Shown: positions 1-64,000 of the stretch, in pieces | Numbering within the stretch: position 1 is the first letter of the stretch | Layout: every line of letters starts with the position of its first letter | NCBI RefSeq assembly: GCF_013387465.1 | Contig: NZ_VYGV01000025.1 | Location: 173,755-237,754 of the forward strand | DNA length: 64,000 bases | Source: Hydrogenophaga aromaticivorans | GTDB taxonomy: Bacteria > Pseudomonadota > Gammaproteobacteria > Burkholderiales > Burkholderiaceae_C | Direction of reading: 5' to 3' | The notes under the pieces: model-generated | Databases searched by the model: none | The model's input: the letters and a program-made list of their open reading frames with translations, nothing else | What the model was told of the DNA's origin: nothing | Position numbers and translations under genes: made by a program

Positions 1-249
1 CTGGCCGGGTTTCCAGCCTGCGACCTGGTCGCGGATCTCTTCCACCAGCAGGGGCGCGTTCTGCACGTTGGGTGGCAGCGGGCCGGCCCAGTGCGGCATC
101 GTTCTCTTATACACATTTAGAGGGTTTAATTCGAGCTGCTGGATGTTCATCGACAGCGGTGGCTGCGTCATGGCCAGCCGCTGGGCCGCGCGGCCAAAGT
201 GCAACTCCTCGGCGAGCACGGTGAAACAGCGCAGGTGACGGAACTCCAT
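1..249 (-). pseudogene. LysR-type regulator N-terminus, disrupted and cut by window edge
   Basis: Reading left from the ATG at 247-249, the first 40 or so residues are a textbook LysR helix-turn-helix start: [20 protein letters not shown], then a helix with [14 protein letters not shown]. After about position 128 LysR similarity stops and the frame runs on, without a stop, through an AT-rich patch into unrelated sequence as far as the window edge. The neighbour gcdH is divergent, which is the usual arrangement for the glutarate-pathway regulator GcdR, so this was probably the gcdH activator. The break coincides with a 14-base match to the Tn5 mosaic end (103-116). Either a transposon-related rearrangement or an assembly chimera at a contig end could explain it. 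The sequence before position 100 is not recognised. Confidence 0.6.
101..120. other. Tn5 mosaic-end-like sequence at the LysR break point
   Basis: TCTCTTATACACAT at 103-116 is identical to 14 of the 19 bases of the Tn5 mosaic end. The surrounding 30 bases are AT-rich, unlike the flanks, and this is where the LysR coding sequence loses similarity. No transposase and no sequencing adapter follow it. It may be a tagmentation or library artefact, a relic of a transposon end, or coincidence. Confidence 0.4.
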
Positions 250-290
250 GAATATTCAACTTGTATTGATCAATCGGCAATCAATATTAG
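250..290. promoter_or_regulatory. Probable LysR operator / gcdH promoter region
   Basis: This AT-rich stretch lies between the divergent LysR start and gcdH. It holds an inverted repeat ATTGAT (265-270) / ATCAAT (280-285) with a 9-base spacer, inside a larger frame of AATATT at 251-256 and 283-288. A dyad of this size between a LysR gene and its divergent target fits a T-N11-A type LysR box. The assignment is inferred from position and symmetry only. Confidence 0.4.
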
Positions 291-357
291 ACAGCTATTC
301 ATGAGGCACCGACAATCGCTGTCAAACCCCTCTTCCAACCCGCCCCGGAGACACCCC

Positions 358-1545
358 ATGGCCACCCCCAAAAATACCTTCAACTGGGAAGACCCGTTCC
401 ACTTGAGCGCGCAGCTCACCGACGACGAGCGCCAGGTGCAGGACGCCGCCCACGCCTACTGCCAGGAGAAGCTGCTGCCCCGCGTGACCGAGGCCTTCCG
501 CCACGAGAAGACCGATCCGGCCATCTTCCGCGAGATGGGCGAGCTCGGCCTGCTTGGCCCCACCATCCCCGAACAGTACGGCGGCAGCGGCCTCAACTAC
601 GTCTGCTACGGCCTGGTGGCGCGCGAGGTGGAGCGCGTGGACTCCGGCTACCGCAGCATGATGAGCGTGCAAAGCTCGCTGGTGATGGTGCCGATCAACG
701 AGTTCGGCTCTGAAGCGCAGAAGCAGAAATACCTGCCCAAGCTCGCCACCGGCGAGTGGATCGGCTGCTTCGGCCTGACCGAACCCAACCACGGCAGCGA
801 CCCCGGCAGCATGGTCACCCGCGCCAAGAAGGTGGACGGCGGCTACAGCCTCTCCGGCGCCAAGATGTGGATCACCAACAGCCCGATCGCCGACGTGTTC
901 GTGGTCTGGGCCAAGGACGACGGCGGCCAGATCCGCGGCTTCATCCTCGAGAAAGGCTGGAAAGGCCTGAGCGCCCCCGCGATCCACAGCAAGGTCGGCC
1001 TGCGCGCGAGCATCACCGGCGAGATCGTCATGGACGAAGTCTTCGTGCCGGAAGAAAACGCCTTCCCGGACGTGCGCGGCCTGAAAGGACCGTTCACCTG
1101 CCTGAACAGCGCGCGCTACGGCATCGCCTGGGGCGCGCTGGGCGCAGCAGAAGACTGCTACTTCCGCGCCCGCCAGTACGTGATGGACCGCCAGCAGTTC
1201 GGCCGCCCGCTCGCCGCCAACCAGCTGATCCAGAAAAAGCTGGCCGACATGCTGACCGAAATCAGCCTCGGCCTGCAAGGCTGCCTGCGCCTGGGCCGCA
1301 TGAAGGACGAAGGCACCGCCGCGGTGGAAATCACCAGCATCCTCAAACGCAACAGCTGCGGCAAGTCACTCGACATCGCCCGCATGGCGCGCGACATGAT
1401 GGGTGGCAACGGCATCAGCGACGAATTCGGCGTGGCCCGCCACCTGGTGAACCTGGAAGTGGTGAACACCTACGAAGGCACGCACGATGTGCATGCGCTG
1501 ATTCTGGGGCGGGCGATCACGGGGATTGCGGCGTTTGCGAACTGA
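358..1545 (+). CDS. gcdH: Glutaryl-CoA dehydrogenase
   Basis: FAD-dependent acyl-CoA dehydrogenase that oxidises and decarboxylates glutaryl-CoA to crotonyl-CoA, the step linking lysine, tryptophan and benzoate-type catabolism to beta-oxidation. The 395-residue length is typical of the family. The start [14 protein letters not shown] is preceded by GGAG about 8 bases upstream; the longer open frame reaching back to 199 has no family similarity. Visible motifs are the [17 protein letters not shown] flavin/substrate segment, [16 protein letters not shown], and the C-terminal [20 protein letters not shown], whose Glu (about residue 373) is the catalytic base found in GCDH rather than general acyl-CoA dehydrogenases. 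It is divergent from the broken LysR gene and followed by a terminator, so it appears monocistronic. Confidence 0.93.
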
Positions 1546-1570
1546 TTGGGTTCATTCCGCCAAACAAGAA

Positions 1571-1600
1571 GGGCTGCCGTTGGCAGCCCTTCTTGTTTTC
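1571..1600 (+). terminator. Rho-independent terminator of gcdH
   Basis: GGGCTGCC (1571-1578) pairs with GGCAGCCC (1582-1589) across a 3-base loop, extended by AA/TT at the base, and is followed by TTCTTGTTTT. It lies 26 bases past the gcdH stop. Confidence 0.85.
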
Positions 1601-1711
1601 ATTTGTCGACATATATTTCCGGCCAAACGAAAGACACCAGACTCCACGCGCCTACTTCTCGGGCCAATGCTGCTCAACAATTGACTCGACAACCGAGAGC
1701 GATCCGAGGGC

Positions 1712-1954
1712 TCAGACCTTTACTTGTTGCAGCCCACCTGTTCGGTTCTGGAACTTTCGGACACTGCATCCCGTGTCTGCTTGGTTCTCCAAGTCAGCGA
1801 GCTTTTCCCGATAGCAGGAATCCTGAACTGGCCCTGATCGCAGTGAGAACAAAATGCGCTTGAACCCCAGATGCTCAGCTGAGTACGGGCCACCAAAGCA
1901 ATCGACAAGCTGACGAAGTTTCTCAGTTTTTGACATTGCCTCTTCACGCTTCAT
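1712..1954 (-). CDS. Hypothetical protein, 80 aa
   Basis: Not recognised. The frame starting MKREEAMSKTEKLRQLVD is the most plausible gene in this lower-GC stretch, because AGAGGG sits 8 bases upstream of its ATG. The product would be a small, soluble, basic protein with no membrane segment or signal peptide; MSKTEKLRQLVDCFGG looks like an amphipathic helix. An alternative start is the internal Met of MSKTEK. Base composition is noticeably lower in GC than the neighbours, which could mean acquired DNA. A competing open frame on the plus strand (1546-1863) has no ribosome-binding site and starts at the gcdH stop, so it was not chosen. Confidence 0.35.
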   Translation of the reverse strand: MKREEAMSKTEKLRQLVDCFGGPYSAEHLGFKRILFSLRSGPVQDSCYREKLADLENQADTGCSVRKFQNRTGGLQQVKV

Positions 1955-2056
1955 GATGTTCCCTCTGGTGTTTCGCCGCCGGGCGCTTGAATATGAGCTA
2001 CGGTGGTGTGAAGCCAAACGCCTCTCTCAGTCATCTGCCGTCATCGGAGCCCACAC

Positions 2057-2245
2057 ATGATCTTCTACACCGGCAACCAGGCACAGCCCCGCCTTGAGGA
2101 GTTCCTGGACCAAGTGCAGCACGAGGCCATGCGCAACTTCTACACAAACCGCCTGCAGGACACGCTGGCGCAGAACGCCGCCAGCGCCGCCGCGAAGGGT
2201 CTGACAGAAGACGGACTGCAGCGCCTGCTGGACGACGAAAGCTGA
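2057..2245 (+). CDS. Hypothetical protein, 62 aa
   Basis: Not recognised. A short acidic protein, MIFYTGNQAQPRLEEFLDQV at the start and DGLQRLLDDES at the end, predicted mostly helical with an alanine-rich middle. It has no Cys pairs, signal peptide or membrane segment. The ATG is preceded by a weak purine run only. Strong third-position GC, like real genes nearby, supports it being coding. It is convergent with the GNAT gene 40 bases away and separated from the small gene on its left. Confidence 0.45.
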   Translation: MIFYTGNQAQPRLEEFLDQVQHEAMRNFYTNRLQDTLAQNAASAAAKGLTEDGLQRLLDDES

Positions 2246-2283
2246 GCGCCAGCGGCCGGTGGTGCTGAACCGGCCATCGGTAG

Positions 2284-2796
2284 TTATGCGCTTGCGGCCT
2301 CCCTCAAAGACTTCGACAAATACCGCACCAGCCCAATGCGCCCAGCCTTGGGCTCGGCGTACTCGGTGAACCCCGCCACTTCGTAGGCGCGCCGAGCGGC
2401 CAGGTTCTGATCGTCCACGCAAAGCGCGAGCAGTGGACAAACCGGCCAGTGCTCCGCCAGCCAGGTTTCCACCAGGGCCAGCGCGTGTCTGCCGTGACCT
2501 TTGCCCTGTTCGCGGCTGTCGATGCGCATGGCCCTGAGGGCGACGGCGCCGGTGGGCGCCCACGCCGGCAGCCGGGAACCCCGGCAGAGCACCACGAAGC
2601 CGACCTGCGCCTCGGCATGAAGCACGGCCAGGCCGGCGACTTCGTCCAGGCTGGCGCCCTCGCCCACCGCGACCGCCTGCGCCATCGTCCCGGCGAATTC
2701 GATCTGCTCGGGCGGGATGTGCAGGGCCAGCACGGATTGCTGCTGTTCGCTGTTGAGTGCTTGCCAGCGCTGGAGTTGAAGCCGGGTGGGTGTCAT
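2284..2796 (-). CDS. GNAT-family N-acetyltransferase
   Basis: Predicted acyl-CoA-dependent N-acetyltransferase, 170 aa, substrate unknown. The C-terminal half shows the GNAT core: a beta strand ending in ALRAMRIDSREQGKGHGRHAL, where Q/G-x-G-K-G-H-G is the acetyl-CoA pyrophosphate loop, followed by LLALCVDDQNLAARRAYEVAGF, the usual N-x-x-A-x-x-x-Y-x-x-x-GF end of the fold. The start is ATG 2794-2796, which overlaps the stop of the upstream DUF2267 gene in an ATGA, so the two are translationally coupled. Longer in-frame extensions read through the coupled gene in the wrong frame. Confidence 0.8.
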   Translation of the reverse strand: MTPTRLQLQRWQALNSEQQQSVLALHIPPEQIEFAGTMAQAVAVGEGASLDEVAGLAVLHAEAQVGFVVLCRGSRLPAWAPTGAVALRAMRIDSREQGKGHGRHALALVETWLAEHWPVCPLLALCVDDQNLAARRAYEVAGFTEYAEPKAGRIGLVRYLSKSLREAASA

Positions 2797-3224
2797 TGGG
2801 CAGGCCTCGCCTGCCAGTACCGGCTGGCCTCGGTCGGCAGCTGCGCCAGCACCTGTTCGAAGGCGGCAGCGTCCACGTGCCGGCGAAGGGCGGTGGCGAC
2901 GGACACGACCGCATCGACCGGCGAGAAGTTGTGCTCCGCGCGAACGGCGCGCACGTCCGCCAGCCACTCGGCCGGCCCGCCAAAGGGCACCGGCGCCAGG
3001 TCGAGGGGCCAGTCTTCAATGAAGAGCGCGCGGATCACGGGCGGCAGCACAGCGGCAAAGGCGAGCGCCTGCGGGACGGTCAGGCGTTTGCGGAACGCGT
3101 GCAGCACACCCACCACCATGTTCCAGGCCATGTTGGTGGTGGGCAGCCCGGCGCAGTCGCGGGCGTCGACCATGAAGCGCTCGAACTGCAGCGTGGGGTT
3201 CTGGTACTCAAAGGGCAGCGGCAT
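2793..3224 (-). CDS. DUF2267 domain protein
   Basis: A 143-residue helical protein of the DUF2267 family, function unknown. It starts MPLPFEYQNPTLQFERFMVD and contains NMVVGVLHAFRKRLTVPQAL, then a segment ending FAAVLPPVIRALFIEDW, the family signature. Members are predicted soluble and often sit beside stress or regulatory genes. It is the first gene of a two-gene unit with the GNAT gene (ATGA overlap) and is divergent from the ArsR gene, so the 3225-3290 gap holds both promoters. An upstream extension (to 3293) exists, but the family start is at MPLP. Confidence 0.75.
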   Translation of the reverse strand: MPLPFEYQNPTLQFERFMVDARDCAGLPTTNMAWNMVVGVLHAFRKRLTVPQALAFAAVLPPVIRALFIEDWPLDLAPVPFGGPAEWLADVRAVRAEHNFSPVDAVVSVATALRRHVDAAAFEQVLAQLPTEASRYWQARPAQ

Positions 3225-3290
3225 GGCGGCGCAGTGTGCCACGGTGCGAGAAGCCTGCTGGAGCTTGGGGCAACGGGGTGAGCCATCATT

Positions 3291-3344
3291 CAACCATGTG
3301 GTTGACTATCTGGATGAACGTCGACATATTCAACCACATGGTTG
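3291..3344. promoter_or_regulatory. Two ArsR-type operator dyads
   Basis: CAACCATGTGGTTG (3291-3304) and CAACCACATGGTTG (3331-3344) are the same near-perfect palindrome, CAACCA-NN-TGGTTG, in opposite orientation and 40 bases apart centre to centre. They lie in the divergent gap upstream of an ArsR regulator; the second contains that gene's likely ATG. Symmetry, duplication and position strongly suggest autoregulatory operators. Repression would also affect the DUF2267/GNAT unit. Confidence 0.7.
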
Positions 3345-3703
3345 AATTAAATACCCCCCAACTCGACGCCGTGTTCCACGCCCTGGGCGATGCGACCCGC
3401 CGGCAGATGCTGCGCGAACTCGCGCAGGCCGATCGCACCGTCGGTGAATTGGCGGCGCCTTTCGCCATCTCGCTGGCGGCGGCTTCCAAACACGTCAAGG
3501 CGCTGGAAAACGCCGGGCTCATCCGCCGCGAGGTGCGCGGACGCACGCACGTGTGCCACCTCAACCCCGGGCCACTCGCCAGCGCCAATGAGTGGCTGCG
3601 TTACTACGAAGCCTTCTGGACCGTGCGTCTGGACCTGCTCGACGAGCTGCTGCAACAGGAGCACCCACCCGTTTCCTCACCCCCCAAAGGAGATACACCA
3701 TGA
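3338..3703 (+). CDS. ArsR-family transcriptional regulator
   Basis: Winged-helix repressor, 121 aa from MVELNTPQLDAVFHALGDAT. The RRQMLRELAQADRTVGELA helix and the recognition region SLAAASKHVKALENAGLI are characteristic. No metal-binding CxC is seen in the DNA-binding helix, and the protein belongs to the ArsR subfamily that is routinely paired with SRPBCC/AHSA1 proteins. The ATG at 3338 lies inside operator dyad 2 and has no clear ribosome-binding site; in-frame ATGs at 3296 and 3314 are possible longer starts. It ends in an ATGA overlap with the SRPBCC gene, so the pair is co-expressed. Confidence 0.85.
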   Translation: MVELNTPQLDAVFHALGDATRRQMLRELAQADRTVGELAAPFAISLAAASKHVKALENAGLIRREVRGRTHVCHLNPGPLASANEWLRYYEAFWTVRLDLLDELLQQEHPPVSSPPKGDTP

Positions 3704-4233
3704 CCGAACTGACCGCCCCCGACGACTACGGCGTGCTGACCGAGCCCGCCACCCTCACCCTGCAGCGCCTGCTGCCCGGCTCCATCGAGCGGGTGTGGGC
3801 CTACCTCACCGAGAGCGAGTTGCGCCGCCAGTGGCTGGCCGCCGGCACGATGACGCTGGAAACCGGTGCACCTTTTGAACTGGTCTGGCGCAACGACGAG
3901 CTGTCCGACACGCCCGGCCAGCGGCCCGCCGGGTTCCCGGAAGAGCAGCGCATGCCCTGCCACATCACCGAACTCGACCCGCCGCGCAAGCTGGCATTCA
4001 CCTGGCAAGGCAGCGGCGATGTGTCCTTTGAGCTGGCGGCCCGTGGCGACCAGGTGCTGCTGACGGTGGTCCACCGCCGCCTGCCCGACCGCAGCACGCT
4101 GACCATGGTCGGCGCCGGCTGGCACATGCACCTGGACCTGCTCGTCGCCAGCCTGAAGGGCGAGGCCAAAGCCCCGTTCTGGGAAGGCTGGGCCCGGCTC
4201 CGGCAGGTCTACGAACAACGCCTGCCGGCCTGA
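3700..4233 (+). CDS. SRPBCC (AHSA1/START-like) protein
   Basis: A 177-residue protein of the SRPBCC fold, a helix-grip hydrophobic pocket that binds small ligands; ligand unknown. The start MTELTAPDDYGVL is preceded by AAAGGAGA. Typical segments are LPGSIERVWAYLTESELRRQ, the acidic/aromatic FELVWRNDELSD, and TMVGAGWHMHLDLLVASL near the C-terminus. It is translationally coupled to the ArsR gene and probably senses or handles the ligand that releases that repressor. A hairpin without a T-tract (4236-4251) follows the stop. Confidence 0.85.
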   Translation: MTELTAPDDYGVLTEPATLTLQRLLPGSIERVWAYLTESELRRQWLAAGTMTLETGAPFELVWRNDELSDTPGQRPAGFPEEQRMPCHITELDPPRKLAFTWQGSGDVSFELAARGDQVLLTVVHRRLPDRSTLTMVGAGWHMHLDLLVASLKGEAKAPFWEGWARLRQVYEQRLPA

Positions 4234-4326
4234 GGCCAGGCGCCCGCCTGGTGAGGGCATCAGAAATGCACCTGGCGCCCCTCGCCCACGCCATGAGACT
4301 GGCACGCTTTCTGTTAGCTTCAGGGC

Positions 4327-5811
<1,485 letters not shown>

Positions 5812-5876
5812 AGGCTCCGGCGCGCGCCGGGAACAAGGCTTGTCGGACCCCTGGCCAGGCAGGCGGGATCGGTGAT

Positions 5877-5908
5877 GGGTTATATTAATAACCCACCGGT
5901 CATTAAAC
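5877..5908. promoter_or_regulatory. TetR operator/promoter region, site 1
   Basis: A palindrome GGGTTAT-ATTA-ATAACCC (5877-5894) runs into the sequence TAATAACCCACCGG at 5886-5899, just before the tetR ATG. The same TAATA(T)ACCCACCGG motif, followed by a similar tail ending AAAC, recurs at 11025-11049 in front of the operon containing the outer-membrane partner. The proposed role as the regulator's own operator is inferred from symmetry and recurrence. Confidence 0.5.
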
Positions 5909-5910
5909 CC

Positions 5911-6609
5911 ATGCCATCCTCCCCTCCCCCTCTCATGCCCCTCATTGAAGAGGCGCCACGCCAGCGCCGCGAACGCCGCAAGGAAGCGCGCCCGGGCGAG
6001 CTGCTGGACGCCGCACTCACCCTGTTCGTTGAAAAAGGTTTTGCCGCCACGCGGGTGGAAGAAGTGGCCGCGGCCGCGGGCGTCTCCAAGGGCACGCTGT
6101 TTCTCTATTTCCCGAGCAAGGAAGAGCTGTTCAAGGCGGTGGTGCGCGAAACCATCGCCGGGCGCTTTGGCGAGTGGAACGAAGAACTGGACGCGTTCGA
6201 GGGCAGCAGCGCCGAGCTGCTGCGCTACTGCATGCAATCCTGGTGGGAGCGCATCGGCATGACCGCGGCCTCGGGCATCACCAAGCTGGTGATGAGCGAG
6301 GCGGGCATGTTCCCGGAGATCGCGGCGTTCTACCAGCAGGAGGTGATCGGCCCCGGCCACGACCTGCTGCGGCGCATCCTGCAGCGCGGCATGGACCGCG
6401 GCGAGTTCCGTCCGATGGAGCTGGAGTACGCGGTCTACAGCCTCATCGCGCCCATGATCTTCCTGCTGATGTGGAAACACTCCATGGCGCCGTGCTGCCC
6501 GGCCTCGCAGCGGATCGAGCCGGTGGCCTTCATCGACAGCCAGGTCGGCCTGCTGCTGAACGGCTTGCTGGCAACGCCCGACAACACACACAAAAGTCCC
6601 ACGTCATGA
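5911..6609 (+). CDS. TetR/AcrR-family regulator of the RND efflux operon
   Basis: A 232-residue one-component repressor. The N-terminal HTH lies at about residues 31-75: [20 protein letters not shown], then [20 protein letters not shown], the classic recognition helix. The variable helical C-terminal domain (about 80-225) would bind the efflux substrate. It is the first gene of a unit with the adaptor and pump genes and overlaps the adaptor start by ATGA. The start [11 protein letters not shown] has no good ribosome-binding site; [10 protein letters not shown] at 5935 is an equal alternative. Confidence 0.85.
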
Positions 6610-7802
6610 ACCCACGCACGACCCGTTCCACCTGGCTGAAATGGCTGCTGCTCGCCGCCCTGGTGCTGGCCATTGGCCTGGGTGTGGCGCGTGCGCTGAA
6701 CAAGCGCAAGCTGCAGAGTGAAGCCGCCAACGCCGCGGCCGCGGCCATGCAGCAGGCGCCGGTGTACCAGCTGGCGCCGCAGGATGTGACGACCGTGCGG
6801 ACGCTGGCGCTTTCTCAGGCGGTGGGCGTGTCGGGTGCGCTCAAGGCGCTGCAGACCGCGGCCATCAAGGCCAAGGTCGCGGGCGAATTGCAGGGCCTGC
6901 AGAAGCGCGAAGGCGAGAGCGTGAGCGCGGGCGAGGTGGTCGCGCGCATCGACAGCACCGACGCGCAGGCGCGTGTGCGCCAGGCCGAGCAGCAGGCGAA
7001 GTCGGCGCAGGCGCAGGTGGCCATCGCGCGCCGCGCGCTGGAGAACAACCAGTCGCTGGTGAAACAAGGCTTCATCTCGGCCACCGCGCTGGAAACCACC
7101 AGCAACAACCTGGCCGCGGCCGAAGCCACCCACCTGGCCGCCCTGGCGGCGCTGGACATCGCGCGCAAGGCGCTGGGCGACACCACGCTGCGCTCGCCGC
7201 TGACCGGCCAGGTGTCGGCCCGGCTGGTGCAGAACGGAGAGCGGGTGGCGCTTGACGCCCGTGTGCTGGAGGTGGTGGACCTCTCCGGCTTCGAACTCGA
7301 AGCCGCGCTGGCCCCGGCCGACGCCATGGCCGTGGTGCCTGGCCAGAAGGCCCGGCTCACGGTCGAAGGCCTGGCCCAGCCGGTGGACGCCACCGTGGCG
7401 CGCATCAACCCCAGCGTGCAGGCGGGCAGCCGCAGCGTGCTGGTGTACCTGCGGGTGCCGGCGGTCGCGGGCATGCGGCAAGGGCTGTTCGCCCAGGGCC
7501 AGATCGTCACCGGCCAGCTGAACGCGCCGGCGGTGCCACTCTCGGCGGTGCGCAACGACAAGCCGCAGCCCTACATCCAGACCGTCACGGACGGCAAGAT
7601 TGTCCACGTGCCGGTGGTGCTGGGTCGCCAGGGCCTGCTCGACGGCGAGCCCATGCTGGTGATCGACGGCGTGGCGCTGGCGCCCGTGGGCACCACGCTG
7701 CTGCGGGTGCAGGCCGGCCTGATCCGCGAGGGCACCGCGGTGACCCTGACAGGCCCCACCGCCGCGGCCACCGCACCGGCGACATCCACCGTTTCGCACT
7801 GA
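6606..7802 (+). CDS. RND efflux periplasmic adaptor (MFP) subunit
   Basis: Membrane-fusion protein, 398 aa, linking an inner-membrane RND pump to an outer-membrane channel. It has an N-terminal anchor helix ([19 protein letters not shown]) and no lipobox. A split biotinyl/lipoyl domain ([20 protein letters not shown], then [20 protein letters not shown]) flanks an alpha-hairpin coiled coil at about residues 110-180, followed by beta-barrel and membrane-proximal domains. ATGA overlap with tetR ensures coupled translation, and the pump gene starts 10 bases after its stop. Confidence 0.9.
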
Positions 7803-7812
7803 GCCCAGCGCC

Positions 7813-10800
7813 ATGTGGTTCACCCAGATCTCGCTGCGCAATCCGGTCTTTGCCACCATGGTGATGGTGGCCTTCGTGGTGCTCGGGCTGTTCTCCTTCC
7901 AGCGCCTGAAGGTGGACCAGTTCCCCAACATCGACTTCCCGGTGGTGGTGATCACCACCGAATACCCCGGCGCCTCGCCCGAGATCGTGGAGAGCGAGGT
8001 CACGAAGAAGGTGGAGGAAGCGGTCAACGCGATCGCGGGCGTGAACACCCTCACCTCGCGCAGCTACGAAGGCCAGTCGGTCGTCATCATCGAATTCCAG
8101 CTGCACATCGACGGTCGCAAGGCGGCCGAAGATGTGCGCGAAAAAATCGCCATCCTGCGCCCGACCTTCCGCACCGACGTGAAGGAACCGCGCGTGCTGC
8201 GCTTCGACCCGGCGGCGCGTTCGATCTGGTCGGTCGCTGTCCTGCCCGAAGCTGTCCATGGGAAAGCGCCCTCGGCGGTTGAACTCACAACCTGGGCCGA
8301 ACAGACGCTCAAGAAACGCATGGAAAACGTGCGCGGTGTGGGCTCGGTGACGCTGGTGGGTGGCACGCGGCGCGCGGTGAACATCGACCTGGACCCGGCC
8401 GCCATGGAGGCGCTGGGCATCACCGCCGAGCAGATCACCACCGCGGTGCGCAACGAAAACCAGGACCTGCCGGTGGGCACGCTCAAGACCACCGAGCGCG
8501 ACCGCGTGGTGCAGGTGCTCTCACGGCTGCAGAACCCCCAGGATTTTGAAGACATCATCGTGGCGCGCCGCGGCGGCAGCGCGGTGCGCCTGACCCAGGT
8601 GGCGCGCGTGAGCGATGGCACGGAAGAGGTGGAAAGCCTCGCGCTCTACAACGGCCAGCGCACGTTGCTGCTGCAGGTGCAGAAGGCGCAGGACGAGAAC
8701 ACCATTGCGGTGACCGACGGTCTCAAGGCCACCATCACATCGCTCCAGGCCGAACTGCCGCCGGGCGTGCGCCTGGAGCCGATCGCCGACGGCTCGCGAC
8801 CGATCCGCGTGTCGGTGGACAACGTGCGCCGCACGCTGATCGAAGGCGCGCTGCTGACCGTGCTGATCGTGTTCCTGTTCCTGAACTCGTGGCGCTCGAC
8901 CGTGATCACGGGCCTCACGCTGCCGATCTCGGTCATCGGCACTTTCTTCTTCATGAACCTGTTCGGCTTCACGATCAACATGATCACGCTGATGGCGCTC
9001 ACGCTGTCGGTGGGCCTGCTGATCGACGATGCCATCGTGGTGCGCGAGAACATCGTGCGCCATGTGCAGATGGGCAAGCGCCCGTTCGACGCTGCCATGG
9101 ACGGCACGCAGGAGATCGGCCTGGCGGTGCTCGCGACCACGCTGTCCATCGTGGCGGTGTTCCTGCCCATCGGCTTCATGGGCGGCATCATCGGCAAGTT
9201 CTTCCACGAGTTCGGCATCACCATGGTGGCCGCGGTGCTGATCTCCATGTTCGTGAGCTTCACGCTCGACCCCATGCTGTCCTCGGTCTGGCACGACCCC
9301 GAGATCGAAAAACACGGCCAACACGCCGCACCGGTCACGCTGTACGACAAGACCATTGGCCGCGTCACCGGCTGGTTCGACCGCGTGCAGGACGACCTGA
9401 CCGAGCTCTACCAGGGCACCCTGCGCTGGTCGCTGCAGCACAAGCTGGCCACGCTGGGCCTGGCGCTGGTCGTCTTCGTGAGCAGCCTGTTCATGGTGCC
9501 CCTGCTGGGCACCGAGTTCGTGCCCAAGGCCGACTTCTCCGAAACCTCGCTCTCGTTCCACACGCCGGTCGGTTCCTCGCTCGAAGCCACCGAGGCCAAG
9601 ACGCGGCAGGTCGAAGGCATCCTGCGCGAATTCCCCGAGGTCAAGTACACGCTCTCCACCATCAACACCGGCAACGCCCAGGGCACCATGTACGCCAGCG
9701 TCTACGTGCGCCTGGTGGACCGCAAGGACCGAAGCATCAACGCCGACGCCATGGCCGCGAAACTGCGCGAGCGCCTGCGCACCGTGCCCGGCATCAACGT
9801 GACCCACGCCGGCCTGCTCGACCCGGTGGGTGGCAACAAGCAGATCGAGTTTTCGCTGCAAGGCGACGACCTCGCCGAGCTGGAACGCCTGACCGCGCAG
9901 GTGATGGAGCGCATCCGCCCCATCGTCGGCCTGGTCGACCTGGACGCCAGCGTCAAGCCCGACAAGCCGACGGTGGACGTGGTGATGCGGCGCGAGATCG
10001 CGTCCGACGCCGGGCTGAACGGCGCCGCCGTGGCGAGCAGCCTGCGCACCCTGGTGGCGGGTCAGACGGTGGGCAACTGGCGCGCCGCGGACGGCGAGAG
10101 CTACGACGTGAACGTGCGCCTGGCGCCCGAGCAGCGCGCGCGCACCAGCGACCTGGAGCAACTGCCCTTTGTGGTCGGCACCGCCGCCGATGGCAGCGCG
10201 CGCGTGGTGCGCCTGGGCCAGGTGGCGCAGGTGGTGGAATCGACCGGACCCAACCAGATCAACCGCCGCAACCTCAACCGCGAGGTGGCGATCAACGCCA
10301 ACGTGTTCGGCCGCTCGGCGGGCGATGTGTCAGCCGACATCCGCCAGGTGCTCGACACCATTGCCATGCCACCGGGCTACCGCTACGAATTCGGTGGCTC
10401 GACCAAGAACATGCAGGAATCGTTCGGCTACGCGGTGTCGGCGCTCGCGCTGGCGATCATCTTCATCTACATGATCCTGGCCAGCCAGTTCCAGAGCTTC
10501 CTGCAGCCGCTCGCGCTCATGACGGCGCTGCCGCTCACGCTGATCGGCGTGGTGCTCACACTGCTGATGTTCGGCTCGACCATGAGCATGTTCTCGGTCA
10601 TCGGCATCGTGCTGCTGATGGGCCTGGTGACGAAAAACGCCATCCTGCTGGTGGACTTCGCCATCCGCGCGCGCCGCGGGCTGGATGGCGCCGCGCCGCT
10701 GGACCGCGAAAGCGCCCTGCTGCTGGCCGCCAGGGTGCGGCTGCGCCCCATCCTCATGACCACGCTGGCCATGGTGTTCGGCATGGTGCCGCTGGCGTTT

Positions 10801-11007
10801 GCCCTCACCGAGGGCTCGGAGCAGCGCGCGCCCATGGGCCAGGCGGTGATCGGCGGCGTCATCACCTCGTCGCTGCTGACGCTGGTGGTGGTGCCCGTGG
10901 TGTACTGCTACATGGACGATTTCGCGCGCTGGCTGGGCCGCCTGTTCGGTGCGGGTCACACCGATGACAGCACGCCCGTCAGGGCCACAGCGGGTGGCGC
11001 TCAGTAA
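7813..11007 (+). CDS. RND efflux pump permease (HAE1/AcrB type)
   Basis: Proton-driven inner-membrane pump of 1064 residues with the standard 12-helix layout and two large periplasmic loops. Recognisable features are the N-terminal MWFTQISLRNPVFATMVMVA, VEEAVNAIAGVNTLTSRSYE in porter domain 1, LSVGLLIDDAIVVRENIVRH in TM4 (the Asp pair of the proton relay), and GLVTKNAILLVDFAIRARRG in TM10 (relay Lys). Both halves are intact, so it should be functional. With the upstream adaptor it needs a TolC-type channel, which the TolC gene at 12176 probably supplies. Substrates cannot be inferred. Confidence 0.93.
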   Translation: MWFTQISLRNPVFATMVMVAFVVLGLFSFQRLKVDQFPNIDFPVVVITTEYPGASPEIVESEVTKKVEEAVNAIAGVNTLTSRSYEGQSVVIIEFQLHIDGRKAAEDVREKIAILRPTFRTDVKEPRVLRFDPAARSIWSVAVLPEAVHGKAPSAVELTTWAEQTLKKRMENVRGVGSVTLVGGTRRAVNIDLDPAAMEALGITAEQITTAVRNENQDLPVGTLKTTERDRVVQVLSRLQNPQDFEDIIVARRGGSAVRLTQVARVSDGTEEVESLALYNGQRTLLLQVQKAQDENTIAVTDGLKATITSLQAELPPGVRLEPIADGSRPIRVSVDNVRRTLIEGALLTVLIVFLFLNSWRSTVITGLTLPISVIGTFFFMNLFGFTINMITLMALTLSVGLLIDDAIVVRENIVRHVQMGKRPFDAAMDGTQEIGLAVLATTLSIVAVFLPIGFMGGIIGKFFHEFGITMVAAVLISMFVSFTLDPMLSSVWHDPEIEKHGQHAAPVTLYDKTIGRVTGWFDRVQDDLTELYQGTLRWSLQHKLATLGLALVVFVSSLFMVPLLGTEFVPKADFSETSLSFHTPVGSSLEATEAKTRQVEGILREFPEVKYTLSTINTGNAQGTMYASVYVRLVDRKDRSINADAMAAKLRERLRTVPGINVTHAGLLDPVGGNKQIEFSLQGDDLAELERLTAQVMERIRPIVGLVDLDASVKPDKPTVDVVMRREIASDAGLNGAAVASSLRTLVAGQTVGNWRAADGESYDVNVRLAPEQRARTSDLEQLPFVVGTAADGSARVVRLGQVAQVVESTGPNQINRRNLNREVAINANVFGRSAGDVSADIRQVLDTIAMPPGYRYEFGGSTKNMQESFGYAVSALALAIIFIYMILASQFQSFLQPLALMTALPLTLIGVVLTLLMFGSTMSMFSVIGIVLLMGLVTKNAILLVDFAIRARRGLDGAAPLDRESALLLAARVRLRPILMTTLAMVFGMVPLAFALTEGSEQRAPMGQAVIGGVITSSLLTLVVVPVVYCYMDDFARWLGRLFGAGHTDDSTPVRATAGGAQ

Positions 11008-11024
11008 AATGCATCAGGATCGGC

Positions 11025-11049
11025 TAATATACCCACCGGAGTATCAAAC
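11025..11049 (+). promoter_or_regulatory. Second copy of the TetR-associated motif
   Basis: TAATATACCCACCGGAGTAT immediately precedes the ATG at 11050. It repeats the ACCCACCGG core and flanks of the element before tetR (5886-5908). ATAC/GTAT arms (11029-11032 / 11041-11044) make it a loose dyad, and CGGAG (11037-11041) also serves as the ribosome-binding site. If it is an operator, the TetR protein would control the TolC unit together with its own operon. Confidence 0.45.
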
Positions 11050-11745
11050 ATGACTTCTCAGACCCCCACCAGCTTCGACCAGGCTCGCTTCAACATGATC
11101 GAGCAGCAGATCCGCCCCTGGGAGGTGCTCGACCCCCAGGTGCTGGCCTTGCTGGCCCGCATGCGCCGCGAGGACTTCGTGCCCGCCGCCCACAAGGCGC
11201 TGGCCTTCGTCGACATGGAACTGCCGTTGGGGCAGCCGGCCGTGGACGGCGAAACCATGCTGGCGCCGCGCGTGGAAGCCCGCCTGCTGCAGGACCTGGC
11301 CATCCAGCCGACCGACAAGGTGCTGGAGATCGGCGCCGGCAGCGGCTTCATGGCGGCCTTGCTCGCCAGCCTGGCGCAGCGCGTGGTGTCGCTGGAGATC
11401 AACGAAGCCCTCGCGCGCACCGCGCGTGAAAACCTGCAGAAGGCCGGCTTCACCAACGCCGAAGTGCGCGTGACCGATGCCGCCGCCAACAACTTCGCCG
11501 CCTGCGCCACCGAAGCACCGTGGAACGTGATCCTGCTCAGCGGTTCGGTGGCCGAAGTGCCGCCCGCCCTGCTCTCGCTGCTGGCCCCCGGTGGCCGCCT
11601 GGCCGCCATCGTGGGCAACGAGCCCGTCATGCGCGCCACCATCGTCACGCGCACCGGCGAAGCGTCGTTCGTCACCGCCCAGCCCTGGGACAGCCTGGCG
11701 CCGCGCCTGCGGAACTTCCCCGAGCCTTCTCGCTTCCAGTTCTGA
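11050..11745 (+). CDS. pcm: Protein-L-isoaspartate O-methyltransferase family protein
   Basis: SAM-dependent methyltransferase of the PCMT family, 231 aa. The PCMT N-terminal segment is MIEQQIRPWEVLDPQVLALL, followed by MRREDFVPAAHKALAFVDME. The SAM-binding motif I is VLEIGAGSGFMAALLASLA, with SLEINEALARTARENL as the acidic loop of motif post I. The canonical enzyme repairs isoaspartyl residues in damaged proteins. Comamonadaceae members placed before rhodanese and tolC diverge from E. coli Pcm, so the exact substrate is uncertain. It is the first gene of a three-gene unit. Confidence 0.8.
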   Translation: MTSQTPTSFDQARFNMIEQQIRPWEVLDPQVLALLARMRREDFVPAAHKALAFVDMELPLGQPAVDGETMLAPRVEARLLQDLAIQPTDKVLEIGAGSGFMAALLASLAQRVVSLEINEALARTARENLQKAGFTNAEVRVTDAAANNFAACATEAPWNVILLSGSVAEVPPALLSLLAPGGRLAAIVGNEPVMRATIVTRTGEASFVTAQPWDSLAPRLRNFPEPSRFQF

Positions 11746-11783
11746 GCCAGCACACCCGCGGAAACGCTCACAGGTCCGACCCC

Positions 11784-12131
11784 ATGATCTCCATCCACCC
11801 CACCCAACTCACCGAGTGGCTTGAACAGGCCCGCTCGAAGTCGCCGGACCTGCGCCCGGTCGTGCTCGACGTGCGCGAGCCCTGGGAGCTCCAGACCGCA
11901 GCCGTCAAGCCCGATGGTTTTGATCTGGTCCACATGCCCATGCGCAGTGTGCCGGCACGCTACCTGGAACTCGACCGCAACCAACCCGTGGCCTGCCTGT
12001 GTCACCATGGCGCGCGCAGTGCGCAGGTGGTGCACTTCCTGATGCAGAACGGTTTCTCCGAAGTGGTGAACATCCACGGCGGCATCAACGCCTGGGCCCG
12101 CGAGCGGGATCCGTCCGTGCCGGTGTACTGA
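11784..12131 (+). CDS. Single-domain rhodanese
   Basis: Small cytoplasmic sulfurtransferase of 115 aa. The single rhodanese domain contains VVLDVREPWE at the front and the active-site loop CLCHHGARSAQ, whose second Cys begins the CxxGxR catalytic loop. The C-terminal GFSEVVNIHGGINAWARERD is the usual end of the domain. Such proteins transfer sulfane sulfur to acceptors such as thiols; the partner here is unknown. It lies between the PCMT gene (38-base gap) and tolC (44-base gap) on the same strand. Confidence 0.85.
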   Translation: MISIHPTQLTEWLEQARSKSPDLRPVVLDVREPWELQTAAVKPDGFDLVHMPMRSVPARYLELDRNQPVACLCHHGARSAQVVHFLMQNGFSEVVNIHGGINAWARERDPSVPVY

Positions 12132-12175
12132 AACCGCCACCCTGCATTCCGCGCCTGTTATCCAAAGGAACTCCC

Positions 12176-13537
12176 ATGACCGCCCTGTCCGCTCCCAACC
12201 CGTTGAAGCTGCGCCCGCTTTCCCTGAAGCCGCTCGCGCTGGCGGCCTTGCTGGCACTGGGTGTGTCCGGCGGCGCGCAGGCGCAAAGCCTGGTCGAGCT
12301 CTACGACATGGCGCGGGGGTTTGACACCACCGTGCAGGCGGCGCGCGCGCAGTACGAGGCCAATCTCGCCAAGGCCGATCAGGCCAAGGCGGGCTTGCTG
12401 CCCCAGGCCGGCCTGGGCGCCGGCGTCAATTGGGCGAACGTGGACAGCAGCGCAGCGGCTGGCAGTCGCAGTGCCGACAGCCAGAACCTGGCGCTTTCTG
12501 CCAGCCAGCCCCTGTACCGCCCCGCCAACCGCCTGACCAACGAGCAGGGCCAGCTGTCGATCGACGTGGCCAAGGCCCAGCTGGACGCGGCCGAGCAGGA
12601 CCTGATCGTGCGCACAGCACAGGCGTACTTCGACGTGGTCGCAGCGCAAGACACGCTGACCTTCGTGCTGGCCCAGAAAGCCGCCGTGGCGGAACAGCTG
12701 GCATCTGCCAAGCGCAACTTCGAAGTGGGCACCACCACCGTCACCGATTCGCGCGAAGCCCAGGCCCGCTACGACCTCGTGCTGGCGCAGGAGATCGCCG
12801 CCAGCAACGACCTGCGGGTGAAGAAGCTGGCGCTCGATCAATTGGTCGGCAAAGACAACACCAGCCCCAAACCCCTGGTGAGCGCCGTTGCGCTGGAGCC
12901 GGTGCAGCCCGCCGATCCCGAAGCCTGGGTGATGCAGGCGCAGCGCGAGCATCCCCTGGTGCGCCAGGCCATCCGGGGCTTTGACATCGCCGAGCTGGAA
13001 GTCAAGAAAGCACAGGCCGGTCACAAGCCCACGCTGGATCTGGTGGGCCAGTACGAGGTCGCACGCGGCCCCAGCACCACGATGCCCACGGCCGGCAACG
13101 TGCGCACCAACACCGCCAGCGTCGGGCTGCAGTTCAACCTGCCGCTGTACGCCGGCCATGCCATTGAAAACCGCGTCAAGGAAACCGTGGCGCTGGTGGA
13201 AAAGGCCCGAGCCGACCGCGAGACGGCCCTGCGCAACATCGGCCAGGCCACGCGCAGCGCCTACTTCGGTGTGCTCTCGGGCCTGAGCCAGGTCAAGGCG
13301 CTGGAAGCCGCCGAGGCCTCCAGCCAGAGCGCGCTCGACGCCAACCAGCTGGGCTACCAGGTGGGCGTGCGCATCAACATCGACGTGCTCAACGCCCAGA
13401 GCCAGCTCTTCCAGACCAAGCGCGATCTGGCCCAGGCACGCTACAACGTGCTGGTGGGCCAGCTGCGTCTGAAGCAGGCTGGCGGCCTTCTCAAGGCCGA
13501 AGACCTGCAGCCCATCAACGCCCTCCTCGCGCGGTAA
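12176..13537 (+). CDS. tolC: TolC-family outer-membrane channel protein
   Basis: Outer-membrane efflux/type I secretion channel, 453 aa. A signal peptide is visible (LKPLALAALLALGVSGGAQA, cleavage near residue 37), followed by two structural repeats of long helices and beta strands, e.g. LSASQPLYRPANRLTNEQGQ in repeat 1 and LQFNLPLYAGHAIENRVKET in repeat 2. Helical stretches are rich in Ala, Gln and Glu, as in TolC. Ribosome-binding site AAAGGAA lies just upstream. The RND pump and adaptor upstream lack their own channel gene, so this is the natural partner. Confidence 0.9.
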   Translation: MTALSAPNPLKLRPLSLKPLALAALLALGVSGGAQAQSLVELYDMARGFDTTVQAARAQYEANLAKADQAKAGLLPQAGLGAGVNWANVDSSAAAGSRSADSQNLALSASQPLYRPANRLTNEQGQLSIDVAKAQLDAAEQDLIVRTAQAYFDVVAAQDTLTFVLAQKAAVAEQLASAKRNFEVGTTTVTDSREAQARYDLVLAQEIAASNDLRVKKLALDQLVGKDNTSPKPLVSAVALEPVQPADPEAWVMQAQREHPLVRQAIRGFDIAELEVKKAQAGHKPTLDLVGQYEVARGPSTTMPTAGNVRTNTASVGLQFNLPLYAGHAIENRVKETVALVEKARADRETALRNIGQATRSAYFGVLSGLSQVKALEAAEASSQSALDANQLGYQVGVRINIDVLNAQSQLFQTKRDLAQARYNVLVGQLRLKQAGGLLKAEDLQPINALLAR

Positions 13538-13600
13538 ACTGCGGCACCTCGCCGGCCGGGCATGTCGCCCGCGGCTGCGCGGTCCAGTGAAGGGTGATTC

Positions 13601-14341
13601 ATGCAAGCGGTCAATGTGCTGTGCATCAAATGGGGCAAGAAATACGGCCCCGAGTACGTCAACAAACTGCACAGCATGGTCAGCCGCCACCTGCACCGGC
13701 CGTTCCGCTTCGTCTGCCTGACCGACGACGGCGCCGGCATCGACCCGGCGATCGAAGTCAAACCGATTCCGATGGTCGGCTTCGACGAGTTCGACCAGCG
13801 CAAACCCTGGACCTTCGGCCACGGCTGGCTCAAGCTCACCAGCTTCGCCAGCCCGCTCTACGACCTGCAGGGCCGCACGCTGTTTCTCGACCTGGACATC
13901 GTCATCCTGGACAGCCTGGACCCGTTCTTTGAACAGCCCGGCGAGTTCACCGTGATCAAGGAATGGGACAAGAAAGACGGCACGGGCAACACCTCCTGCT
14001 ATGTCTACACCATCGGCGCCCACGCCGACGCGCTGGAACACCTGAAGAACGACTACCCGGCCTCGATCAGCTCCGTGCGCAACGAGCAGGAGTTCATCAC
14101 GCTTTATCTGGCGCGCCAGGGCAAGCTCAGCTACTGGCCCGACACCTGGTGCCGCAGTTTCAAGCGCCACTGCCTGCGCGGCGGCATCATGGGCTGGTTC
14201 CTGCCACCCACCATCCCCGAAGGCGCACGCATCATCGCCTTCCACGGCAAGCCCAACCCGCCCGACGCGATCGCCGGCGTCAGTGGCAAGTGGTACCGGC
14301 GCGTGCTGCCGACCCAATGGGTCGCCGACCATTGGCGTTGA
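13601..14341 (+). CDS. Putative glycosyltransferase with DxD motif
   Basis: A 246-residue protein starting MQAVNVLCIKWGKKYGPEYV, with ribosome-binding site AAGGGTGA. It contains RTLFLDLDIVILDSLDPFF, a DxD-type nucleotide-sugar/metal motif preceded by a hydrophobic strand as in GT-A (GT8-like) enzymes, and PFRFVCLTDD upstream. It has no signal peptide or membrane segment, so it is cytoplasmic. The fused Kdo transferase gene starts inside its stop codon, suggesting a role in LPS core or another surface glycan. Donor and acceptor are unknown. Confidence 0.7.
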   Translation: MQAVNVLCIKWGKKYGPEYVNKLHSMVSRHLHRPFRFVCLTDDGAGIDPAIEVKPIPMVGFDEFDQRKPWTFGHGWLKLTSFASPLYDLQGRTLFLDLDIVILDSLDPFFEQPGEFTVIKEWDKKDGTGNTSCYVYTIGAHADALEHLKNDYPASISSVRNEQEFITLYLARQGKLSYWPDTWCRSFKRHCLRGGIMGWFLPPTIPEGARIIAFHGKPNPPDAIAGVSGKWYRRVLPTQWVADHWR

Positions 14342-16344
14342 AGGCCGTCCCGCTGGCGCACCGGGGCTACCGGCTGCTGCTGAGAGGGCTGGCGCTGCCG
14401 ATGCTGGCCTGGCTCTGGTGGCGGGGCCGCAAGGATGGCGGCTACCGGCAAGGCCTGGCACAGCGGCTCGGCTTCATCGAGCCTGCGCCCGCCTCGTTGG
14501 GCGGTCTGCTGATCCATGCGGCATCGGTCGGCGAAGTGCAGGCCGCACGCCCCCTGATCGAGGCGCTTCGCCAGGAATGGCCCGACCACACGATCACCGT
14601 CAGCACCCAGTCGCCCACCGGCGCGCGCCAGTTGCGCAGCCACTGGGGCGATGCCATCCAGCACGTCTTTTTTCCCATCGACACGCCCGGTGCAACGGCC
14701 CGGTTTCTGGACCGCCTGCAACCCCAACTGGTGGTGCTGGTGGAGCGCGAGTTGTGGCCCGAACTGCTGCTGCAATGCCGCGAGCGCTCGATCCCCGTGG
14801 CGCTGGTCAACGCCCGGTTGTCGGAGGCGTCTGCGAAGTCCTACCGGCGCTGGCAGGCCCTGATGCAGCCGGTCTGGGCGCAGCTCGCCTTGGTGGCGAC
14901 GGCCGACACCCCGACCACCGAGCGCCTGCGGGCCCTGGGCGTACCCGCTGAGCGTTTGCTCGAAACCGGCAACCTGAAATTTGACCAACCCGTTGCGGCG
15001 ACCGGCTCGCAGGAACTGCCCTGGCTGCAGGGGCGCACGGTGGTCGTTGCCGGCAGCACCCACGATGGTGAAGAAGACGCCTTGCTGGCAGCCTGGCCGG
15101 ATTTTGCGGCGCACCATCCCGGCAGCGCCCTGATCCTGGTGCCCCGACACCCCGAACGCTTCGATGCGGTCGCCCGGCTGATTGATCAGGCGGGGCTGCC
15201 CTATGCCCGACGCAGCCGGCAGGAAACGCTGGCACCGGAAGCGGGTGTGTACCTGGCCGACACCATGGGCGAACTCGGCCTCTGGTACGCGCACGCCAGC
15301 GTGTGCTTCATCGGTGGCAGCCTGGCCGCCATCGGTGGACACAACGCCCTCGAAGCACTGGCTTGCGGCAAACCCGTGCTGTTCGGCCCGCACACGCAGC
15401 ACTTCCAGCGTCTCTACCAGGAGATCCAGAGCCACGGCATCGGAGAACGCATCACATCGGCGCAATCCCTGCTGGAGCTTGCCGGACAGTGGCTGGATCA
15501 GCCGGTCCAGCTCGCCAGCAAGGGCGAACAGGCGCGTCACTTTGTGGAGCGGCAACAAGGCAGCAGCCAGCGCAGCCTGCAGGCACTCAGACCCTTGTGG
15601 CAACCCACGCGGCCCGGCTTGTTGTCCCCTGTGGTGCAACAGTCGTTGACGAACCAGACCCTGTGGCACGACCCGGTGCTTCTCAAGGCCTGCTCCCCCA
15701 CCCTGTTTGAACCCGAAAACGGCAGCACCGCGCTGGCCACCGGCAGCGGTCGCGGCCAGGCCCACCGGATGGTGCTCGAAGGTCTCGACGTGGTGTTGCG
15801 CCACTACCGGCGCGGCGGACTGATGGCGCGGCTGAGCCCCGACCGCTACTGGCGCAGCCGCCCCCAGGACAGCCGGGCCCTGGGTGAATACGCGCTGCTG
15901 CGCCACATGCAAGCCTGGGCACTCCCGGTGCCGACGCCGGTGGCGGCCAGGCAGCTGCGCCACGGCTGGTGGTACACCGCCGACATCGTGGTGGCCATGA
16001 TTCCGGGCACGCAGAACGTGGCTCAGCGCCTGTCACAGGCGCCACTGAGCGGGGAGGAATGGCAGGCATTGGGTCGTGCCATCCGTCAGATGCACGACCG
16101 ACAGGTGTTCCATTCCGACCTGAATTGCCACAACCTGCTGCTCGACGACAGCGGGCGCGCCTGGATCGTGGATTTCGACAAATGCGGGATCCGGGGGGAA
16201 CACCACTGGAAACAGCAGAACCTCGATCGGCTGCTGCGCTCCTTGCGCAAGGAAAAGCGCAAACGCGCGTCGTTCTTCTGGGAAGAAGCCTGCTGGGAGG
16301 CATTGACCAGCGGCTACGGAGACACTGCGAGCAGCGTTGCCTAA
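14338..16344 (+). CDS. waaA: Fused Kdo transferase (WaaA) and Kdo kinase (KdkA)
   Basis: A single 668-residue frame joins two LPS enzymes. Residues 1 to about 425 are WaaA: an N-terminal membrane-anchor helix (LPMLAWLWW), GLLIHAASVGEVQAARPLIE, ERELWPELL, and the GT-B C-terminal segment GSLAAIGGHNALEALACGKP. It adds Kdo to lipid A. From about residue 440 the protein matches KdkA: MVLEGLDVVLRHYRRGGLMA, then a kinase-like catalytic loop VFHSDLNCHNLLLDD (about 592) and WIVDFDKC. That domain would phosphorylate Kdo, the known state when only one Kdo is attached. The likely start is TTG 14338, in a TTGA overlap with the upstream stop; no ATG precedes the anchor helix. The residue aligning with the catalytic Glu of the GERFG motif appears to be Gln42. 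Confidence 0.85.
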   Translation: MKAVPLAHRGYRLLLRGLALPMLAWLWWRGRKDGGYRQGLAQRLGFIEPAPASLGGLLIHAASVGEVQAARPLIEALRQEWPDHTITVSTQSPTGARQLRSHWGDAIQHVFFPIDTPGATARFLDRLQPQLVVLVERELWPELLLQCRERSIPVALVNARLSEASAKSYRRWQALMQPVWAQLALVATADTPTTERLRALGVPAERLLETGNLKFDQPVAATGSQELPWLQGRTVVVAGSTHDGEEDALLAAWPDFAAHHPGSALILVPRHPERFDAVARLIDQAGLPYARRSRQETLAPEAGVYLADTMGELGLWYAHASVCFIGGSLAAIGGHNALEALACGKPVLFGPHTQHFQRLYQEIQSHGIGERITSAQSLLELAGQWLDQPVQLASKGEQARHFVERQQGSSQRSLQALRPLWQPTRPGLLSPVVQQSLTNQTLWHDPVLLKACSPTLFEPENGSTALATGSGRGQAHRMVLEGLDVVLRHYRRGGLMARLSPDRYWRSRPQDSRALGEYALLRHMQAWALPVPTPVAARQLRHGWWYTADIVVAMIPGTQNVAQRLSQAPLSGEEWQALGRAIRQMHDRQVFHSDLNCHNLLLDDSGRAWIVDFDKCGIRGEHHWKQQNLDRLLRSLRKEKRKRASFFWEEACWEALTSGYGDTASSVA

Positions 16345-16428
16345 AACCCTGGAAGTCGGGCAAGTTCTCGCCTACCTGGATGCCGCATGCATTGGAGACC
16401 CCCGGGACGGCAGACCGCCACTCAATGG

Positions 16429-17280
16429 TCAGTGGGGTTTTTCGGCCAGTTCCCAGCTTTGACCAACGCCATACTGATCAATCCCGACCAAGGCTTTCAC
16501 CGTTCGGTGCAGGCGGGTTTCCAGACGGATCTTTTTATTGGCCTCAATCATGGCCGGATTGACATACCCCCGGCCATGCTCAAGATGAACGCAGATCGCT
16601 GAATAGCGAATGCGCTTCGCTTTGAGGCCCAGATTTTTCAGCCGGTCCCCAAATTCGCAATCCTCACCCCCGTATTGCATGCGCTCATCGAATCCATTGA
16701 CCGCGAGCACAAACTCCTTGTGACATGATGAATTGTGACCGTTCCATGTCAGCTTCGCCGGACTGATGAAGTTCAGGAAACGCGTCAAGAAACCGCGCGC
16801 CATCACTTTCAGATCCTTGACCGATCGCTTCAACCCCCTGGAGCGCAACCAATCGATGTTGAACACCCGCTGGGAAGTGATATCTTCGCGGGAGATCATC
16901 TGACTGATGTCAATCGGCAATTTGAAATATCCGCCCGAGAGAAAAGTCCCGTGCGAGGAGAGTCGCAGGTGTTGCTCCACAAAATCCGAGCGCGGAATGC
17001 AATCGCCATCGGTGAATATCAGATAGTCGCCGGATGCGGCCAGGACGGCCTTGTTCAAGATCCGGCATTTCTGGAATCCGTCATCCGGATGCCATATGTG
17101 CCGAATAGGAACCGGGGACTCCAGACGCATTTTTTCGATCATGGCCCTGGTGTCATCGCGAGAACCGTCATCCGCAATGACGATTTCAAAATCGCGAACA
17201 GATTGGCAAAAAAAGCCCACGAGCACCTTCTCCAGCCACTCGGGAGAATTGTATGTCGTGAAGATGACCGATACCTTCAT
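16429..17280 (-). CDS. Family 2 glycosyltransferase
   Basis: GT-A fold glycosyltransferase, 283 aa, cytoplasmic face of the inner membrane. The N-terminus MKVSVIFTTYNSPEWLEKVL and IVIADDGSRDDTRAMI bind the nucleotide; YLIFTDGDCIPRSDFVEQH carries the DxD metal site. The C-terminal half (AVNGFDERMQYGGEDCEFGD) is of the galactosyltransferase-like GT7C type with an ED acceptor motif. GC content is clearly below the flanking genes, as is common in acquired LPS loci. It follows the O-antigen ligase gene on the same strand and converges on waaA-kdkA. The sugar is unknown. Confidence 0.85.
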   Translation of the reverse strand: MKVSVIFTTYNSPEWLEKVLVGFFCQSVRDFEIVIADDGSRDDTRAMIEKMRLESPVPIRHIWHPDDGFQKCRILNKAVLAASGDYLIFTDGDCIPRSDFVEQHLRLSSHGTFLSGGYFKLPIDISQMISREDITSQRVFNIDWLRSRGLKRSVKDLKVMARGFLTRFLNFISPAKLTWNGHNSSCHKEFVLAVNGFDERMQYGGEDCEFGDRLKNLGLKAKRIRYSAICVHLEHGRGYVNPAMIEANKKIRLETRLHRTVKALVGIDQYGVGQSWELAEKPH

Positions 17281-17334
17281 ATGAAATCACACTCTCAATA
17301 CAGTCACAGATGCGCAACCTCGGCACCACGCCAC

Positions 17335-18630
17335 CTATTCACCCTGACGCTTTCCAAGTCGCAGCAAAAAGATCGCTGACAAGGCCAATCCGATCATGAC
17401 ACTGTAGTTGTTGGTTTGAGAATTGGCATCGGTAAAGCTCATCATGATATGGATGTACGCCAGTCCGCCAGCAGACATCGCAAGGAAATGGCAGTGCCGG
17501 CGCAAGATGATGGTCAGATAGATCAAACCGGCCATATAGGTCAATGTGCTCAACAAGCCAAACACACCATGGTCGACCATTCCGTTGATGTACTCACTAT
17601 GAAGGTGGGTCTGGTCCTTCACAATGTGCGCGTTCGCCTGGCCACCCCATTCTTTGATAAAGCGTATGCGTTGTGCCCTCCCGTAGCCGATCCAGGGACT
17701 TTCCTGAATCACGTCAAGGCTGCGCTGCCACATGTAGATTCTTGCACCGATGGAGGTGTCAACAACATTCCCGGTTGTTTTCTCATCAAAGAATACTGCG
17801 CGAACTTCGGCAACAGCAATCGCTATACGCTCTTTGGGCACCTCGATGATTTTCGGCGCAAAGTAGGAAACCAGAACGGCGCTGACTGCAAGCAAGGCAG
17901 TGGCACGGTATACCGCTGCACCCGAACATCCGCCATTCAGGTACCCACGAAGCACAACCAAGCCACTGATCAAGATCCAGGGAAATGCCAAGTATGCACC
18001 GCGCGCGCCAGACATCAAAATCGCGGAAAGGAAAACGACAATACCCACGGTTGCGCACCATCTCCAGCGCAATGCAATCGTTCTGGATGCCGTGACAGGC
18101 AGCAGGACACACGACAGCATGGCCAGTCCACCGGCCCAGTTGATCCGGTTCGATGGCGTCGCCCACCCATACTGGGCGTGCATGTAACTGACCGCAATGG
18201 CGGAAAAACTGGCCAACGTCAATGCAATCACCAGCATCAGGACCTGCCCCGCCGACAACCGGACGCGGGGTACGAGGGCGCGAAGGGCAAACGCCATCAA
18301 CAGGATTCTGAAGTCGAAATGGCGTGTTCTCCAGGGATCATCCCAATAGAACATGCCAATTGCCTTAAAGCAAAAAGCCGCAACACAAAAATAGAGCCAC
18401 CATATGACCGCATCGTACAAAGCCTTCTCGTTGGAAGATTCAGGCTGTACCACTGGCAAGCGCCAGAAAGCCCATGCACCCAGGCAAATCACAAAGAACC
18501 ACGCCGCCCCAGCCATTTTTGTGGAAATGGGCGCGAGGGTCAGCAATGCCAGAAACAGCATCCATATCCAACCAGGGATATTGCTGGACGGTCTGGAGGA
18601 CAATTCAGTGTGACTCATCAGAGCCGTCAT
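17335..18630 (-). CDS. O-antigen ligase family membrane protein
   Basis: Polytopic inner-membrane protein, 431 aa, about 11-12 hydrophobic helices starting at IPGWIWMLFLALLTLAP. A long periplasmic loop (about residues 245-340) contains WIGYGRAQRIRFIKEWGG and THLHSEYINGMVDHGVFGLL, the Wzy_C/O-antigen ligase signature with the conserved His. It probably joins O-polysaccharide to lipid A-core, though some members polymerise glycans instead. Low GC like the adjacent GT2 gene. The start is ATG 18630; an in-frame Met four codons later is possible. Confidence 0.85.
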   Translation of the reverse strand: MTALMSHTELSSRPSSNIPGWIWMLFLALLTLAPISTKMAGAAWFFVICLGAWAFWRLPVVQPESSNEKALYDAVIWWLYFCVAAFCFKAIGMFYWDDPWRTRHFDFRILLMAFALRALVPRVRLSAGQVLMLVIALTLASFSAIAVSYMHAQYGWATPSNRINWAGGLAMLSCVLLPVTASRTIALRWRWCATVGIVVFLSAILMSGARGAYLAFPWILISGLVVLRGYLNGGCSGAAVYRATALLAVSAVLVSYFAPKIIEVPKERIAIAVAEVRAVFFDEKTTGNVVDTSIGARIYMWQRSLDVIQESPWIGYGRAQRIRFIKEWGGQANAHIVKDQTHLHSEYINGMVDHGVFGLLSTLTYMAGLIYLTIILRRHCHFLAMSAGGLAYIHIMMSFTDANSQTNNYSVMIGLALSAIFLLRLGKRQGE

Positions 18631-18729
18631 TGAGCCATGCAGTCCCTTGATTGATCTTCAGAAAATCAAACAAACCACACACTCCGAATACAGGCGAACA
18701 GAGCAATCATTTTCAGGCCTGGCTCTATC

Positions 18730-20112
18730 TCAGTGCGCGCTGGCGCCCACCACCGCGTCCGGCTTGGCCTGCCGGAGCAGGGTCAGCATGGACGCTTCTA
18801 TGCGGTGCAGGGCTTCGGGGGTATGCCCCTCAAAACGCATTACCAGCACGGGTGTGGTGTTCGAGGCACGGATCAGGCCAAAGCCGTCTGGCCAGTCCAC
18901 CCGCACGCCGTCGATGGTGGAAATCTTGGCCGGCGCATCGAAGCGGGCCAGTTCGACCAGTTGAGCGACCACCGTGTGGGGCTCGCCTTCGGCACAGGCC
19001 ACATTGAGTTCGGGGGTGCTGAAACTGGTTGGCAAGGCGTCGAGCACGGCGTTGGCGTCCGGGCTGCGGCTGAGGATCTCGAGCAGGCGGGCGCCTGCGT
19101 AGGTGCCGTCATCGAATCCGTACCAGCGCTCCTTGAAGAAGATATGACCACTCATCTCGCCCCCGAGCGGGCTGTCCAGCTCCTTCATGCGGGCCTTGAT
19201 CAGCGAATGCCCGGTCTTGTAAATGTGCGCCACGCCGCCAGCGGCTTCGATGGCCGGCGCCAGGCGCTGGGAACATTTGACGTCAAACAGGATGTTGCCA
19301 CCCGGCACACGCGACAGCACATCCCGCGCAAACAGGATCATCTGGCGATCGGGGTAGATGTTGTTGCCGCCCCGGGTCACGATGCCGAGGCGGTCGCCAT
19401 CGCCATCGAAGGCCAAGCCGAGTTCCGCGCCGGTCTCGCGCAGGGTGCGAATCACGTCCTGCAGGTTTTCCGGCTTGCTCGGGTCCGGGTGGTGGTTCGG
19501 AAAGTTACCGTCCACTTCGCTGAACAGCTCGATCACCTCGCAACCGAGCGCGCGGAACAGCGCCGGAGCGGATGCACCCGCCACGCCATTGCCACAGTCG
19601 ATCACCACCCGCATCGGGCGCTGGAGCTTCACGTCGCTAACAATGCGGTCGTGGTAGGCGGGGCCCACGTTGACCTCGCGAACCCGTCCGCCGTCCAGAC
19701 GCTGCCAGTTTTCCACCTCCATCATCCGGCGCAGCGCCTGGATGTCGTCGCCATAGATCGCGCGTCCACCGAGCACCATCTTGAACCCGTTGTAGTCCTT
19801 GGGGTTGTGGCTCCCGGTGACCTGGATGCCACTGCGGCACAAGGTATGGGCGGCGAAGTACAACATGGGCGTGGTGACCATGCCGATGTCGATCACGTCG
19901 ACACCCGCGGCGGCGAGCCCACGGATCAGTGCGGCCGACAGGGCCGGCCCACTCAGCCGGCCGTCGCGGCCCACGGCCACGGTGTGTTCACCTTGCTGAA
20001 GAGCCTGCGTTCCAAAAGCCAGCCCGAGGGCTTCGGCCACCCCTTCGTTGAGGGTATCGGGGACGACACCCCGAATGTCGTATGCCTTGAAGATGGATGC
20101 CGCGAGTTGCAT
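18730..20112 (-). CDS. algC: Phosphomannomutase/phosphoglucomutase
   Basis: Alpha-D-phosphohexomutase, 460 aa, interconverting hexose 1- and 6-phosphates to feed nucleotide sugars for LPS or exopolysaccharide. Four domains in order are marked by the catalytic phosphoserine loop GIQVTGSHNPKDYNGFK (about residue 100), the Mg2+ loop AFDGDGDRLGIV (about 240), the sugar-binding loop LGGEMSGHIFF (about 325), and the phosphate loop near the C-terminus (RASNTTPVLVMRFEGHT). The start is MQLAASIFKAYDIRGV. The gene is divergent from alkA and lies next to the glycan genes it probably serves. Confidence 0.9.
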   Translation of the reverse strand: MQLAASIFKAYDIRGVVPDTLNEGVAEALGLAFGTQALQQGEHTVAVGRDGRLSGPALSAALIRGLAAAGVDVIDIGMVTTPMLYFAAHTLCRSGIQVTGSHNPKDYNGFKMVLGGRAIYGDDIQALRRMMEVENWQRLDGGRVREVNVGPAYHDRIVSDVKLQRPMRVVIDCGNGVAGASAPALFRALGCEVIELFSEVDGNFPNHHPDPSKPENLQDVIRTLRETGAELGLAFDGDGDRLGIVTRGGNNIYPDRQMILFARDVLSRVPGGNILFDVKCSQRLAPAIEAAGGVAHIYKTGHSLIKARMKELDSPLGGEMSGHIFFKERWYGFDDGTYAGARLLEILSRSPDANAVLDALPTSFSTPELNVACAEGEPHTVVAQLVELARFDAPAKISTIDGVRVDWPDGFGLIRASNTTPVLVMRFEGHTPEALHRIEASMLTLLRQAKPDAVVGASAH

Positions 20113-20219
20113 GAATGGGAGCTCTGAATGCCAATCCCCGCATTGTAGGTCGCGTGACTGACAGAGGCTGCCAGCACAGGTCCGAAAACGGCCAGCCAAA
20201 GACCGTGGCAGGTTCTACC

Positions 20220-21764
20220 ATGAGCGCCATGAACACCCCCGACTCGATTGACGACGAGGCCCGCTACCGGGCGCTGTGTTCGCACGACGCCCGGTTCGAC
20301 GGCCGGTTTTTCACCGCCGTGACCTCCACAGGCATCTACTGCCGGCCGGTTTGCCGCGTGCGCACGCCGCGGCGCGAGAACTGCCGCTTCTTCGAGCACG
20401 CGGCCCAGGCCGAACAGGCGGGCTTCCGGCCCTGCCTGCGCTGCCGCCCGGAGCTTGCACCACTGCAACGGCACTGGTCTGTCGAGGACGCGCGCAGCAT
20501 CCTGGTGCAACAGGCCACGCAGTGGCTGGACAACCCGCAAAACTGGCCCGGGGCCAGCGAAGGCGGCGCCACGGTGGCGCGACTCGCCTCGCGCCTGGGC
20601 GTGAGCGACCGCCATTTGCGTCGCATTTTCGAAGACCGGCTGGGCGTCTCACCCTTGCAATACCTGCTCACGCGCAAGCTGCTGGCGGCCAAGCAAATGC
20701 TCGCCGACACGGCGCTGCCCATCACCCAGATCGCCCTGGCCAGCGGCTTCGCCAGCCAGCGCCGGTTCAACGCCGCCTTCGGGGACCACTACGGCTTGAG
20801 CCCCGGCCAGATGCGGCGACAGCCCCTCAGCGCCAACAACCAACGCGACGGCACCCCGGTGCAGCTGTTCTGGCGCCCACCGTTTGATGTCGCCGCGCTC
20901 CTGCGCTTTCTCGCCGAACGACAACTGCCCGGCATCGAACACGTCCAGCCAGACGCTCCCCTTGGTCTGCAGCGAACCGCACGGGTCGAATCCGGCGGGT
21001 TGACGCACACCGGCTGGTTTTCCGTGCGATTCGATCCCGATGCCAACCGGCTGGAGCTGCAGTTGAGCGACAGCCTGCTCCCCGTGCTGCCAACGGTGAT
21101 CTGGCGGGTGCGCGCCCTGTTCGACCTCGATGCCAACCCACTGGTCATCAACTCTGCCTTGCACGCCGACTTTCCTGCGGGTGATGGCCTTCGCGTACCG
21201 GGCTGTTTCGATGGCTTCGAACTGGCTGTGCGTGCCATCCTGGGGCAGCAGATCACGGTGGCCGCGGCGCGCACCCTGGCCATCCGGCTGACCGAGCGAC
21301 TGGGCGAAGCCATCACCACACAGCATCCCCAGTTGCACCGCCTGTTCCCGACGGCCCAGGCCCTGGCCAGCGTCGGTCCCGACATCCTGGGCGAACTGGG
21401 CATCGTGCGCCAGCGCCAGGCAGCCTTGCAGTCCCTGGCCCGCGCGATCGTCGAAGGTGGCCTGGTGCTGAACGCCTTTGCCGATGCCCACACCACCACA
21501 CAAGCCCTGCAGGCGCTGCCGGGCATTGGCCCCTGGACCGCACAGTACATCGCGATGCGGGCCCTGCGCTGGCCCGATGCCTGGCCGGTGGGCGACGTGG
21601 CCCTGATCAAAACCCTCGGCATCGAAGGGCGGGGACGCGCCGCCGCTCTCGAAGCCGACCGGCAATCGGCCGCCTGGCGACCCTGGCGCAGCTACGCCGT
21701 GATCCGCGCCTGGGCCGGCACCCATGCAAACCCCATCCTTCCTTCTGGAGTGCCATCACCATGA
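20220..21764 (+). CDS. alkA: Ada-type sensor domain fused to AlkA DNA glycosylase
   Basis: A 514-residue repair protein with three parts. Residues about 8-80 are an Ada metal-binding domain: GIYCRPVCRVRTPRRENCRF and GFRPCLRCRPE supply four Cys, one of which in Ada accepts methyl groups from DNA phosphotriesters. Residues about 105-200 are an AraC-type HTH (LASRLGVSDRHLRRIFEDRL; ITQIALASGFASQRRFNAAF). The rest is AlkA, 3-methyladenine DNA glycosylase II: AILGQQITVAAARTLAIRL, then a helix-hairpin-helix ALPGIGPWTAQYIAMRALRW with the catalytic Asp in PDAWPVGDVAL. It is probably self-induced on alkylation. It overlaps ogt by ATGA. Confidence 0.92.
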   Translation: MSAMNTPDSIDDEARYRALCSHDARFDGRFFTAVTSTGIYCRPVCRVRTPRRENCRFFEHAAQAEQAGFRPCLRCRPELAPLQRHWSVEDARSILVQQATQWLDNPQNWPGASEGGATVARLASRLGVSDRHLRRIFEDRLGVSPLQYLLTRKLLAAKQMLADTALPITQIALASGFASQRRFNAAFGDHYGLSPGQMRRQPLSANNQRDGTPVQLFWRPPFDVAALLRFLAERQLPGIEHVQPDAPLGLQRTARVESGGLTHTGWFSVRFDPDANRLELQLSDSLLPVLPTVIWRVRALFDLDANPLVINSALHADFPAGDGLRVPGCFDGFELAVRAILGQQITVAAARTLAIRLTERLGEAITTQHPQLHRLFPTAQALASVGPDILGELGIVRQRQAALQSLARAIVEGGLVLNAFADAHTTTQALQALPGIGPWTAQYIAMRALRWPDAWPVGDVALIKTLGIEGRGRAAALEADRQSAAWRPWRSYAVIRAWAGTHANPILPSGVPSP

Positions 21765-22339
21765 AACCCACCACGCACCGGGTGAAAGCCACCGTCCTCT
21801 CGCCACTGGGCCCTTTGCTGCTGGCCGCCACCCCTTCGGGTTTGAGTGGCGTCTGGTTCATGGACCAGCGGCACCTGCCCGCAGAACGGGAGGTGCAAGA
21901 CTGGACACCCGTTCAGGACAACGCCATCCTGAACACCGCGGCCGACCAGCTGACCGCCTTTTTTGCACACCGCCTCAACCGCTTTGACCTGCCGCTGGAT
22001 CTGTCGGCGGGCACCGCATTTCAGTCATCGGTCTGGCGCGCGCTGCTTGACATTCCTTTTGGCCAGACACGGAGCTACGGCGAACTGGCCCGCGCCATCG
22101 GCAAACCCGCAGCGGTGCGCGCCGTGGGCGCGGCCATCGGTCGCAATCCCCTGGGTATCGTGGTGCCTTGCCACCGGGTGGTCGGCGCACAGGGCGCGCT
22201 CACCGGCTATGCAGGCGGGCTTGACCGCAAAGCGGCCCTGCTCCGGCTCGAAGGCGCATTGATCGACAAAGCGCATCAATCGCAGGAGCAAACAACATCA
22301 ACGGGCCACCCCGCCGCACAGCCTTTGCCGGCACACTGA
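21761..22339 (+). CDS. ogt: Methylated-DNA--protein-cysteine methyltransferase
   Basis: Suicide repair enzyme, 192 aa, moving the methyl group of O6-methylguanine to its own cysteine. The active site is in GIVVPCHRVVGAQGALTGYA (PCHRV), preceded by the DNA-binding helix FGQTRSYGELARAIGKPAAV and the conserved ALLDIPFGQT. No Ada sensor domain is attached; that function sits in the coupled Ada-AlkA gene, so together they form a compact adaptive-response operon. Confidence 0.93.
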   Translation: MKPTTHRVKATVLSPLGPLLLAATPSGLSGVWFMDQRHLPAEREVQDWTPVQDNAILNTAADQLTAFFAHRLNRFDLPLDLSAGTAFQSSVWRALLDIPFGQTRSYGELARAIGKPAAVRAVGAAIGRNPLGIVVPCHRVVGAQGALTGYAGGLDRKAALLRLEGALIDKAHQSQEQTTSTGHPAAQPLPAH

Positions 22340-22343
22340 ACCC

Positions 22344-23252
22344 ATGTCGCCCGCCCTCCTTCTTGAGTTTTTCCTGCTCGCCGCCCTCTGGGGTTCGTCG
22401 TTCCTGTTCATGCGCCTGGGCGCTGCCGAATTTGGCGCACTGCCCACGGCGGGTCTGCGGGTCGCACTCGCCGCGTTGTTTTTGCTGCCGGTATTTCTCG
22501 TCAAAGGCGTCTGGGCCGACTTCCGGCAGCGCGCCAGACCTATTTTGTTCGTCGGCCTGCTGAACTCGGGCATTCCGTTTGCATTGTTTGCCTTCGCCGT
22601 GTTGCACATCACCACCGGCCTGACCTCCATCCTCAACGCCACCGTACCCCTGACCGGTGCGGTGGTGGCCTGGCTCTGGCTCAAGGACCGCCCAAGCGGC
22701 TCCCGCATGCTGGGTTTGCTGATCGGCTTTGTCGGTGTGACCCTGCTGGTGATTGGGAAATCCGGATTCAGCGCCACTGGCGTGGCCGGCGCATCCATCG
22801 GCACGACCTTGCTGGCCATGGGCGCCTGCCTGCTGGCCACCACGTGTTATGGCTTGGCCGCCAGTTACACCAAGCGCTACCTGACCGGCGCACACCCCCT
22901 GGCCACGGCCACCGGCAGCCAGATCGGCGCTGCGCTCGGCCTGGCGCTGCCCACCTTCTGGTTCTGGCCCGAGACACCCGTGAGTCTGGGCGCCTGGGGT
23001 GCGCTCGCGGCGGTGGCCTTGTTCTGCACATCCATCGCGTACATCCTGTTTTTCCGCATCATCGAGCAAGCTGGACCGTCGAAGGCGCTGACCGTCACGT
23101 TCCTGGTCCCGGTGTTTGCGCTGATGTACGGCGCGTTCTTTCTGGGCGAAAGCATCACCCCCTGGATGGTGACCTGTGGTGTCATCATCGTCTGCGGCAC
23201 CGCGCTCTCCACCGGACTGGTGCGGCTGGGAAGGCTGGAGCGGGCAACTTGA
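22344..23252 (+). CDS. EamA-family (DMT) transporter
   Basis: Inner-membrane permease of 302 residues with ten hydrophobic segments arranged as two EamA repeats, beginning LLLEFFLLAALWGSSFLFMR and ending GVIIVCGTALSTGLVRLG. GALPTAGLRVALAALFLLPV and TSILNATVPLTGAVVAWLWL in repeat 1 and VTFLVPVFALMYGAFFLGES in repeat 2 are typical. Members export amino acids or metabolites; the substrate is not predictable. It starts 4 bases after ogt and may be co-transcribed with the repair genes. Confidence 0.88.
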   Translation: MSPALLLEFFLLAALWGSSFLFMRLGAAEFGALPTAGLRVALAALFLLPVFLVKGVWADFRQRARPILFVGLLNSGIPFALFAFAVLHITTGLTSILNATVPLTGAVVAWLWLKDRPSGSRMLGLLIGFVGVTLLVIGKSGFSATGVAGASIGTTLLAMGACLLATTCYGLAASYTKRYLTGAHPLATATGSQIGAALGLALPTFWFWPETPVSLGAWGALAAVALFCTSIAYILFFRIIEQAGPSKALTVTFLVPVFALMYGAFFLGESITPWMVTCGVIIVCGTALSTGLVRLGRLERAT

Positions 23253-23310
23253 GGGCAGCACGCTGCTGAAAGCGGCCGCACGCCAGACCAAACCCATTCT
23301 GAAGCGCACA

Positions 23311-23347
23311 AGAAAAAACCGCCGCAGTCTTGCAACTGGGCGGTTTG
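23311..23347 (-). terminator. Terminator of the tRNA-Ala/Glu/Asp unit
   Basis: On the minus strand, ACCGCC-CAGT pairs with ACTG-C-GGCGGT around a 6-base loop and is followed by TTTTTT. It lies just past the tRNA-Asp 3' end (23356). On the plus strand the same hairpin is followed by TTGTCTTT and could also end the EamA transcript. Confidence 0.85.
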
Positions 23348-23355
23348 TCTTTAAC

Positions 23356-23432
23356 TGGCGGAGTGGACGGGGCTCGAACCCGCGACCCCCGGCGTGACAG
23401 GCCGGTATTCTAACCAACTGAACTACCACTCC
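23356..23432 (-). tRNA. tRNA-Asp (GTC)
   Basis: 77 nt with encoded CCA. Acceptor GGAGTGG pairs with CCACTCC with discriminator G; D-arm AGTTCAGTTGGTTAGA; anticodon loop CTGTCAC gives GTC; T-loop GGTTCGAGCC. Last of three tRNAs on this strand. Confidence 0.97.
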
Positions 23433-23488
23433 GCAGTGGTGCAGCTTTTGCCTGATGCCTTTCAGCTTCAAGCCAAGTGCCACAAACT

Positions 23489-23564
23489 TGGCGACCCTAC
23501 GGGGATTCGAACCCCGGTACTCACCGTGAAAGGGTGATGTCCTAGGCCTCTAGACGATAGGGTC
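23489..23564 (-). tRNA. tRNA-Glu (TTC)
   Basis: 76 nt with encoded CCA. Acceptor GACCCTA pairs with TAGGGTC; anticodon loop CTTTCAC gives TTC; T-arm GGGGTTCGAATCCCC. It lies on the same strand and downstream of gltX, whose product charges it. Confidence 0.97.
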
Positions 23565-23639
23565 AAAACCTTGGAACTTCCAGAACCTCGCATTGTATCA
23601 GCGGCGCAATCGCTTTCCCGACACAAGCTTCACAAATTT

Positions 23640-23715
<76 letters not shown>

Positions 23716-23775
23716 ACAGGGTTTGTTGATTTACACTTCGCATGTCACCGCTTGGTGCGAATCAGCAAGCCTCAA

Positions 23776-23804
23776 ATTATAGGACATTTTTCAGAGATTT
23801 TGAA
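23776..23804 (-). promoter_or_regulatory. Sigma-70-like promoter for the tRNA cluster
   Basis: On the minus strand a perfect TATAAT (23781-23776) sits 17 bases downstream of TTCAAA (23804-23799), 60 bases before tRNA-Ala. The -35 element lies inside the last codons of gltX, so the tRNAs can be transcribed independently of that gene. Confidence 0.55.
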
Positions 23805-25179
23805 GTCGGGCCAAAACTGTTTGCTGATTTTGCAGTTCGAGCACAGCATCCAGCGACGGCGTCTGCGCCGTGCCCATGACCAGCACGCGCACCGGCATCG
23901 CCAGTTGGGGCATCTTGATGCCATGGGTGGTGATGGTGTCCTTGATGGCCGCCGAGATGCTGGCCTTGTCCCAGGCACTGGCGGCCAGCTTCTCCGCCAG
24001 CGTGGCCAGCGCGGGCTGAATGGCAGGCGTGACATGCTGCGCGCGCTCTTCGGTGCTGGGCGCCACATCGGCGTAGAAGGCAGCGGCCCAGCCGGCCAGC
24101 GCCACCGTGGTGTCGCAGCGGTCCTTGAACAGACCACAGATGCGCGGCAGGCGCTCGTCGGCCGTGATGCCACGTTTCGCCAGTTGCTCGGCCACCAGGG
24201 TGCTGAGCGCCCCATCGTCCATGGCCTTCATGTGCTGGGCGTTGACCCAGCGCAGCTTGGCCTCGTCGAACTGCGCGGCACTGCGGCCGAGGTGATCGAG
24301 GTTGAACCATTCGAGGAACTGCGCACGGCTGAAGATTTCGTCGTCACCGTGGCTCCAGCCCAGGCGCGCGAGGTAGTTCACCATTGCGTCGGGCAGGTAG
24401 CCTTCGTCGCGGTACTGCGTCACGGGCTTGGCGCCGTTGCGCTTGCTCATCTTCTCGCCCTGCTCGTTGAGCACGGTGGGCAAGTGGGCGTACACCGGCG
24501 GCTCTTTGCCGAGCGCTTTAAAGATATTGATCTGGCGCGGCGTGTTGTTCACGTGATCGTCGCCACGGATCACGTGGGTGATGGCCATGTCGATGTCGTC
24601 CACCACCACGCAGAAGTTGTAGGTGGGTGTGCCGTCGGGGCGCGCGATCACCAGGTCGTCGAGTTCGTCGTTGCGGATCTCGATCAGGCCCTTGACCTTG
24701 TCGTCCCAGGCCACCACACCACCCTGCGGGTTCTTGAAGCGCAGCACCGGCATCACGCCTTCCGGCACCGGCGGCAAGACCTTGCCCGGCTCGGGGCGCC
24801 AGGTGCCGTCGTAGCGCGGTTTTTCCTTGTTGGCCATCTGACGCTCGCGCAGCGCGTCCAGCTCGGCCATGCTCATGTAGCAGGGATAAACATGCCCCGC
24901 GGCCACCATCTCGGCCAGCACCGCCTTGTAGCGGTCCATGCGCTGCATCTGGTAGAACGGGCCTTCGTCGTGGTCCAGGCCCAGCCACTTCATGCCTTCG
25001 ATGATCACGTCCACAGCGGCCTGGGACGAACGTTCGAGGTCGGTGTCTTCAATGCGCAGCACGAAAACACCGCCTGTGGCGCGGGCGAAGGCCCACGGGT
25101 AGAGGGCCGAGCGGATGTTGCCCAGGTGGATGAAGCCGGTGGGCGACGGAGCGAAGCGGGTGCGAATGGGTGCTGTCAT
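23791..25179 (-). CDS. gltX: Glutamyl-tRNA synthetase
   Basis: Class I aminoacyl-tRNA synthetase, 462 aa, charging tRNA-Glu in the cytoplasm. The N-terminal [20 protein letters not shown] carries the HIGH-type motif (IHLGN), LRIEDTD binds substrate, and [11 protein letters not shown] at about residue 240 is the KMSKS loop. The C-terminal helical anticodon-binding domain is complete. The tRNA-Ala, -Glu and -Asp genes follow 75 bases downstream on the same strand. Confidence 0.96.
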
Positions 25180-25263
25180 TTCAGGGTCTCTCGACGGGCC
25201 GCCCCTAGGGAGACCCGTACCCCCATGGGGGGCAGTGAATACACGAAGTGATGAACGTGGGGG

Positions 25264-26472
25264 TTATAGAGAGCTGAGGCCGCGGTCGAGGTCGGTCTGG
25301 ATGTCGGTGATGTGTTCAAGTCCCACGGCGACGCGGATCAGGCCCTGGCTCACGCCGGCGATCTGGCGCTGCGCTTCGGTCAGGCGACCGTGGGACGTGC
25401 TGGCCGGGTGGGCGCACAGGGTCTTGGTGTCGCCCAGGTTGGTCGAGAGCGACAGGGTCTTGAGCGAATCGAGCACGTGGAAAGCGCGCTGGCGGGCCTG
25501 ATCGGCATCGGATGCTTTGACCTCAAACGACAGCACGGCACCACCGCAGTTCGACTGCTGGGCCATGGCCAGCTCGTGCTGCGGATGGCTGCTGAGGCCG
25601 GGGTAATGCACGCGCGCCACACCCGGATGCACCTGCAGCCACTGCGCCAGCGCCAGCGCGCGGGCGGATTGCGCCTGCATGCGGATCTCCAGCGTCTCCA
25701 GGCCCTTGAGCACGACCCAGGCGTTGAACGGAGCCAGCGTCATGCCGCCGCTCTTGAGCACCGGCAGGAAGGTCTTGGTCACCATCTCCTGGCTGGCGCA
25801 CAGGGCACCGGCCATCACACGGCCCTGGCCATCCAGGTACTTGGTGCCCGAGTGCATGACGATGTCGGCGCCCAGCGCCATCGGGCGCTGCAGCGCCGGC
25901 GTGGCGAAGCAGTTGTCCACCGCCAGCAGCGCGCCCGCGTTGTGCGCGATGTCGGCCAGCGCGCGGATGTCGCAGACGTCGGTCAATGGGTTGGTGGGCG
26001 TCTCGGCGAACAGCAGTTTCGTGTTGGGCTTGACAGCCGCAGCCCAGGCCGACACATCGGTCTGCGAGACAAAACTCGACTGCACGCCGAACTTGGCCAG
26101 ATCCGAACCGATCAGCTTGATGGTCGAGCCGAACATGGAGTGCGAGCAGATCACGTGATCGCCGCTTTGCAGCAGGCCCATGCACATCATCAGGATCGCC
26201 GACATGCCCGAGGCGGTGGAGATGCAGGCTTCTGCGCCTTCCAGTGCCGCCAGGCGCTGCTCGAAGCTGGACACCGTGGGATTGCCGTAGCGGCCGTAGG
26301 TGTAGCCGTCTTCGTCGCCCGCAAACCGCCGCGCGGCGGCTTCGGCCGAGGGCTGCACATAACCGCTGGTCAGGAACAGGGCTTCGGAGTTTTCACCATA
26401 GGGGGTGCGCGGCACGGCGGCGCGCACAGCCAGGGTGTCGCGGTGAAGGTCGGGGTCTTTGTCGAAAGGCAT
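25264..26472 (-). CDS. metZ: O-succinylhomoserine sulfhydrylase
   Basis: PLP enzyme of the Cys/Met metabolism family, 402 aa, making homocysteine directly from O-succinylhomoserine and sulfide in methionine synthesis. The start MPFDKDPDLHRDTLAVRAAV and GYVQPSAEAAARRFAGDEDG are typical of MetZ. YGRYGNPTVSSFEQRLAALE precedes the PLP-binding region, and the internal aldimine Lys is in VMHSGTKYLDGQGRVM. It lies 8 bases after purF on the same strand, the usual purF-metZ pairing in beta- and gammaproteobacteria. Confidence 0.93.
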   Translation of the reverse strand: MPFDKDPDLHRDTLAVRAAVPRTPYGENSEALFLTSGYVQPSAEAAARRFAGDEDGYTYGRYGNPTVSSFEQRLAALEGAEACISTASGMSAILMMCMGLLQSGDHVICSHSMFGSTIKLIGSDLAKFGVQSSFVSQTDVSAWAAAVKPNTKLLFAETPTNPLTDVCDIRALADIAHNAGALLAVDNCFATPALQRPMALGADIVMHSGTKYLDGQGRVMAGALCASQEMVTKTFLPVLKSGGMTLAPFNAWVVLKGLETLEIRMQAQSARALALAQWLQVHPGVARVHYPGLSSHPQHELAMAQQSNCGGAVLSFEVKASDADQARQRAFHVLDSLKTLSLSTNLGDTKTLCAHPASTSHGRLTEAQRQIAGVSQGLIRVAVGLEHITDIQTDLDRGLSSL

Positions 26473-26480
26473 GGGCGTGT

Positions 26481-27983
26481 TCAGGCGGTCTGGGCGTTGG
26501 GCAAGGCCAGACGCGAGTTGTCTTCCTGGCCTTCTTCGCTCTGGTCGCGGCCCTGGTTCATGCGTTCGATGGTTTCGAGCGTGATGTCGCCGGTGACATA
26601 GACGCCATCGAAACACGAGGCGTCAAAGCCGGCCAGGTTCGGATTGAGCGAGCCGATGGCCTGCTTCATCGCGTCCACGTCCTGGTAGATCAGCGCGTCG
26701 CAGCCGATGCTCAGGCGAACCTCTTCGACCGTGCGGTCGTGCGCCACGAGCTCGCTCGAGGTTGGCATGTCGATGCCGTAGACGTTGGGATAACGCACCG
26801 GCGGCGCGGCGCTGGCCAGGTAGACCTTGCGCGCGCCGGCATCACGTGCCATCTGCACGATCTCGCGGCTGGTCGTGCCACGCACGATGGAGTCGTCGAC
26901 CAGCAGCACGTTGCGGCCCTTGAACTCGCTCGCGATCACGTTGAGCTTCTGGCGCACCGACTTCTTGCGCACGCCCTGCCCCGGCATGATGAAGGTGCGC
27001 CCCACATAACGGTTCTTCACGAAACCTTCGCGGTACGGCAGGCCCAGCAACTGGGCCAGCTCCATGGCGCTGGGGCGCGAAGATTCGGGGATCGGGATCA
27101 CGACGTCGATCTCGTTCGGCGGCACCGTCGACACCAGGCGCTTGGCCAGGGTCTTGCCCAGGTTCAGGCGCGCCTGGTAGACCGAGATGCCGTCGAGCAC
27201 CGAGTCCGGCCGTGCGAGGTAGACGTACTCAAAAATGCAGGGGTTGTGGCTGGTCTTCTCGGCGCACTGCTCGAACTGGGTGCTGCCGTCGTGGGCCACG
27301 AACAGCGCTTCGCCCGGCTGGATGTCGCGCTCCAGTTCAAACCCGTTGCCCTCCAGCGTGACCGATTCGCTCGCCACCATCACGCTGTCGCCCTGACGGC
27401 CCACACACAGCGGCCGGATGCCGTAGGGGTCGCGGAAGGCGAGCAGGCCGTGGCCGGCGATCAGGGCAACCACGGCGTACGAGCCGCGAATGCGCTGGTG
27501 CACGCCGCGCACCGCCGCAAACACGTCGGCGGGCTTCAGCGTGATGCCGCGGCTGACTTTTTCCAGCTCGTGGGCGAGCACGTTGAGCAGCACCTCGGAG
27601 TCGCTGTCGGTGTTGATGTGGCGGTGGTCGGTCTGAAACAGCTCCTGTTTCAAGGCCTGTGCATTGGTCAGGTTGCCGTTGTGCACCAGCACCAGGCCAA
27701 ACGGCGCGTTCACATAAAACGGTTGCGCTTCTTCTTCGCTGTACGCATTGCCCGCGGTCGGGTAACGCACCTGGCCCAGGCCGCAGTGGCCGGGCAGGCT
27801 GCGCATGTTGCGCGTGCGGAAGACGTCACGCACCATGCCCTTGGCCTTGTGCATGAAGAACTTGCGACCTTGTTCGGTCACGATGCCGGCCGCATCCTGG
27901 CCCCGGTGCTGCAGCAGCAGGAGTGCGTCGTAGATGAGCTGGTTGACCGGCGCCTGGCTCACAACGCCAACGATTCCACACAT
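26481..27983 (-). CDS. purF: Amidophosphoribosyltransferase
   Basis: First committed enzyme of purine synthesis, PRPP plus glutamine to phosphoribosylamine, 500 aa. The mature N-terminus CGIVGVVSQAP has the nucleophilic Cys of class II glutaminases (Cys2), with LLLQHRGQDAAGI following. The C-terminal PRTase domain carries the PRPP motif NVLLVDDSIVRGTTSREIVQ. No long N-terminal propeptide is present, so this is the E. coli-type enzyme. It lies between cvpA and metZ. Confidence 0.96.
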   Translation of the reverse strand: MCGIVGVVSQAPVNQLIYDALLLLQHRGQDAAGIVTEQGRKFFMHKAKGMVRDVFRTRNMRSLPGHCGLGQVRYPTAGNAYSEEEAQPFYVNAPFGLVLVHNGNLTNAQALKQELFQTDHRHINTDSDSEVLLNVLAHELEKVSRGITLKPADVFAAVRGVHQRIRGSYAVVALIAGHGLLAFRDPYGIRPLCVGRQGDSVMVASESVTLEGNGFELERDIQPGEALFVAHDGSTQFEQCAEKTSHNPCIFEYVYLARPDSVLDGISVYQARLNLGKTLAKRLVSTVPPNEIDVVIPIPESSRPSAMELAQLLGLPYREGFVKNRYVGRTFIMPGQGVRKKSVRQKLNVIASEFKGRNVLLVDDSIVRGTTSREIVQMARDAGARKVYLASAAPPVRYPNVYGIDMPTSSELVAHDRTVEEVRLSIGCDALIYQDVDAMKQAIGSLNPNLAGFDASCFDGVYVTGDITLETIERMNQGRDQSEEGQEDNSRLALPNAQTA

Positions 27984-28016
27984 GATCGGATCCTTACGGA
28001 AATAATGACAAAAACT

Positions 28017-28502
28017 TCAAGGCAGGTAGCTCGCCAGAGCCGCCGGCAACAGGGGGCGCAGTGCGTGAACACTGTCTGCCATGGCATCGGCCACCACCGA
28101 CGCCCGCCAGTCGGTTTCGGCACGCAATGGGGTCATGCTGATCACCACCGTCAGTGCCAGCAGGATCAACACCCCGCGGGCCAGACCAAAGGCAGCACCC
28201 AACACCCGGTCGATGGGCCTGAGCCCCACCGAAGCCACCAGCTGTTTCACCAGCCAGGCCAGCAAACCACCCGCAAACGCGGTGGCAATGAACACCAGCG
28301 CAAACCCCGCCGCCAGCTTCAAGGCCGGCAAGGCGTCGCCCATGGGCAACACCGCAGCCACCTCGTCGGCGTAGGCCTGGGCCAGCAAAAAAGCCGCCAC
28401 CCAGCCCGCCACGGAAATCACCTCGTACACCAGGCCACGCCACAGGCCCAGCACCGCCGACAGCACCAGCACCGCCAGCAAAACACCGTCGACCCAGTTC
28501 AT
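28017..28502 (-). CDS. cvpA: CvpA family membrane protein
   Basis: Inner-membrane protein of 161 aa with four hydrophobic helices, starting MNWVDGVLLAVLVLSAVLGL, followed by WRGLVYEVISVAGWVAAFLL. The GLRPIDRVLGAAFGLARGVL stretch after TM3 is the family signature. CvpA is linked to colicin V export and to envelope and cell-division homeostasis; the biochemical role is unknown. It sits immediately upstream of purF, the classic arrangement. Confidence 0.92.
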   Translation of the reverse strand: MNWVDGVLLAVLVLSAVLGLWRGLVYEVISVAGWVAAFLLAQAYADEVAAVLPMGDALPALKLAAGFALVFIATAFAGGLLAWLVKQLVASVGLRPIDRVLGAAFGLARGVLILLALTVVISMTPLRAETDWRASVVADAMADSVHALRPLLPAALASYLP

Positions 28503-28533
28503 GCGCCAGGGCCCGCGACAAAAAACAGCCCCA

Positions 28534-29292
28534 TCACAAGGTCAGGATGGCGGCGGGCAGTCCGAGGGCTTTCACACGCGCTGCCGCCTTGTCGGCTTCG
28601 GCCCGGCTCGTGAACGGTCCCAGGCGCACGCGAATCCGCTTGCCTTGCGGCGTGTCGGCCACATGGGTGTAGGTCGTGAGGCCTGCGCGTTCCAGCTTCA
28701 AACGGGTTTCGCGCGCCCGGTCTGCCTCGGCAAAGGCGCCCACCTGCACCACGATGCGCACGCTTCCAGCCGCGGGCTTGTCTTCCAGCAGGGCTTTGGC
28801 CCGCGCGGTCTCGGTGTCCGCGGTGCTTTCCTTGGCTGGCGCTTCGACCTTGGCCACCGGCTTCGGTGCGGCCTGGGGGGAAGCGACGGGCGTGTCCTTT
28901 GCTTTGGGCTTGTCGGATTCGGGCGTTGCCGCCACGACTTCTTCGCGCGCATCGAGCCCGTCGCCGGCCGGCAGGCTGCCCTCCGGGCTCTTGCTCTTGT
29001 CTGCCTCGGCGGAGACCGTTGCGGGCGTCTGAACCGGCGTTTTGGCCTGTGGGCTGGTCGCTTTGGCGCCAGGCAAGGGCTGCGCGGGATGGCGGGCCGG
29101 AATCTCGATCGGAATGTCCACCGCGACGGGCCGCGGCTGCGTGTCAAAAAGCATCGGGAAGCCCAGCACACCGAGCAACACCAGCACGGCGGCACCGATC
29201 AGCCGGTGGCGGGCGCGGCGGCGAATGGCCTCGATGCTCTGGGGCGGAGGCGTCGTGGGGTTGCTCTGGGAACCTGAACGGGGTGTGAGCAT
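28534..29292 (-). CDS. SPOR-domain protein (DedD-like)
   Basis: A 252-residue single-pass inner-membrane protein. A cytoplasmic N-terminus is followed by one membrane helix (LIGAAVLVLLGVLGFPMLF, about residues 33-51), a long Pro/Ala/Lys-rich periplasmic linker, and a C-terminal SPOR domain (about 175-252; VRIVVQVGAFAEADRARETR, KRIRVRLGPFTSRAEADKAA). SPOR domains bind denuded glycan strands of septal peptidoglycan, so a cell-division role like DedD is likely. It lies between folC and cvpA as in many proteobacteria. The chosen start is MLTPRSGS; a Met 15 codons upstream is possible. Confidence 0.85.
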   Translation of the reverse strand: MLTPRSGSQSNPTTPPPQSIEAIRRRARHRLIGAAVLVLLGVLGFPMLFDTQPRPVAVDIPIEIPARHPAQPLPGAKATSPQAKTPVQTPATVSAEADKSKSPEGSLPAGDGLDAREEVVAATPESDKPKAKDTPVASPQAAPKPVAKVEAPAKESTADTETARAKALLEDKPAAGSVRIVVQVGAFAEADRARETRLKLERAGLTTYTHVADTPQGKRIRVRLGPFTSRAEADKAAARVKALGLPAAILTL

Positions 29293-29368
29293 TCGGGGTT
29301 GGACCAATACGCTTTCAAAGCCGGCGGTGAGGAGCAAAAACGCACAAAGGCGTGATCGGCGGAGAGGG

Positions 29369-30718
29369 TCAGGCGGTCAGGTGTTTCGCCGACAGCCGGG
29401 GTATCCCATCCTGCAAAACCCCACCCACGGTGAAGAAGGAACCAAAGACCACGATTCTATCAGCGGGGTCTGCTGCAGACACCGCTGCCTGCAATGCCCC
29501 CAGGGGGGTGGCGTGGCGCCCTGCCACCCGGCTCTTGCCCCCTGGCGCGGTGGCCGGATGGGCGTCCAGCAGCTGCGCCAGTGCAGCGGCGCTGCTGGCA
29601 CGTGGCAGGGGCAGATCGGTCACATGCCAGCGGTCGATCAGCGGCGCGATGCGCTCCAGCATGGCGCCCAAGTCCTTGTCGGCCATGGCGCCAAACACGG
29701 CATGGGTGGTCGGGTAATAGCCCATGGCATCGAGGTTTTCAGCCAGCGCCGCCACGGAATGCGGGTTGTGGGCCACGTCCAGCACCAGGGTGGGTGTGCC
29801 GGGCACGATCTGGAAACGCCCCGGCAGCTCCACCATGGCCAAGCCATTGCGCACGGCCTGGGCCGTGACCGGCAGGCGCGGGCGCAGGGCCTCGATGGCC
29901 GCCAGCACGCCGGAGGCATTGACCAACTGGTTGGCGCCGCGCAGCGCCGGGTAGGCCAGGCCGGCGTAACGCCGCCCGCCGTGCGAAGGGTGCATGGCCC
30001 AGCCCCACTGCTGCTGGTCGCCGGCGAAATGAAAGTCCTTGCCCAGGCGCCACAGCTCGGCGCCCACTTCCAGCGCGCGGTCCAGCACGCTTTGCGGCGG
30101 CACCGGGTCGCTCACCACCACCGGTCGGCCGGTGCGCATGATGCCGGCCTTCTCGTAGCCGATGGCTTCGCGGTCCGGGCCCAGGATGGCCATGTGGTCC
30201 AGCGCGATGCAGGTGATGACGGCGCAGTCGGCGTCCAGGATGTTCACCGCGTCCAGCCGCCCGCCCAGACCCACTTCCAGAATCGCCACATCCAACCCGC
30301 TGCGCGACAGGGTGCGCAGGATGGCCAGCGTGGTGAACTCAAAATAACTCAGGCTGATGCTGTCTTCGCCACCCTGACCCAGGCGGGCCGCCTCCACCTC
30401 GGCAAACGCGGGCAGCAGCGCGTCGGCGGCCACCGCCTCACCCTGGACGCGGCAGCGCTCTTCAAAATGCACCAGGTGCGGCGAGGTGTAGACGCCGGTG
30501 CGGTAGCCCGCTTCGCCGTAGATGGCTTCGAGCATGGCGCAGGTGGAGCCCTTGCCGTTGGTGCCCGCCACGGTGATCACCGGGCAATCCATCGCCAGAC
30601 CCATGCGCTGCGCAACGCGCTGCACGCGGTCCAGGCCCATGTCGATGGTGACGGGGTGCAGGCGCTCGCAGTGCGCGAGCCAGTCTTCAAGCGTATTCAG
30701 GGCCGGGAACGTGTTCAT
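29369..30718 (-). CDS. folC: Dihydrofolate synthase / folylpolyglutamate synthase
   Basis: Mur-ligase-family ATP enzyme, 449 aa, that makes dihydrofolate from dihydropteroate and then adds glutamates to folates. The P-loop is ITVAGTNGKGSTCAMLEAI (about residue 50), with the substrate loop YTSPHLVHFEERCRV. IALDHMAILGPDREAIGYEK is the metal/carbamylated-Lys region. The C-terminal domain includes VLDVAHNPHSVAALAENL. First gene of the folC-SPOR-cvpA-purF-metZ series. Confidence 0.94.
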   Translation of the reverse strand: MNTFPALNTLEDWLAHCERLHPVTIDMGLDRVQRVAQRMGLAMDCPVITVAGTNGKGSTCAMLEAIYGEAGYRTGVYTSPHLVHFEERCRVQGEAVAADALLPAFAEVEAARLGQGGEDSISLSYFEFTTLAILRTLSRSGLDVAILEVGLGGRLDAVNILDADCAVITCIALDHMAILGPDREAIGYEKAGIMRTGRPVVVSDPVPPQSVLDRALEVGAELWRLGKDFHFAGDQQQWGWAMHPSHGGRRYAGLAYPALRGANQLVNASGVLAAIEALRPRLPVTAQAVRNGLAMVELPGRFQIVPGTPTLVLDVAHNPHSVAALAENLDAMGYYPTTHAVFGAMADKDLGAMLERIAPLIDRWHVTDLPLPRASSAAALAQLLDAHPATAPGGKSRVAGRHATPLGALQAAVSAADPADRIVVFGSFFTVGGVLQDGIPRLSAKHLTA

Positions 30719-30748
30719 GGCCCTGATTATCCCGGGCCGGCCAAAACC

Positions 30749-33823
<3,075 letters not shown>

Positions 33824-33845
33824 GCCCCGTCGTCTGCCCCCTGAG

Positions 33846-33875
33846 AAAGCCGCTCCCCCGAGCGGCTTTCCTGCT
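33846..33875 (+). terminator. Terminator of argG
   Basis: AAAGCCGCTC (33846-33855) and GAGCGGCTTT (33860-33869) form a perfect 10-bp stem with a CCCC loop, 22 bases after the argG stop. The following T-tract is weak (CCTGCTTCT). It also faces the convergent lipoprotein gene. Confidence 0.75.
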
Positions 33876-33897
33876 TCTGGGTGTGGCTCGCCGGGGA

Positions 33898-35478
33898 TCA
33901 GTGGCTTCCGCCGCCAACGCCAGCGGGTTCGACCCGCTCGAAACGCCGGTCGATCAGATCCGGATCGTCAAAATGCCGCCGCCCGACAAAGGCCGTGGCG
34001 TGGTGCCCCCACTGCCGCTGCGCACCGGCGTCCCGCACGCCCATGGGCCAGAACAGGTAGCGCTCGCCCCGCTGTGTGCCGGCAATGAGGCCGTCGGGGC
34101 CATACAGGCTGCGGCGCGCGCCGGGTTCACCGCCGGGCCAGGGCAGCGAACGCAACACGGATTCCGCCCGGTGTTCATAGGGTTCGCCGACCGGGTCGCG
34201 CACCGTGCTCAGGGCGGTCAGGTAATGCGACCCCGAGACCAGCCGCAGGACCATGCGTTCCCCGGCTGCCGGCTCCGGCGCCTCGCCCGGGATGAACACC
34301 CATTCAATGCCCGGTTCGGGAGCGGGCCTGGCGCGCAGCGCGCGGGTGGGAAAAAAGAGGTGGTAACAACCGCAGGCGTGGATCGTGTCGTACAGCAGCG
34401 GTTGGCCGTGGACGTCCAGCGTCACGCGCCAGACCAGGCCATCCAGTTGGCCCGCCAGCAGATCGAAAGACCCGGCCCGTGGCCGCTCGGGAAACCAGGC
34501 GAGGTAAACCAGCTGCACCAGTGTTTGCCCCGCCTGCCGCACCAACGCGATGCGCCGGTACACCGTCGGCTGCGAAGTGTCCACGCGCGGCGTGCCACCG
34601 GGCACCAGGGTCATGGCGCCAATGCGGTCGAAGCCGGCCCCTTTGGGCAGTTCGAACACCGGGGCATGGCGGTCCAGCAGTTGCTGCTGCAGGCGCTCAT
34701 CCAGCTGGGGAATGCCCAGCGCGTTGCGCGGGGCCCGCGCGAACGCATCACCAAGGTCCCCCACCTCCGATGCCCGAGGCACGAAGCGCGTGGTGGATGG
34801 CCCGCCGGGTGCCACCTGCGCCTCGCGGGCAAAAGCGTCCAGCGTGTCCTGTTGCCAGCGCTGCACGCCCGCGCTGAACGGCAGGCGCGTGATGGCGTAG
34901 ACACCCAGCGCACGGGCCAGTGTGGAATAGGCATCGGGCACCTGCGCCCGTTCGAGCAACAGCGTGCGGCGCACGGTCGCGCTCCGGTCGGCGTCTGTCA
35001 ACACCTGCGCGCAGTGCCGGGTCTGCTCGGCCACAGCGGCCCGTGGGTCCTTCGGCGGGCTGTTGTTCCAGCCCTCGGCAACCGCAGCCAAGGCCTCAAT
35101 GCCCGCACCGGGCAGGTTGGCGATTTCAATCCCGTGTCCTTCGGTTCCCCGCGCCTGCAACAAACCCAGCCAGTCGTCGAAAGCCACACCGCCCTGCGCA
35201 GCCCGCTCACGAAACGAGGCCAGAAAACGGGAGCTCCGCAACTGCGGGAACCCCGCCAGGCGGTGATCCTCGGCGTCGTTCACCCGGTGCTGGGTCACGA
35301 CACGGTCCAGCTGGGTGAACCAGGCCCGGCAACTGGCTGCCGGATCATCCGGCTGGCTCGCCACGGGTTCTGACGGTGCGGGCCACGAAGCACAGGCCGA
35401 CAAGGCCGCCAGCAGCAGCCCGGCCCACAGCCACCGCAGGGCCTGCAGCTGCGGGGCATCAGCGCGCGCGAACCCCAT
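33898..35478 (-). CDS. Putative lipoprotein of unknown function, 526 aa
   Basis: The function is not recognised. The N-terminus has a lipoprotein signal: a hydrophobic stretch LWAGLLLAALSAC with Cys29 as the lipidation site (L-S-A-C). The mature protein is large and soluble, with no further membrane helices. Distinct features are a CGC motif in TIHACGCYHLFFPTRAL, and conserved-looking SGSHYLTALSTVRDP and YLFWPMGVRDAG near the C-terminus. It lies 6 bases upstream of nothing co-oriented except the lipid-pocket protein gene on its 5' side, so an envelope or lipid-related role is possible but unproven. Confidence 0.7.
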   Translation of the reverse strand: MGFARADAPQLQALRWLWAGLLLAALSACASWPAPSEPVASQPDDPAASCRAWFTQLDRVVTQHRVNDAEDHRLAGFPQLRSSRFLASFRERAAQGGVAFDDWLGLLQARGTEGHGIEIANLPGAGIEALAAVAEGWNNSPPKDPRAAVAEQTRHCAQVLTDADRSATVRRTLLLERAQVPDAYSTLARALGVYAITRLPFSAGVQRWQQDTLDAFAREAQVAPGGPSTTRFVPRASEVGDLGDAFARAPRNALGIPQLDERLQQQLLDRHAPVFELPKGAGFDRIGAMTLVPGGTPRVDTSQPTVYRRIALVRQAGQTLVQLVYLAWFPERPRAGSFDLLAGQLDGLVWRVTLDVHGQPLLYDTIHACGCYHLFFPTRALRARPAPEPGIEWVFIPGEAPEPAAGERMVLRLVSGSHYLTALSTVRDPVGEPYEHRAESVLRSLPWPGGEPGARRSLYGPDGLIAGTQRGERYLFWPMGVRDAGAQRQWGHHATAFVGRRHFDDPDLIDRRFERVEPAGVGGGSH

Positions 35479-35484
35479 GGCTGG

Positions 35485-36081
35485 CTACTTCTTCGGTACC
35501 GCTCGCGTGCGGCGTTGGATCTCGGCCACGAGGCTTTCAAACCGCTGGCGGATGTTCGCCCGCAGGATCGGCTGGGCCAGGAACCCCGGCACCGGGGACG
35601 CCAGTTCCATCTCCCCGCGCCAGGTGAGGTCGTACAGATCGGTGGCGCCCGCCACGGGTATCAACCGGTATTCCCCCTCCAGGTGGCTGAAATCGCCGCG
35701 CACCGCCTTCACCCCGATGCGCTCCGGCGGTTGCTCATCCACCTCCAGCACCACGTTGACCGCCATGTTGAAAAACAGGATGTCGGCGTGCCCACTTTGT
35801 TCAACCAGCGCGCCGCCCGGTTTGCGCCGAAGCACCACACTGCGGTCCATGCCGGTGATCCACCGGGCGGTGTTGTCGTAGTCGGTCAGGGTGGCCCAGA
35901 TCACGCTGTACGGCGCCGCCACCGTGGTGCGCATGCCGATGGTGACACGGCGGCCCTGGTGGGTGGACGTGATGTCGACGCCAGCGGTCTCGGCCATCGC
36001 CAGGCGGGCCGGAACAGCGTAGGCCACACAGCCGGTCACGAGCAGCAGCCGCACCATCTGCGAAAGGTATCGACGGTTCAT
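35485..36081 (-). CDS. Exported SRPBCC/START-like protein
   Basis: A 198-residue protein with a signal peptide (RLLLVTGCVAYAVPARLAMA) followed by a polyketide cyclase/START-like SRPBCC domain: VAAPYSVIWATLTDYDNTAR, FNMAVNVVLEVDEQPPERIG, and a C-terminal helix with FLAQPILRANIRQRFESLVA. The fold binds hydrophobic ligands; here it would act in the periplasm. It is just upstream of the 526-aa lipoprotein gene (6-base gap), so the two are probably co-expressed. The start at MNRRYLSQ was chosen because it precedes the signal peptide; longer forms read upstream. Confidence 0.75.
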   Translation of the reverse strand: MNRRYLSQMVRLLLVTGCVAYAVPARLAMAETAGVDITSTHQGRRVTIGMRTTVAAPYSVIWATLTDYDNTARWITGMDRSVVLRRKPGGALVEQSGHADILFFNMAVNVVLEVDEQPPERIGVKAVRGDFSHLEGEYRLIPVAGATDLYDLTWRGEMELASPVPGFLAQPILRANIRQRFESLVAEIQRRTRAVPKK

Positions 36082-36139
36082 GAGCCGCATGCTACAGCGG
36101 CAGGCCATTTGGCGCAGGCGCCCGGAAACGCTCAGCCGC

Positions 36140-37189
36140 TCAAACCACGACGGGCTCGGGTTCCAGCCGGATACCGAAACGTTCATAGACACTGGTCTGG
36201 ATCGCCTTGGCCAGGGTCATGACTTCGCCACCGGTGCAGGGGTGGCTGGGGCCACCGCGGTTGACCAGCACCAGCGCCTGCTTTTCGTACACAGCGGCGT
36301 TGCCCACGCTCTTGCCTTTCCAGCCGCAGGCGTCGATCAGCCAGCCCGCCGCCAGCTTGATGCTGCCGTCCGGCATCGGGTAGTGCACCACCTTCGGATC
36401 GCGCGCGATGATGTCGGCGCACTGTTCGGGCGTGACGGTGGGGTTCTTGAAGAAGCTGCCGGCGTTGCCGATCACCGCCGGGTCGGGCAATTTGGCGCGC
36501 CGGATCGCCACCACCCAGTCGAAGATCTGCTGCGCATCGGGCGTGTGGATGCCGGTCTCGGCCATCTTGCGCTCCAGGTCCAGGTAACCCAGCACCGGCT
36601 TCCAGGGTTTGGGCAACAGGAAACGCACGCGGGTGATCAGCGCCCGGCCCGCCAGGCCGAAGCTGCGCGCGTCCGTTGGCACGTGTTTGAACACCGAATC
36701 GCGGTAGCCGAAACCACATTGCGCGGCGTCCAGCGTGAAGGCGCGACCGGTCTGCAGGTCGATGGCGTCGAGTGAATGAAAACGGTCCTGCAGTTCCACG
36801 CCGTAGGCGCCGATGTTTTGCACCGGCGACGCCCCCACCGAGCCGGGTATCAGCGCCAGGTTTTCCAGACCGGGCCAGCCCTGCACCAGCGTCCAGGCCA
36901 CGAACTGGTGCCAGTTCTCGCCCGCACCGGCCTCCACCACCCAGCCCTTGGCGGTTTCTTCCACCAGGCGCCGGCCCGGGATGTCGACCTTGAGCACCAG
37001 CGCCTTGATATCCCCCGTGATCACGAGGTTGCTGCCCCCCCCGAGCACAAACACCGGGGCGGCCCAGTCGGGTCCGGACATCAGACCGGTGAGGTCCGCC
37101 TCGGAGCACACGCGCGCGAAACGCTGGGCCCGCGCCGCGATGCCAAAACTGTTGAAGGGCTGGAGCGCCACATTGTTCTCGACTAACAT
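36140..37189 (-). CDS. murB: UDP-N-acetylenolpyruvoylglucosamine reductase
   Basis: FAD/NADPH enzyme of peptidoglycan precursor synthesis, 349 aa, type I (E. coli-like). The FAD-binding part is FVLGGGSNLVITGDIKALVL with NLALIPGSVGASPVQNIGAY. The catalytic Ser is in AVIGNAGSFFKNPTVTPEQC, and the C-terminus has KLAAGWLIDACGWKGKSVG and NRGGPSHPCTGGEV. Its start is 40 bases from the divergent yajQ-like gene. Confidence 0.95.
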   Translation of the reverse strand: MLVENNVALQPFNSFGIAARAQRFARVCSEADLTGLMSGPDWAAPVFVLGGGSNLVITGDIKALVLKVDIPGRRLVEETAKGWVVEAGAGENWHQFVAWTLVQGWPGLENLALIPGSVGASPVQNIGAYGVELQDRFHSLDAIDLQTGRAFTLDAAQCGFGYRDSVFKHVPTDARSFGLAGRALITRVRFLLPKPWKPVLGYLDLERKMAETGIHTPDAQQIFDWVVAIRRAKLPDPAVIGNAGSFFKNPTVTPEQCADIIARDPKVVHYPMPDGSIKLAAGWLIDACGWKGKSVGNAAVYEKQALVLVNRGGPSHPCTGGEVMTLAKAIQTSVYERFGIRLEPEPVVV

Positions 37190-37229
37190 CTGAAGATTGT
37201 CTCACCCACGCTTTCTGGAACCACGCACC

Positions 37230-37721
37230 ATGCCTTCTTTTGACACCGTTCTCGAAGCCGATCTTGTGGAAGTGAAAAACGCGGTCGAACAGGTCGCACG
37301 CGAAATCGGCACCCGTTTTGATTTCAAGGGCACCAGCGCCGGCATCGAACTCAAGGACAAGGAAAAGGAAATCACCCTGTTCGGTGATGCCGACTTCCAG
37401 CTCACCCAGGTCAACGACGTGCTGGTGGCCAAACTGGCCAAGCGCGGCGTGGACGTGCGCTTCCTCGACGCCGGCAAGGTCGAAAAAATCGGCGGCGACA
37501 AGGTCAAACAGGTGGTGAAAGTCAAGAACGGCATCAGCACCGAAGACGGCAAAAAGATCCAGCAAACCCTCAAGGGCAGCAAGATCAAAGTGCAGGGCGC
37601 CATTCAGGGCGACGCGGTGCGCGTGACCGGCGCCAAGCGCGACGACCTGCAGGCCGCCATGGCGCTGATCAAAAGCGAGCTGAAGGACCTGCCTTTGTCG
37701 TTCAACAATTTCAGGGACTGA
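37230..37721 (+). CDS. YajQ-family nucleotide-binding protein
   Basis: A 163-residue protein of two ferredoxin-like domains, [20 protein letters not shown] at the start, [20 protein letters not shown], and the end [10 protein letters not shown], all diagnostic of YajQ (UPF0234). Family members bind cyclic di-GMP or other nucleotides and can act as effectors; which ligand applies here is unknown. Single gene, divergent from murB. Confidence 0.92.
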
Positions 37722-37725
37722 GCCC

Positions 37726-37798
37726 GCCCCCGCGCCGCGCCCAGGGGCGCGTCACCCCCTCTAGGGGGCGGCGCCTTTGGGCCGGCAAAGCCGGACCC
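37726..37798 (-). repeat. GC-rich intergenic repeat, copy A
   Basis: On the minus strand this reads as three blocks: CCGGCTTTGCCGG hairpin, a CGCCCCCTAGAGGGGG dyad, then TGACGCG...GGCGGCGCGGGGG-type sequence. The same blocks in the same order occur at 51407-51475 and 58555-58621. No coding potential; it lies between yajQ-like and protease genes. Confidence 0.75.
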
Positions 37799-37823
37799 TC
37801 GGCGCCCTTGGTGAAGGCACTTC

Positions 37824-38474
37824 ATGCGCACATCGTTTCTTTGCCCCGCACTGCTTCTGGCCCTCGTTGCCAACGCCTCGCTGGCGCAGTCGGTTGCACT
37901 CTCGGGCATGAGCGGCAGCAAGGCGCTGGTGGTGATCGACGGGAGCGCGCCCCGGTTCATGAGCGCGGGGCAGACGCACCAGGGCGTGCGCCTGATCAGC
38001 GCCCAGGACGACACCGCGGTGATCGAGATCGAGGGCAAGCGCCAGACATTGCGGGTGGGTGATGCGCCGGTGAGCGTGGGTCGCATGGCCGCTAGCGGCG
38101 GCGGTGGCCAGCGCATCGTGCTGACAGCCGACTCGCGTGGCCACTTCATGCCACAGGGGCAGATCAATGGCAAGACGGTGCAGTTCATGGTGGACACCGG
38201 GGCCACCGGCATCGGCATCGGCGAAGCCGAAGCCCGACGCATCAACCTGAAGTTCGAACAAGGGCAGAAGGTCCAAATGAACACCGCCAATGGCTCGGCC
38301 AACGGCTACCTCATCAAGCTGGATTCGGTGCGCCTGGGTGATGTTGTGGTGTACGACGTGGCGGCCATCGTGTCGCCGCAGCCGATGCCTTATGTGCTGC
38401 TCGGCAACACCTTCCTCACCCGCTTCCAGATGCAGCGCACGAACGACCAGCTCACGCTGGAAAAGCGCTTCTGA
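37824..38474 (+). CDS. Retropepsin-like aspartic protease (TIGR02281 type)
   Basis: A 216-residue exported protein. A signal peptide (LCPALLLALVANASLAQS) is followed by an N-terminal domain and a clan AA retropepsin-like domain from about residue 100: HFMPQGQINGKTVQFMVDTG, with the catalytic D-T-G-A-T triad, and the second-flap strand PYVLLGNTFLTRFQM. One Asp per chain means it would act as a dimer, presumably in the periplasm. Substrate unknown. It converges on the RidA gene with a 4-base gap. Confidence 0.85.
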   Translation: MRTSFLCPALLLALVANASLAQSVALSGMSGSKALVVIDGSAPRFMSAGQTHQGVRLISAQDDTAVIEIEGKRQTLRVGDAPVSVGRMAASGGGGQRIVLTADSRGHFMPQGQINGKTVQFMVDTGATGIGIGEAEARRINLKFEQGQKVQMNTANGSANGYLIKLDSVRLGDVVVYDVAAIVSPQPMPYVLLGNTFLTRFQMQRTNDQLTLEKRF

Positions 38475-38478
38475 TTGC

Positions 38479-38835
38479 TCAGGCCTGCGCAGCCGTCACC
38501 ACGATCTCGATCTTCCAGTCCGGATTCGCCAGCGCGGCCTGCACCGTGGCACGCGGCGGCGCGGTGCCCGGCACCACCCAGGCGTCCCACACCTCGTTCA
38601 TGATGCCGATCTCGCGGATGTCGGTCAGGTAGATCTGTGCGCGCAGGATGCGCGACTTGTCGCTGCCGGCTTCCAGCAGGCGCTGCTGGACCTGGTCGAG
38701 CACGTCCTGCGTCTGGCCCCGGATGTCCGTGTCGCCCCGTTCGGGCACCATGCCGGCGAGGTAGACCACGCCGTTGAAAACCGCCGCTTCGCTGTAGCGG
38801 GCCGCCACGCCGTGGCGCTCAATATCCTGGCTCAT
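38479..38835 (-). CDS. RidA/YjgF family protein
   Basis: A 118-residue trimeric chorismate-mutase-like fold protein. RidA members hydrolyse reactive enamine/imine intermediates; this one ([40 protein letters not shown]) keeps the PPRATV region with the key Arg. ATGA overlap places it directly upstream of the plsY stop, i.e. it is translated from the plsY transcript. Confidence 0.88.
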
Positions 38836-39461
38836 TGGCTTTTGGACCCCAGTTTGCTTTCTTTGCCGGCGAACAACCGGTTGATGTTTTCCGCGTGGCG
38901 CCACACCAGCAGGATGCCCATGACCGCCAGGCTCAACACCATCACATTCGGGGCGTCCCAGGCCACCTGGCGGCCAAACAGGTAGTACGCCGGAGCGAAC
39001 ACCGCCGTGACGATGGAGGCCAGTGAGGAGTAACGAAAGAAGAAGGCCACGATCACCCAGGTGGCGAGCGTGGCGAGGCCGAGCCAGGGGTTGAAACCGA
39101 GGATCACGCCGGCCGCCGTGGCCACGCCCTTGCCGCCCTGGAAGCGGAAGAACACCGGATACAGGTGCCCGAGAAAAGCCGCCAGGCCGACCAGCGCCAC
39201 CGTGCCGTCGCCCAGCCCCCAGGCTTCACCCCACCACTTCACGGCCACCACCGGCAGCCAGCCCTTGAAGGCGTCCAGCAGCAGCGTGACGATGGCGGCG
39301 GCCTTGCTGCCCGAGCGCAGCACGTTGGTGGCGCCGGGGTTCTTGCTGCCGAAGGTGCGCGGGTCGTTCAGGCCCATCGCGCGACTGACCAGGACAGCAA
39401 AAGACAGCGAGCCGATCAGGTAGGCGGCCACGGTGGCGATGAGCGGATAGAAGGATTCCAA
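38832..39461 (-). CDS. plsY: Acyl-phosphate glycerol-3-phosphate acyltransferase
   Basis: Inner-membrane enzyme making lysophosphatidic acid from acyl-phosphate and glycerol 3-phosphate, 209 aa with about five to six helices. The three catalytic motifs are visible: [40 protein letters not shown], and the C-terminal [19 protein letters not shown]. No ATG precedes the first helix [17 protein letters not shown] 39461-39459 with GAGG 10 bases upstream is the likely start. Confidence 0.93.
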
Positions 39462-39523
39462 GGCGACGTCCTCGTTGTTGTTCTGGGGGTTCGCGCGTCC
39501 AGCGCGCGTGCGGTTCCGGTCGC

Positions 39524-40015
39524 CTATTCTGCCAGCGCGCACTGCACGGCCCTGGCCCCCAGCGGACCGCTGAGCACGGCCGGGTCGATACCGACCAGGA
39601 AACCGCGCCGCCCACCGTTGATCCAGATCTTCGGCAGCGCCAGCACCGTGGACTCCACCCACACCGGCATGTCGCGCTTGAGGCCAAAGGGCGAGGTACC
39701 ACCCACAAAATAGCCGCTGTGCCGGTTCGCCACCTCGGGCTTGCAGGGCTCGACCGACTTGGCACCGATCTGGCGCGCCAGGTTCTTGGTGGACACCGTG
39801 CGGTTGCCGTGCATCAGCACCGCCAGCGGCTTCGCCGTCTCGTCCTGCATGATCAGCGTCTTGACCACGGCAAACGGGTCGAAGCCCAATACCGCGGCGC
39901 TGTGCTGCGCACCGCCGTGTTCCAGGTACTCATAGGGGTGCTCGGTGAAGACCACGCCATGCGCCTTGAGCCAGGCGGTGGCGGGGGTTTCAGAGATGTG
40001 GGTCTTCTTCGCCAT
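39524..40015 (-). CDS. ybaK: Cys-tRNA(Pro)/Cys-tRNA(Cys) deacylase YbaK
   Basis: Editing-domain protein of 163 aa that hydrolyses mischarged aminoacyl-tRNA (YbaK/EbsC). Characteristic segments are [40 protein letters not shown], and [20 protein letters not shown]. It starts at ATG 40015, sharing one base with the stop of the aldo/keto reductase (TGATG); a GTG one codon upstream is also possible. Confidence 0.9.
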
Positions 40016-41058
40016 CACTGGGCGGGATCGCGCAGTTCCCAGCGGATTTTGTCAATCTCTTTGAGCAGCTCGGGCGACAGCGCCGTGCCCCAGGCATCCA
40101 GACATTCGTCCAGCTGCGCCAGCGAGGTCACACCGATGATGGTGCTGGCCACGCGCCAGTTGGTGTAGCAGAAGGCCAGCGCCAGTTGCGCGGGCGTCAT
40201 GCCGTGCTCGCGGGCCAGCGCGTTGTATCGGCGCGCGGCATCCAGCGCTTCCGGCCGACCCCAGCGCTGTTTGCGCATCGAGTCGTACAGCGCCATGCGC
40301 CCGGCGTCGCCCACCAAGCCGTTGGCGTCGTATTTGCCGGTCAGCAGGCCGAAGCCCAGCGGTGAATACGCCAGCAGCGACACGCCCAGGCGGTGGCAGG
40401 TTTCGTCGAGCCCGTTTTCATAGCTGCGGTTGATCAGGCAATACGGGTTCTGCACCGTGGCCACGCGCGGCAGGCCGTGCTGCTCGGCCAGGCGCACGAA
40501 CTCGTGCACGCCGTAAGGTGTTTCGTTCGACAGGCCCACCGCCCGCACCTTGCCCGCTTGGACCAGCTCGGCCAGGGCCTCCAGCTGCTCGTGCACGGAA
40601 ACGCCGGGCTTGTCTTTGGCCGGGTCGAAATACAGTGCGCCGAAGGCCGGCATGTTGCGCGCCGGCCAGTGGATCTGGTAAAGGTCGATCACGTCGGTCT
40701 GCAGGCGGCGCAAGCTGGCCTCGCAGGCCTCGATGATGCCGGCCTTGCTCACCTCGGGGCGCAGCCAGGGCATGCCGCGGGCGGGGCCCGCCACCTTGGT
40801 GGCCAGCACGAGTTTTTCGCGCGCGCCCGGTCGCTTGGCGAACCAGTTGCCGAGAATGGTTTCGGTGGCGCCGCAGGTTTCGGCCCGGGCGGGGACGGAA
40901 TACATTTCGGCCGCGTCGAGGAAGTTGACGCCGCGCTCCAGCGAGCGGTCCAGAATCTGGTGGGCATCGGCTTCGTTGACCTGCTCACCAAAGGTCATGG
41001 TGCCGAGGCAGATGGGGGTGACTTGCAGGGTGCTGGCACCCAGTGAAACAGTGTTCAT
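40015..41058 (-). CDS. Aldo/keto reductase (Tas-like)
   Basis: NADPH-dependent oxidoreductase of 347 aa with a TIM-barrel fold. GVNFLDAAEMYSVPARAETC contains the catalytic Asp/Tyr region, LVLATKVAGPARGMP the Lys, and DVIDLYQIHWPARNMP the His, completing the D-Y-K-H tetrad. The sequence is closest to E. coli Tas (YgdS) by ARAETCGATETILGNW. Substrate uncertain. Upstream of ybaK in the same unit. Confidence 0.88.
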   Translation of the reverse strand: MNTVSLGASTLQVTPICLGTMTFGEQVNEADAHQILDRSLERGVNFLDAAEMYSVPARAETCGATETILGNWFAKRPGAREKLVLATKVAGPARGMPWLRPEVSKAGIIEACEASLRRLQTDVIDLYQIHWPARNMPAFGALYFDPAKDKPGVSVHEQLEALAELVQAGKVRAVGLSNETPYGVHEFVRLAEQHGLPRVATVQNPYCLINRSYENGLDETCHRLGVSLLAYSPLGFGLLTGKYDANGLVGDAGRMALYDSMRKQRWGRPEALDAARRYNALAREHGMTPAQLALAFCYTNWRVASTIIGVTSLAQLDECLDAWGTALSPELLKEIDKIRWELRDPAQ

Positions 41059-41177
41059 GAAGAAGTGTGCAAATGCGTATGGCGTGAAACCGGAGGACCG
41101 AAACGGTCTATAAGTTTAGGGCCGCGGGAAAGCCCCGTGTGTCACCCGTGAACCCGCTGCCCGCCCTGGAGTTGCCC

Positions 41178-41618
41178 ATGTACCGATTCAAACCCCTGCA
41201 CCTGCTCACCGCCTTCGCCTTGTGCATCACCCTGGCGGGTTGTGGCACACCCGACCGGGGCGGTGGTCCGCGGCCTGACCGGGCTGGAGATGCCACCGGA
41301 TCGACGCTTGAAGTGCCTGTCGCGGAAGCCTTTGCCCCCGGGCGATCGGCCGTCAAACCCGCCCTCGCCCGCCAGCTCAACGGCCTGGCGCAGCGCTTAC
41401 AGGGACAGGGCTATTCGCGCCTGCGCATCGTGGGTCCTGGCGACGAGACGGGCAGCGCATCGGCCAACCGGATGCTGGCGCTGGACCGCGCGCACAGCGT
41501 GCGCGACTACCTGATCGGGCGCGGTCTGTCGGTGACCCGGCTGCAGGCCGAAGGCCTGGCGTCGAGCCGCAGCCTGACCATCCAGGTCACCGCACCGCCC
41601 GGTCGCGGCGCCCGCTGA
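41178..41618 (+). CDS. OmpA-like lipoprotein
   Basis: A 146-residue lipoprotein. The signal ends in the lipobox LAGC (Cys22 from MYRFKPLHLLTAFAL). The rest resembles an OmpA C-terminal peptidoglycan-associated domain: FAPGRSAVKPALARQLNGLA, then NRMLALDRAHSVRDYLIGRG and VTRLQAEGLASSRSLTIQV. The usual N-x-x-L-S-x-x-R-A core is degenerate (NRMLALDRA), so peptidoglycan binding is uncertain. Start chosen at MYRFK; an upstream Met would precede the signal peptide. Confidence 0.7.
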   Translation: MYRFKPLHLLTAFALCITLAGCGTPDRGGGPRPDRAGDATGSTLEVPVAEAFAPGRSAVKPALARQLNGLAQRLQGQGYSRLRIVGPGDETGSASANRMLALDRAHSVRDYLIGRGLSVTRLQAEGLASSRSLTIQVTAPPGRGAR

Positions 41619-41624
41619 AGGCGT

Positions 41625-43376
41625 TCAGGCCAGCGCGCGGGCCCGCGCCTCTTCCTGCAGGCGCAACACGCGGCGCTGCACCTTGCCCGTGGTCGTCATG
41701 GGCAGGGACTCGACGAATTCGATCTCTTTCGGGTACTCGTACGGTGCGAGCTTGCCCTTCACATGGGCCTGCAGCTCGGCCACCAGCCGCTGCTCGAACG
41801 CTGCATCGCCCGCCGCGCGCCCGGGCTGTGCGCCGAGGTATTCCTGCGCCAGCACCACATAGGCCTTGACCACCGCGCCGCGCTCGGCGTCGGGCTTGGG
41901 CACCACCGCCGCGTTGGCCACCGCCGGGTGCTTGACCAGGCAGTTCTCGATCTCGCCCGGCCCGATGCGGTAGCCCGCGGCCTTGAACACATCGTCGGCC
42001 CGGCCCTGGTACCAGAGGTAGCCCTCGGCATCGCGCACCGCCATGTCGCCGGTGCGGCACCAGCTGTTGGCCATGTCGCCGGTGAACTTGGCGCGCGTGG
42101 CGGCCTCGTTCTTCCAGTAGCCGAGGAAAAAGATCGGGTCGGGGTCGCCATGCACATCCAGCCGGTGCACCGCCACGTCGCCCGGCACGCCCACCGGGCA
42201 CTCGCAGCCCTCGTCGTCGATCACCGCCACGCGGTGGCCCGGGTAGCCTTTGCCCATGCTGCCAGCCTTGGCGGGGTAGAGCCGCGCGCAGTTGCCCACG
42301 ATGTAGTTGATCTCGGTCTGGCCAAACATTTCGTTGACCGTCACGCCCAGCTGTTTCTGGCAGTAGGCAAACACCGCGTCGCCCACGGCCTCGCCCGCGC
42401 TCATGATGGCCTGCAGCTGCACCCGGAACTGCTTTCGCGGCTGGGGATAGGCTTTCATCATGGCCTTGAGCGCGGTCGGAAACAGGAAGGTGTGCGTGAC
42501 GCGGTGGCGCTCCATCAGTTCAAACGCGGCCTGCGGACTGAAGCGGCCGTTGAAGGCCACGATGGGGCGGCCGAAATACAGCGAGGGCAGCAGCGCGTCC
42601 ATCAGGCCACCGGTCCAGGCCCAGTCGGCCGGCGACCAGAACACCGCCTGCGAAGGCTTCGTCGCATCGAAAGGATCAAAGCCAAACCAGTTCTGGCTGC
42701 AGACAAACCCCGTGAGGTTGCCGATGAGTGCGCGGTGCGGAATCAGCGCGCCCTTGGGGTTGCCGGTGGTGCCGCTGGTGTAGATCAGCACCGCGGCTTC
42801 GTCCGCCAGGGTGTCCACCGCCTTGAAACGCGCAGGAGCCGAGGCCAGCAGGCCGGTCCATTCCAGCGCACCCGGCGCCGGCGCTTCGACCGCAATCAGG
42901 GCCCGCAGCTGCGGGCAGTTGCCGCTGACCGACTGCACCGCCGCCAGCGTGCTGCCGTCACAGATCGCCACCACCGCCTCGCTGTCCTGCAGACGGAATT
43001 CCAGCGCCTCGGGCCCGAACAGCTGCGACAGCGGCATGCCCACCGCCCCCATCTGCAGCACGGCCATGTAGGCCACGGCGGTCTCGAAGCGCTGCGGCAT
43101 CACGATGGCCACGCGGTCGCCACGCTGAACGCCGAGCGCCGTCAGTGCGCTGGACAGGCGGTTCGCCTGCTGCTGCAGCTCGGCGTAACTGTGGTGGCGG
43201 TCGGGTTGTCCCGGCGCGGTGGCAATCACCGCGGTCTGCTGCGCCGTGGCCGGATCGGCAACCCAGCGGCGCGAGCAGACGGCCGCCATGTTGAAGCGGC
43301 GAGGCACCTGCCAGCCAAAGCGGCCATGCAGATCGGCGTAGTGGTCGGGGGTGTCGCTGGCTTGACGCTGGCGCAT
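41625..43376 (-). CDS. Acyl-CoA synthetase (AMP-binding)
   Basis: Adenylate-forming ligase, 583 aa, converting a carboxylic acid to its acyl-CoA. The P-loop is AAVLIYTSGTTGNPKGALIP, motif A5 is NEMFGQTEINYIVGNC, A7 is WCRTGDMAVRDAEGYLWYQG, and the C-terminal catalytic Lys is in MTTTGKVQRRVL. It most resembles medium-chain/acetyl-CoA synthetase-like enzymes (FWSPADWAWTGGLMDALLPS). The start is MRQRQASDTPDHYADLHGRF. Its start codon shares CATG with the divergent hydrolase region. Confidence 0.9.
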   Translation of the reverse strand: MRQRQASDTPDHYADLHGRFGWQVPRRFNMAAVCSRRWVADPATAQQTAVIATAPGQPDRHHSYAELQQQANRLSSALTALGVQRGDRVAIVMPQRFETAVAYMAVLQMGAVGMPLSQLFGPEALEFRLQDSEAVVAICDGSTLAAVQSVSGNCPQLRALIAVEAPAPGALEWTGLLASAPARFKAVDTLADEAAVLIYTSGTTGNPKGALIPHRALIGNLTGFVCSQNWFGFDPFDATKPSQAVFWSPADWAWTGGLMDALLPSLYFGRPIVAFNGRFSPQAAFELMERHRVTHTFLFPTALKAMMKAYPQPRKQFRVQLQAIMSAGEAVGDAVFAYCQKQLGVTVNEMFGQTEINYIVGNCARLYPAKAGSMGKGYPGHRVAVIDDEGCECPVGVPGDVAVHRLDVHGDPDPIFFLGYWKNEAATRAKFTGDMANSWCRTGDMAVRDAEGYLWYQGRADDVFKAAGYRIGPGEIENCLVKHPAVANAAVVPKPDAERGAVVKAYVVLAQEYLGAQPGRAAGDAAFEQRLVAELQAHVKGKLAPYEYPKEIEFVESLPMTTTGKVQRRVLRLQEEARARALA

Positions 43377-43398
43377 GAAGGGTCTCCGTCTCGTCTTT

Positions 43399-44319
43399 AT
43401 GATGAATCGAATGTACCAAGCCCTGAAAGCCTCGCGCAGCACGTTTGTGCCGATCCGCCACCTGTCCTACCACGTGCGTCAGTGGGGTGAACCGGTACCC
43501 GGACAGGCGCCGCTGGTGCTGGTGCACGGCTGGATGGACGTGTCGGCTTCGTGGCAGTTCATGGTGGACGCGCTGAAGGCCGATCGCTGGATCATCGCGC
43601 CCGACTGGCGCGGCTTCGGCCTGACCCGCAGTGGCGATCCGTCTCCGGACAGCTACTGGTTCCCCGACTACCTGACCGACCTCGATGCCCTGCTCGACCA
43701 CTTCGCGGGCGAACAGCCGGTCGATCTGGTCGGCCACAGCATGGGTGGCAACGTGGTCATGATGTATGGCGGCGTGCGGCCGCTGCGTATCCGCCGGCTG
43801 GTCAACCTGGAAGGCTTCGGCCTGCCCGCCACGCGTCCGGCCCAGGCGCCCGAGCGCTACGCCAAGTGGATGGACGAGATCAAGGCCCTGCACCGCGGCG
43901 AGATGGACCTCAAGGGCTACGACTCGGCGGACGGCGTGGCCCGGCGCCTGATGAAGACCAACCCCCGGCTGCCGCAAGCCAAGGCCGACTGGCTGGCGCA
44001 GCACTGGGCCGCGCCCGATGCCCAGGGCCGCTGGCAGATCCTCGGGGACGTGGCCCACAAGGTGGTCAGCGCCCACCTCTACCAGGTGGAAGAAGCGCTG
44101 GCGATCTACCGCCGCATCAGTGCGCCGGTGCTCAGCGTGACCGCGAGCGACGACAGCCTGGGCCAGTGGTGGAAGGGCCAGTTCACGCTGGCGCAGTACC
44201 TGGAGCGCCTGCGGGCGGTGCCCAACCTGCAGAGCGCCGTGGTTCAGGACGCGGCCCACATGTTGCACCACGACCAGCCGGAAGAACTCGCCCGGCTGAT
44301 CGAGAATTTCCTGATCTGA
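43399..44319 (+). CDS. Alpha/beta hydrolase
   Basis: A 306-residue serine hydrolase of unknown substrate. LVLVHGWMDVSASWQFMVDA carries the HG oxyanion motif, VDLVGHSMGGNVVMMYGGVR the GHSMGG nucleophile elbow, and the catalytic His is in VQDAAHMLHHDQPEE. No signal peptide. Several starts are possible (43375, 43399, 43402, 43411); family alignment begins at MYQALKASRSTFVPIRHL. It is divergent from the acyl-CoA synthetase, and the two may share a promoter region. Confidence 0.85.
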   Translation: MMNRMYQALKASRSTFVPIRHLSYHVRQWGEPVPGQAPLVLVHGWMDVSASWQFMVDALKADRWIIAPDWRGFGLTRSGDPSPDSYWFPDYLTDLDALLDHFAGEQPVDLVGHSMGGNVVMMYGGVRPLRIRRLVNLEGFGLPATRPAQAPERYAKWMDEIKALHRGEMDLKGYDSADGVARRLMKTNPRLPQAKADWLAQHWAAPDAQGRWQILGDVAHKVVSAHLYQVEEALAIYRRISAPVLSVTASDDSLGQWWKGQFTLAQYLERLRAVPNLQSAVVQDAAHMLHHDQPEELARLIENFLI

Positions 44320-44441
44320 GGCGATGACGGGACCGTCCGTGCCAGAGGGCGGCGGGCATGAGAAAATCGGAGATTGTGTCAACGGCGGCTTTCTGCCTGT
44401 CCGGCTGATTCCCATCCCCGAATTCCGATTGAGGCCCCATC

Positions 44442-45546
44442 ATGGAAGCAGAACGCGTCAACACCATCCGTAGCCAGCTCGAAGACCTGACCACCCGCGT
44501 GGTCGAGTTACGGAGGTATCTTTGACTACGATGCCAAAGCATCCAAACTGAAAGAAGTCGAATCCGCGCTGGAAGACCCGACGGTCTGGAACGACCCCAA
44601 ACGCGCCCAGGACCTGGGGCGTGAGAAAAAATCGCTCGAAGACGTGGTGCACGTGCTGGACCGCCTCACCGGTGAGCTGTCCGACAACACCGAGCTGTTC
44701 GAGATGTCGAGCGAAGACGGCGACGACGCCGGGCTGATCACCATCGAAGGCGAGGCCGCCAAGGTCGCGGTCGAGGTGGAGAAGCTCGAATTCCGCCGCA
44801 TGTTCAACAACCCGGCCGATCCGCTGAACTGCTTCCTGGACATCCAGGCCGGCGCCGGCGGCACCGAGGCCTGCGACTGGGCCAGCATGCTGTTGCGTCA
44901 GTACCTGAAGTACTGCGAGCGCAAGGGCTTCACGACCACGATCGAAGACGAAACCGCGGGCGACACCGCCGGCATCAAGGGCGCCACCATCAAGATCGAA
45001 GGCGACTACGCCTTCGGCCTCCTGCGTACCGAAACCGGTGTGCACCGCCTGGTGCGCAAGAGCCCGTTCGACAGCTCGGGCGGGCGCCACACCTCGTTCG
45101 CCTCGGTGTTCGTGTACCCCGAGATCGACGACTCGATCGAGATCAACATCAACCCGGCCGACGTGCGCACCGACACCTTCCGCGCATCGGGCGCGGGCGG
45201 CCAGCACATCAACAAGACCGACTCGGCGGTGCGCCTGACGCACATCCCCACCGGCATCGTGGTGCAGTGCCAGGACGGCCGCAGCCAGCACAGCAACCGC
45301 GACGTGGCGTGGAAACGCCTGCGCTCGCGCCTGTACGACTTTGAGCTGCGCAAGCAACAGGAAGAGCAGCAGAAGCTCGAAGACACCAAGACCGATGTCG
45401 GCTGGGGTCACCAGATCCGCAGCTACGTGCTGGACAACAGCCGCATCAAGGACCTGCGCACCAACGTCGAAATCTCGGCCACGCAGAAAGTGCTGGACGG
45501 CGACCTCGACGCCTTCATCGAAGCGTCTCTCAAACAAGGAGTCTGA
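44442..45546 (+). CDS. prfB: Peptide chain release factor 2 (programmed +1 frameshift)
   Basis: RF2 recognises UGA and UAA stop codons. Translation starts at ATG 44442 ([16 protein letters not shown]) and meets an in-frame TGA at 44523-44525, codon 28. A +1 shift at CTT-T continues as [20 protein letters not shown] to 45546, giving 367 aa, the normal RF2 length. The SPF codon-recognition motif is in [15 protein letters not shown], and the catalytic GGQ is in [16 protein letters not shown]. The shift makes synthesis depend on RF2 level. pepN starts 2 bases after its stop. Confidence 0.96.
44512..44525 (+). promoter_or_regulatory. RF2 programmed frameshift site
   Basis: GGAGG (44512-44516), acting as an internal Shine-Dalgarno stimulator, is followed by TAT CTT TGA C, the classic RF2 slippery site. 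Ribosomes slip from CTT to TTT when TGA decoding is slow. Confidence 0.95.
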
Positions 45547-45548
45547 GC

Positions 45549-48245
45549 ATGAGTTCACTGCGTGAAGGCCCCACCACCGTGGTCCGCCGGGAGGACTACA
45601 CCGCCCCCGCCTACTGGATCGACACTGTCGACCTGAGCTTCGACCTCGACCCGGCCAAGACCCGGGTGCTCAACAAGATGCGCCTGCGCCGCAACCCGGA
45701 CGTGGCCGCGCAGGCGCTGCGGCTCGATGGCGAAGACCTGAACCTGGCGCGCGTGCTGGTCAACGGTGCGGGCTGCTCGTTCAAGATGGACGGCAACCAG
45801 CTGGTGCTGGAAAACCTGCCCGACGGCTACGCGCCGATCGAGCTCGAAATCTTCACCACCTGCGCGCCCGAGAAGAACACCCAGCTCATGGGCCTTTACG
45901 TGAGCCAGGGCACATTCTTCACCCAGTGCGAGGCCGAAGGTTTCCGCCGCATCACGTATTTCCTCGATCGTCCGGACGTGATGGCGAGCTACACCGTGAC
46001 GCTGCGCGCCGACAAGAAGCTCTACCCGGTGCTGCTGTCCAACGGCAACCTGGTCGAAGAAGGCGCGCTGCCCGACGGCCGCCATTTCGCCAAATGGGTC
46101 GACCCGCACAAGAAGCCCTGCTACCTGTTCGCGCTTGTGGCCGGCCAGCTGGTGGCGCGCGAGCAGCGCATCAGGGCCCGCAACGGCAACGACCACCTGC
46201 TGCAGGTGTATGTGCGCCCCGGCGACATGGACAAGACCGAACACGCGATGAACTCGCTGATCGCCAGCGTGATCTGGGACGAAGCCCGCTTCGGCCTGCC
46301 GCTCGATCTGGAGCGCTTCATGATCGTCGCCACCAGCGACTTCAACATGGGCGCGATGGAGAACAAGGGCCTCAACATCTTCAACACCAAGTACGTGCTG
46401 GCCAACAGCGCCACCGCGACCGACACCGACTTCGCCAACATCGAGTCGGTCGTGGGCCACGAGTACTTCCACAACTGGACCGGCAACCGCGTCACCTGCC
46501 GCGACTGGTTCCAGCTCTCGCTGAAGGAAGGCCTGACGGTCTTCCGCGACCAGGAGTTCAGCATGGACCTGTGCGCCGAAGCGTCGGCGCGCGCGGTCAA
46601 GCGCATCGAAGACGTCCGTGTGCTGCGCACCGCGCAGTTCCCTGAAGACGCCGGCCCGATGGCGCACCCGGTGCGGCCCGACAGCTACGTCGAGATCAAC
46701 AACTTCTACACCGTCACGGTCTACGAAAAAGGCGCCGAAGTCGTGCGCATGATGCAGACCCTGGTGGGGCGCGCCGGCTTTGCCGCGGGCATGAAGCTGT
46801 ATTTCGAACGCCACGACGGCAGCGCCGTCACCTGCGACGACTTTGCACAGGCCATGGCAGACGCCAACCCGGACAGCGACCTCGCCCGCCTGCTGCCGCA
46901 GTTCAAGCGCTGGTACAGCCAGGCCGGCACGCCGCTCGTGCAAGCCCGCGGGGTGTACGACGCGGCCGCGCGCAGCTACACGCTCACGCTCACGCAAAGC
47001 TGCGCCCCCACGCCCGGCCAGGCGGCAAAAGAGCCGTTCGTGATCCCGGTCGCCATCGGCCTGCTCGACGCCCAGGGCAATCAACTGCCGCTGCAGCTCG
47101 CGCACTGGAACCAGCCCGAAACCGGCACCCGCACCTTTGTGCTGACGCAGGACAGCGAGAGCTTCACCTTCGTCAACGTGGACGCCGAACCCGTGCCCTC
47201 GATCCTGCGCGGCTTCTCGGCGCCGGTGGTGCTGGACGCCGAATACACCGACGCGCAGCTGCTGAGCCTGCTGGCCCACGACACCGACGCCTTCAACCGC
47301 TGGGAAGCCGGCCAGCGACTGGCGCTGCGCCGCGCACTCGCCGCCATCCGAGCCGAAGGCCCGGTGCCGCACGAGCCGCTGGACGCGGCCTACCTCGGCG
47401 CCATGCGCGACGTGCTGCGCCACCCCACGCTGGACGCGGCGTTCAAGGAACTGGTGCTCACGCTGCCGGGCGAAACCTACATCGCCGAGCAGCTCGACGT
47501 GGTGGACCCGCAGCGCATCCACGCGGTGCGCGAGACCATGCGCGAGCAACTCGCCGAAGCCCTGCTCGACGACTGGGCCTGGGCGTATGAAGCCCACAAG
47601 GACAACGGCGCCTACCGCCCCGACCCGCTGAGCACCGGTCGCCGTGCCTTGGCCGGCATGGCCCTGACCATGCTCTGCCTGGCCGCGCGCGAAACCGGCG
47701 ATGCGGTCTGGCCGGGCAAGGCCTACCAGCGTTTCAAGGACGCCGGCAACATGACCGACCGCTTCAACGCCCTCTCGGCCCTGGTGGTCAGTGGCCAGCC
47801 GCTCGCGCAGGACGCACTCGCCCGCTTCCACGCCATCTTCCGCAACGAAGCCCTGGTCATCGACAAGTGGTTTGCCCTGCAGGCCGGCGCACCCGACCGC
47901 GGCGGCAACGTGCTGCCCGCCGTGCGCCAGCTCCTGAACCACCCGGACTTCAACCTGAAGAACCCCAACCGCGCGCGCAGCGTGATCTTCAGCTACTGCA
48001 GCGCCAACCCCGGCGCCTTCCACCGCAACGATGCGTCGGGCTATGTGTTCTGGCGCGAGCGCGTGATCGAACTCGACGCCTTCAACCCGCAGGTCGCCGC
48101 CCGCCTCGCGCGCGCGCTCGATCGCTGGAAGAAACTCGCCGAACCCTACCGCAGCGCAGCACGCGAAGCCATCGCCCGCGTGGCGGCCAAACCCGATCTG
48201 AGCAACGACGTGCGCGAGGTCGTCACCCGCGCCCTCGCTGAATGA
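45549..48245 (+). CDS. pepN: Aminopeptidase N
   Basis: M1 zinc metallopeptidase of 898 aa, cytoplasmic, removing N-terminal residues from peptides. The substrate-exopeptidase motif is [20 protein letters not shown], and the zinc site is [20 protein letters not shown] with [15 protein letters not shown] (HExxH...E). The C-terminal DUF3458 Ig and helical domains are complete. AAGGAG precedes the ATG. prfB-pepN-fbp are packed with gaps of 2 bases or less, so this is one operon. Confidence 0.95.
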
Positions 48246-48274
48246 ACCTGACAAAACCAGCCACGGAGGAAACC

Positions 48275-49294
<1,020 letters not shown>

Positions 49295-49307
49295 TCTTGG
49301 GCTACAA

Positions 49308-49383
49308 GCCGGTGTAGCTCAGTCGGTAGAGCAGCTCATTCGTAATGAGAAGGTCGGGTGTTCGATTCATCTCTCCGGCACCA
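49308..49383 (+). tRNA. tRNA-Thr (CGT)
   Basis: 76 nt with encoded CCA. Acceptor GCCGGTG pairs with CTCCGGC except a T-T at the sixth pair; anticodon CGT in ATTCGTAAT; T-loop TTCGATT with a T-stem GGGTG/CATCT containing wobble pairs. The overall sequence matches tRNA-Thr closely. Confidence 0.95.
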
Positions 49384-49395
49384 AGTAAACAAAGG

Positions 49396-49432
49396 AAAGC
49401 CCGCTATCTGAACGATAGCGGGCTTTTTCTTT
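49396..49432 (+). terminator. Terminator after tRNA-Thr
   Basis: AAAGCCCGCTATC (49396-49408) and GATAGCGGGCTTT (49414-49426) form a perfect 13-bp stem with a 5-base loop, followed by TTCTTT. It separates the tRNA from the convergent end of the nif cluster. Confidence 0.92.
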
Positions 49433-49468
49433 GGGTACTGCATGTAGGCCATTGGTAAGCAAGTTGCG

Positions 49469-49912
49469 TCAAACCCTTTGTACTTCCCCGGGTTGGGCGA
49501 GCACCACGATGGGCGTGTTTTCAGGGCCAAAACACGCGCTGTGTTCGGAGCAGGCCTCGCAGGTGGGCGAGCGGCAGATCGACAGCTCTTCGCGCAGGCA
49601 GAGCTGTTTGTAGAGGAATTTCTTCCAACGCATGTGCTGCGTGTTGCGGGCCGCCAGGGCCGGAAACCAGTGGGAGATCAACTGCGACAGGGCTTCGCGC
49701 GAGGGCAGGCCCATGTCTTGCCACAGGTGCCCATCGCCCAGCGTGGCGCAGGCCATGGCCCACGACACCTGGCGCAGCTCGTCGGCCGGGCCCACCGCCA
49801 TGTCGGCGTGCTCCAGCAGCAGGCTCAAGACGTCGTCGACCTCATCGCGCCGGCGTTGCATGCGCTCGGCCAGTGCGCGCCAGTCGGGTCGGGGAGTGGC
49901 CAGCTCGGGCAT
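49469..49912 (-). CDS. nifQ: NifQ, molybdenum donor for FeMo-co
   Basis: A 147-residue protein. The C-terminal cysteine signature C-x4-C-x2-C-x5-C is present in CRSPTCEACSEHSACFG, preceded by MRWKKFLYKQLCLREELSI as in NifQ. NifQ carries a Mo-Fe-S cluster that supplies Mo to the NifEN/NifH complex. It is the last gene of the nif transcription direction, 6 bases after fdxB. The preceding gene order nifE-nifN-nifX-orf1-orf2-fdx-nifQ is the one known from Herbaspirillum-type clusters. Confidence 0.9.
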   Translation of the reverse strand: MPELATPRPDWRALAERMQRRRDEVDDVLSLLLEHADMAVGPADELRQVSWAMACATLGDGHLWQDMGLPSREALSQLISHWFPALAARNTQHMRWKKFLYKQLCLREELSICRSPTCEACSEHSACFGPENTPIVVLAQPGEVQRV

Positions 49913-49918
49913 GGGGGT

Positions 49919-50227
49919 TCAGGCCAGTGCGGCGGCGTGCGAGTAGCACTTCTTCGGGCAGATCTTCGAGCAGGCGGTGCAGCCGATGCACAGTTCCTGG
50001 TGCGCGATGGTCATGACCTTCTTTTCGTATTCCTCGTCGTCATCGTCGTCGAGGTTGACCGAGATGCGCTCGCCTTCGTCGGTCAGGCCCACGAGTTCGA
50101 GCACGCCGCGCGGGCAGACCTTGAAGCAGCGACCGCAGCCGATGCATTTTTCTTCGTCCAGGGCGGCGACAAAGGTCGGCGTCCAGGTGGCACCGCTGGG
50201 CATGGTGATACTGAATGTGGCGCTCAT
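49919..50227 (-). CDS. fdxB: Nif-associated 2[4Fe-4S] ferredoxin (FdxB type)
   Basis: A 102-residue ferredoxin. Two cluster-binding motifs are [12 protein letters not shown] (about residue 28) and [12 protein letters not shown] (about 80), separated by an acidic loop containing [11 protein letters not shown]. This spacing is typical of the nif-linked ferredoxin III family. It may deliver electrons for FeMo-co assembly. It lies between the CCE_0567-type gene (11 bases) and nifQ. Confidence 0.9.
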
Positions 50228-50238
50228 GCGGTTCTCCT

Positions 50239-50442
50239 TCAGCTTTCAGCGGCCGCGGCAACGGCCTTGCGCAAGTCCATCAGCGTGGCGTGGGTGTCGT
50301 GGCAGCGCTGGGCCACCGAGAGGATGTTTTCCCAGCCTGTGGGAAGGTCCTCGGACAGGTCGTGCAGGTCCATCTTGGCCTGCGTGGCCTGGGCGTTGGC
50401 CTTCTTCAGGCGCGCCTTGAGTTCATCGGCTTCGGTGCTCAT
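50239..50442 (-). CDS. CCE_0567-type small nif protein (orf2)
   Basis: A 67-residue helical protein, [20 protein letters not shown] at the start, followed by [20 protein letters not shown], the signature of the DUF683/CCE_0567 family found after nifX. Structural work on the family describes a coiled-coil, possibly metal-binding protein; its role in FeMo-co assembly is unresolved. It lies 2 bases after the DUF269 gene. Confidence 0.85.
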
Positions 50443-50444
50443 GG

Positions 50445-50939
50445 TCAGGCTCCGTACTGGGCGACTGCGGGGAACTCGCGGATCATGGCGACAGCTTCGG
50501 TCAGGAACTTGCTGCCGGCGTCGGACAATTTGGCCAGCGAAGGGAAGCCGAAGCGGTGCACGTCGCGCAGCTGCTTGTTGACCACCACCAGACGGCCGGC
50601 GATCAGCACCATGCGACCGAAACCTTCATGGCTCATCTTCATCATGGGCGAAACCATCTGGCCGGTCTCGCGCTCGATGGCGACCGCGATGGCGTTGTAG
50701 AAGATCTCCAGGTGCCACAGGGTCTCGGGGTCCGGGTCGCCGAGGATGGGCAGGGCGCGGCGCTCTTCGGCGGTGTGGATGAAGGGCTTGAGCAGCTGCA
50801 GGTCGGTCTTGCCTTCCCAGCTGCCGTGCGTGTCCTGCGCGCGCATCTGTTTGATCAGCTGCTGCACGAAGGGTGTGGAGAGAAAAGCCTCGTCGCTCTC
50901 GGGCGCGAGTTCGGGGGTGGCGGTGGCGGTGGCGTTCAT
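50445..50939 (-). CDS. NifX-associated nitrogen fixation protein (DUF269, orf1)
   Basis: A 164-residue soluble protein of the NifX-associated family. [40 protein letters not shown] and [20 protein letters not shown] are family hallmarks. The role is presumed in FeMo-co synthesis or transfer. It overlaps the nifX stop by ATGA and precedes the CCE_0567 gene by 2 bases. Confidence 0.9.
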
Positions 50940-51346
50940 GGGGTGACCTCGTCGTCTTCAAAATCGAATGCGCGTTCGCTGTCCTTGGCCATGGCCTTGC
51001 GCAACCAGGGCGGCGGTGTGCCTTGCAGCACGGCCTGCAGCTTGTCCAGGATCTCGGCGATGCTTTCGGGTTGCGGCACCTTGATCGGGTGGATCTTCAT
51101 GGCCACGACCCGCGCCGCGCCCGAGCCGCCGATGGCGGCCACGTAGAGGATCGCGCAGTCCTTGATGGCTTCAAGCTTGGGCGCGAGCTTGTCCTCATCG
51201 CCGTCTTCTTCGAGCTTGTCGCCGAACTCGAAGCTCTCGACAAAGTGGTGGCCGGTGGCCGAAATCTCGTAGACATCAATGCTCTTGGCCCAGCCGAAGT
51301 GCGCGTCCACGCGCTCCTTGTCCTGGGTGGCGAAGGCGATCTTCAT
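50936..51346 (-). CDS. nifX: NifX, FeMo-co precursor carrier
   Basis: A 136-residue protein of the NifX/NifB-C/NafY cofactor-binding fold, [20 protein letters not shown] at the start, with [20 protein letters not shown] next. It binds NifB-co and the VK-cluster and passes them between NifB and NifEN. It lies downstream of nifN, separated by a 140-bp gap filled largely by repeat copy B, and is coupled to the DUF269 gene. Confidence 0.92.
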
Positions 51347-51406
51347 GGCGTTTCTCCTTGTGACGACAAAGGTTCCAGAATGCAGACACCCGCCCAGCGC
51401 ACCCGT

Positions 51407-51475
51407 GGAACCGGCTTCGCCGGGCCACAGGGTGCGTCCCCCTGCAAGGGGGAAGACGCGAAGCGGCGCAGGGGG
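51407..51475 (+). repeat. GC-rich intergenic repeat, copy B
   Basis: It lies between nifN and nifX. It reads GGAACCGGCTTCGCCGGGCC, then a CCCCCTGCAAGGGGG dyad, then GACGCGAAGCGGCGCAGGGGG. It is the same three-block element as copies at 37726-37798 (opposite strand) and 58555-58621. Confidence 0.75.
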
Positions 51476-51486
51476 TTGTTCATGCT

Positions 51487-52887
51487 TCAGGCGCTGGCAG
51501 CTGCCAGCGGGGTGGGTGGGAAGGCGTCGTTGGACTTGTCGAGCCGCCGTGTGGCGAGCTGCGCTTCGGGCGTGAGCGGCCAGTCACCCGCGTGGTGGTG
51601 GGCGATGCGTTCGATCATCAGGTTGGCGATTTCAAAGATCAGGTTCATGGTGCCGCGGTAGCCCACGCTCACCTTGTGCGCGTTGCCGACGCGGTCGAAC
51701 ACCGGAAAGCCCACGCGCAGCAGCGGCTTGTTCAGGCGCTCGGCGGCCTGGCGGCCGTGTGAGTGCGTGACCAGCAGGTCGCAGTCGGCGCCGGCGGTCT
51801 CCAGGTCTTCCAGGTCGCCGAGCAGCACCTGCTCGGCCGGCAACAGCTCGTGGGCTTTGGACTGCGTGGTGCTGATGCAGCACGTCAGCTCGGCGCCCAT
51901 TTCGTGCAGCAGGCCGCCCAGGGCCAGCATCAGGTCGGGCTCGGCGGCGATGGCCACCTTCATGCCGCCGGTGTAGAAATGGCCGTCGAGCATGGCATCG
52001 AGCAACTGGCTGCGCTGGCGCCGGTACTTGGCCGGCACCGGCTTGCCCGAGAGCAATGAGAGACGCTGCAGGAAACGGTCGTTGCTGGCCAGGCCGGTCA
52101 GGCGCTCGAAGATCTCCAATGGCGTGCCGGCAATGGCCTCCAGCGCCTCGGCACCTTCGCGCGTCTGCTCGCCGATGCCCAGCGTGAAAGCCGAGGCGCC
52201 CGCGGCGCGGATCTGTTCCAGCGTCGTGCCGCCCAGCGTGGTGCCGCGCCAGTCGGGCGCGATGTGGCCGTCGAGCGAGCCCGAGATGTCGGGCAGCACG
52301 ATGGGGGTCAGGCCAAACGCCTGGATGATCTCGCGCAGCTCGTCGATGTCGCTGGGCGTGAGGTGGCTGCCGGGCAGCAGCGTGACCTGGTCGGCCACCA
52401 CCGGCAGTGGCTTGACCTGCGACTTCACGATGGCGGTGATGGCGTGTTTGAAGCCGTCTTCGAACGCGCCCACGTAGTCGGGCGTGGAGACGTAGATGAT
52501 CTCGGTGTCGGCCAGCTCGGGGTGGCGCTTGCGCGCGGTGACGAGGTAGCCGTCGACGTCGTCGCCCTTGGTTTCGGTGAGGCCGGTGGAGCAGATCGCG
52601 ATCACCCTGGGCGCGGCGCGCTTGCGGATGTTGAGCAGCGCCGCCTCGATGTTCTCGTAGCCACCGAGGATGGTGGTGACCTCGTTCATGGCAGTGGTCT
52701 GCAGCGGGATCGCCTCTTTGAAATGGCGCACCAGCAGCACCAGACCAAACGAGGTGCAACCCTGCGAGCCGTGCATCACCGGCATGCAGGCGTCCAGCCC
52801 CAGGAACGCAAAGCTCGCGCCCAGCGGCTGGCTCATCTTGAGCGGGTTGACGGTGCAGGCTTTTTTGGATTCGACGACGCGGGCCAT
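51487..52887 (-). CDS. nifN: NifN, FeMo-co scaffold subunit
   Basis: A 466-residue NifK-like protein forming the NifE2N2 scaffold on which FeMo-co is completed. The start MARVVESKKACTVNPLKMSQ and the cluster Cys in MPVMHGSQGCTSFGLVLLVR match NifN. ICSTGLTETKGDDVDGYLV and the C-terminal LLRVGFPVFDRVGNAHKVSV correspond to the NifK fold. It follows nifE by 23 bases. Confidence 0.94.
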   Translation of the reverse strand: MARVVESKKACTVNPLKMSQPLGASFAFLGLDACMPVMHGSQGCTSFGLVLLVRHFKEAIPLQTTAMNEVTTILGGYENIEAALLNIRKRAAPRVIAICSTGLTETKGDDVDGYLVTARKRHPELADTEIIYVSTPDYVGAFEDGFKHAITAIVKSQVKPLPVVADQVTLLPGSHLTPSDIDELREIIQAFGLTPIVLPDISGSLDGHIAPDWRGTTLGGTTLEQIRAAGASAFTLGIGEQTREGAEALEAIAGTPLEIFERLTGLASNDRFLQRLSLLSGKPVPAKYRRQRSQLLDAMLDGHFYTGGMKVAIAAEPDLMLALGGLLHEMGAELTCCISTTQSKAHELLPAEQVLLGDLEDLETAGADCDLLVTHSHGRQAAERLNKPLLRVGFPVFDRVGNAHKVSVGYRGTMNLIFEIANLMIERIAHHHAGDWPLTPEAQLATRRLDKSNDAFPPTPLAAASA

Positions 52888-52910
52888 GGTTGTGTTCCTT
52901 GTGGTGGCCG

Positions 52911-54413
52911 TCAGACCGGGATTTCTTCGGGCTCCAGGCCCATGGCGTTCGCTGCCACCGCGCTGAGGTGGTCGGTCGAGGTGCCCATCACGGTGGGCGT
53001 GACCGCGCCCAGGGTTTCGCCATCGTCGCCCCAGGGCGCGGGGATGCGCACCTGCTGCCACACCGGGTTGAAGATGGCGCGGTCAATCTCGTGCACCAGC
53101 TCGACCATGCCCTCGTAGCCGCCGTAGGGATGGTGGCGTTCCTGGTTGATGTCGAGCCAGGGCATGCGCGCCTTGAGCGCCACGAACTGCGAGCGGCCGC
53201 CGCTGAGCATGATGTCGGCGCGCGCTTCCTTCAGCATCGCGTACATCTCGCGCGGGGTCATGTCGTCGATCATGTGGGCGTCGGCGCCCTCGCCCATGAT
53301 CTCCTTGATCTTTTCCTTGTCTTCCTTGGTGCTCTTCTTGACGCTGGTGCCGACGATCTCCATGCCGCCTTCCTGCAGCGCCGCCACCACCGACCAGGAC
53401 TTCACGCCGCCCGTGATCAGCAGCACGCGCTTGCCCTGCAGGCGCTTCTTGTATTCGGCGATGCGCTTGTAGGCGCGAGCCTCTTCCACCTCGATCAGCC
53501 GCTCGGTGCGCTCGATGAGTTCGGCGTCGGCGCCCTGCTTCACCAGCAGGCTGGCGATCTGGCGCAGGGTCTCGCTCATGTCGCTGATGCCGTAGAACGA
53601 ACCTTCGAAATACGGGATGCCGTAGCGCTGCTCCATCTTGGTCGCGATGTTGATCATCGACTTGGAGCAGACCATCATGTTGACCTTGGCGCGGTGGGCG
53701 CTGGCAATCTCGTTGTAGCGGCCGTCGCCCGAGATGCACGAGAGGATGCGGATGCCCAGGGCGCCGAGCAGCGGCTTGACCTGCCAGAGTTCACCGACCA
53801 GGTTGTATTCGCCAATGATGTTGATGTCGTAGGCGGTGGTGAACTCGGGTTCGACGGTGCCGATCACGTAGTCCAGCAGGGCTTCGGCGCCGAGCTTGTT
53901 GCCCAGGTTCTTGGGGCCGGCGAAGCCGGGCGCGTTGACCGGGATCACCGGCTTGCCAAACTTTTCGGCGGCGCGCTTGCACACGGCTTCGATGTCGTCG
54001 CCGGTCAGCGCGGTGACGCAGGTCTGGTAGACGAAGACCGCGGGCGGGTTGTACTTTTCAATGATCTCGCGGATGGATTTGAACAACCGCTTTTCACCGC
54101 CGTAGATCACGTCGAGTTCGTTGATGTCGGTGGTGAAGCCGCTGCGGTAGATGGTGGAACCCGACGAGGCGCTGTGCCTGTTGTCCCAGGAGTTGCCTTC
54201 GCAGGCAATGGGGCCGTGCACCAGGTGGGCCACGTCGACCACGGGCTGCAGCGCGATCTTGGCACCGTCGAAGGCGCAGCCGCCCGCGGCCGCGCCGGGA
54301 GAGAGCTGCTTGGTGCAACCCTTCTTGCGTTCCTTCTCGCTCTTGCCCTGGTTGATGTCGCAGCCGGGCTCCTCGAACACTTCAGCGATCTTGGCCTTGA
54401 GCGATACAGACAT
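52911..54413 (-). CDS. nifE: NifE, FeMo-co scaffold subunit
   Basis: A 500-residue NifD-like protein, partner of NifN. The N-terminal EPGCDINQGKSEKERKKGCT and GAAAGGCAFDGAKIALQPVV contain cluster Cys, with HLVHGPIACEGNSWDNRHS. TCVTALTGDDIEAVCKRAAE is typical of NifE. It has its own sigma-54 promoter 34 bases upstream, so it starts the nifENX-nifQ unit. Confidence 0.95.
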   Translation of the reverse strand: MSVSLKAKIAEVFEEPGCDINQGKSEKERKKGCTKQLSPGAAAGGCAFDGAKIALQPVVDVAHLVHGPIACEGNSWDNRHSASSGSTIYRSGFTTDINELDVIYGGEKRLFKSIREIIEKYNPPAVFVYQTCVTALTGDDIEAVCKRAAEKFGKPVIPVNAPGFAGPKNLGNKLGAEALLDYVIGTVEPEFTTAYDINIIGEYNLVGELWQVKPLLGALGIRILSCISGDGRYNEIASAHRAKVNMMVCSKSMINIATKMEQRYGIPYFEGSFYGISDMSETLRQIASLLVKQGADAELIERTERLIEVEEARAYKRIAEYKKRLQGKRVLLITGGVKSWSVVAALQEGGMEIVGTSVKKSTKEDKEKIKEIMGEGADAHMIDDMTPREMYAMLKEARADIMLSGGRSQFVALKARMPWLDINQERHHPYGGYEGMVELVHEIDRAIFNPVWQQVRIPAPWGDDGETLGAVTPTVMGTSTDHLSAVAANAMGLEPEEIPV

Positions 54414-54446
54414 GGCGGACTCCAGACGGTGGGTTGGGAGTCCCTT

Positions 54447-54462
54447 TGCAAGTTGGGTGCCA
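54447..54462 (-). promoter_or_regulatory. Sigma-54 promoter of nifE
   Basis: On the minus strand TGGCACCCAACTTGCA (54462 to 54447) matches the -24/-12 consensus TGGCAC-N5-TTGCA with correct GG-N10-GC spacing. The predicted start site is about 12 bases downstream, leaving a leader of roughly 20 bases before the nifE ATG. No perfect TGT-N10-ACA site was found in the 200 bases upstream. Confidence 0.8.
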
Positions 54463-54572
54463 GCCCAAAACCGCTGCTTTTCAGTCCGTTTTCGCTTGTC
54501 GCTCGCTCTTCAGTGGCGGTTTTGGAGGGAATGTCACGGTGGCTTTGCGACAGGCCGCCCCACCACTGCGGT

Positions 54573-55052
54573 TCACTTCTGCATCGGAAGCTTTTCACCC
54601 TTGCGGTGCAAGGCGATCCAGCGCTCGAGCTCGGCCACGTGCTGCGCCTCTTCTTCCACGAACTCTTTCGCCAGCACCTTGATCTCGGGGTCGGTCGTGG
54701 TCTGCAGCACGTTGTCGTAAAAGGCCAGACCGGCGCTCTCGGCGTCGAGCGCCACCTGCAGCGCCTGCTCAATGCCGATGAAGGGATCGGCGGCCCAGAT
54801 CGCGGCGGCCTCGGGACTTTCGATGTCGGGCCACTGGTAGTCGGCCTCGGCCAGCGTGGGCAGGTTGCGGTAGCCGGCGCGCTCGCGTGCGTCGCCCAGG
54901 TGCAAGAGCGAGTAGTCGGCGAGCTGGCGGAACAGCTGGGCCACCTCGGTGTTGCCGGCCGTGCGCATGGCGTCGGCGAGCTGGCCGAAGCGCAGCGCGG
55001 CTTCGTTTTCCAGCTGGATGGTGTGGGCCAGAAATTCTTCTACGGAGTCCAT
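54573..55052 (-). CDS. Ferritin-like diiron protein in nif operon
   Basis: A 159-residue four-helix-bundle protein of the rubrerythrin/ferritin-like type. Iron ligands are suggested by TIQLENEAALRFGQLADAMR in helix 1, SLLHLGDARERA in helix 2, DAESAGLAFYDNVLQ in helix 3, and EEEAQHVAELERWI (E-x-x-H) in helix 4. No rubredoxin-like Cys domain is attached. It could scavenge peroxide or oxygen, or hold iron, to protect nitrogenase. Nif clusters of other diazotrophs sometimes carry such genes. It lies 16 bases after the 118-aa unknown. Confidence 0.8.
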   Translation of the reverse strand: MDSVEEFLAHTIQLENEAALRFGQLADAMRTAGNTEVAQLFRQLADYSLLHLGDARERAGYRNLPTLAEADYQWPDIESPEAAAIWAADPFIGIEQALQVALDAESAGLAFYDNVLQTTTDPEIKVLAKEFVEEEAQHVAELERWIALHRKGEKLPMQK

Positions 55053-55068
55053 GTGTTTCTTCCTTGGG

Positions 55069-55425
55069 TCAAAAATCCAGTTCGAACCAGGCCGGCTCTT
55101 TCTGGCGCAGCTGGGCGATCAGTTCCAGCGTGGCCGGCACCAGGGCGTGGATGCCATACCAGACTTCTTCGCGCCGCGGCTGGCCGTCGCTCTCCAGCAG
55201 GCCCTGCAGCCGGCCCCAGCCGTGCCAGTCCAGCTGGACAAGGCGCAGGCGCAGCGGCTCGGGCCAGTGCGCCAGGGTCTGCGCCATGCGCAGCAAATGC
55301 ATCTCCACACAGGCCAGGGTGTTGGCGCTGGCGAAGAGCTCGTCTTCGCCCTGCAGCTCGGCGAGCAGGCTCGTCGTGACCTCGCCGCTGTTCTGCAGGA
55401 TCAGGTACTGCATGCGGGCGATCAT
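55069..55425 (-). CDS. Unknown nif-operon protein, 118 aa
   Basis: Not recognised. A mainly helical, acidic soluble protein: MIARMQYLILQNSGEVTTSL, a middle LACVEMHLLRMAQTLAHWPE, and a C-terminus rich in Trp (WHGWGRLQGLLE, WYGIHALVPATLELIAQL, PAWFELDF). It has no Cys pair, signal peptide or membrane helix. Its ATG overlaps the stop of the AAA+ ATPase gene (ATGA), so equimolar expression with that ATPase is likely and it may be a partner or adaptor. Confidence 0.7.
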   Translation of the reverse strand: MIARMQYLILQNSGEVTTSLLAELQGEDELFASANTLACVEMHLLRMAQTLAHWPEPLRLRLVQLDWHGWGRLQGLLESDGQPRREEVWYGIHALVPATLELIAQLRQKEPAWFELDF

Positions 55426-57128
55426 GGTGTGCCCACCGGGTCGAGTCCACGGAACATCGCACAGCGCAAAAACACCTCGCGGCTCGCGCCGACCTGCTTG
55501 TGCCGGCAGTACTTGGCGACCAGCTTGGCCAGGCCCTTGATGTCACGCCCGGTCGCGGCCGGGAACAGATCGGCCAGCATCTGCGGCATGCCGGGCGCCA
55601 GCGCCAGCGCGAACTGCTCGCCCATCACGCCCCAGATCCGCGCTCGCGCGGCGGCGTCGGGCGCGTGGTAGCGGATCAGCGCGATGCAGCGGGAGACGAT
55701 GGCCTCGTCGATGTCGTCGACGCGGTTGGTGGTCAGGAACAGCAGGCCGTTGAAGTACTCCAGCACGCGCAGGAACACGCCCACCACGGCGTTCATGGTC
55801 AGGTTGTCGTCGCGCTTCTTGATGTAGACGTCGGCCTCGTCGATCAGCAGCACCGCCCCCCAGCGCTGGGCGCGCTGCAGCACGTCCTTCAGCGCGGTTT
55901 CCATGGTGGCCACGTTCAGGCCGAGCTGTCCCGAGTGCACGCGGTAGAGCGGGCGCTGGATGATCTCGGCGTAGACCTCGGCGGTGAGCGTCTTGCCGAC
56001 GCCGGGCGGGCCGGCGCAGAGCACCGTGGTGCCGCCGGACTTGCCGGCGATGATGTCGTCCATCAGCACGTCCATCTCGGCGGTGAGGATGTCGATCAGG
56101 TCGGTCTGCTCGGGCGGCAGCACCAGCAGCTGCTTGAGCTGGGGCTTGTAGGCGTAGGGTTCGAGGTCGTCCACGTGCACCCACACATGGTGGTGCAGCT
56201 CCAGGTGGAACATCAGGATCAGCGGGTGCACCGGCAGCTGGCGGAACAGGCGCGGCCTGTTCTGCAATGCGGCCTTCAGGGCCAGCACATCCTGCTCGGC
56301 GTCGTACTGGCTGCTCTTGGCGGCCTTGTTCAGGTAGTTGCTCAACAGCTCGCCGGTGGTCTCCAGGCTGGTGTCGCGCTGCTGCAGCACGGCCTCGTCG
56401 TTCACCAGGCGCGCCGCTTCGCCGTTGGCCGACAGGATCACGATGTCCTTGCGCAGCCAGTCGCTGTCACGGTGGGTGGCGCTCGGGTCGGGCGCGTGAA
56501 AGGCCAGGCCGCGGCCAAGGAACTGGGCACCGCTTTGCGCACGCCACTCGAAGTACGTGCCCACCGACGCTTCGTAGGCCCGCAGCAGCTCGGGCGTCTC
56601 GCGCACCAGGCCGCGCGCGAGCAGCAGCTCGGCCACGCTGCGACCGATCACGTCGTTGCCCGAGAGGCGCAGGGTCTGGTTGACCAGGCCGCCCTTTGCG
56701 TTGGCCTTGAGGTCGAGGTAGACCTTGCCGGTTTCGTCGTTCGAGGGCGGGGTGTAGTCGATGCGCGTCGGGCACCAGGCCAGCGGCACGCCGTCGGTGT
56801 CGGCGCTGAACAGCCAGCCGTGCGTGCTGCCCTCGGCCAGGTAAGCCACCAGCGCGGGCACCACGTCTTCCAGCGTGTCGGCCGTGAAGCGCTGGGCGCC
56901 GGGCACGCCAAGCAAGCCACGCAGCGAACGCAGCTGCACGGCGCGGCGCTGCTGGGCCGGGCCGCCCGCGTCCCAGAGTTGGTCGAGCCGGTCCAGCACC
57001 GGCGCGCTGAGCAGGCGCAGCCGGGTCTCGGCGTGCTGCCCGAAACGCAGCTGGTCCGTCAGGCCGGCCAGCTCGGGGAATTCCTCGGCCAGGGTCTGGG
57101 CATGGGTGCGTTCGATGCGCAGCTTCAT
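55422..57128 (-). CDS. AAA+ ATPase in nif operon
   Basis: A 568-residue cytoplasmic protein. The C-terminal third is an AAA+ module: Walker A GPPGVGKT at 373-380, Walker B LLIDEAD at 427-433, sensor 1 FLTTN ending at Asn468, and a putative arginine finger at Arg480 (IVSRC). The 350-residue N-terminal part is unlike any domain I recognise. By analogy with other AAA+ proteins it may remodel or activate a protein complex, and the position inside a nitrogenase operon makes nitrogenase or its maturation factors candidate clients. It is coupled to the 118-aa protein downstream and follows the 161-aa unknown by 19 bases. Confidence 0.85.
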   Translation of the reverse strand: MKLRIERTHAQTLAEEFPELAGLTDQLRFGQHAETRLRLLSAPVLDRLDQLWDAGGPAQQRRAVQLRSLRGLLGVPGAQRFTADTLEDVVPALVAYLAEGSTHGWLFSADTDGVPLAWCPTRIDYTPPSNDETGKVYLDLKANAKGGLVNQTLRLSGNDVIGRSVAELLLARGLVRETPELLRAYEASVGTYFEWRAQSGAQFLGRGLAFHAPDPSATHRDSDWLRKDIVILSANGEAARLVNDEAVLQQRDTSLETTGELLSNYLNKAAKSSQYDAEQDVLALKAALQNRPRLFRQLPVHPLILMFHLELHHHVWVHVDDLEPYAYKPQLKQLLVLPPEQTDLIDILTAEMDVLMDDIIAGKSGGTTVLCAGPPGVGKTLTAEVYAEIIQRPLYRVHSGQLGLNVATMETALKDVLQRAQRWGAVLLIDEADVYIKKRDDNLTMNAVVGVFLRVLEYFNGLLFLTTNRVDDIDEAIVSRCIALIRYHAPDAAARARIWGVMGEQFALALAPGMPQMLADLFPAATGRDIKGLAKLVAKYCRHKQVGASREVFLRCAMFRGLDPVGTP

Positions 57129-57147
57129 GGCCGTGGATCGGTGGGGA

Positions 57148-57633
57148 TCAGTTGTCGTCGGCCAGCACTTCCAGCGCCACCAGCTGTTCGTACAGGGCGC
57201 GCCGCGCGTGCCAGTTGTCTTTGCCGGCGATGCGCGGGTCGGCGCCTTCAAATGCGCCGATGGCGTCGCGGTCGCCGCGGTAGACGCAGGTGAGCCCGCC
57301 GCGCGCGGCCAGCGCGGCCTCCAGCGCCGCGGCCTCGCTCACCGGCTCGGCGCTCAGCACGCCGCTGCCGAGCAGGTGGTCTGCGCGGTACAGGGCCGTG
57401 TCCCAGCCGTGGCTGTCACCGAGCGCGCAGATGGCCGGGTAGCGTTCGCGCGCCAGCGCATCCACCTCGGCGTGGCCGATGTCTTCGAGCAGGCCACGCG
57501 CGGTCAACTGGTCGTGGATTTCCCAGGGCTCCAGTGGGTCACCGGCCGCGACCTTGCGGGCGAAGTCGGCCTCGTCGTAGGCGAACCAGGCGCGCGGGGC
57601 GGCTTGTTCGGGCACTTCCACCACATAGATCAT
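57148..57633 (-). CDS. Unknown nif-operon protein, 161 aa
   Basis: Not recognised. An acidic soluble protein starting MIYVVEVPEQAAPRAWFAYD, with YPAICALGDSHGWDTALYRA in the middle and a helical C-terminus (DNWHARRALYEQLVALEVLA). There is no signal peptide, membrane segment or Cys cluster. It precedes the AAA+ gene by 19 bases and follows the 124-aa unknown after a 119-base gap, so it probably belongs to the same unit and may work with the ATPase. Confidence 0.7.
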   Translation of the reverse strand: MIYVVEVPEQAAPRAWFAYDEADFARKVAAGDPLEPWEIHDQLTARGLLEDIGHAEVDALARERYPAICALGDSHGWDTALYRADHLLGSGVLSAEPVSEAAALEAALAARGGLTCVYRGDRDAIGAFEGADPRIAGKDNWHARRALYEQLVALEVLADDN

Positions 57634-57752
57634 GGTTTTCTCCGTGGGCCAGGTAAGGTCAAAACCACTGGCTCAGCGCCAGGGGCGCCGTCCGCCCGGG
57701 CAGCGCGGCCAGCCACTGTGGGCCAACCGGCGCCGGGCCGGACAACCCGGTT

Positions 57753-58127
57753 TCATTCCACGCCTTCGGCGGCGGACTTCGCCCAGACCGCCTTGCGCAG
57801 GCGCTGGGTGATGCCGGCCGGGCTGGCGTCAAACTGCCGCTGCGCAATCGAAAGAGCGCCCTGGGCCACAGCCGCTTCGGGCAGGGTCAGGGGCAGGCGA
57901 CCGGCCACATGGGTGGCACCGGGCACCGCCTTGGCAATCGCTTGGCGGTTCGGGTGTTCGTCCATGGCGATCAGGTTGTCCGCCTCGCGCACACCACCCA
58001 GACACACCCAGCCGTCGATCACTTCAACCTTGCGGCCGTCCTGCGTGGTCTTGATGTAGACCGCCTCAAGGGCCGTGCTTCCCGATTCATCGAGAGCCGG
58101 TGCTGTGGGGGTGGCGGGCGTGTTCAT
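57753..58127 (-). CDS. Unknown nif-operon protein, 124 aa
   Basis: Not recognised. A disordered N-terminus (TPATPTAPALDESGS) leads into a compact beta-rich region, VYIKTTQDGRKVEVIDGWVC, then GGVREADNLIAMDEHPNRQA, and an amphipathic C-terminal segment with FDASPAGITQRLRKAVW. It starts 2 bases after the 2Fe-2S ferredoxin stop. One Cys only, so it is not an obvious Fe-S protein. Confidence 0.7.
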   Translation of the reverse strand: MNTPATPTAPALDESGSTALEAVYIKTTQDGRKVEVIDGWVCLGGVREADNLIAMDEHPNRQAIAKAVPGATHVAGRLPLTLPEAAVAQGALSIAQRQFDASPAGITQRLRKAVWAKSAAEGVE

Positions 58128-58129
58128 GA

Positions 58130-58477
58130 TCAGAACTTCACGACGATGTCTTCGTTGCGCACGATGAACTGGCAAGCCAGACGCCATGGGGGCGGCAGGT
58201 CCTTGGTCTCGGCGTCGGCGATCTGCTGCGCCGTGATCTTGCCGGCCAGCTTCAACACCGTTTTCTCTTTTTCGGTCAGCGCCACACCGTGCGGCGTGTT
58301 GCCCGAGAGCACGGTCACCTGCAGCTGGCAGGAGCCGCACTCGCCGTTTTCGCACTCGAAATCGAGCGGAATGTTGTTGGCCTTCGCCACCGCCAGCAAG
58401 GTCTTGGTGTCACCCGCGATGGCATAGACCGTGAGGTCCTTCTTCATGCGCGGAGAACTGAATGTCACGTTGGCCAT
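58130..58477 (-). CDS. 2Fe-2S ferredoxin of the nif operon
   Basis: A 115-residue plant/bacterial-type 2Fe-2S ferredoxin. The cluster motif CENGECGSC (C-x4-C-x2-C, about residues 42-50) has its fourth Cys in PPPWRLACQFIVR near the C-terminus. Position next to nifK suggests a role in electron transfer or, like the Shethna (FeSII) protein, conformational protection of nitrogenase under oxygen; sequence alone does not decide between these. It follows the nifK gene across repeat copy C. Confidence 0.85.
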   Translation of the reverse strand: MANVTFSSPRMKKDLTVYAIAGDTKTLLAVAKANNIPLDFECENGECGSCQLQVTVLSGNTPHGVALTEKEKTVLKLAGKITAQQIADAETKDLPPPWRLACQFIVRNEDIVVKF

Positions 58478-58554
58478 AGGGCACCTCTAGATATGGAACG
58501 TTGGATCAGAAGCAGCCTAGGAAGAGCAAGGGGGAGCTCAACCGGGGCCGCCGC

Positions 58555-58621
58555 GGAACGGGCTTTGCCCGGCCGCCAGCGGCGCCCCCTGGGGGGTGAC
58601 GCCGAAGGCGGCGCGGGGGGG
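58555..58621 (+). repeat. GC-rich intergenic repeat, copy C
   Basis: It lies between nifK and the 2Fe-2S ferredoxin gene. It contains ACGGGCTTTGCCCGG, a GCGCCCCCTGGGGGG dyad and TGACGCCGAAGGCGGCG followed by a G-run, the same three blocks as copies A and B. It may form hairpins at the 3' end of the nifHDK message. Confidence 0.75.
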
Positions 58622-58626
58622 AGCCA

Positions 58627-60186
58627 TCAACGAATGATGTCGTAGCTGTAGTCCGTCTTGCCCGGAACAATCGTGTTCGCATCCAGCGTCTCGAAGAACT
58701 CGTCGAGCAGGGTGACCAGCACGCGCATGCCGCCTTCGTAGCCCCAGGTGGGGAAACGGTGGTAGTGGTGGCGATCGAAGATCGGGAACACCATGCGCAC
58801 CAGCGGGGTCTTGGTGTCGCGTTCCAAGTACTTGCCGTAGGTGTTGCCGATCAGGAAGTCCACCGGCTCGGTGAACAGCAGCGAACGCAGGTGCCACAGA
58901 TCGCGCTTGGGGTAGACCTTGCAGCCGGCGCCGTAGGGCGACGAGTCGAACAGGGCCTGCACCTTGGCGGCCCAGGTTTCGGTGCCGTTGGTGGCCAGCA
59001 CGTGCGAGGGTTCGGCACCGAGCTCCAGCAGGAACTGGGCGTAGCCGAGCATCTGGTCCGGGTCGCCGTAGAGGGCGTAGCGCTTGCCGTGCAGGTGGGC
59101 CTGGCTGTCGGCCATGGCGTCGACCAGTTCGCCGCGTTCTTTTTCCAGCTCGGCCGGGATCGGCTTGCCGGTCAGGCGCGAGATTTCCATCAGGAACTGG
59201 TCGGTGCCGGCGACGCCGATCGGGGCGTTCAGCGTGACGACTTCCTGGCCGTGTTCGGCGATGAACTTGCTGGTCTTCTCGCAGCAGAATTCCTGGAACA
59301 CGATGGTGGCCTTGGCGTGCAGCGCGGCCACCACTTCTTCTTTCGAGGTGCCACCGGCGTACATGCGGAACTCGCCGTCGGTGGGCGTGTTCCAGTTGCC
59401 GGACGGGTCACAGATGATGTTCACCTGCACACCGAACAGATCGAAGATGCGGCGGATTTCCTTCATGTTGCCGACGACGTAACCGTCGAAGCCACCGATG
59501 AAGTTGATGCTGTCGTTGGGCACGCGCACCAGGGGTTCGGTGGTCTTGGCCTTGCCGTCCCAGAAGTGGCGCAGGATGCCCAGCAGCGCGTTGTCGTAGC
59601 CGGTGATGTGGCTGCCGACGAAGGCCGGGGTGTGGGCAAAGGGCACGTCGAACTCTTCGGGCACGCTGCCTTTTTGCTTGCTGGTCTTGATGAAGGCGTC
59701 GACGTCGTCACCGATCACTTCGGCCATGCAGGTGGTCGAGACGGCGATCATGTCGGGCTTGTACAGGCTGTAGGCGTTGGCCAGGCCGTCGACCATGTTG
59801 TTCAGGCCACCGAACACGGCCGCGTCTTCCGTCATCGACGAGCTCACGCAGGACGTGGGTTCCTTGAAATGGCGGCTGAAGTGCGAGCGGTAGTAGGCCA
59901 CGCAGCCCTGGCTGCCGTGCACGAAGCTCAGCGTCTTCTGGAAACCGTTGGCGACGTAGACGGCGCCCAGCGGCTGGCAGGCCTTGGCCGGGTTCACCGA
60001 CAGGGAGTCGCGGGCGAAGTTCTTCTGCTTGTAGTCTTCGGTCTTGGTCCACTCGACGATCTGCTTGACCGTTTCGTCGCTGTGGTTGAACTCGAACTCC
60101 GCCTTCTTGTTGCGGAAGATGTCTTGGTACTCGGGCTCACGGAACAGCAGTTCGTGGTCGAGGATCTTGTCGGCTGATTGGGGCAT
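58627..60186 (-). CDS. nifK: Nitrogenase MoFe protein beta subunit
   Basis: Subunit of the alpha2-beta2 dinitrogenase, 519 aa. The three P-cluster ligands are at Cys70 ([13 protein letters not shown]), Cys95 ([13 protein letters not shown]) and Cys153 ([13 protein letters not shown]), matching the Azotobacter positions. [20 protein letters not shown] is also diagnostic. The start is [15 protein letters not shown]; upstream codons in frame lack similarity. It is 69 bases after nifD, with a hairpin in that gap. Confidence 0.97.
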
Positions 60187-60221
60187 GGTGCTCTCCAGAG
60201 GATGTTGAGAATTCAAGGAGC

Positions 60222-60248
60222 GGGCGACCGGCACAAGCCAGGCCGCCC
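60222..60248 (-). other. mRNA hairpin between nifD and nifK
   Basis: On the minus strand GGGCGGCC-T-GGC, loop TTGT, GCC-GGTCGCCC folds into an 11-bp stem with one bulged T, beginning 8 bases after the nifD stop. There is no T-tract. The bulge and loop are identical to the hairpin after nifH, which suggests a shared role in message processing, stability or partial termination. Confidence 0.7.
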
Positions 60249-60255
60249 ACGGTCT

Positions 60256-61719
60256 TTAGGCTGCTTTTTTCCAGGGAGCCTTGGTCAGGCCCCAGATCGG
60301 AGAGCTGATCGCCATGTCCATGTCACGGGCGAAGATGGCGAAGCCGTCGTAGCCGTGGTAGGGGCCGGAGTAGTCCCAGCTGTGCATCTGGCGGAAGGGC
60401 ACGCCCATCTTCTGGAACACGTACTTTTCCTTGATGCCGGAGCCGACCAGGTCGGGCTGCACCTGCTCGACGAACTTCTCGAACTCGTAGCCGGTCACGT
60501 CGTCATAGATCAGCGTGCCGTCTTTCACGTAGTGCGTGGTGCGCTGGTAGTCGTCGCCGTGGCCGAATTCGTAGCCGGTGCCGACCACGTCCATGCCCAG
60601 GTCCTCGTAGGCGCCGATCACGTGGCGCGGACGCAGACCGCCCACGAACAGCATGACCTTCTTGCCCTGCAGGCGCGGCTTGAACTTGTCGATCACGGCC
60701 TGCATCAGCGGCTTGTACTTGGCGATGACCTCTTCGGCCTTGGCCTTGATGCTGTCGTCGAAGTGGCTGGCGATTTCGCGCAGGCTCTTCTCGATCATGG
60801 TCGGGCCGAAGAAGTTGTATTCCACCCATGGAATGCCGTACTTCTCTTCCATGTGACGGCTGATGTAGTTCATCGAGCGGTAGCAGTGCAGCACGTTGAG
60901 CTTGGCCTTGGGCGTGTTCTCGATCTCGGCGATGGTGCCGTCGCCGGACCACTGGGAGATCACGCGCAGACCCATTTCTTCGAGCAGGATGCGGCTGGAC
61001 CAGGCGTCGCCACCGATGTTGTAGTCGCCGATGATGGCCACGTCGTAGGGTGTGGAGACGAACTCGGGGCGCTTGTTCGGGTCGGTGCGGTCGAACACCC
61101 AGTCGCGGATCGCGTCGTTGGCCAGGTGGTGGCCGAGCGACTGGCTCACGCCACGGAAACCTTCGCAGCGCACGGGCACGATGGTCTTGCCTTCGTACTC
61201 TTTGCTCTTCTTCTTCGACACGGCTTCGATGTCGTCGCCGATCAGGCCGATCGGGCACTCGGACTGGATCGAGATGCCCTTGTTCAGGGGAAACAGCTCC
61301 TGAATCTCGTCGATGATCTTGTCGAGCTTCTTGTCACCACCGAAGACGATGTCCTTTTCCTGGAAATCGCTGGTGAACTGCATCGTGACAAAGGTGTCGA
61401 TGCCGGTGGTGCCGATGTAGTAGTTGCGGCGTGCGGCCCAGGAGTACTGGCCACAACCCACGGGACCGTGGCTGATGTGGATCATGTCCTTGATGGGGCC
61501 CCACACCACACCCTTGGAACCGGCGTAGGCACAACCGCGGATGGTCATGACGCCCGGCAGGGATTTGATGTTGGATTTGACGCCGCAGTCCGGCTTGCCT
61601 TCTTCGAACGAGCCCAGGTGCTTCGCCCTGCGCTTGGCCATCTTTTCGGGATAGGCCTTCAGCACTTCATCGATCAAGGCTTTGTTCGTGGCCTTGCGGT
61701 CTTCAACTGTGGCAGTCAT
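60256..61719 (-). CDS. nifD: Nitrogenase MoFe protein alpha subunit
   Basis: Subunit carrying FeMo-co, 487 aa. P-cluster ligands are Cys63, Cys89 ([18 protein letters not shown]) and Cys155 ([14 protein letters not shown]). The FeMo-co ligands are Cys279 ([20 protein letters not shown]) and His446 ([20 protein letters not shown]), equivalent to Azotobacter Cys275 and His442. The Mo-type insertion is present, so this is not a V- or Fe-only enzyme. Located between nifH and nifK. Confidence 0.98.
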
Positions 61720-61761
61720 GGGTAACTCCGATGGATATTTGGTTTGCTTGGGTGATCAAGA

Positions 61762-61792
61762 CCGACCCGCCGGCACAAGCCAGGCGGATCGG
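61762..61792 (-). other. mRNA hairpin between nifH and nifD
   Basis: On the minus strand CCGATCCGCC-T-GGC, loop TTGT, GCC-GGCGGGTCGG forms a 13-bp stem with one G-T pair and one bulged T, starting 14 bases after the nifH stop. It shares the bulge, GGC/GCC closing stem and TTGT loop with the hairpin after nifD. Confidence 0.75.
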
Positions 61793-61806
61793 ACTTGCGG
61801 GGCCGT

Positions 61807-62781
<975 letters not shown>

Positions 62782-62833
62782 TTATTGCTCTAGGTTCACG
62801 TCGGCCGGACTGGTGTCCGCGCAGCCTCCTCTT

Positions 62834-62849
62834 TGCAGCTTCCGTGCCA
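62834..62849 (-). promoter_or_regulatory. Sigma-54 promoter of nifH
   Basis: On the minus strand TGGCACGGAAGCTGCA (62849 to 62834) matches the -24/-12 consensus TGGCACG-N4-TTGCA with one mismatch (C for the first T of -12) and exact GG-N10-GC spacing. The predicted leader is about 120 bases. Confidence 0.85.
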
Positions 62850-62868
62850 TGTTGTTTGGCCTCTGTTT

Positions 62869-62884
62869 TGTCGCTCTTGAAACA
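62869..62884. promoter_or_regulatory. NifA-type site, promoter-proximal
   Basis: TGT (62869-62871), 10 bases, ACA (62882-62884). It fits the NifA upstream-activator consensus but lies only about 20 bases from the nifH -24 element, closer than usual activator sites, so it may be a secondary site or a chance match. Confidence 0.4.
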
Positions 62885-62944
62885 GGGCCTTCACAGAGGG
62901 AAAAGTGCACTTTTCAGGGCTCGCTGCGGGCGCCGCTTGGGCTT

Positions 62945-62960
62945 TGTCCTGTTCCCGACA
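62945..62960. promoter_or_regulatory. NifA upstream activator site, central
   Basis: TGT-CCTGTTCCCG-ACA is a perfect TGT-N10-ACA NifA site. Its centre is about 104 bases from the GG of the nifH -24 element and about 102 bases from the GG of the divergent globin -24 element, an ideal looping distance for both. Confidence 0.85.
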
Positions 62961-63052
62961 AAACGGCGAAATCCGTCGCACACACATCGCGTCGAAGGGT
63001 CGCCGCGGCGGCTTTGTGTCGCATTTGATGGCCGCGGGTGGACAAATCCGCC

Positions 63053-63068
63053 TGGTACGGTCATTGCT
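63053..63068 (+). promoter_or_regulatory. Sigma-54 promoter of the truncated hemoglobin operon
   Basis: TGGTACGGTCATTGCT matches the consensus TGGCACG-N4-TTGCW with a single mismatch and exact GG-N10-GC spacing. Counting about 12 bases from the GC, transcription would start near 63079, right beside the ATG at 63081. Confidence 0.82.
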
Positions 63069-63080
63069 CTTTAGAGAGGC

Positions 63081-63539
63081 ATGAACCTGCCCCACGCGCT
63101 CACCACCGAACCGGTCGCGCCGCCCTCGCACTTTGAAGCGATCGGTGGCCAGACGGCGGTGGACCGCCTGGTGAATGCCTTCTACGCCCAGATGGACAGC
63201 CGCAGCGATTCGCGCGGCATCCGCGCCATGCACGAGCCCGATCTGGGCCACACCAAGGCCGTGCTGCGGCTGTACTTGGCCGAGTGGCTGGGCGGCCCCA
63301 AGGACTACACGGCGCAGCGCGGCCACCCGCGTCTGCGCATGCGCCACGCGGCCTTTCCCATCGGCGTGCCCGAGCGCGATGCCTGGCTCGCCTGCATGGA
63401 CGCCGCGATGCAGCAGACCGGCGTTCCCGCGGACCTGCACCGCGTGCTGATGGCGGCCTTCTTCAAGACCGCCGACTGGATGCGCAACACCCCAAACCCC
63501 CCGGCAATCCCTGCCACCAACCCGAAGGAAGCTCCATGA
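63081..63539 (+). CDS. Group II truncated hemoglobin
   Basis: A 152-residue 2-over-2 globin that binds heme and O2 or NO. Key positions are Tyr35 (B10, VNAFYAQMD), the proximal His89 (F8, LRMRHAAFPIG), and Trp102 (G8, ERDAWLACM), the Trp that marks group II. VLRLYLAEWLGGPKDYTAQR is the family E/F region. An N-terminal 15-residue tail precedes the fold. AGAGAGG precedes the ATG but may fall outside the transcript. It is divergent from nifH with its own sigma-54 promoter, and its stop overlaps the next gene by ATGA. Confidence 0.93.
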   Translation: MNLPHALTTEPVAPPSHFEAIGGQTAVDRLVNAFYAQMDSRSDSRGIRAMHEPDLGHTKAVLRLYLAEWLGGPKDYTAQRGHPRLRMRHAAFPIGVPERDAWLACMDAAMQQTGVPADLHRVLMAAFFKTADWMRNTPNPPAIPATNPKEAP

Positions 63540-64000
63540 CCGCCACCCTGGCCACCAAAGAGATCGACGACACCGCGTTCGCCCGCCTGGACGACGAAGG
63601 CCGCCTGCTCAACCCCCTGCTCAAGGGCAGCACCAACAAGTTCGGCCGGGTCGGCTTTCGCGGCGAACTCGCGCTGCGTTTTGCGCCCAAGCTGGCCGAC
63701 GAAGCGCGTCCGCCCGAACTGCTGTGCGGCCAGGCCATGGCGGTGGGCACCGTGGGCGAGAAAACCCTGTCTTTCTTCGCAGGCTACCTGCTGAGCTTCG
63801 AGTACCTGAAGGACGTGGCCGAGGTGCTGGGCGACACGCTGAGCGCGGGCGGCAAGTACTTCCTGTTCTGCAACAACATCGACCTCTCGAAGAAGTACCA
63901 GGTGCCGTACAAGGGCGCGATGTTCTACGTGCTGCCGATCGACGAAGCCACGGTCTACAACGAACTGCTCGACCTGTTCTACTTGGAGAAGGGCGACCTG
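63536..64000 (+). CDS. Unknown protein coupled to the globin, cut by window end
   Basis: Not recognised. The ATG at 63536 overlaps the globin stop (ATGA) and has GAAGGAAG upstream, so it is certainly translated with it. At least 155 residues are open to the window edge. It begins MTATLATKEIDDTAFARLDD; later come STNKFGRVGFRGELALRFAP, MAVGTVGEKTLSFFAGYLLS and YFLFCNNIDLSKKYQVPYKG. It looks soluble and alpha/beta, with no signal peptide, Cys motif or nucleotide loop in the visible part. Its likely NifA/sigma-54 control suggests a nitrogen-fixation role. Confidence 0.8.
   Translation, partial: MTATLATKEIDDTAFARLDDEGRLLNPLLKGSTNKFGRVGFRGELALRFAPKLADEARPPELLCGQAMAVGTVGEKTLSFFAGYLLSFEYLKDVAEVLGDTLSAGGKYFLFCNNIDLSKKYQVPYKGAMFYVLPIDEATVYNELLDLFYLEKGDL

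What the first reader, a model, noticed from the sequence alone, without database searches (positions are those of the whole stretch)
62834..63068. nifH and a truncated hemoglobin share one central NifA site between divergent sigma-54 promoters
The region has a -24/-12 promoter facing nifH (62834-62849), another facing the globin (63053-63068), and one perfect TGT-N10-ACA site (62945-62960) about 104 and 102 bases from the two GG doublets. The near-symmetric geometry suggests a single NifA dimer site drives both. A globin in a nif locus is known from cyanobacteria (glbN of Nostoc commune), but a group II globin under apparent NifA control in a betaproteobacterium would be a distinct solution to O2 or NO control during nitrogen fixation.
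Basis: partly seen in the sequence, partly recalled or inferred. Interest (0 to 1): 0.78.

Follow-up and report, generated by a model that had tools for sequence, protein, structure and literature searches.

The report
Nitrogenase-linked bacterial hemoglobin with shared switch
In many nitrogen-fixing beta-proteobacteria a small hemoglobin gene sits back to back with the nitrogenase gene nifH around one shared regulator site, and its message appears to begin at its own start codon; globins in such gene clusters were noted in print in 2011, but the conserved layout and the missing leader look new.

Summary
Sigma-54 promoters for nifH (62834-62849, -) and a group II truncated hemoglobin (63053-63068, +) flank a TGT-N10-ACA site at 62945-62960; a second perfect site (62869-62884) was missed and is kept only in the closest relatives. 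All 26 related loci with nifH beside the globin keep the three elements; of 54 globin relatives without nifH nearby, none has promoter plus site. The globin promoter lies 27-30 bases from the ATG in all 29 loci measured, so the transcript should be leaderless or nearly so, whereas nifH has a leader of about 120-160 bases with GGAG or GGAA. A blind search for promoter plus ATG in 299 family genomes gave 36 matches (reversed control 35), 12 of them globins; all 12 have the NifA-type site, against 0 of 22 unrelated matches. The globin appears to head an operon with a conserved unknown protein (ORF2), draT and draG. In Paraburkholderia phymatum, which has ORF2 without the globin beside nifH, the ORF2 copies show the largest finite drops among listed symbiotic-plasmid genes in nifA-mutant nodules. 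NifA-controlled globins in a beta-proteobacterial nif cluster are in print (PMC3093359); the leaderless layout and ORF2/DraTG link appear new.

The parts
61807..62700 (-). nifH (ATG at 62700), nitrogenase Fe protein
   Evidence: TIGR01287 over cut-off; start codon
62708..62711 (-). GGAG Shine-Dalgarno-like element of nifH
   Evidence: 20 bases upstream of the ATG; GGAG in 27 of the 29 loci listed there, GGAA in L040 and L045 (read by eye)
62834..62849 (-). sigma-54 promoter facing nifH, TGGCACGGAAGCTGCA
62869..62884 (.). second perfect TGT-N10-ACA, close to the nifH promoter (19-base gap); in 7 of 29 loci only
62945..62960 (.). central NifA-type upstream activator site TGTCCTGTTCCCGACA
   Evidence: 29 of 29 loci
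63053..63068 (+). sigma-54 promoter facing the globin, TGGTACGGTCATTGCT
63078..63081 (+). expected transcription start (about 12 bases after the -12 C; rule recalled), 0-3 bases before the globin ATG; inferred, not mapped
   Evidence: spacing counted
63081..63539 (+). group II truncated hemoglobin, 152 aa
   Evidence: PF01152 E=4.1e-34; PDB relatives 5d1v, 1ngk (HbO), 2xyk
63536..64000 (+). ORF2, nif-linked protein of unknown function, overlaps the globin stop (ATGA); cut by the window end, 202 aa in full in L004:4291-4899; followed outside the window by draT and draG

Best explanation
A NifA-type enhancer between two facing sigma-54 promoters turns on nifHDK on one side and a globin-ORF2-draT-draG operon on the other. 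The globin message starts at, or within about 1-4 bases of, its AUG and is translated as a leaderless mRNA, while nifH has a leader with a ribosome-binding site. The globin is then made only under nitrogen-fixing, low-O2 conditions and most likely binds O2 or NO in the cytoplasm, to feed respiration or keep nitrogenase safe, beside the DraT/DraG switch for the Fe protein. Shown here: the DNA layout, its conservation, the gene order and the absence of a well-placed ribosome-binding site. Inferred: NifA binding, the transcription start, co-transcription, leaderless translation and the role of the globin.
For: 26 of 26 nifH-linked relatives among the 80 loci keep both promoters and the UAS, and 26 of 26 have the in-frame promoter-ATG spacing plus a UAS; of the 54 other globin relatives 1 has the spacing and 0 have both (three of the 54 have under 300 bases upstream; the spacing range was set after seeing the 26). 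Promoter start to ATG is 27-30 bases in all 29 loci and 28 in L112; nifH ATGs lie 146-188 bases from the first base of their promoter (printed as 147-189) with GGAG or GGAA in all 29. Blind pattern search of 299 family genomes: 36 matches, 12 globins; UAS within 200 bp in 12 of 12 globins, 2 of 2 nifH-ORF2 loci, 0 of 22 others. In three genomes a globin-draT-draG unit has no nifH within the stretch of 10 kb (L162, L166, L167) and keeps its own UAS 92-111 bases upstream. P. phymatum keeps the globin-type promoter, has no globin beside nifH, and its ORF2 copies fall by log2 11.54 and 11.11 in nifA nodules. nifA present. Nif-linked globins of Burkholderiales form one clade (30 rows, 98/91).
Against: No transcription start, NifA footprint or globin phenotype was measured in anything I read. 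In L040 the UAS is only 8 bases from the globin -24 box. In P. phymatum the site reads CGT-N10-ACA and fails the strict pattern, yet the gene is strongly NifA-dependent; its nifH1-facing site has 4 mismatches. L022 has globin and ORF2 but no such promoter in its short upstream stretch. Helical phasing of the UAS-globin gaps looked good on the first set (p 0.008) but fades when the later loci are added (p 0.09). In the family-wide pattern search the total (36) is about the same as the reversed control (35, hand count), so promoter plus ATG alone is not evidence. The window has AGAGAGG before the globin ATG, but its last G lies one base from the ATG, too close by the usual spacing (recalled). 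The genome has 16 further NifA-HMM matches below the cut-off, so another sigma-54 activator is possible.
Confidence: 0.72

Rival explanations
1. The globin-facing promoter is real, but the globin is a passenger: the selected product of the divergent operon is ORF2 (and DraT/DraG), and the globin is a dispensable O2/NO accessory.
For: ORF2 is better conserved than the globin (87% mean column identity; globin 54-95% identity to the window among the 26 loci). ORF2 stays next to nifH without a globin in L108-L110, in three Paraburkholderia symbiosis plasmids and in L169/L170. By hand count, 44 of 47 ORF2 genomes carry nifH over the cut-off (some of the 47 matches are only 23-33% identical).
Against: The globin forms its own nif-linked clade and keeps promoter, UAS and spacing where nifH and ORF2 are not beside it, still next to draT and draG (L162, L166, L167).
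Confidence: 0.3
2. The globin detoxifies NO or peroxide (HbO-like chemistry) rather than handling O2, protecting nitrogenase or NifA in denitrifying or microaerobic cells.
For: Closest solved relatives are group II truncated globins, a group with reported NO and peroxide chemistry (recalled).
Against: The evident control is the NifA type; NO-responsive sites or NO genes were not searched for.
Confidence: 0.3
3. The central UAS serves nifH only; the globin promoter is driven by another activator or by NifA bound elsewhere.
For: The gap from the central UAS to the nifH site is tighter (77-112) than to the globin site (8-190); L040 has an 8-base gap; helical phasing of the globin-side gaps is not significant over all gaps (p 0.09).
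Against: Globins without nifH nearby carry a UAS of their own, and all 12 globins of the blind search have one within 200 bp.
Confidence: 0.15
4. Chance motifs in a GC-rich intergenic region.
For: Motif counts in the window as a whole are below the shuffled expectation.
Against: Promoter plus UAS in 26 of 26 nifH-linked loci against 0 of 54 others, and the UAS in 29 of 29 against 0.66 expected.
Confidence: 0.01

Closest known systems
Globin-like genes in the nif clusters of Herbaspirillum seropedicae SmR1, Burkholderia xenovorans LB400 and B. vietnamiensis G4 (Pedrosa et al. 2011, PMC3093359; passage read)
   Same: Beta-proteobacteria with a globin in the nif cluster; for H. seropedicae a putative NifA-regulated promoter is stated. 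P. xenovorans LB400 is locus L025 here, with the layout described.
   Different: The passage I read gives no shared site, divergent geometry, leaderless start, ORF2 or DraTG link.
nrf2 (hemoglobin) and nrf3 (response regulator, sigma-N site) in an acid-mine-drainage nif-fix fosmid (PMC3912193; passages read)
   Same: Globin next to a nif-linked response regulator, as in L115 and L123.
   Different: In the gene tables read they lie next to sseA and mcpA, not divergent from nifH.
glbN of Nostoc commune
   Same: Globin in a nif region.
   Different: Cyanobacterial and a different truncated-globin group (recalled).
draT-azo0536-dcrH1 in the nif cluster of Azoarcus BH72 (PMC8467165 and PMC3916325; passages read)
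   Same: DraT together with a gene that has predicted NifA and RpoN sites; L116-L120 have draT-ORF2-draG beside nifH.
   Different: No globin mentioned in either paper's main text; whether azo0536 is ORF2 was not tested.

Membership tests
Group II truncated hemoglobin (Bac_globin) | Match to PF01152 above the gathering score | tested here: met
   117.8 bits against cut-off 21
Group II truncated hemoglobin (Bac_globin) | Best solved relatives are 2/2 group II globins; FYAQ, GHPRLRMRHA and ERDAWL blocks shared with HbO 1ngk (group and residue roles recalled) | tested here: met
   alignment
Group II truncated hemoglobin (Bac_globin) | Heme binding and reversible O2/NO binding | not testable with these tools
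   needs purified protein
NifA/sigma-54 promoter | GG-N10-GC at -24/-12 | tested here: met
NifA/sigma-54 promoter | TGT-N10-ACA upstream | tested here: met
NifA/sigma-54 promoter | nifA in the genome | tested here: met
   TIGR01817 650.1 bits against cut-off 528.85
NifA/sigma-54 promoter | Loss of expression without NifA | tested here: inconclusive
   published data seen only for ORF2 in P. phymatum, which has no globin beside nifH; not for the globin
Leaderless mRNA | 5' end at or within a few bases of AUG | not testable with these tools
   position predicted from the 27-30 base spacing in 29 of 29 loci
Leaderless mRNA | AUG start and no well-placed Shine-Dalgarno sequence | tested here: met
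   ATG in all 29 loci; duplex energies of the 20 bases upstream range from -0.5 to -6.4, and where strong (window group) the purine run abuts the ATG (placement read by eye)
DraT/DraG system | DRAT and ADP-ribosylglycohydrolase genes downstream | tested here: met
   PF07357 and PF03747 in L004

The most novel reading that the evidence does not exclude
A dedicated clade of globins is locked to nitrogen fixation by a sigma-54 promoter placed so that RNA synthesis begins at the start codon, giving leaderless, NifA-driven globin mRNA, and works with DraT/DraG and ORF2 as an O2- or NO-reporting arm of nitrogenase switch-off.
Probability: 0.25. Interest if true: 0.8.

Novelty: new variant of a known kind. 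Interest (0 to 1): 0.52.

Why it matters
How aerobic diazotrophs keep nitrogenase working beside respiration is an old question. This gives a testable, conserved module in named strains (Paraburkholderia xenovorans LB400, P. kururiensis, P. unamae, Hydrogenophaga sp. A37). It points to an unstudied NifA-dependent protein, ORF2, and to a likely natural case of sigma-54-driven leaderless translation.

Tried and rejected
Symmetry of the site as a meaningful feature: rejected, the gaps vary. Helical phasing of the UAS-globin gaps: p about 0.008 on the first 14 distinct gaps but 0.09 on all 19, so not claimed; the UAS-nifH gaps are not phased (p 0.7). Second UAS as a conserved part: rejected, 7 of 29 loci. 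IHF sites between the elements: strict consensus in 1 of 29. Promoter plus ATG as a genome-wide signature: rejected, 36 matches against 35 reversed-control matches (controls counted by hand); informative only together with the UAS. ORF2 identity: no Pfam match at E 1 (one distant homologue, L105, has a DUF6129 match below the cut-off at E 0.048), no NCBIfam match for the 155-aa part inside the window, PDB best E 0.059. Class survey: ORF2 in 9 of 369 genomes. My hope that the whole finding was unprinted: rejected by PMC3093359. Literature searches were made; none of the listings or passages I read describes a leaderless nif globin, but most subscription papers are not held.

Full report
What is there. 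The window lies in a 5.6-Mb genome (G000, contig C27) whose closest relatives are Hydrogenophaga and other Comamonadaceae. nifH runs leftward from 62700 and a group II truncated hemoglobin runs rightward from 63081. A second perfect TGT-N10-ACA at 62869-62884 was missed. Counts over the whole window are below the shuffled expectation, so the case rests on position and conservation.

Conservation. One search kept the best 80 of 135 loci with a relative of the globin. In 26 of the 80, nifH lies divergently beside it, in Hydrogenophaga, Acidovorax, Polaromonas, Aquabacterium, Variovorax, Ramlibacter, Pseudacidovorax, Paraburkholderia, Rhodoferax, Piscinibacter and unnamed beta-proteobacteria (plus one bin labelled Gammaproteobacteria). 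All 26 keep both promoters and the central site (GG and GC required, up to 3 mismatches). As a control, an in-frame sigma-54 site spaced to the globin ATG, together with a UAS, is in 26 of 26 of these and in 0 of the other 54. One of the 54 (L032, a Methylocystaceae bin with ORF2 next to the globin) has the promoter without the UAS; L022, with globin and ORF2, has neither, but it is one of three loci with under 300 bases upstream. The spacing range used was set after seeing the 26. Adding the window, L111 and L133 gives 29 loci: the UAS is in 29 of 29 against 0.66 expected from dinucleotide shuffles. L112 also has all three elements. In an alignment of 22 loci the UAS core is 100% identical, the promoters 93% and 88%, the rest of the spacer 56%, the bases between the -12 element and the globin ATG 57%, and the nifH leader 77%.

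Geometry. The central UAS lies 77-112 bases from the nifH promoter and 8-190 from the globin promoter over the 29 loci. The near symmetry in the window is therefore not a constant. An apparent helical phasing of the globin-side gaps (p about 0.008) fades to p 0.09 when the later loci are added, so I do not claim it.

A start codon at the transcription start. In all 29 loci the globin ATG lies 27-30 bases after the first base of the -24 element (28 in L112; the L111 value printed is one too low, because the start position I gave was one base early). With a start 12 bases after the -12 C (a rule recalled) this leaves a leader of 1-4 bases. In the window no other in-frame ATG, GTG or TTG is available near the domain start. 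The nifH start in the same 29 loci lies 146-188 bases from the first base of its promoter, with GGAG (27) or GGAA (2) at ordinary spacing. Leaderless mRNAs are known in bacteria: S. meliloti has 171 such starts, but that study could not see nif starts for lack of symbiotic samples (PMC3616915, passages read); in B. japonicum 320 starts map 0-10 bases before the start codon, and the motif found for them is an extended -10 box (PMC4842269, passages read). I saw no sigma-54 nif case in those passages. The start site here is inferred, not mapped.

Blind test. Searching 299 genomes of the family for TGGTACG-N4-TTGC-N11-15-ATG, with no protein information, gave 36 matches in 32 genomes. All 36 were examined: 12 precede a globin, 2 lie between nifH and ORF2 where the globin is missing, 22 are unrelated (L112 for G264). 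A UAS within 200 bp upstream is found in 12 of 12, 2 of 2 and 0 of 22. The globin matches use 27 or 28 bases only, though 26-30 were allowed. The total does not exceed the reversed control (35 by hand count). In the window's own genome the pattern occurs once, at this globin; the TGGCACG version does not occur.

Moved and lost globins. In L162, L166 and L167 a globin-draT-draG unit has no nifH match within the 10-kb stretch, yet it has a UAS 111, 93 and 92 bases upstream of the promoter (L167 also has a weak divergent promoter-like site). In the same two genomes as L166 and L167, nifH faces ORF2 with no globin between (L169, L170). Of 10 plasmid records with ORF2 I looked at 8. P. sprentiae and P. 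aromaticivorans keep globin plus ORF2; P. phymatum, P. sabiae and P. phenoliruptrix have nifH facing ORF2 without the globin; the two Cupriavidus taiwanensis records have ORF2 with no globin or nifH annotated in the stretch shown; one Bradyrhizobium record has ORF2 among nif genes with no globin annotated in the stretch shown. P. phymatum still has the globin-type promoter TGGTACGGATGTTGCA, 82 bases from a near-match CGT-N10-ACA.

Expression evidence. In bean nodules of a P. phymatum nifA mutant (PMC8305402, Table 1, which lists 142 genes of the symbiotic plasmid; passages read) the ORF2 gene Bphy_7752 falls by log2 11.54 and Bphy_7807 by 11.11, against nifD 10.05 and nifH 7.40 and 4.88. In the passages shown these are the largest finite drops; genes with no reads in the mutant are marked NA. 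Bphy_7807 has the same protein accession as the P. phenoliruptrix ORF2. This shows NifA dependence of the gene at the divergent place, not of a globin.

The operon. Downstream of the globin are ORF2 (overlapping ATGA), draT (PF07357), draG (PF03747) and a nitroreductase-family gene; co-transcription is inferred. ORF2 is 202 aa, 87% mean column identity over 24 sequences (L018 left out for an internal stop), with no Pfam match, none in NCBIfam for the part inside the window and no convincing PDB match. In 399 order genomes it occurs in 47 (some matches only 23-33% identical), 44 of which are among the 57 with nifH over the cut-off (overlap counted by hand). Other orders beside nifH are ORF2 alone (L108-L110), draT-ORF2-draG (L116-L120), response regulator-ORF2 (L113, L114, L101) and response regulator-globin-ORF2 (L115, L123) (the receiver domain was tested in L114 only). 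A non-polar mutant of PST1325, the gene listed next to nifH in P. stutzeri A1501, kept 23% nitrogenase activity (PMC2820453, passages read); what PST1325 is was not tested.

The globin clade. In a 90-row tree 30 nif-linked globins of Burkholderiales, the window's among them, form one group (98/91), apart from the 44 globins without nifH nearby that include the window genome's own paralogue L002. The nif label (36 rows) needs 3 changes on the tree against 28.5 in shuffles. L125 falls on the other side, L102, L111, L115, L123 and L032 fall outside the group of 30, and the second paralogue L003 joins the nif side on a very long branch. Few columns and long branches limit the detail.

Known and new. 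Pedrosa et al. 2011 (PMC3093359, passage read) already describe two globin-like genes behind a putative NifA-regulated promoter in the H. seropedicae nif cluster, note one globin-like gene in that cluster of B. xenovorans LB400 and B. vietnamiensis G4, and propose O2 delivery. An acid-mine nif cluster with a globin and a response regulator is in PMC3912193. The main idea of the finding is thus about fifteen years old. What I did not find in print (searches listed in Tried and rejected) is the conserved three-part layout, the leaderless start, the ORF2/DraTG coupling and the pattern of loss and relocation.

Noticed in passing
window 63536-64000 and L004:4291-4899: ORF2: a 202-aa protein of unknown function almost confined to nif genomes (44 of 47 by hand count), whose P. 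phymatum homologues show the largest finite drops among the listed symbiotic-plasmid genes in nifA nodules.
   Followed up: partly
window 62863-62885: CTGTTT-N11-AAACAG inverted repeat overlapping the second TGT-N10-ACA, close to the nifH promoter; may be another regulator site in the Hydrogenophaga group (read by eye).
   Followed up: no
L116 2850-2877, L119 3389-3417: In two draT-ORF2-draG loci the draT ATG also lies 27-28 bases from a weak sigma-54-like site (4 and 3 mismatches), perhaps a second leaderless case; L117, L118 and L120 were not checked.
   Followed up: partly
L113 4690-5145, L114 4354-4809, L115 4347-4772, L123 2758-3204, L101 960-1385: A short receiver-domain protein (Pfam tested in L114 only) sits between nifH and globin or ORF2 in several genomes.
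   Followed up: partly
L018 3435-4040: ORF2 of Variovorax ginsengisoli has an internal stop codon.
   Followed up: no
L033-L039, L041 and L052: Methylocystaceae globins related to this clade; five (L035, L036, L037, L041, L052) lie near a homologue of the AAA ATPase gene of the window's nif region, but none has the promoter-UAS layout.
   Followed up: partly
window 55422-57251: AAA ATPase between nifK and nifE with only weak family matches beyond the AAA domain.
   Followed up: no
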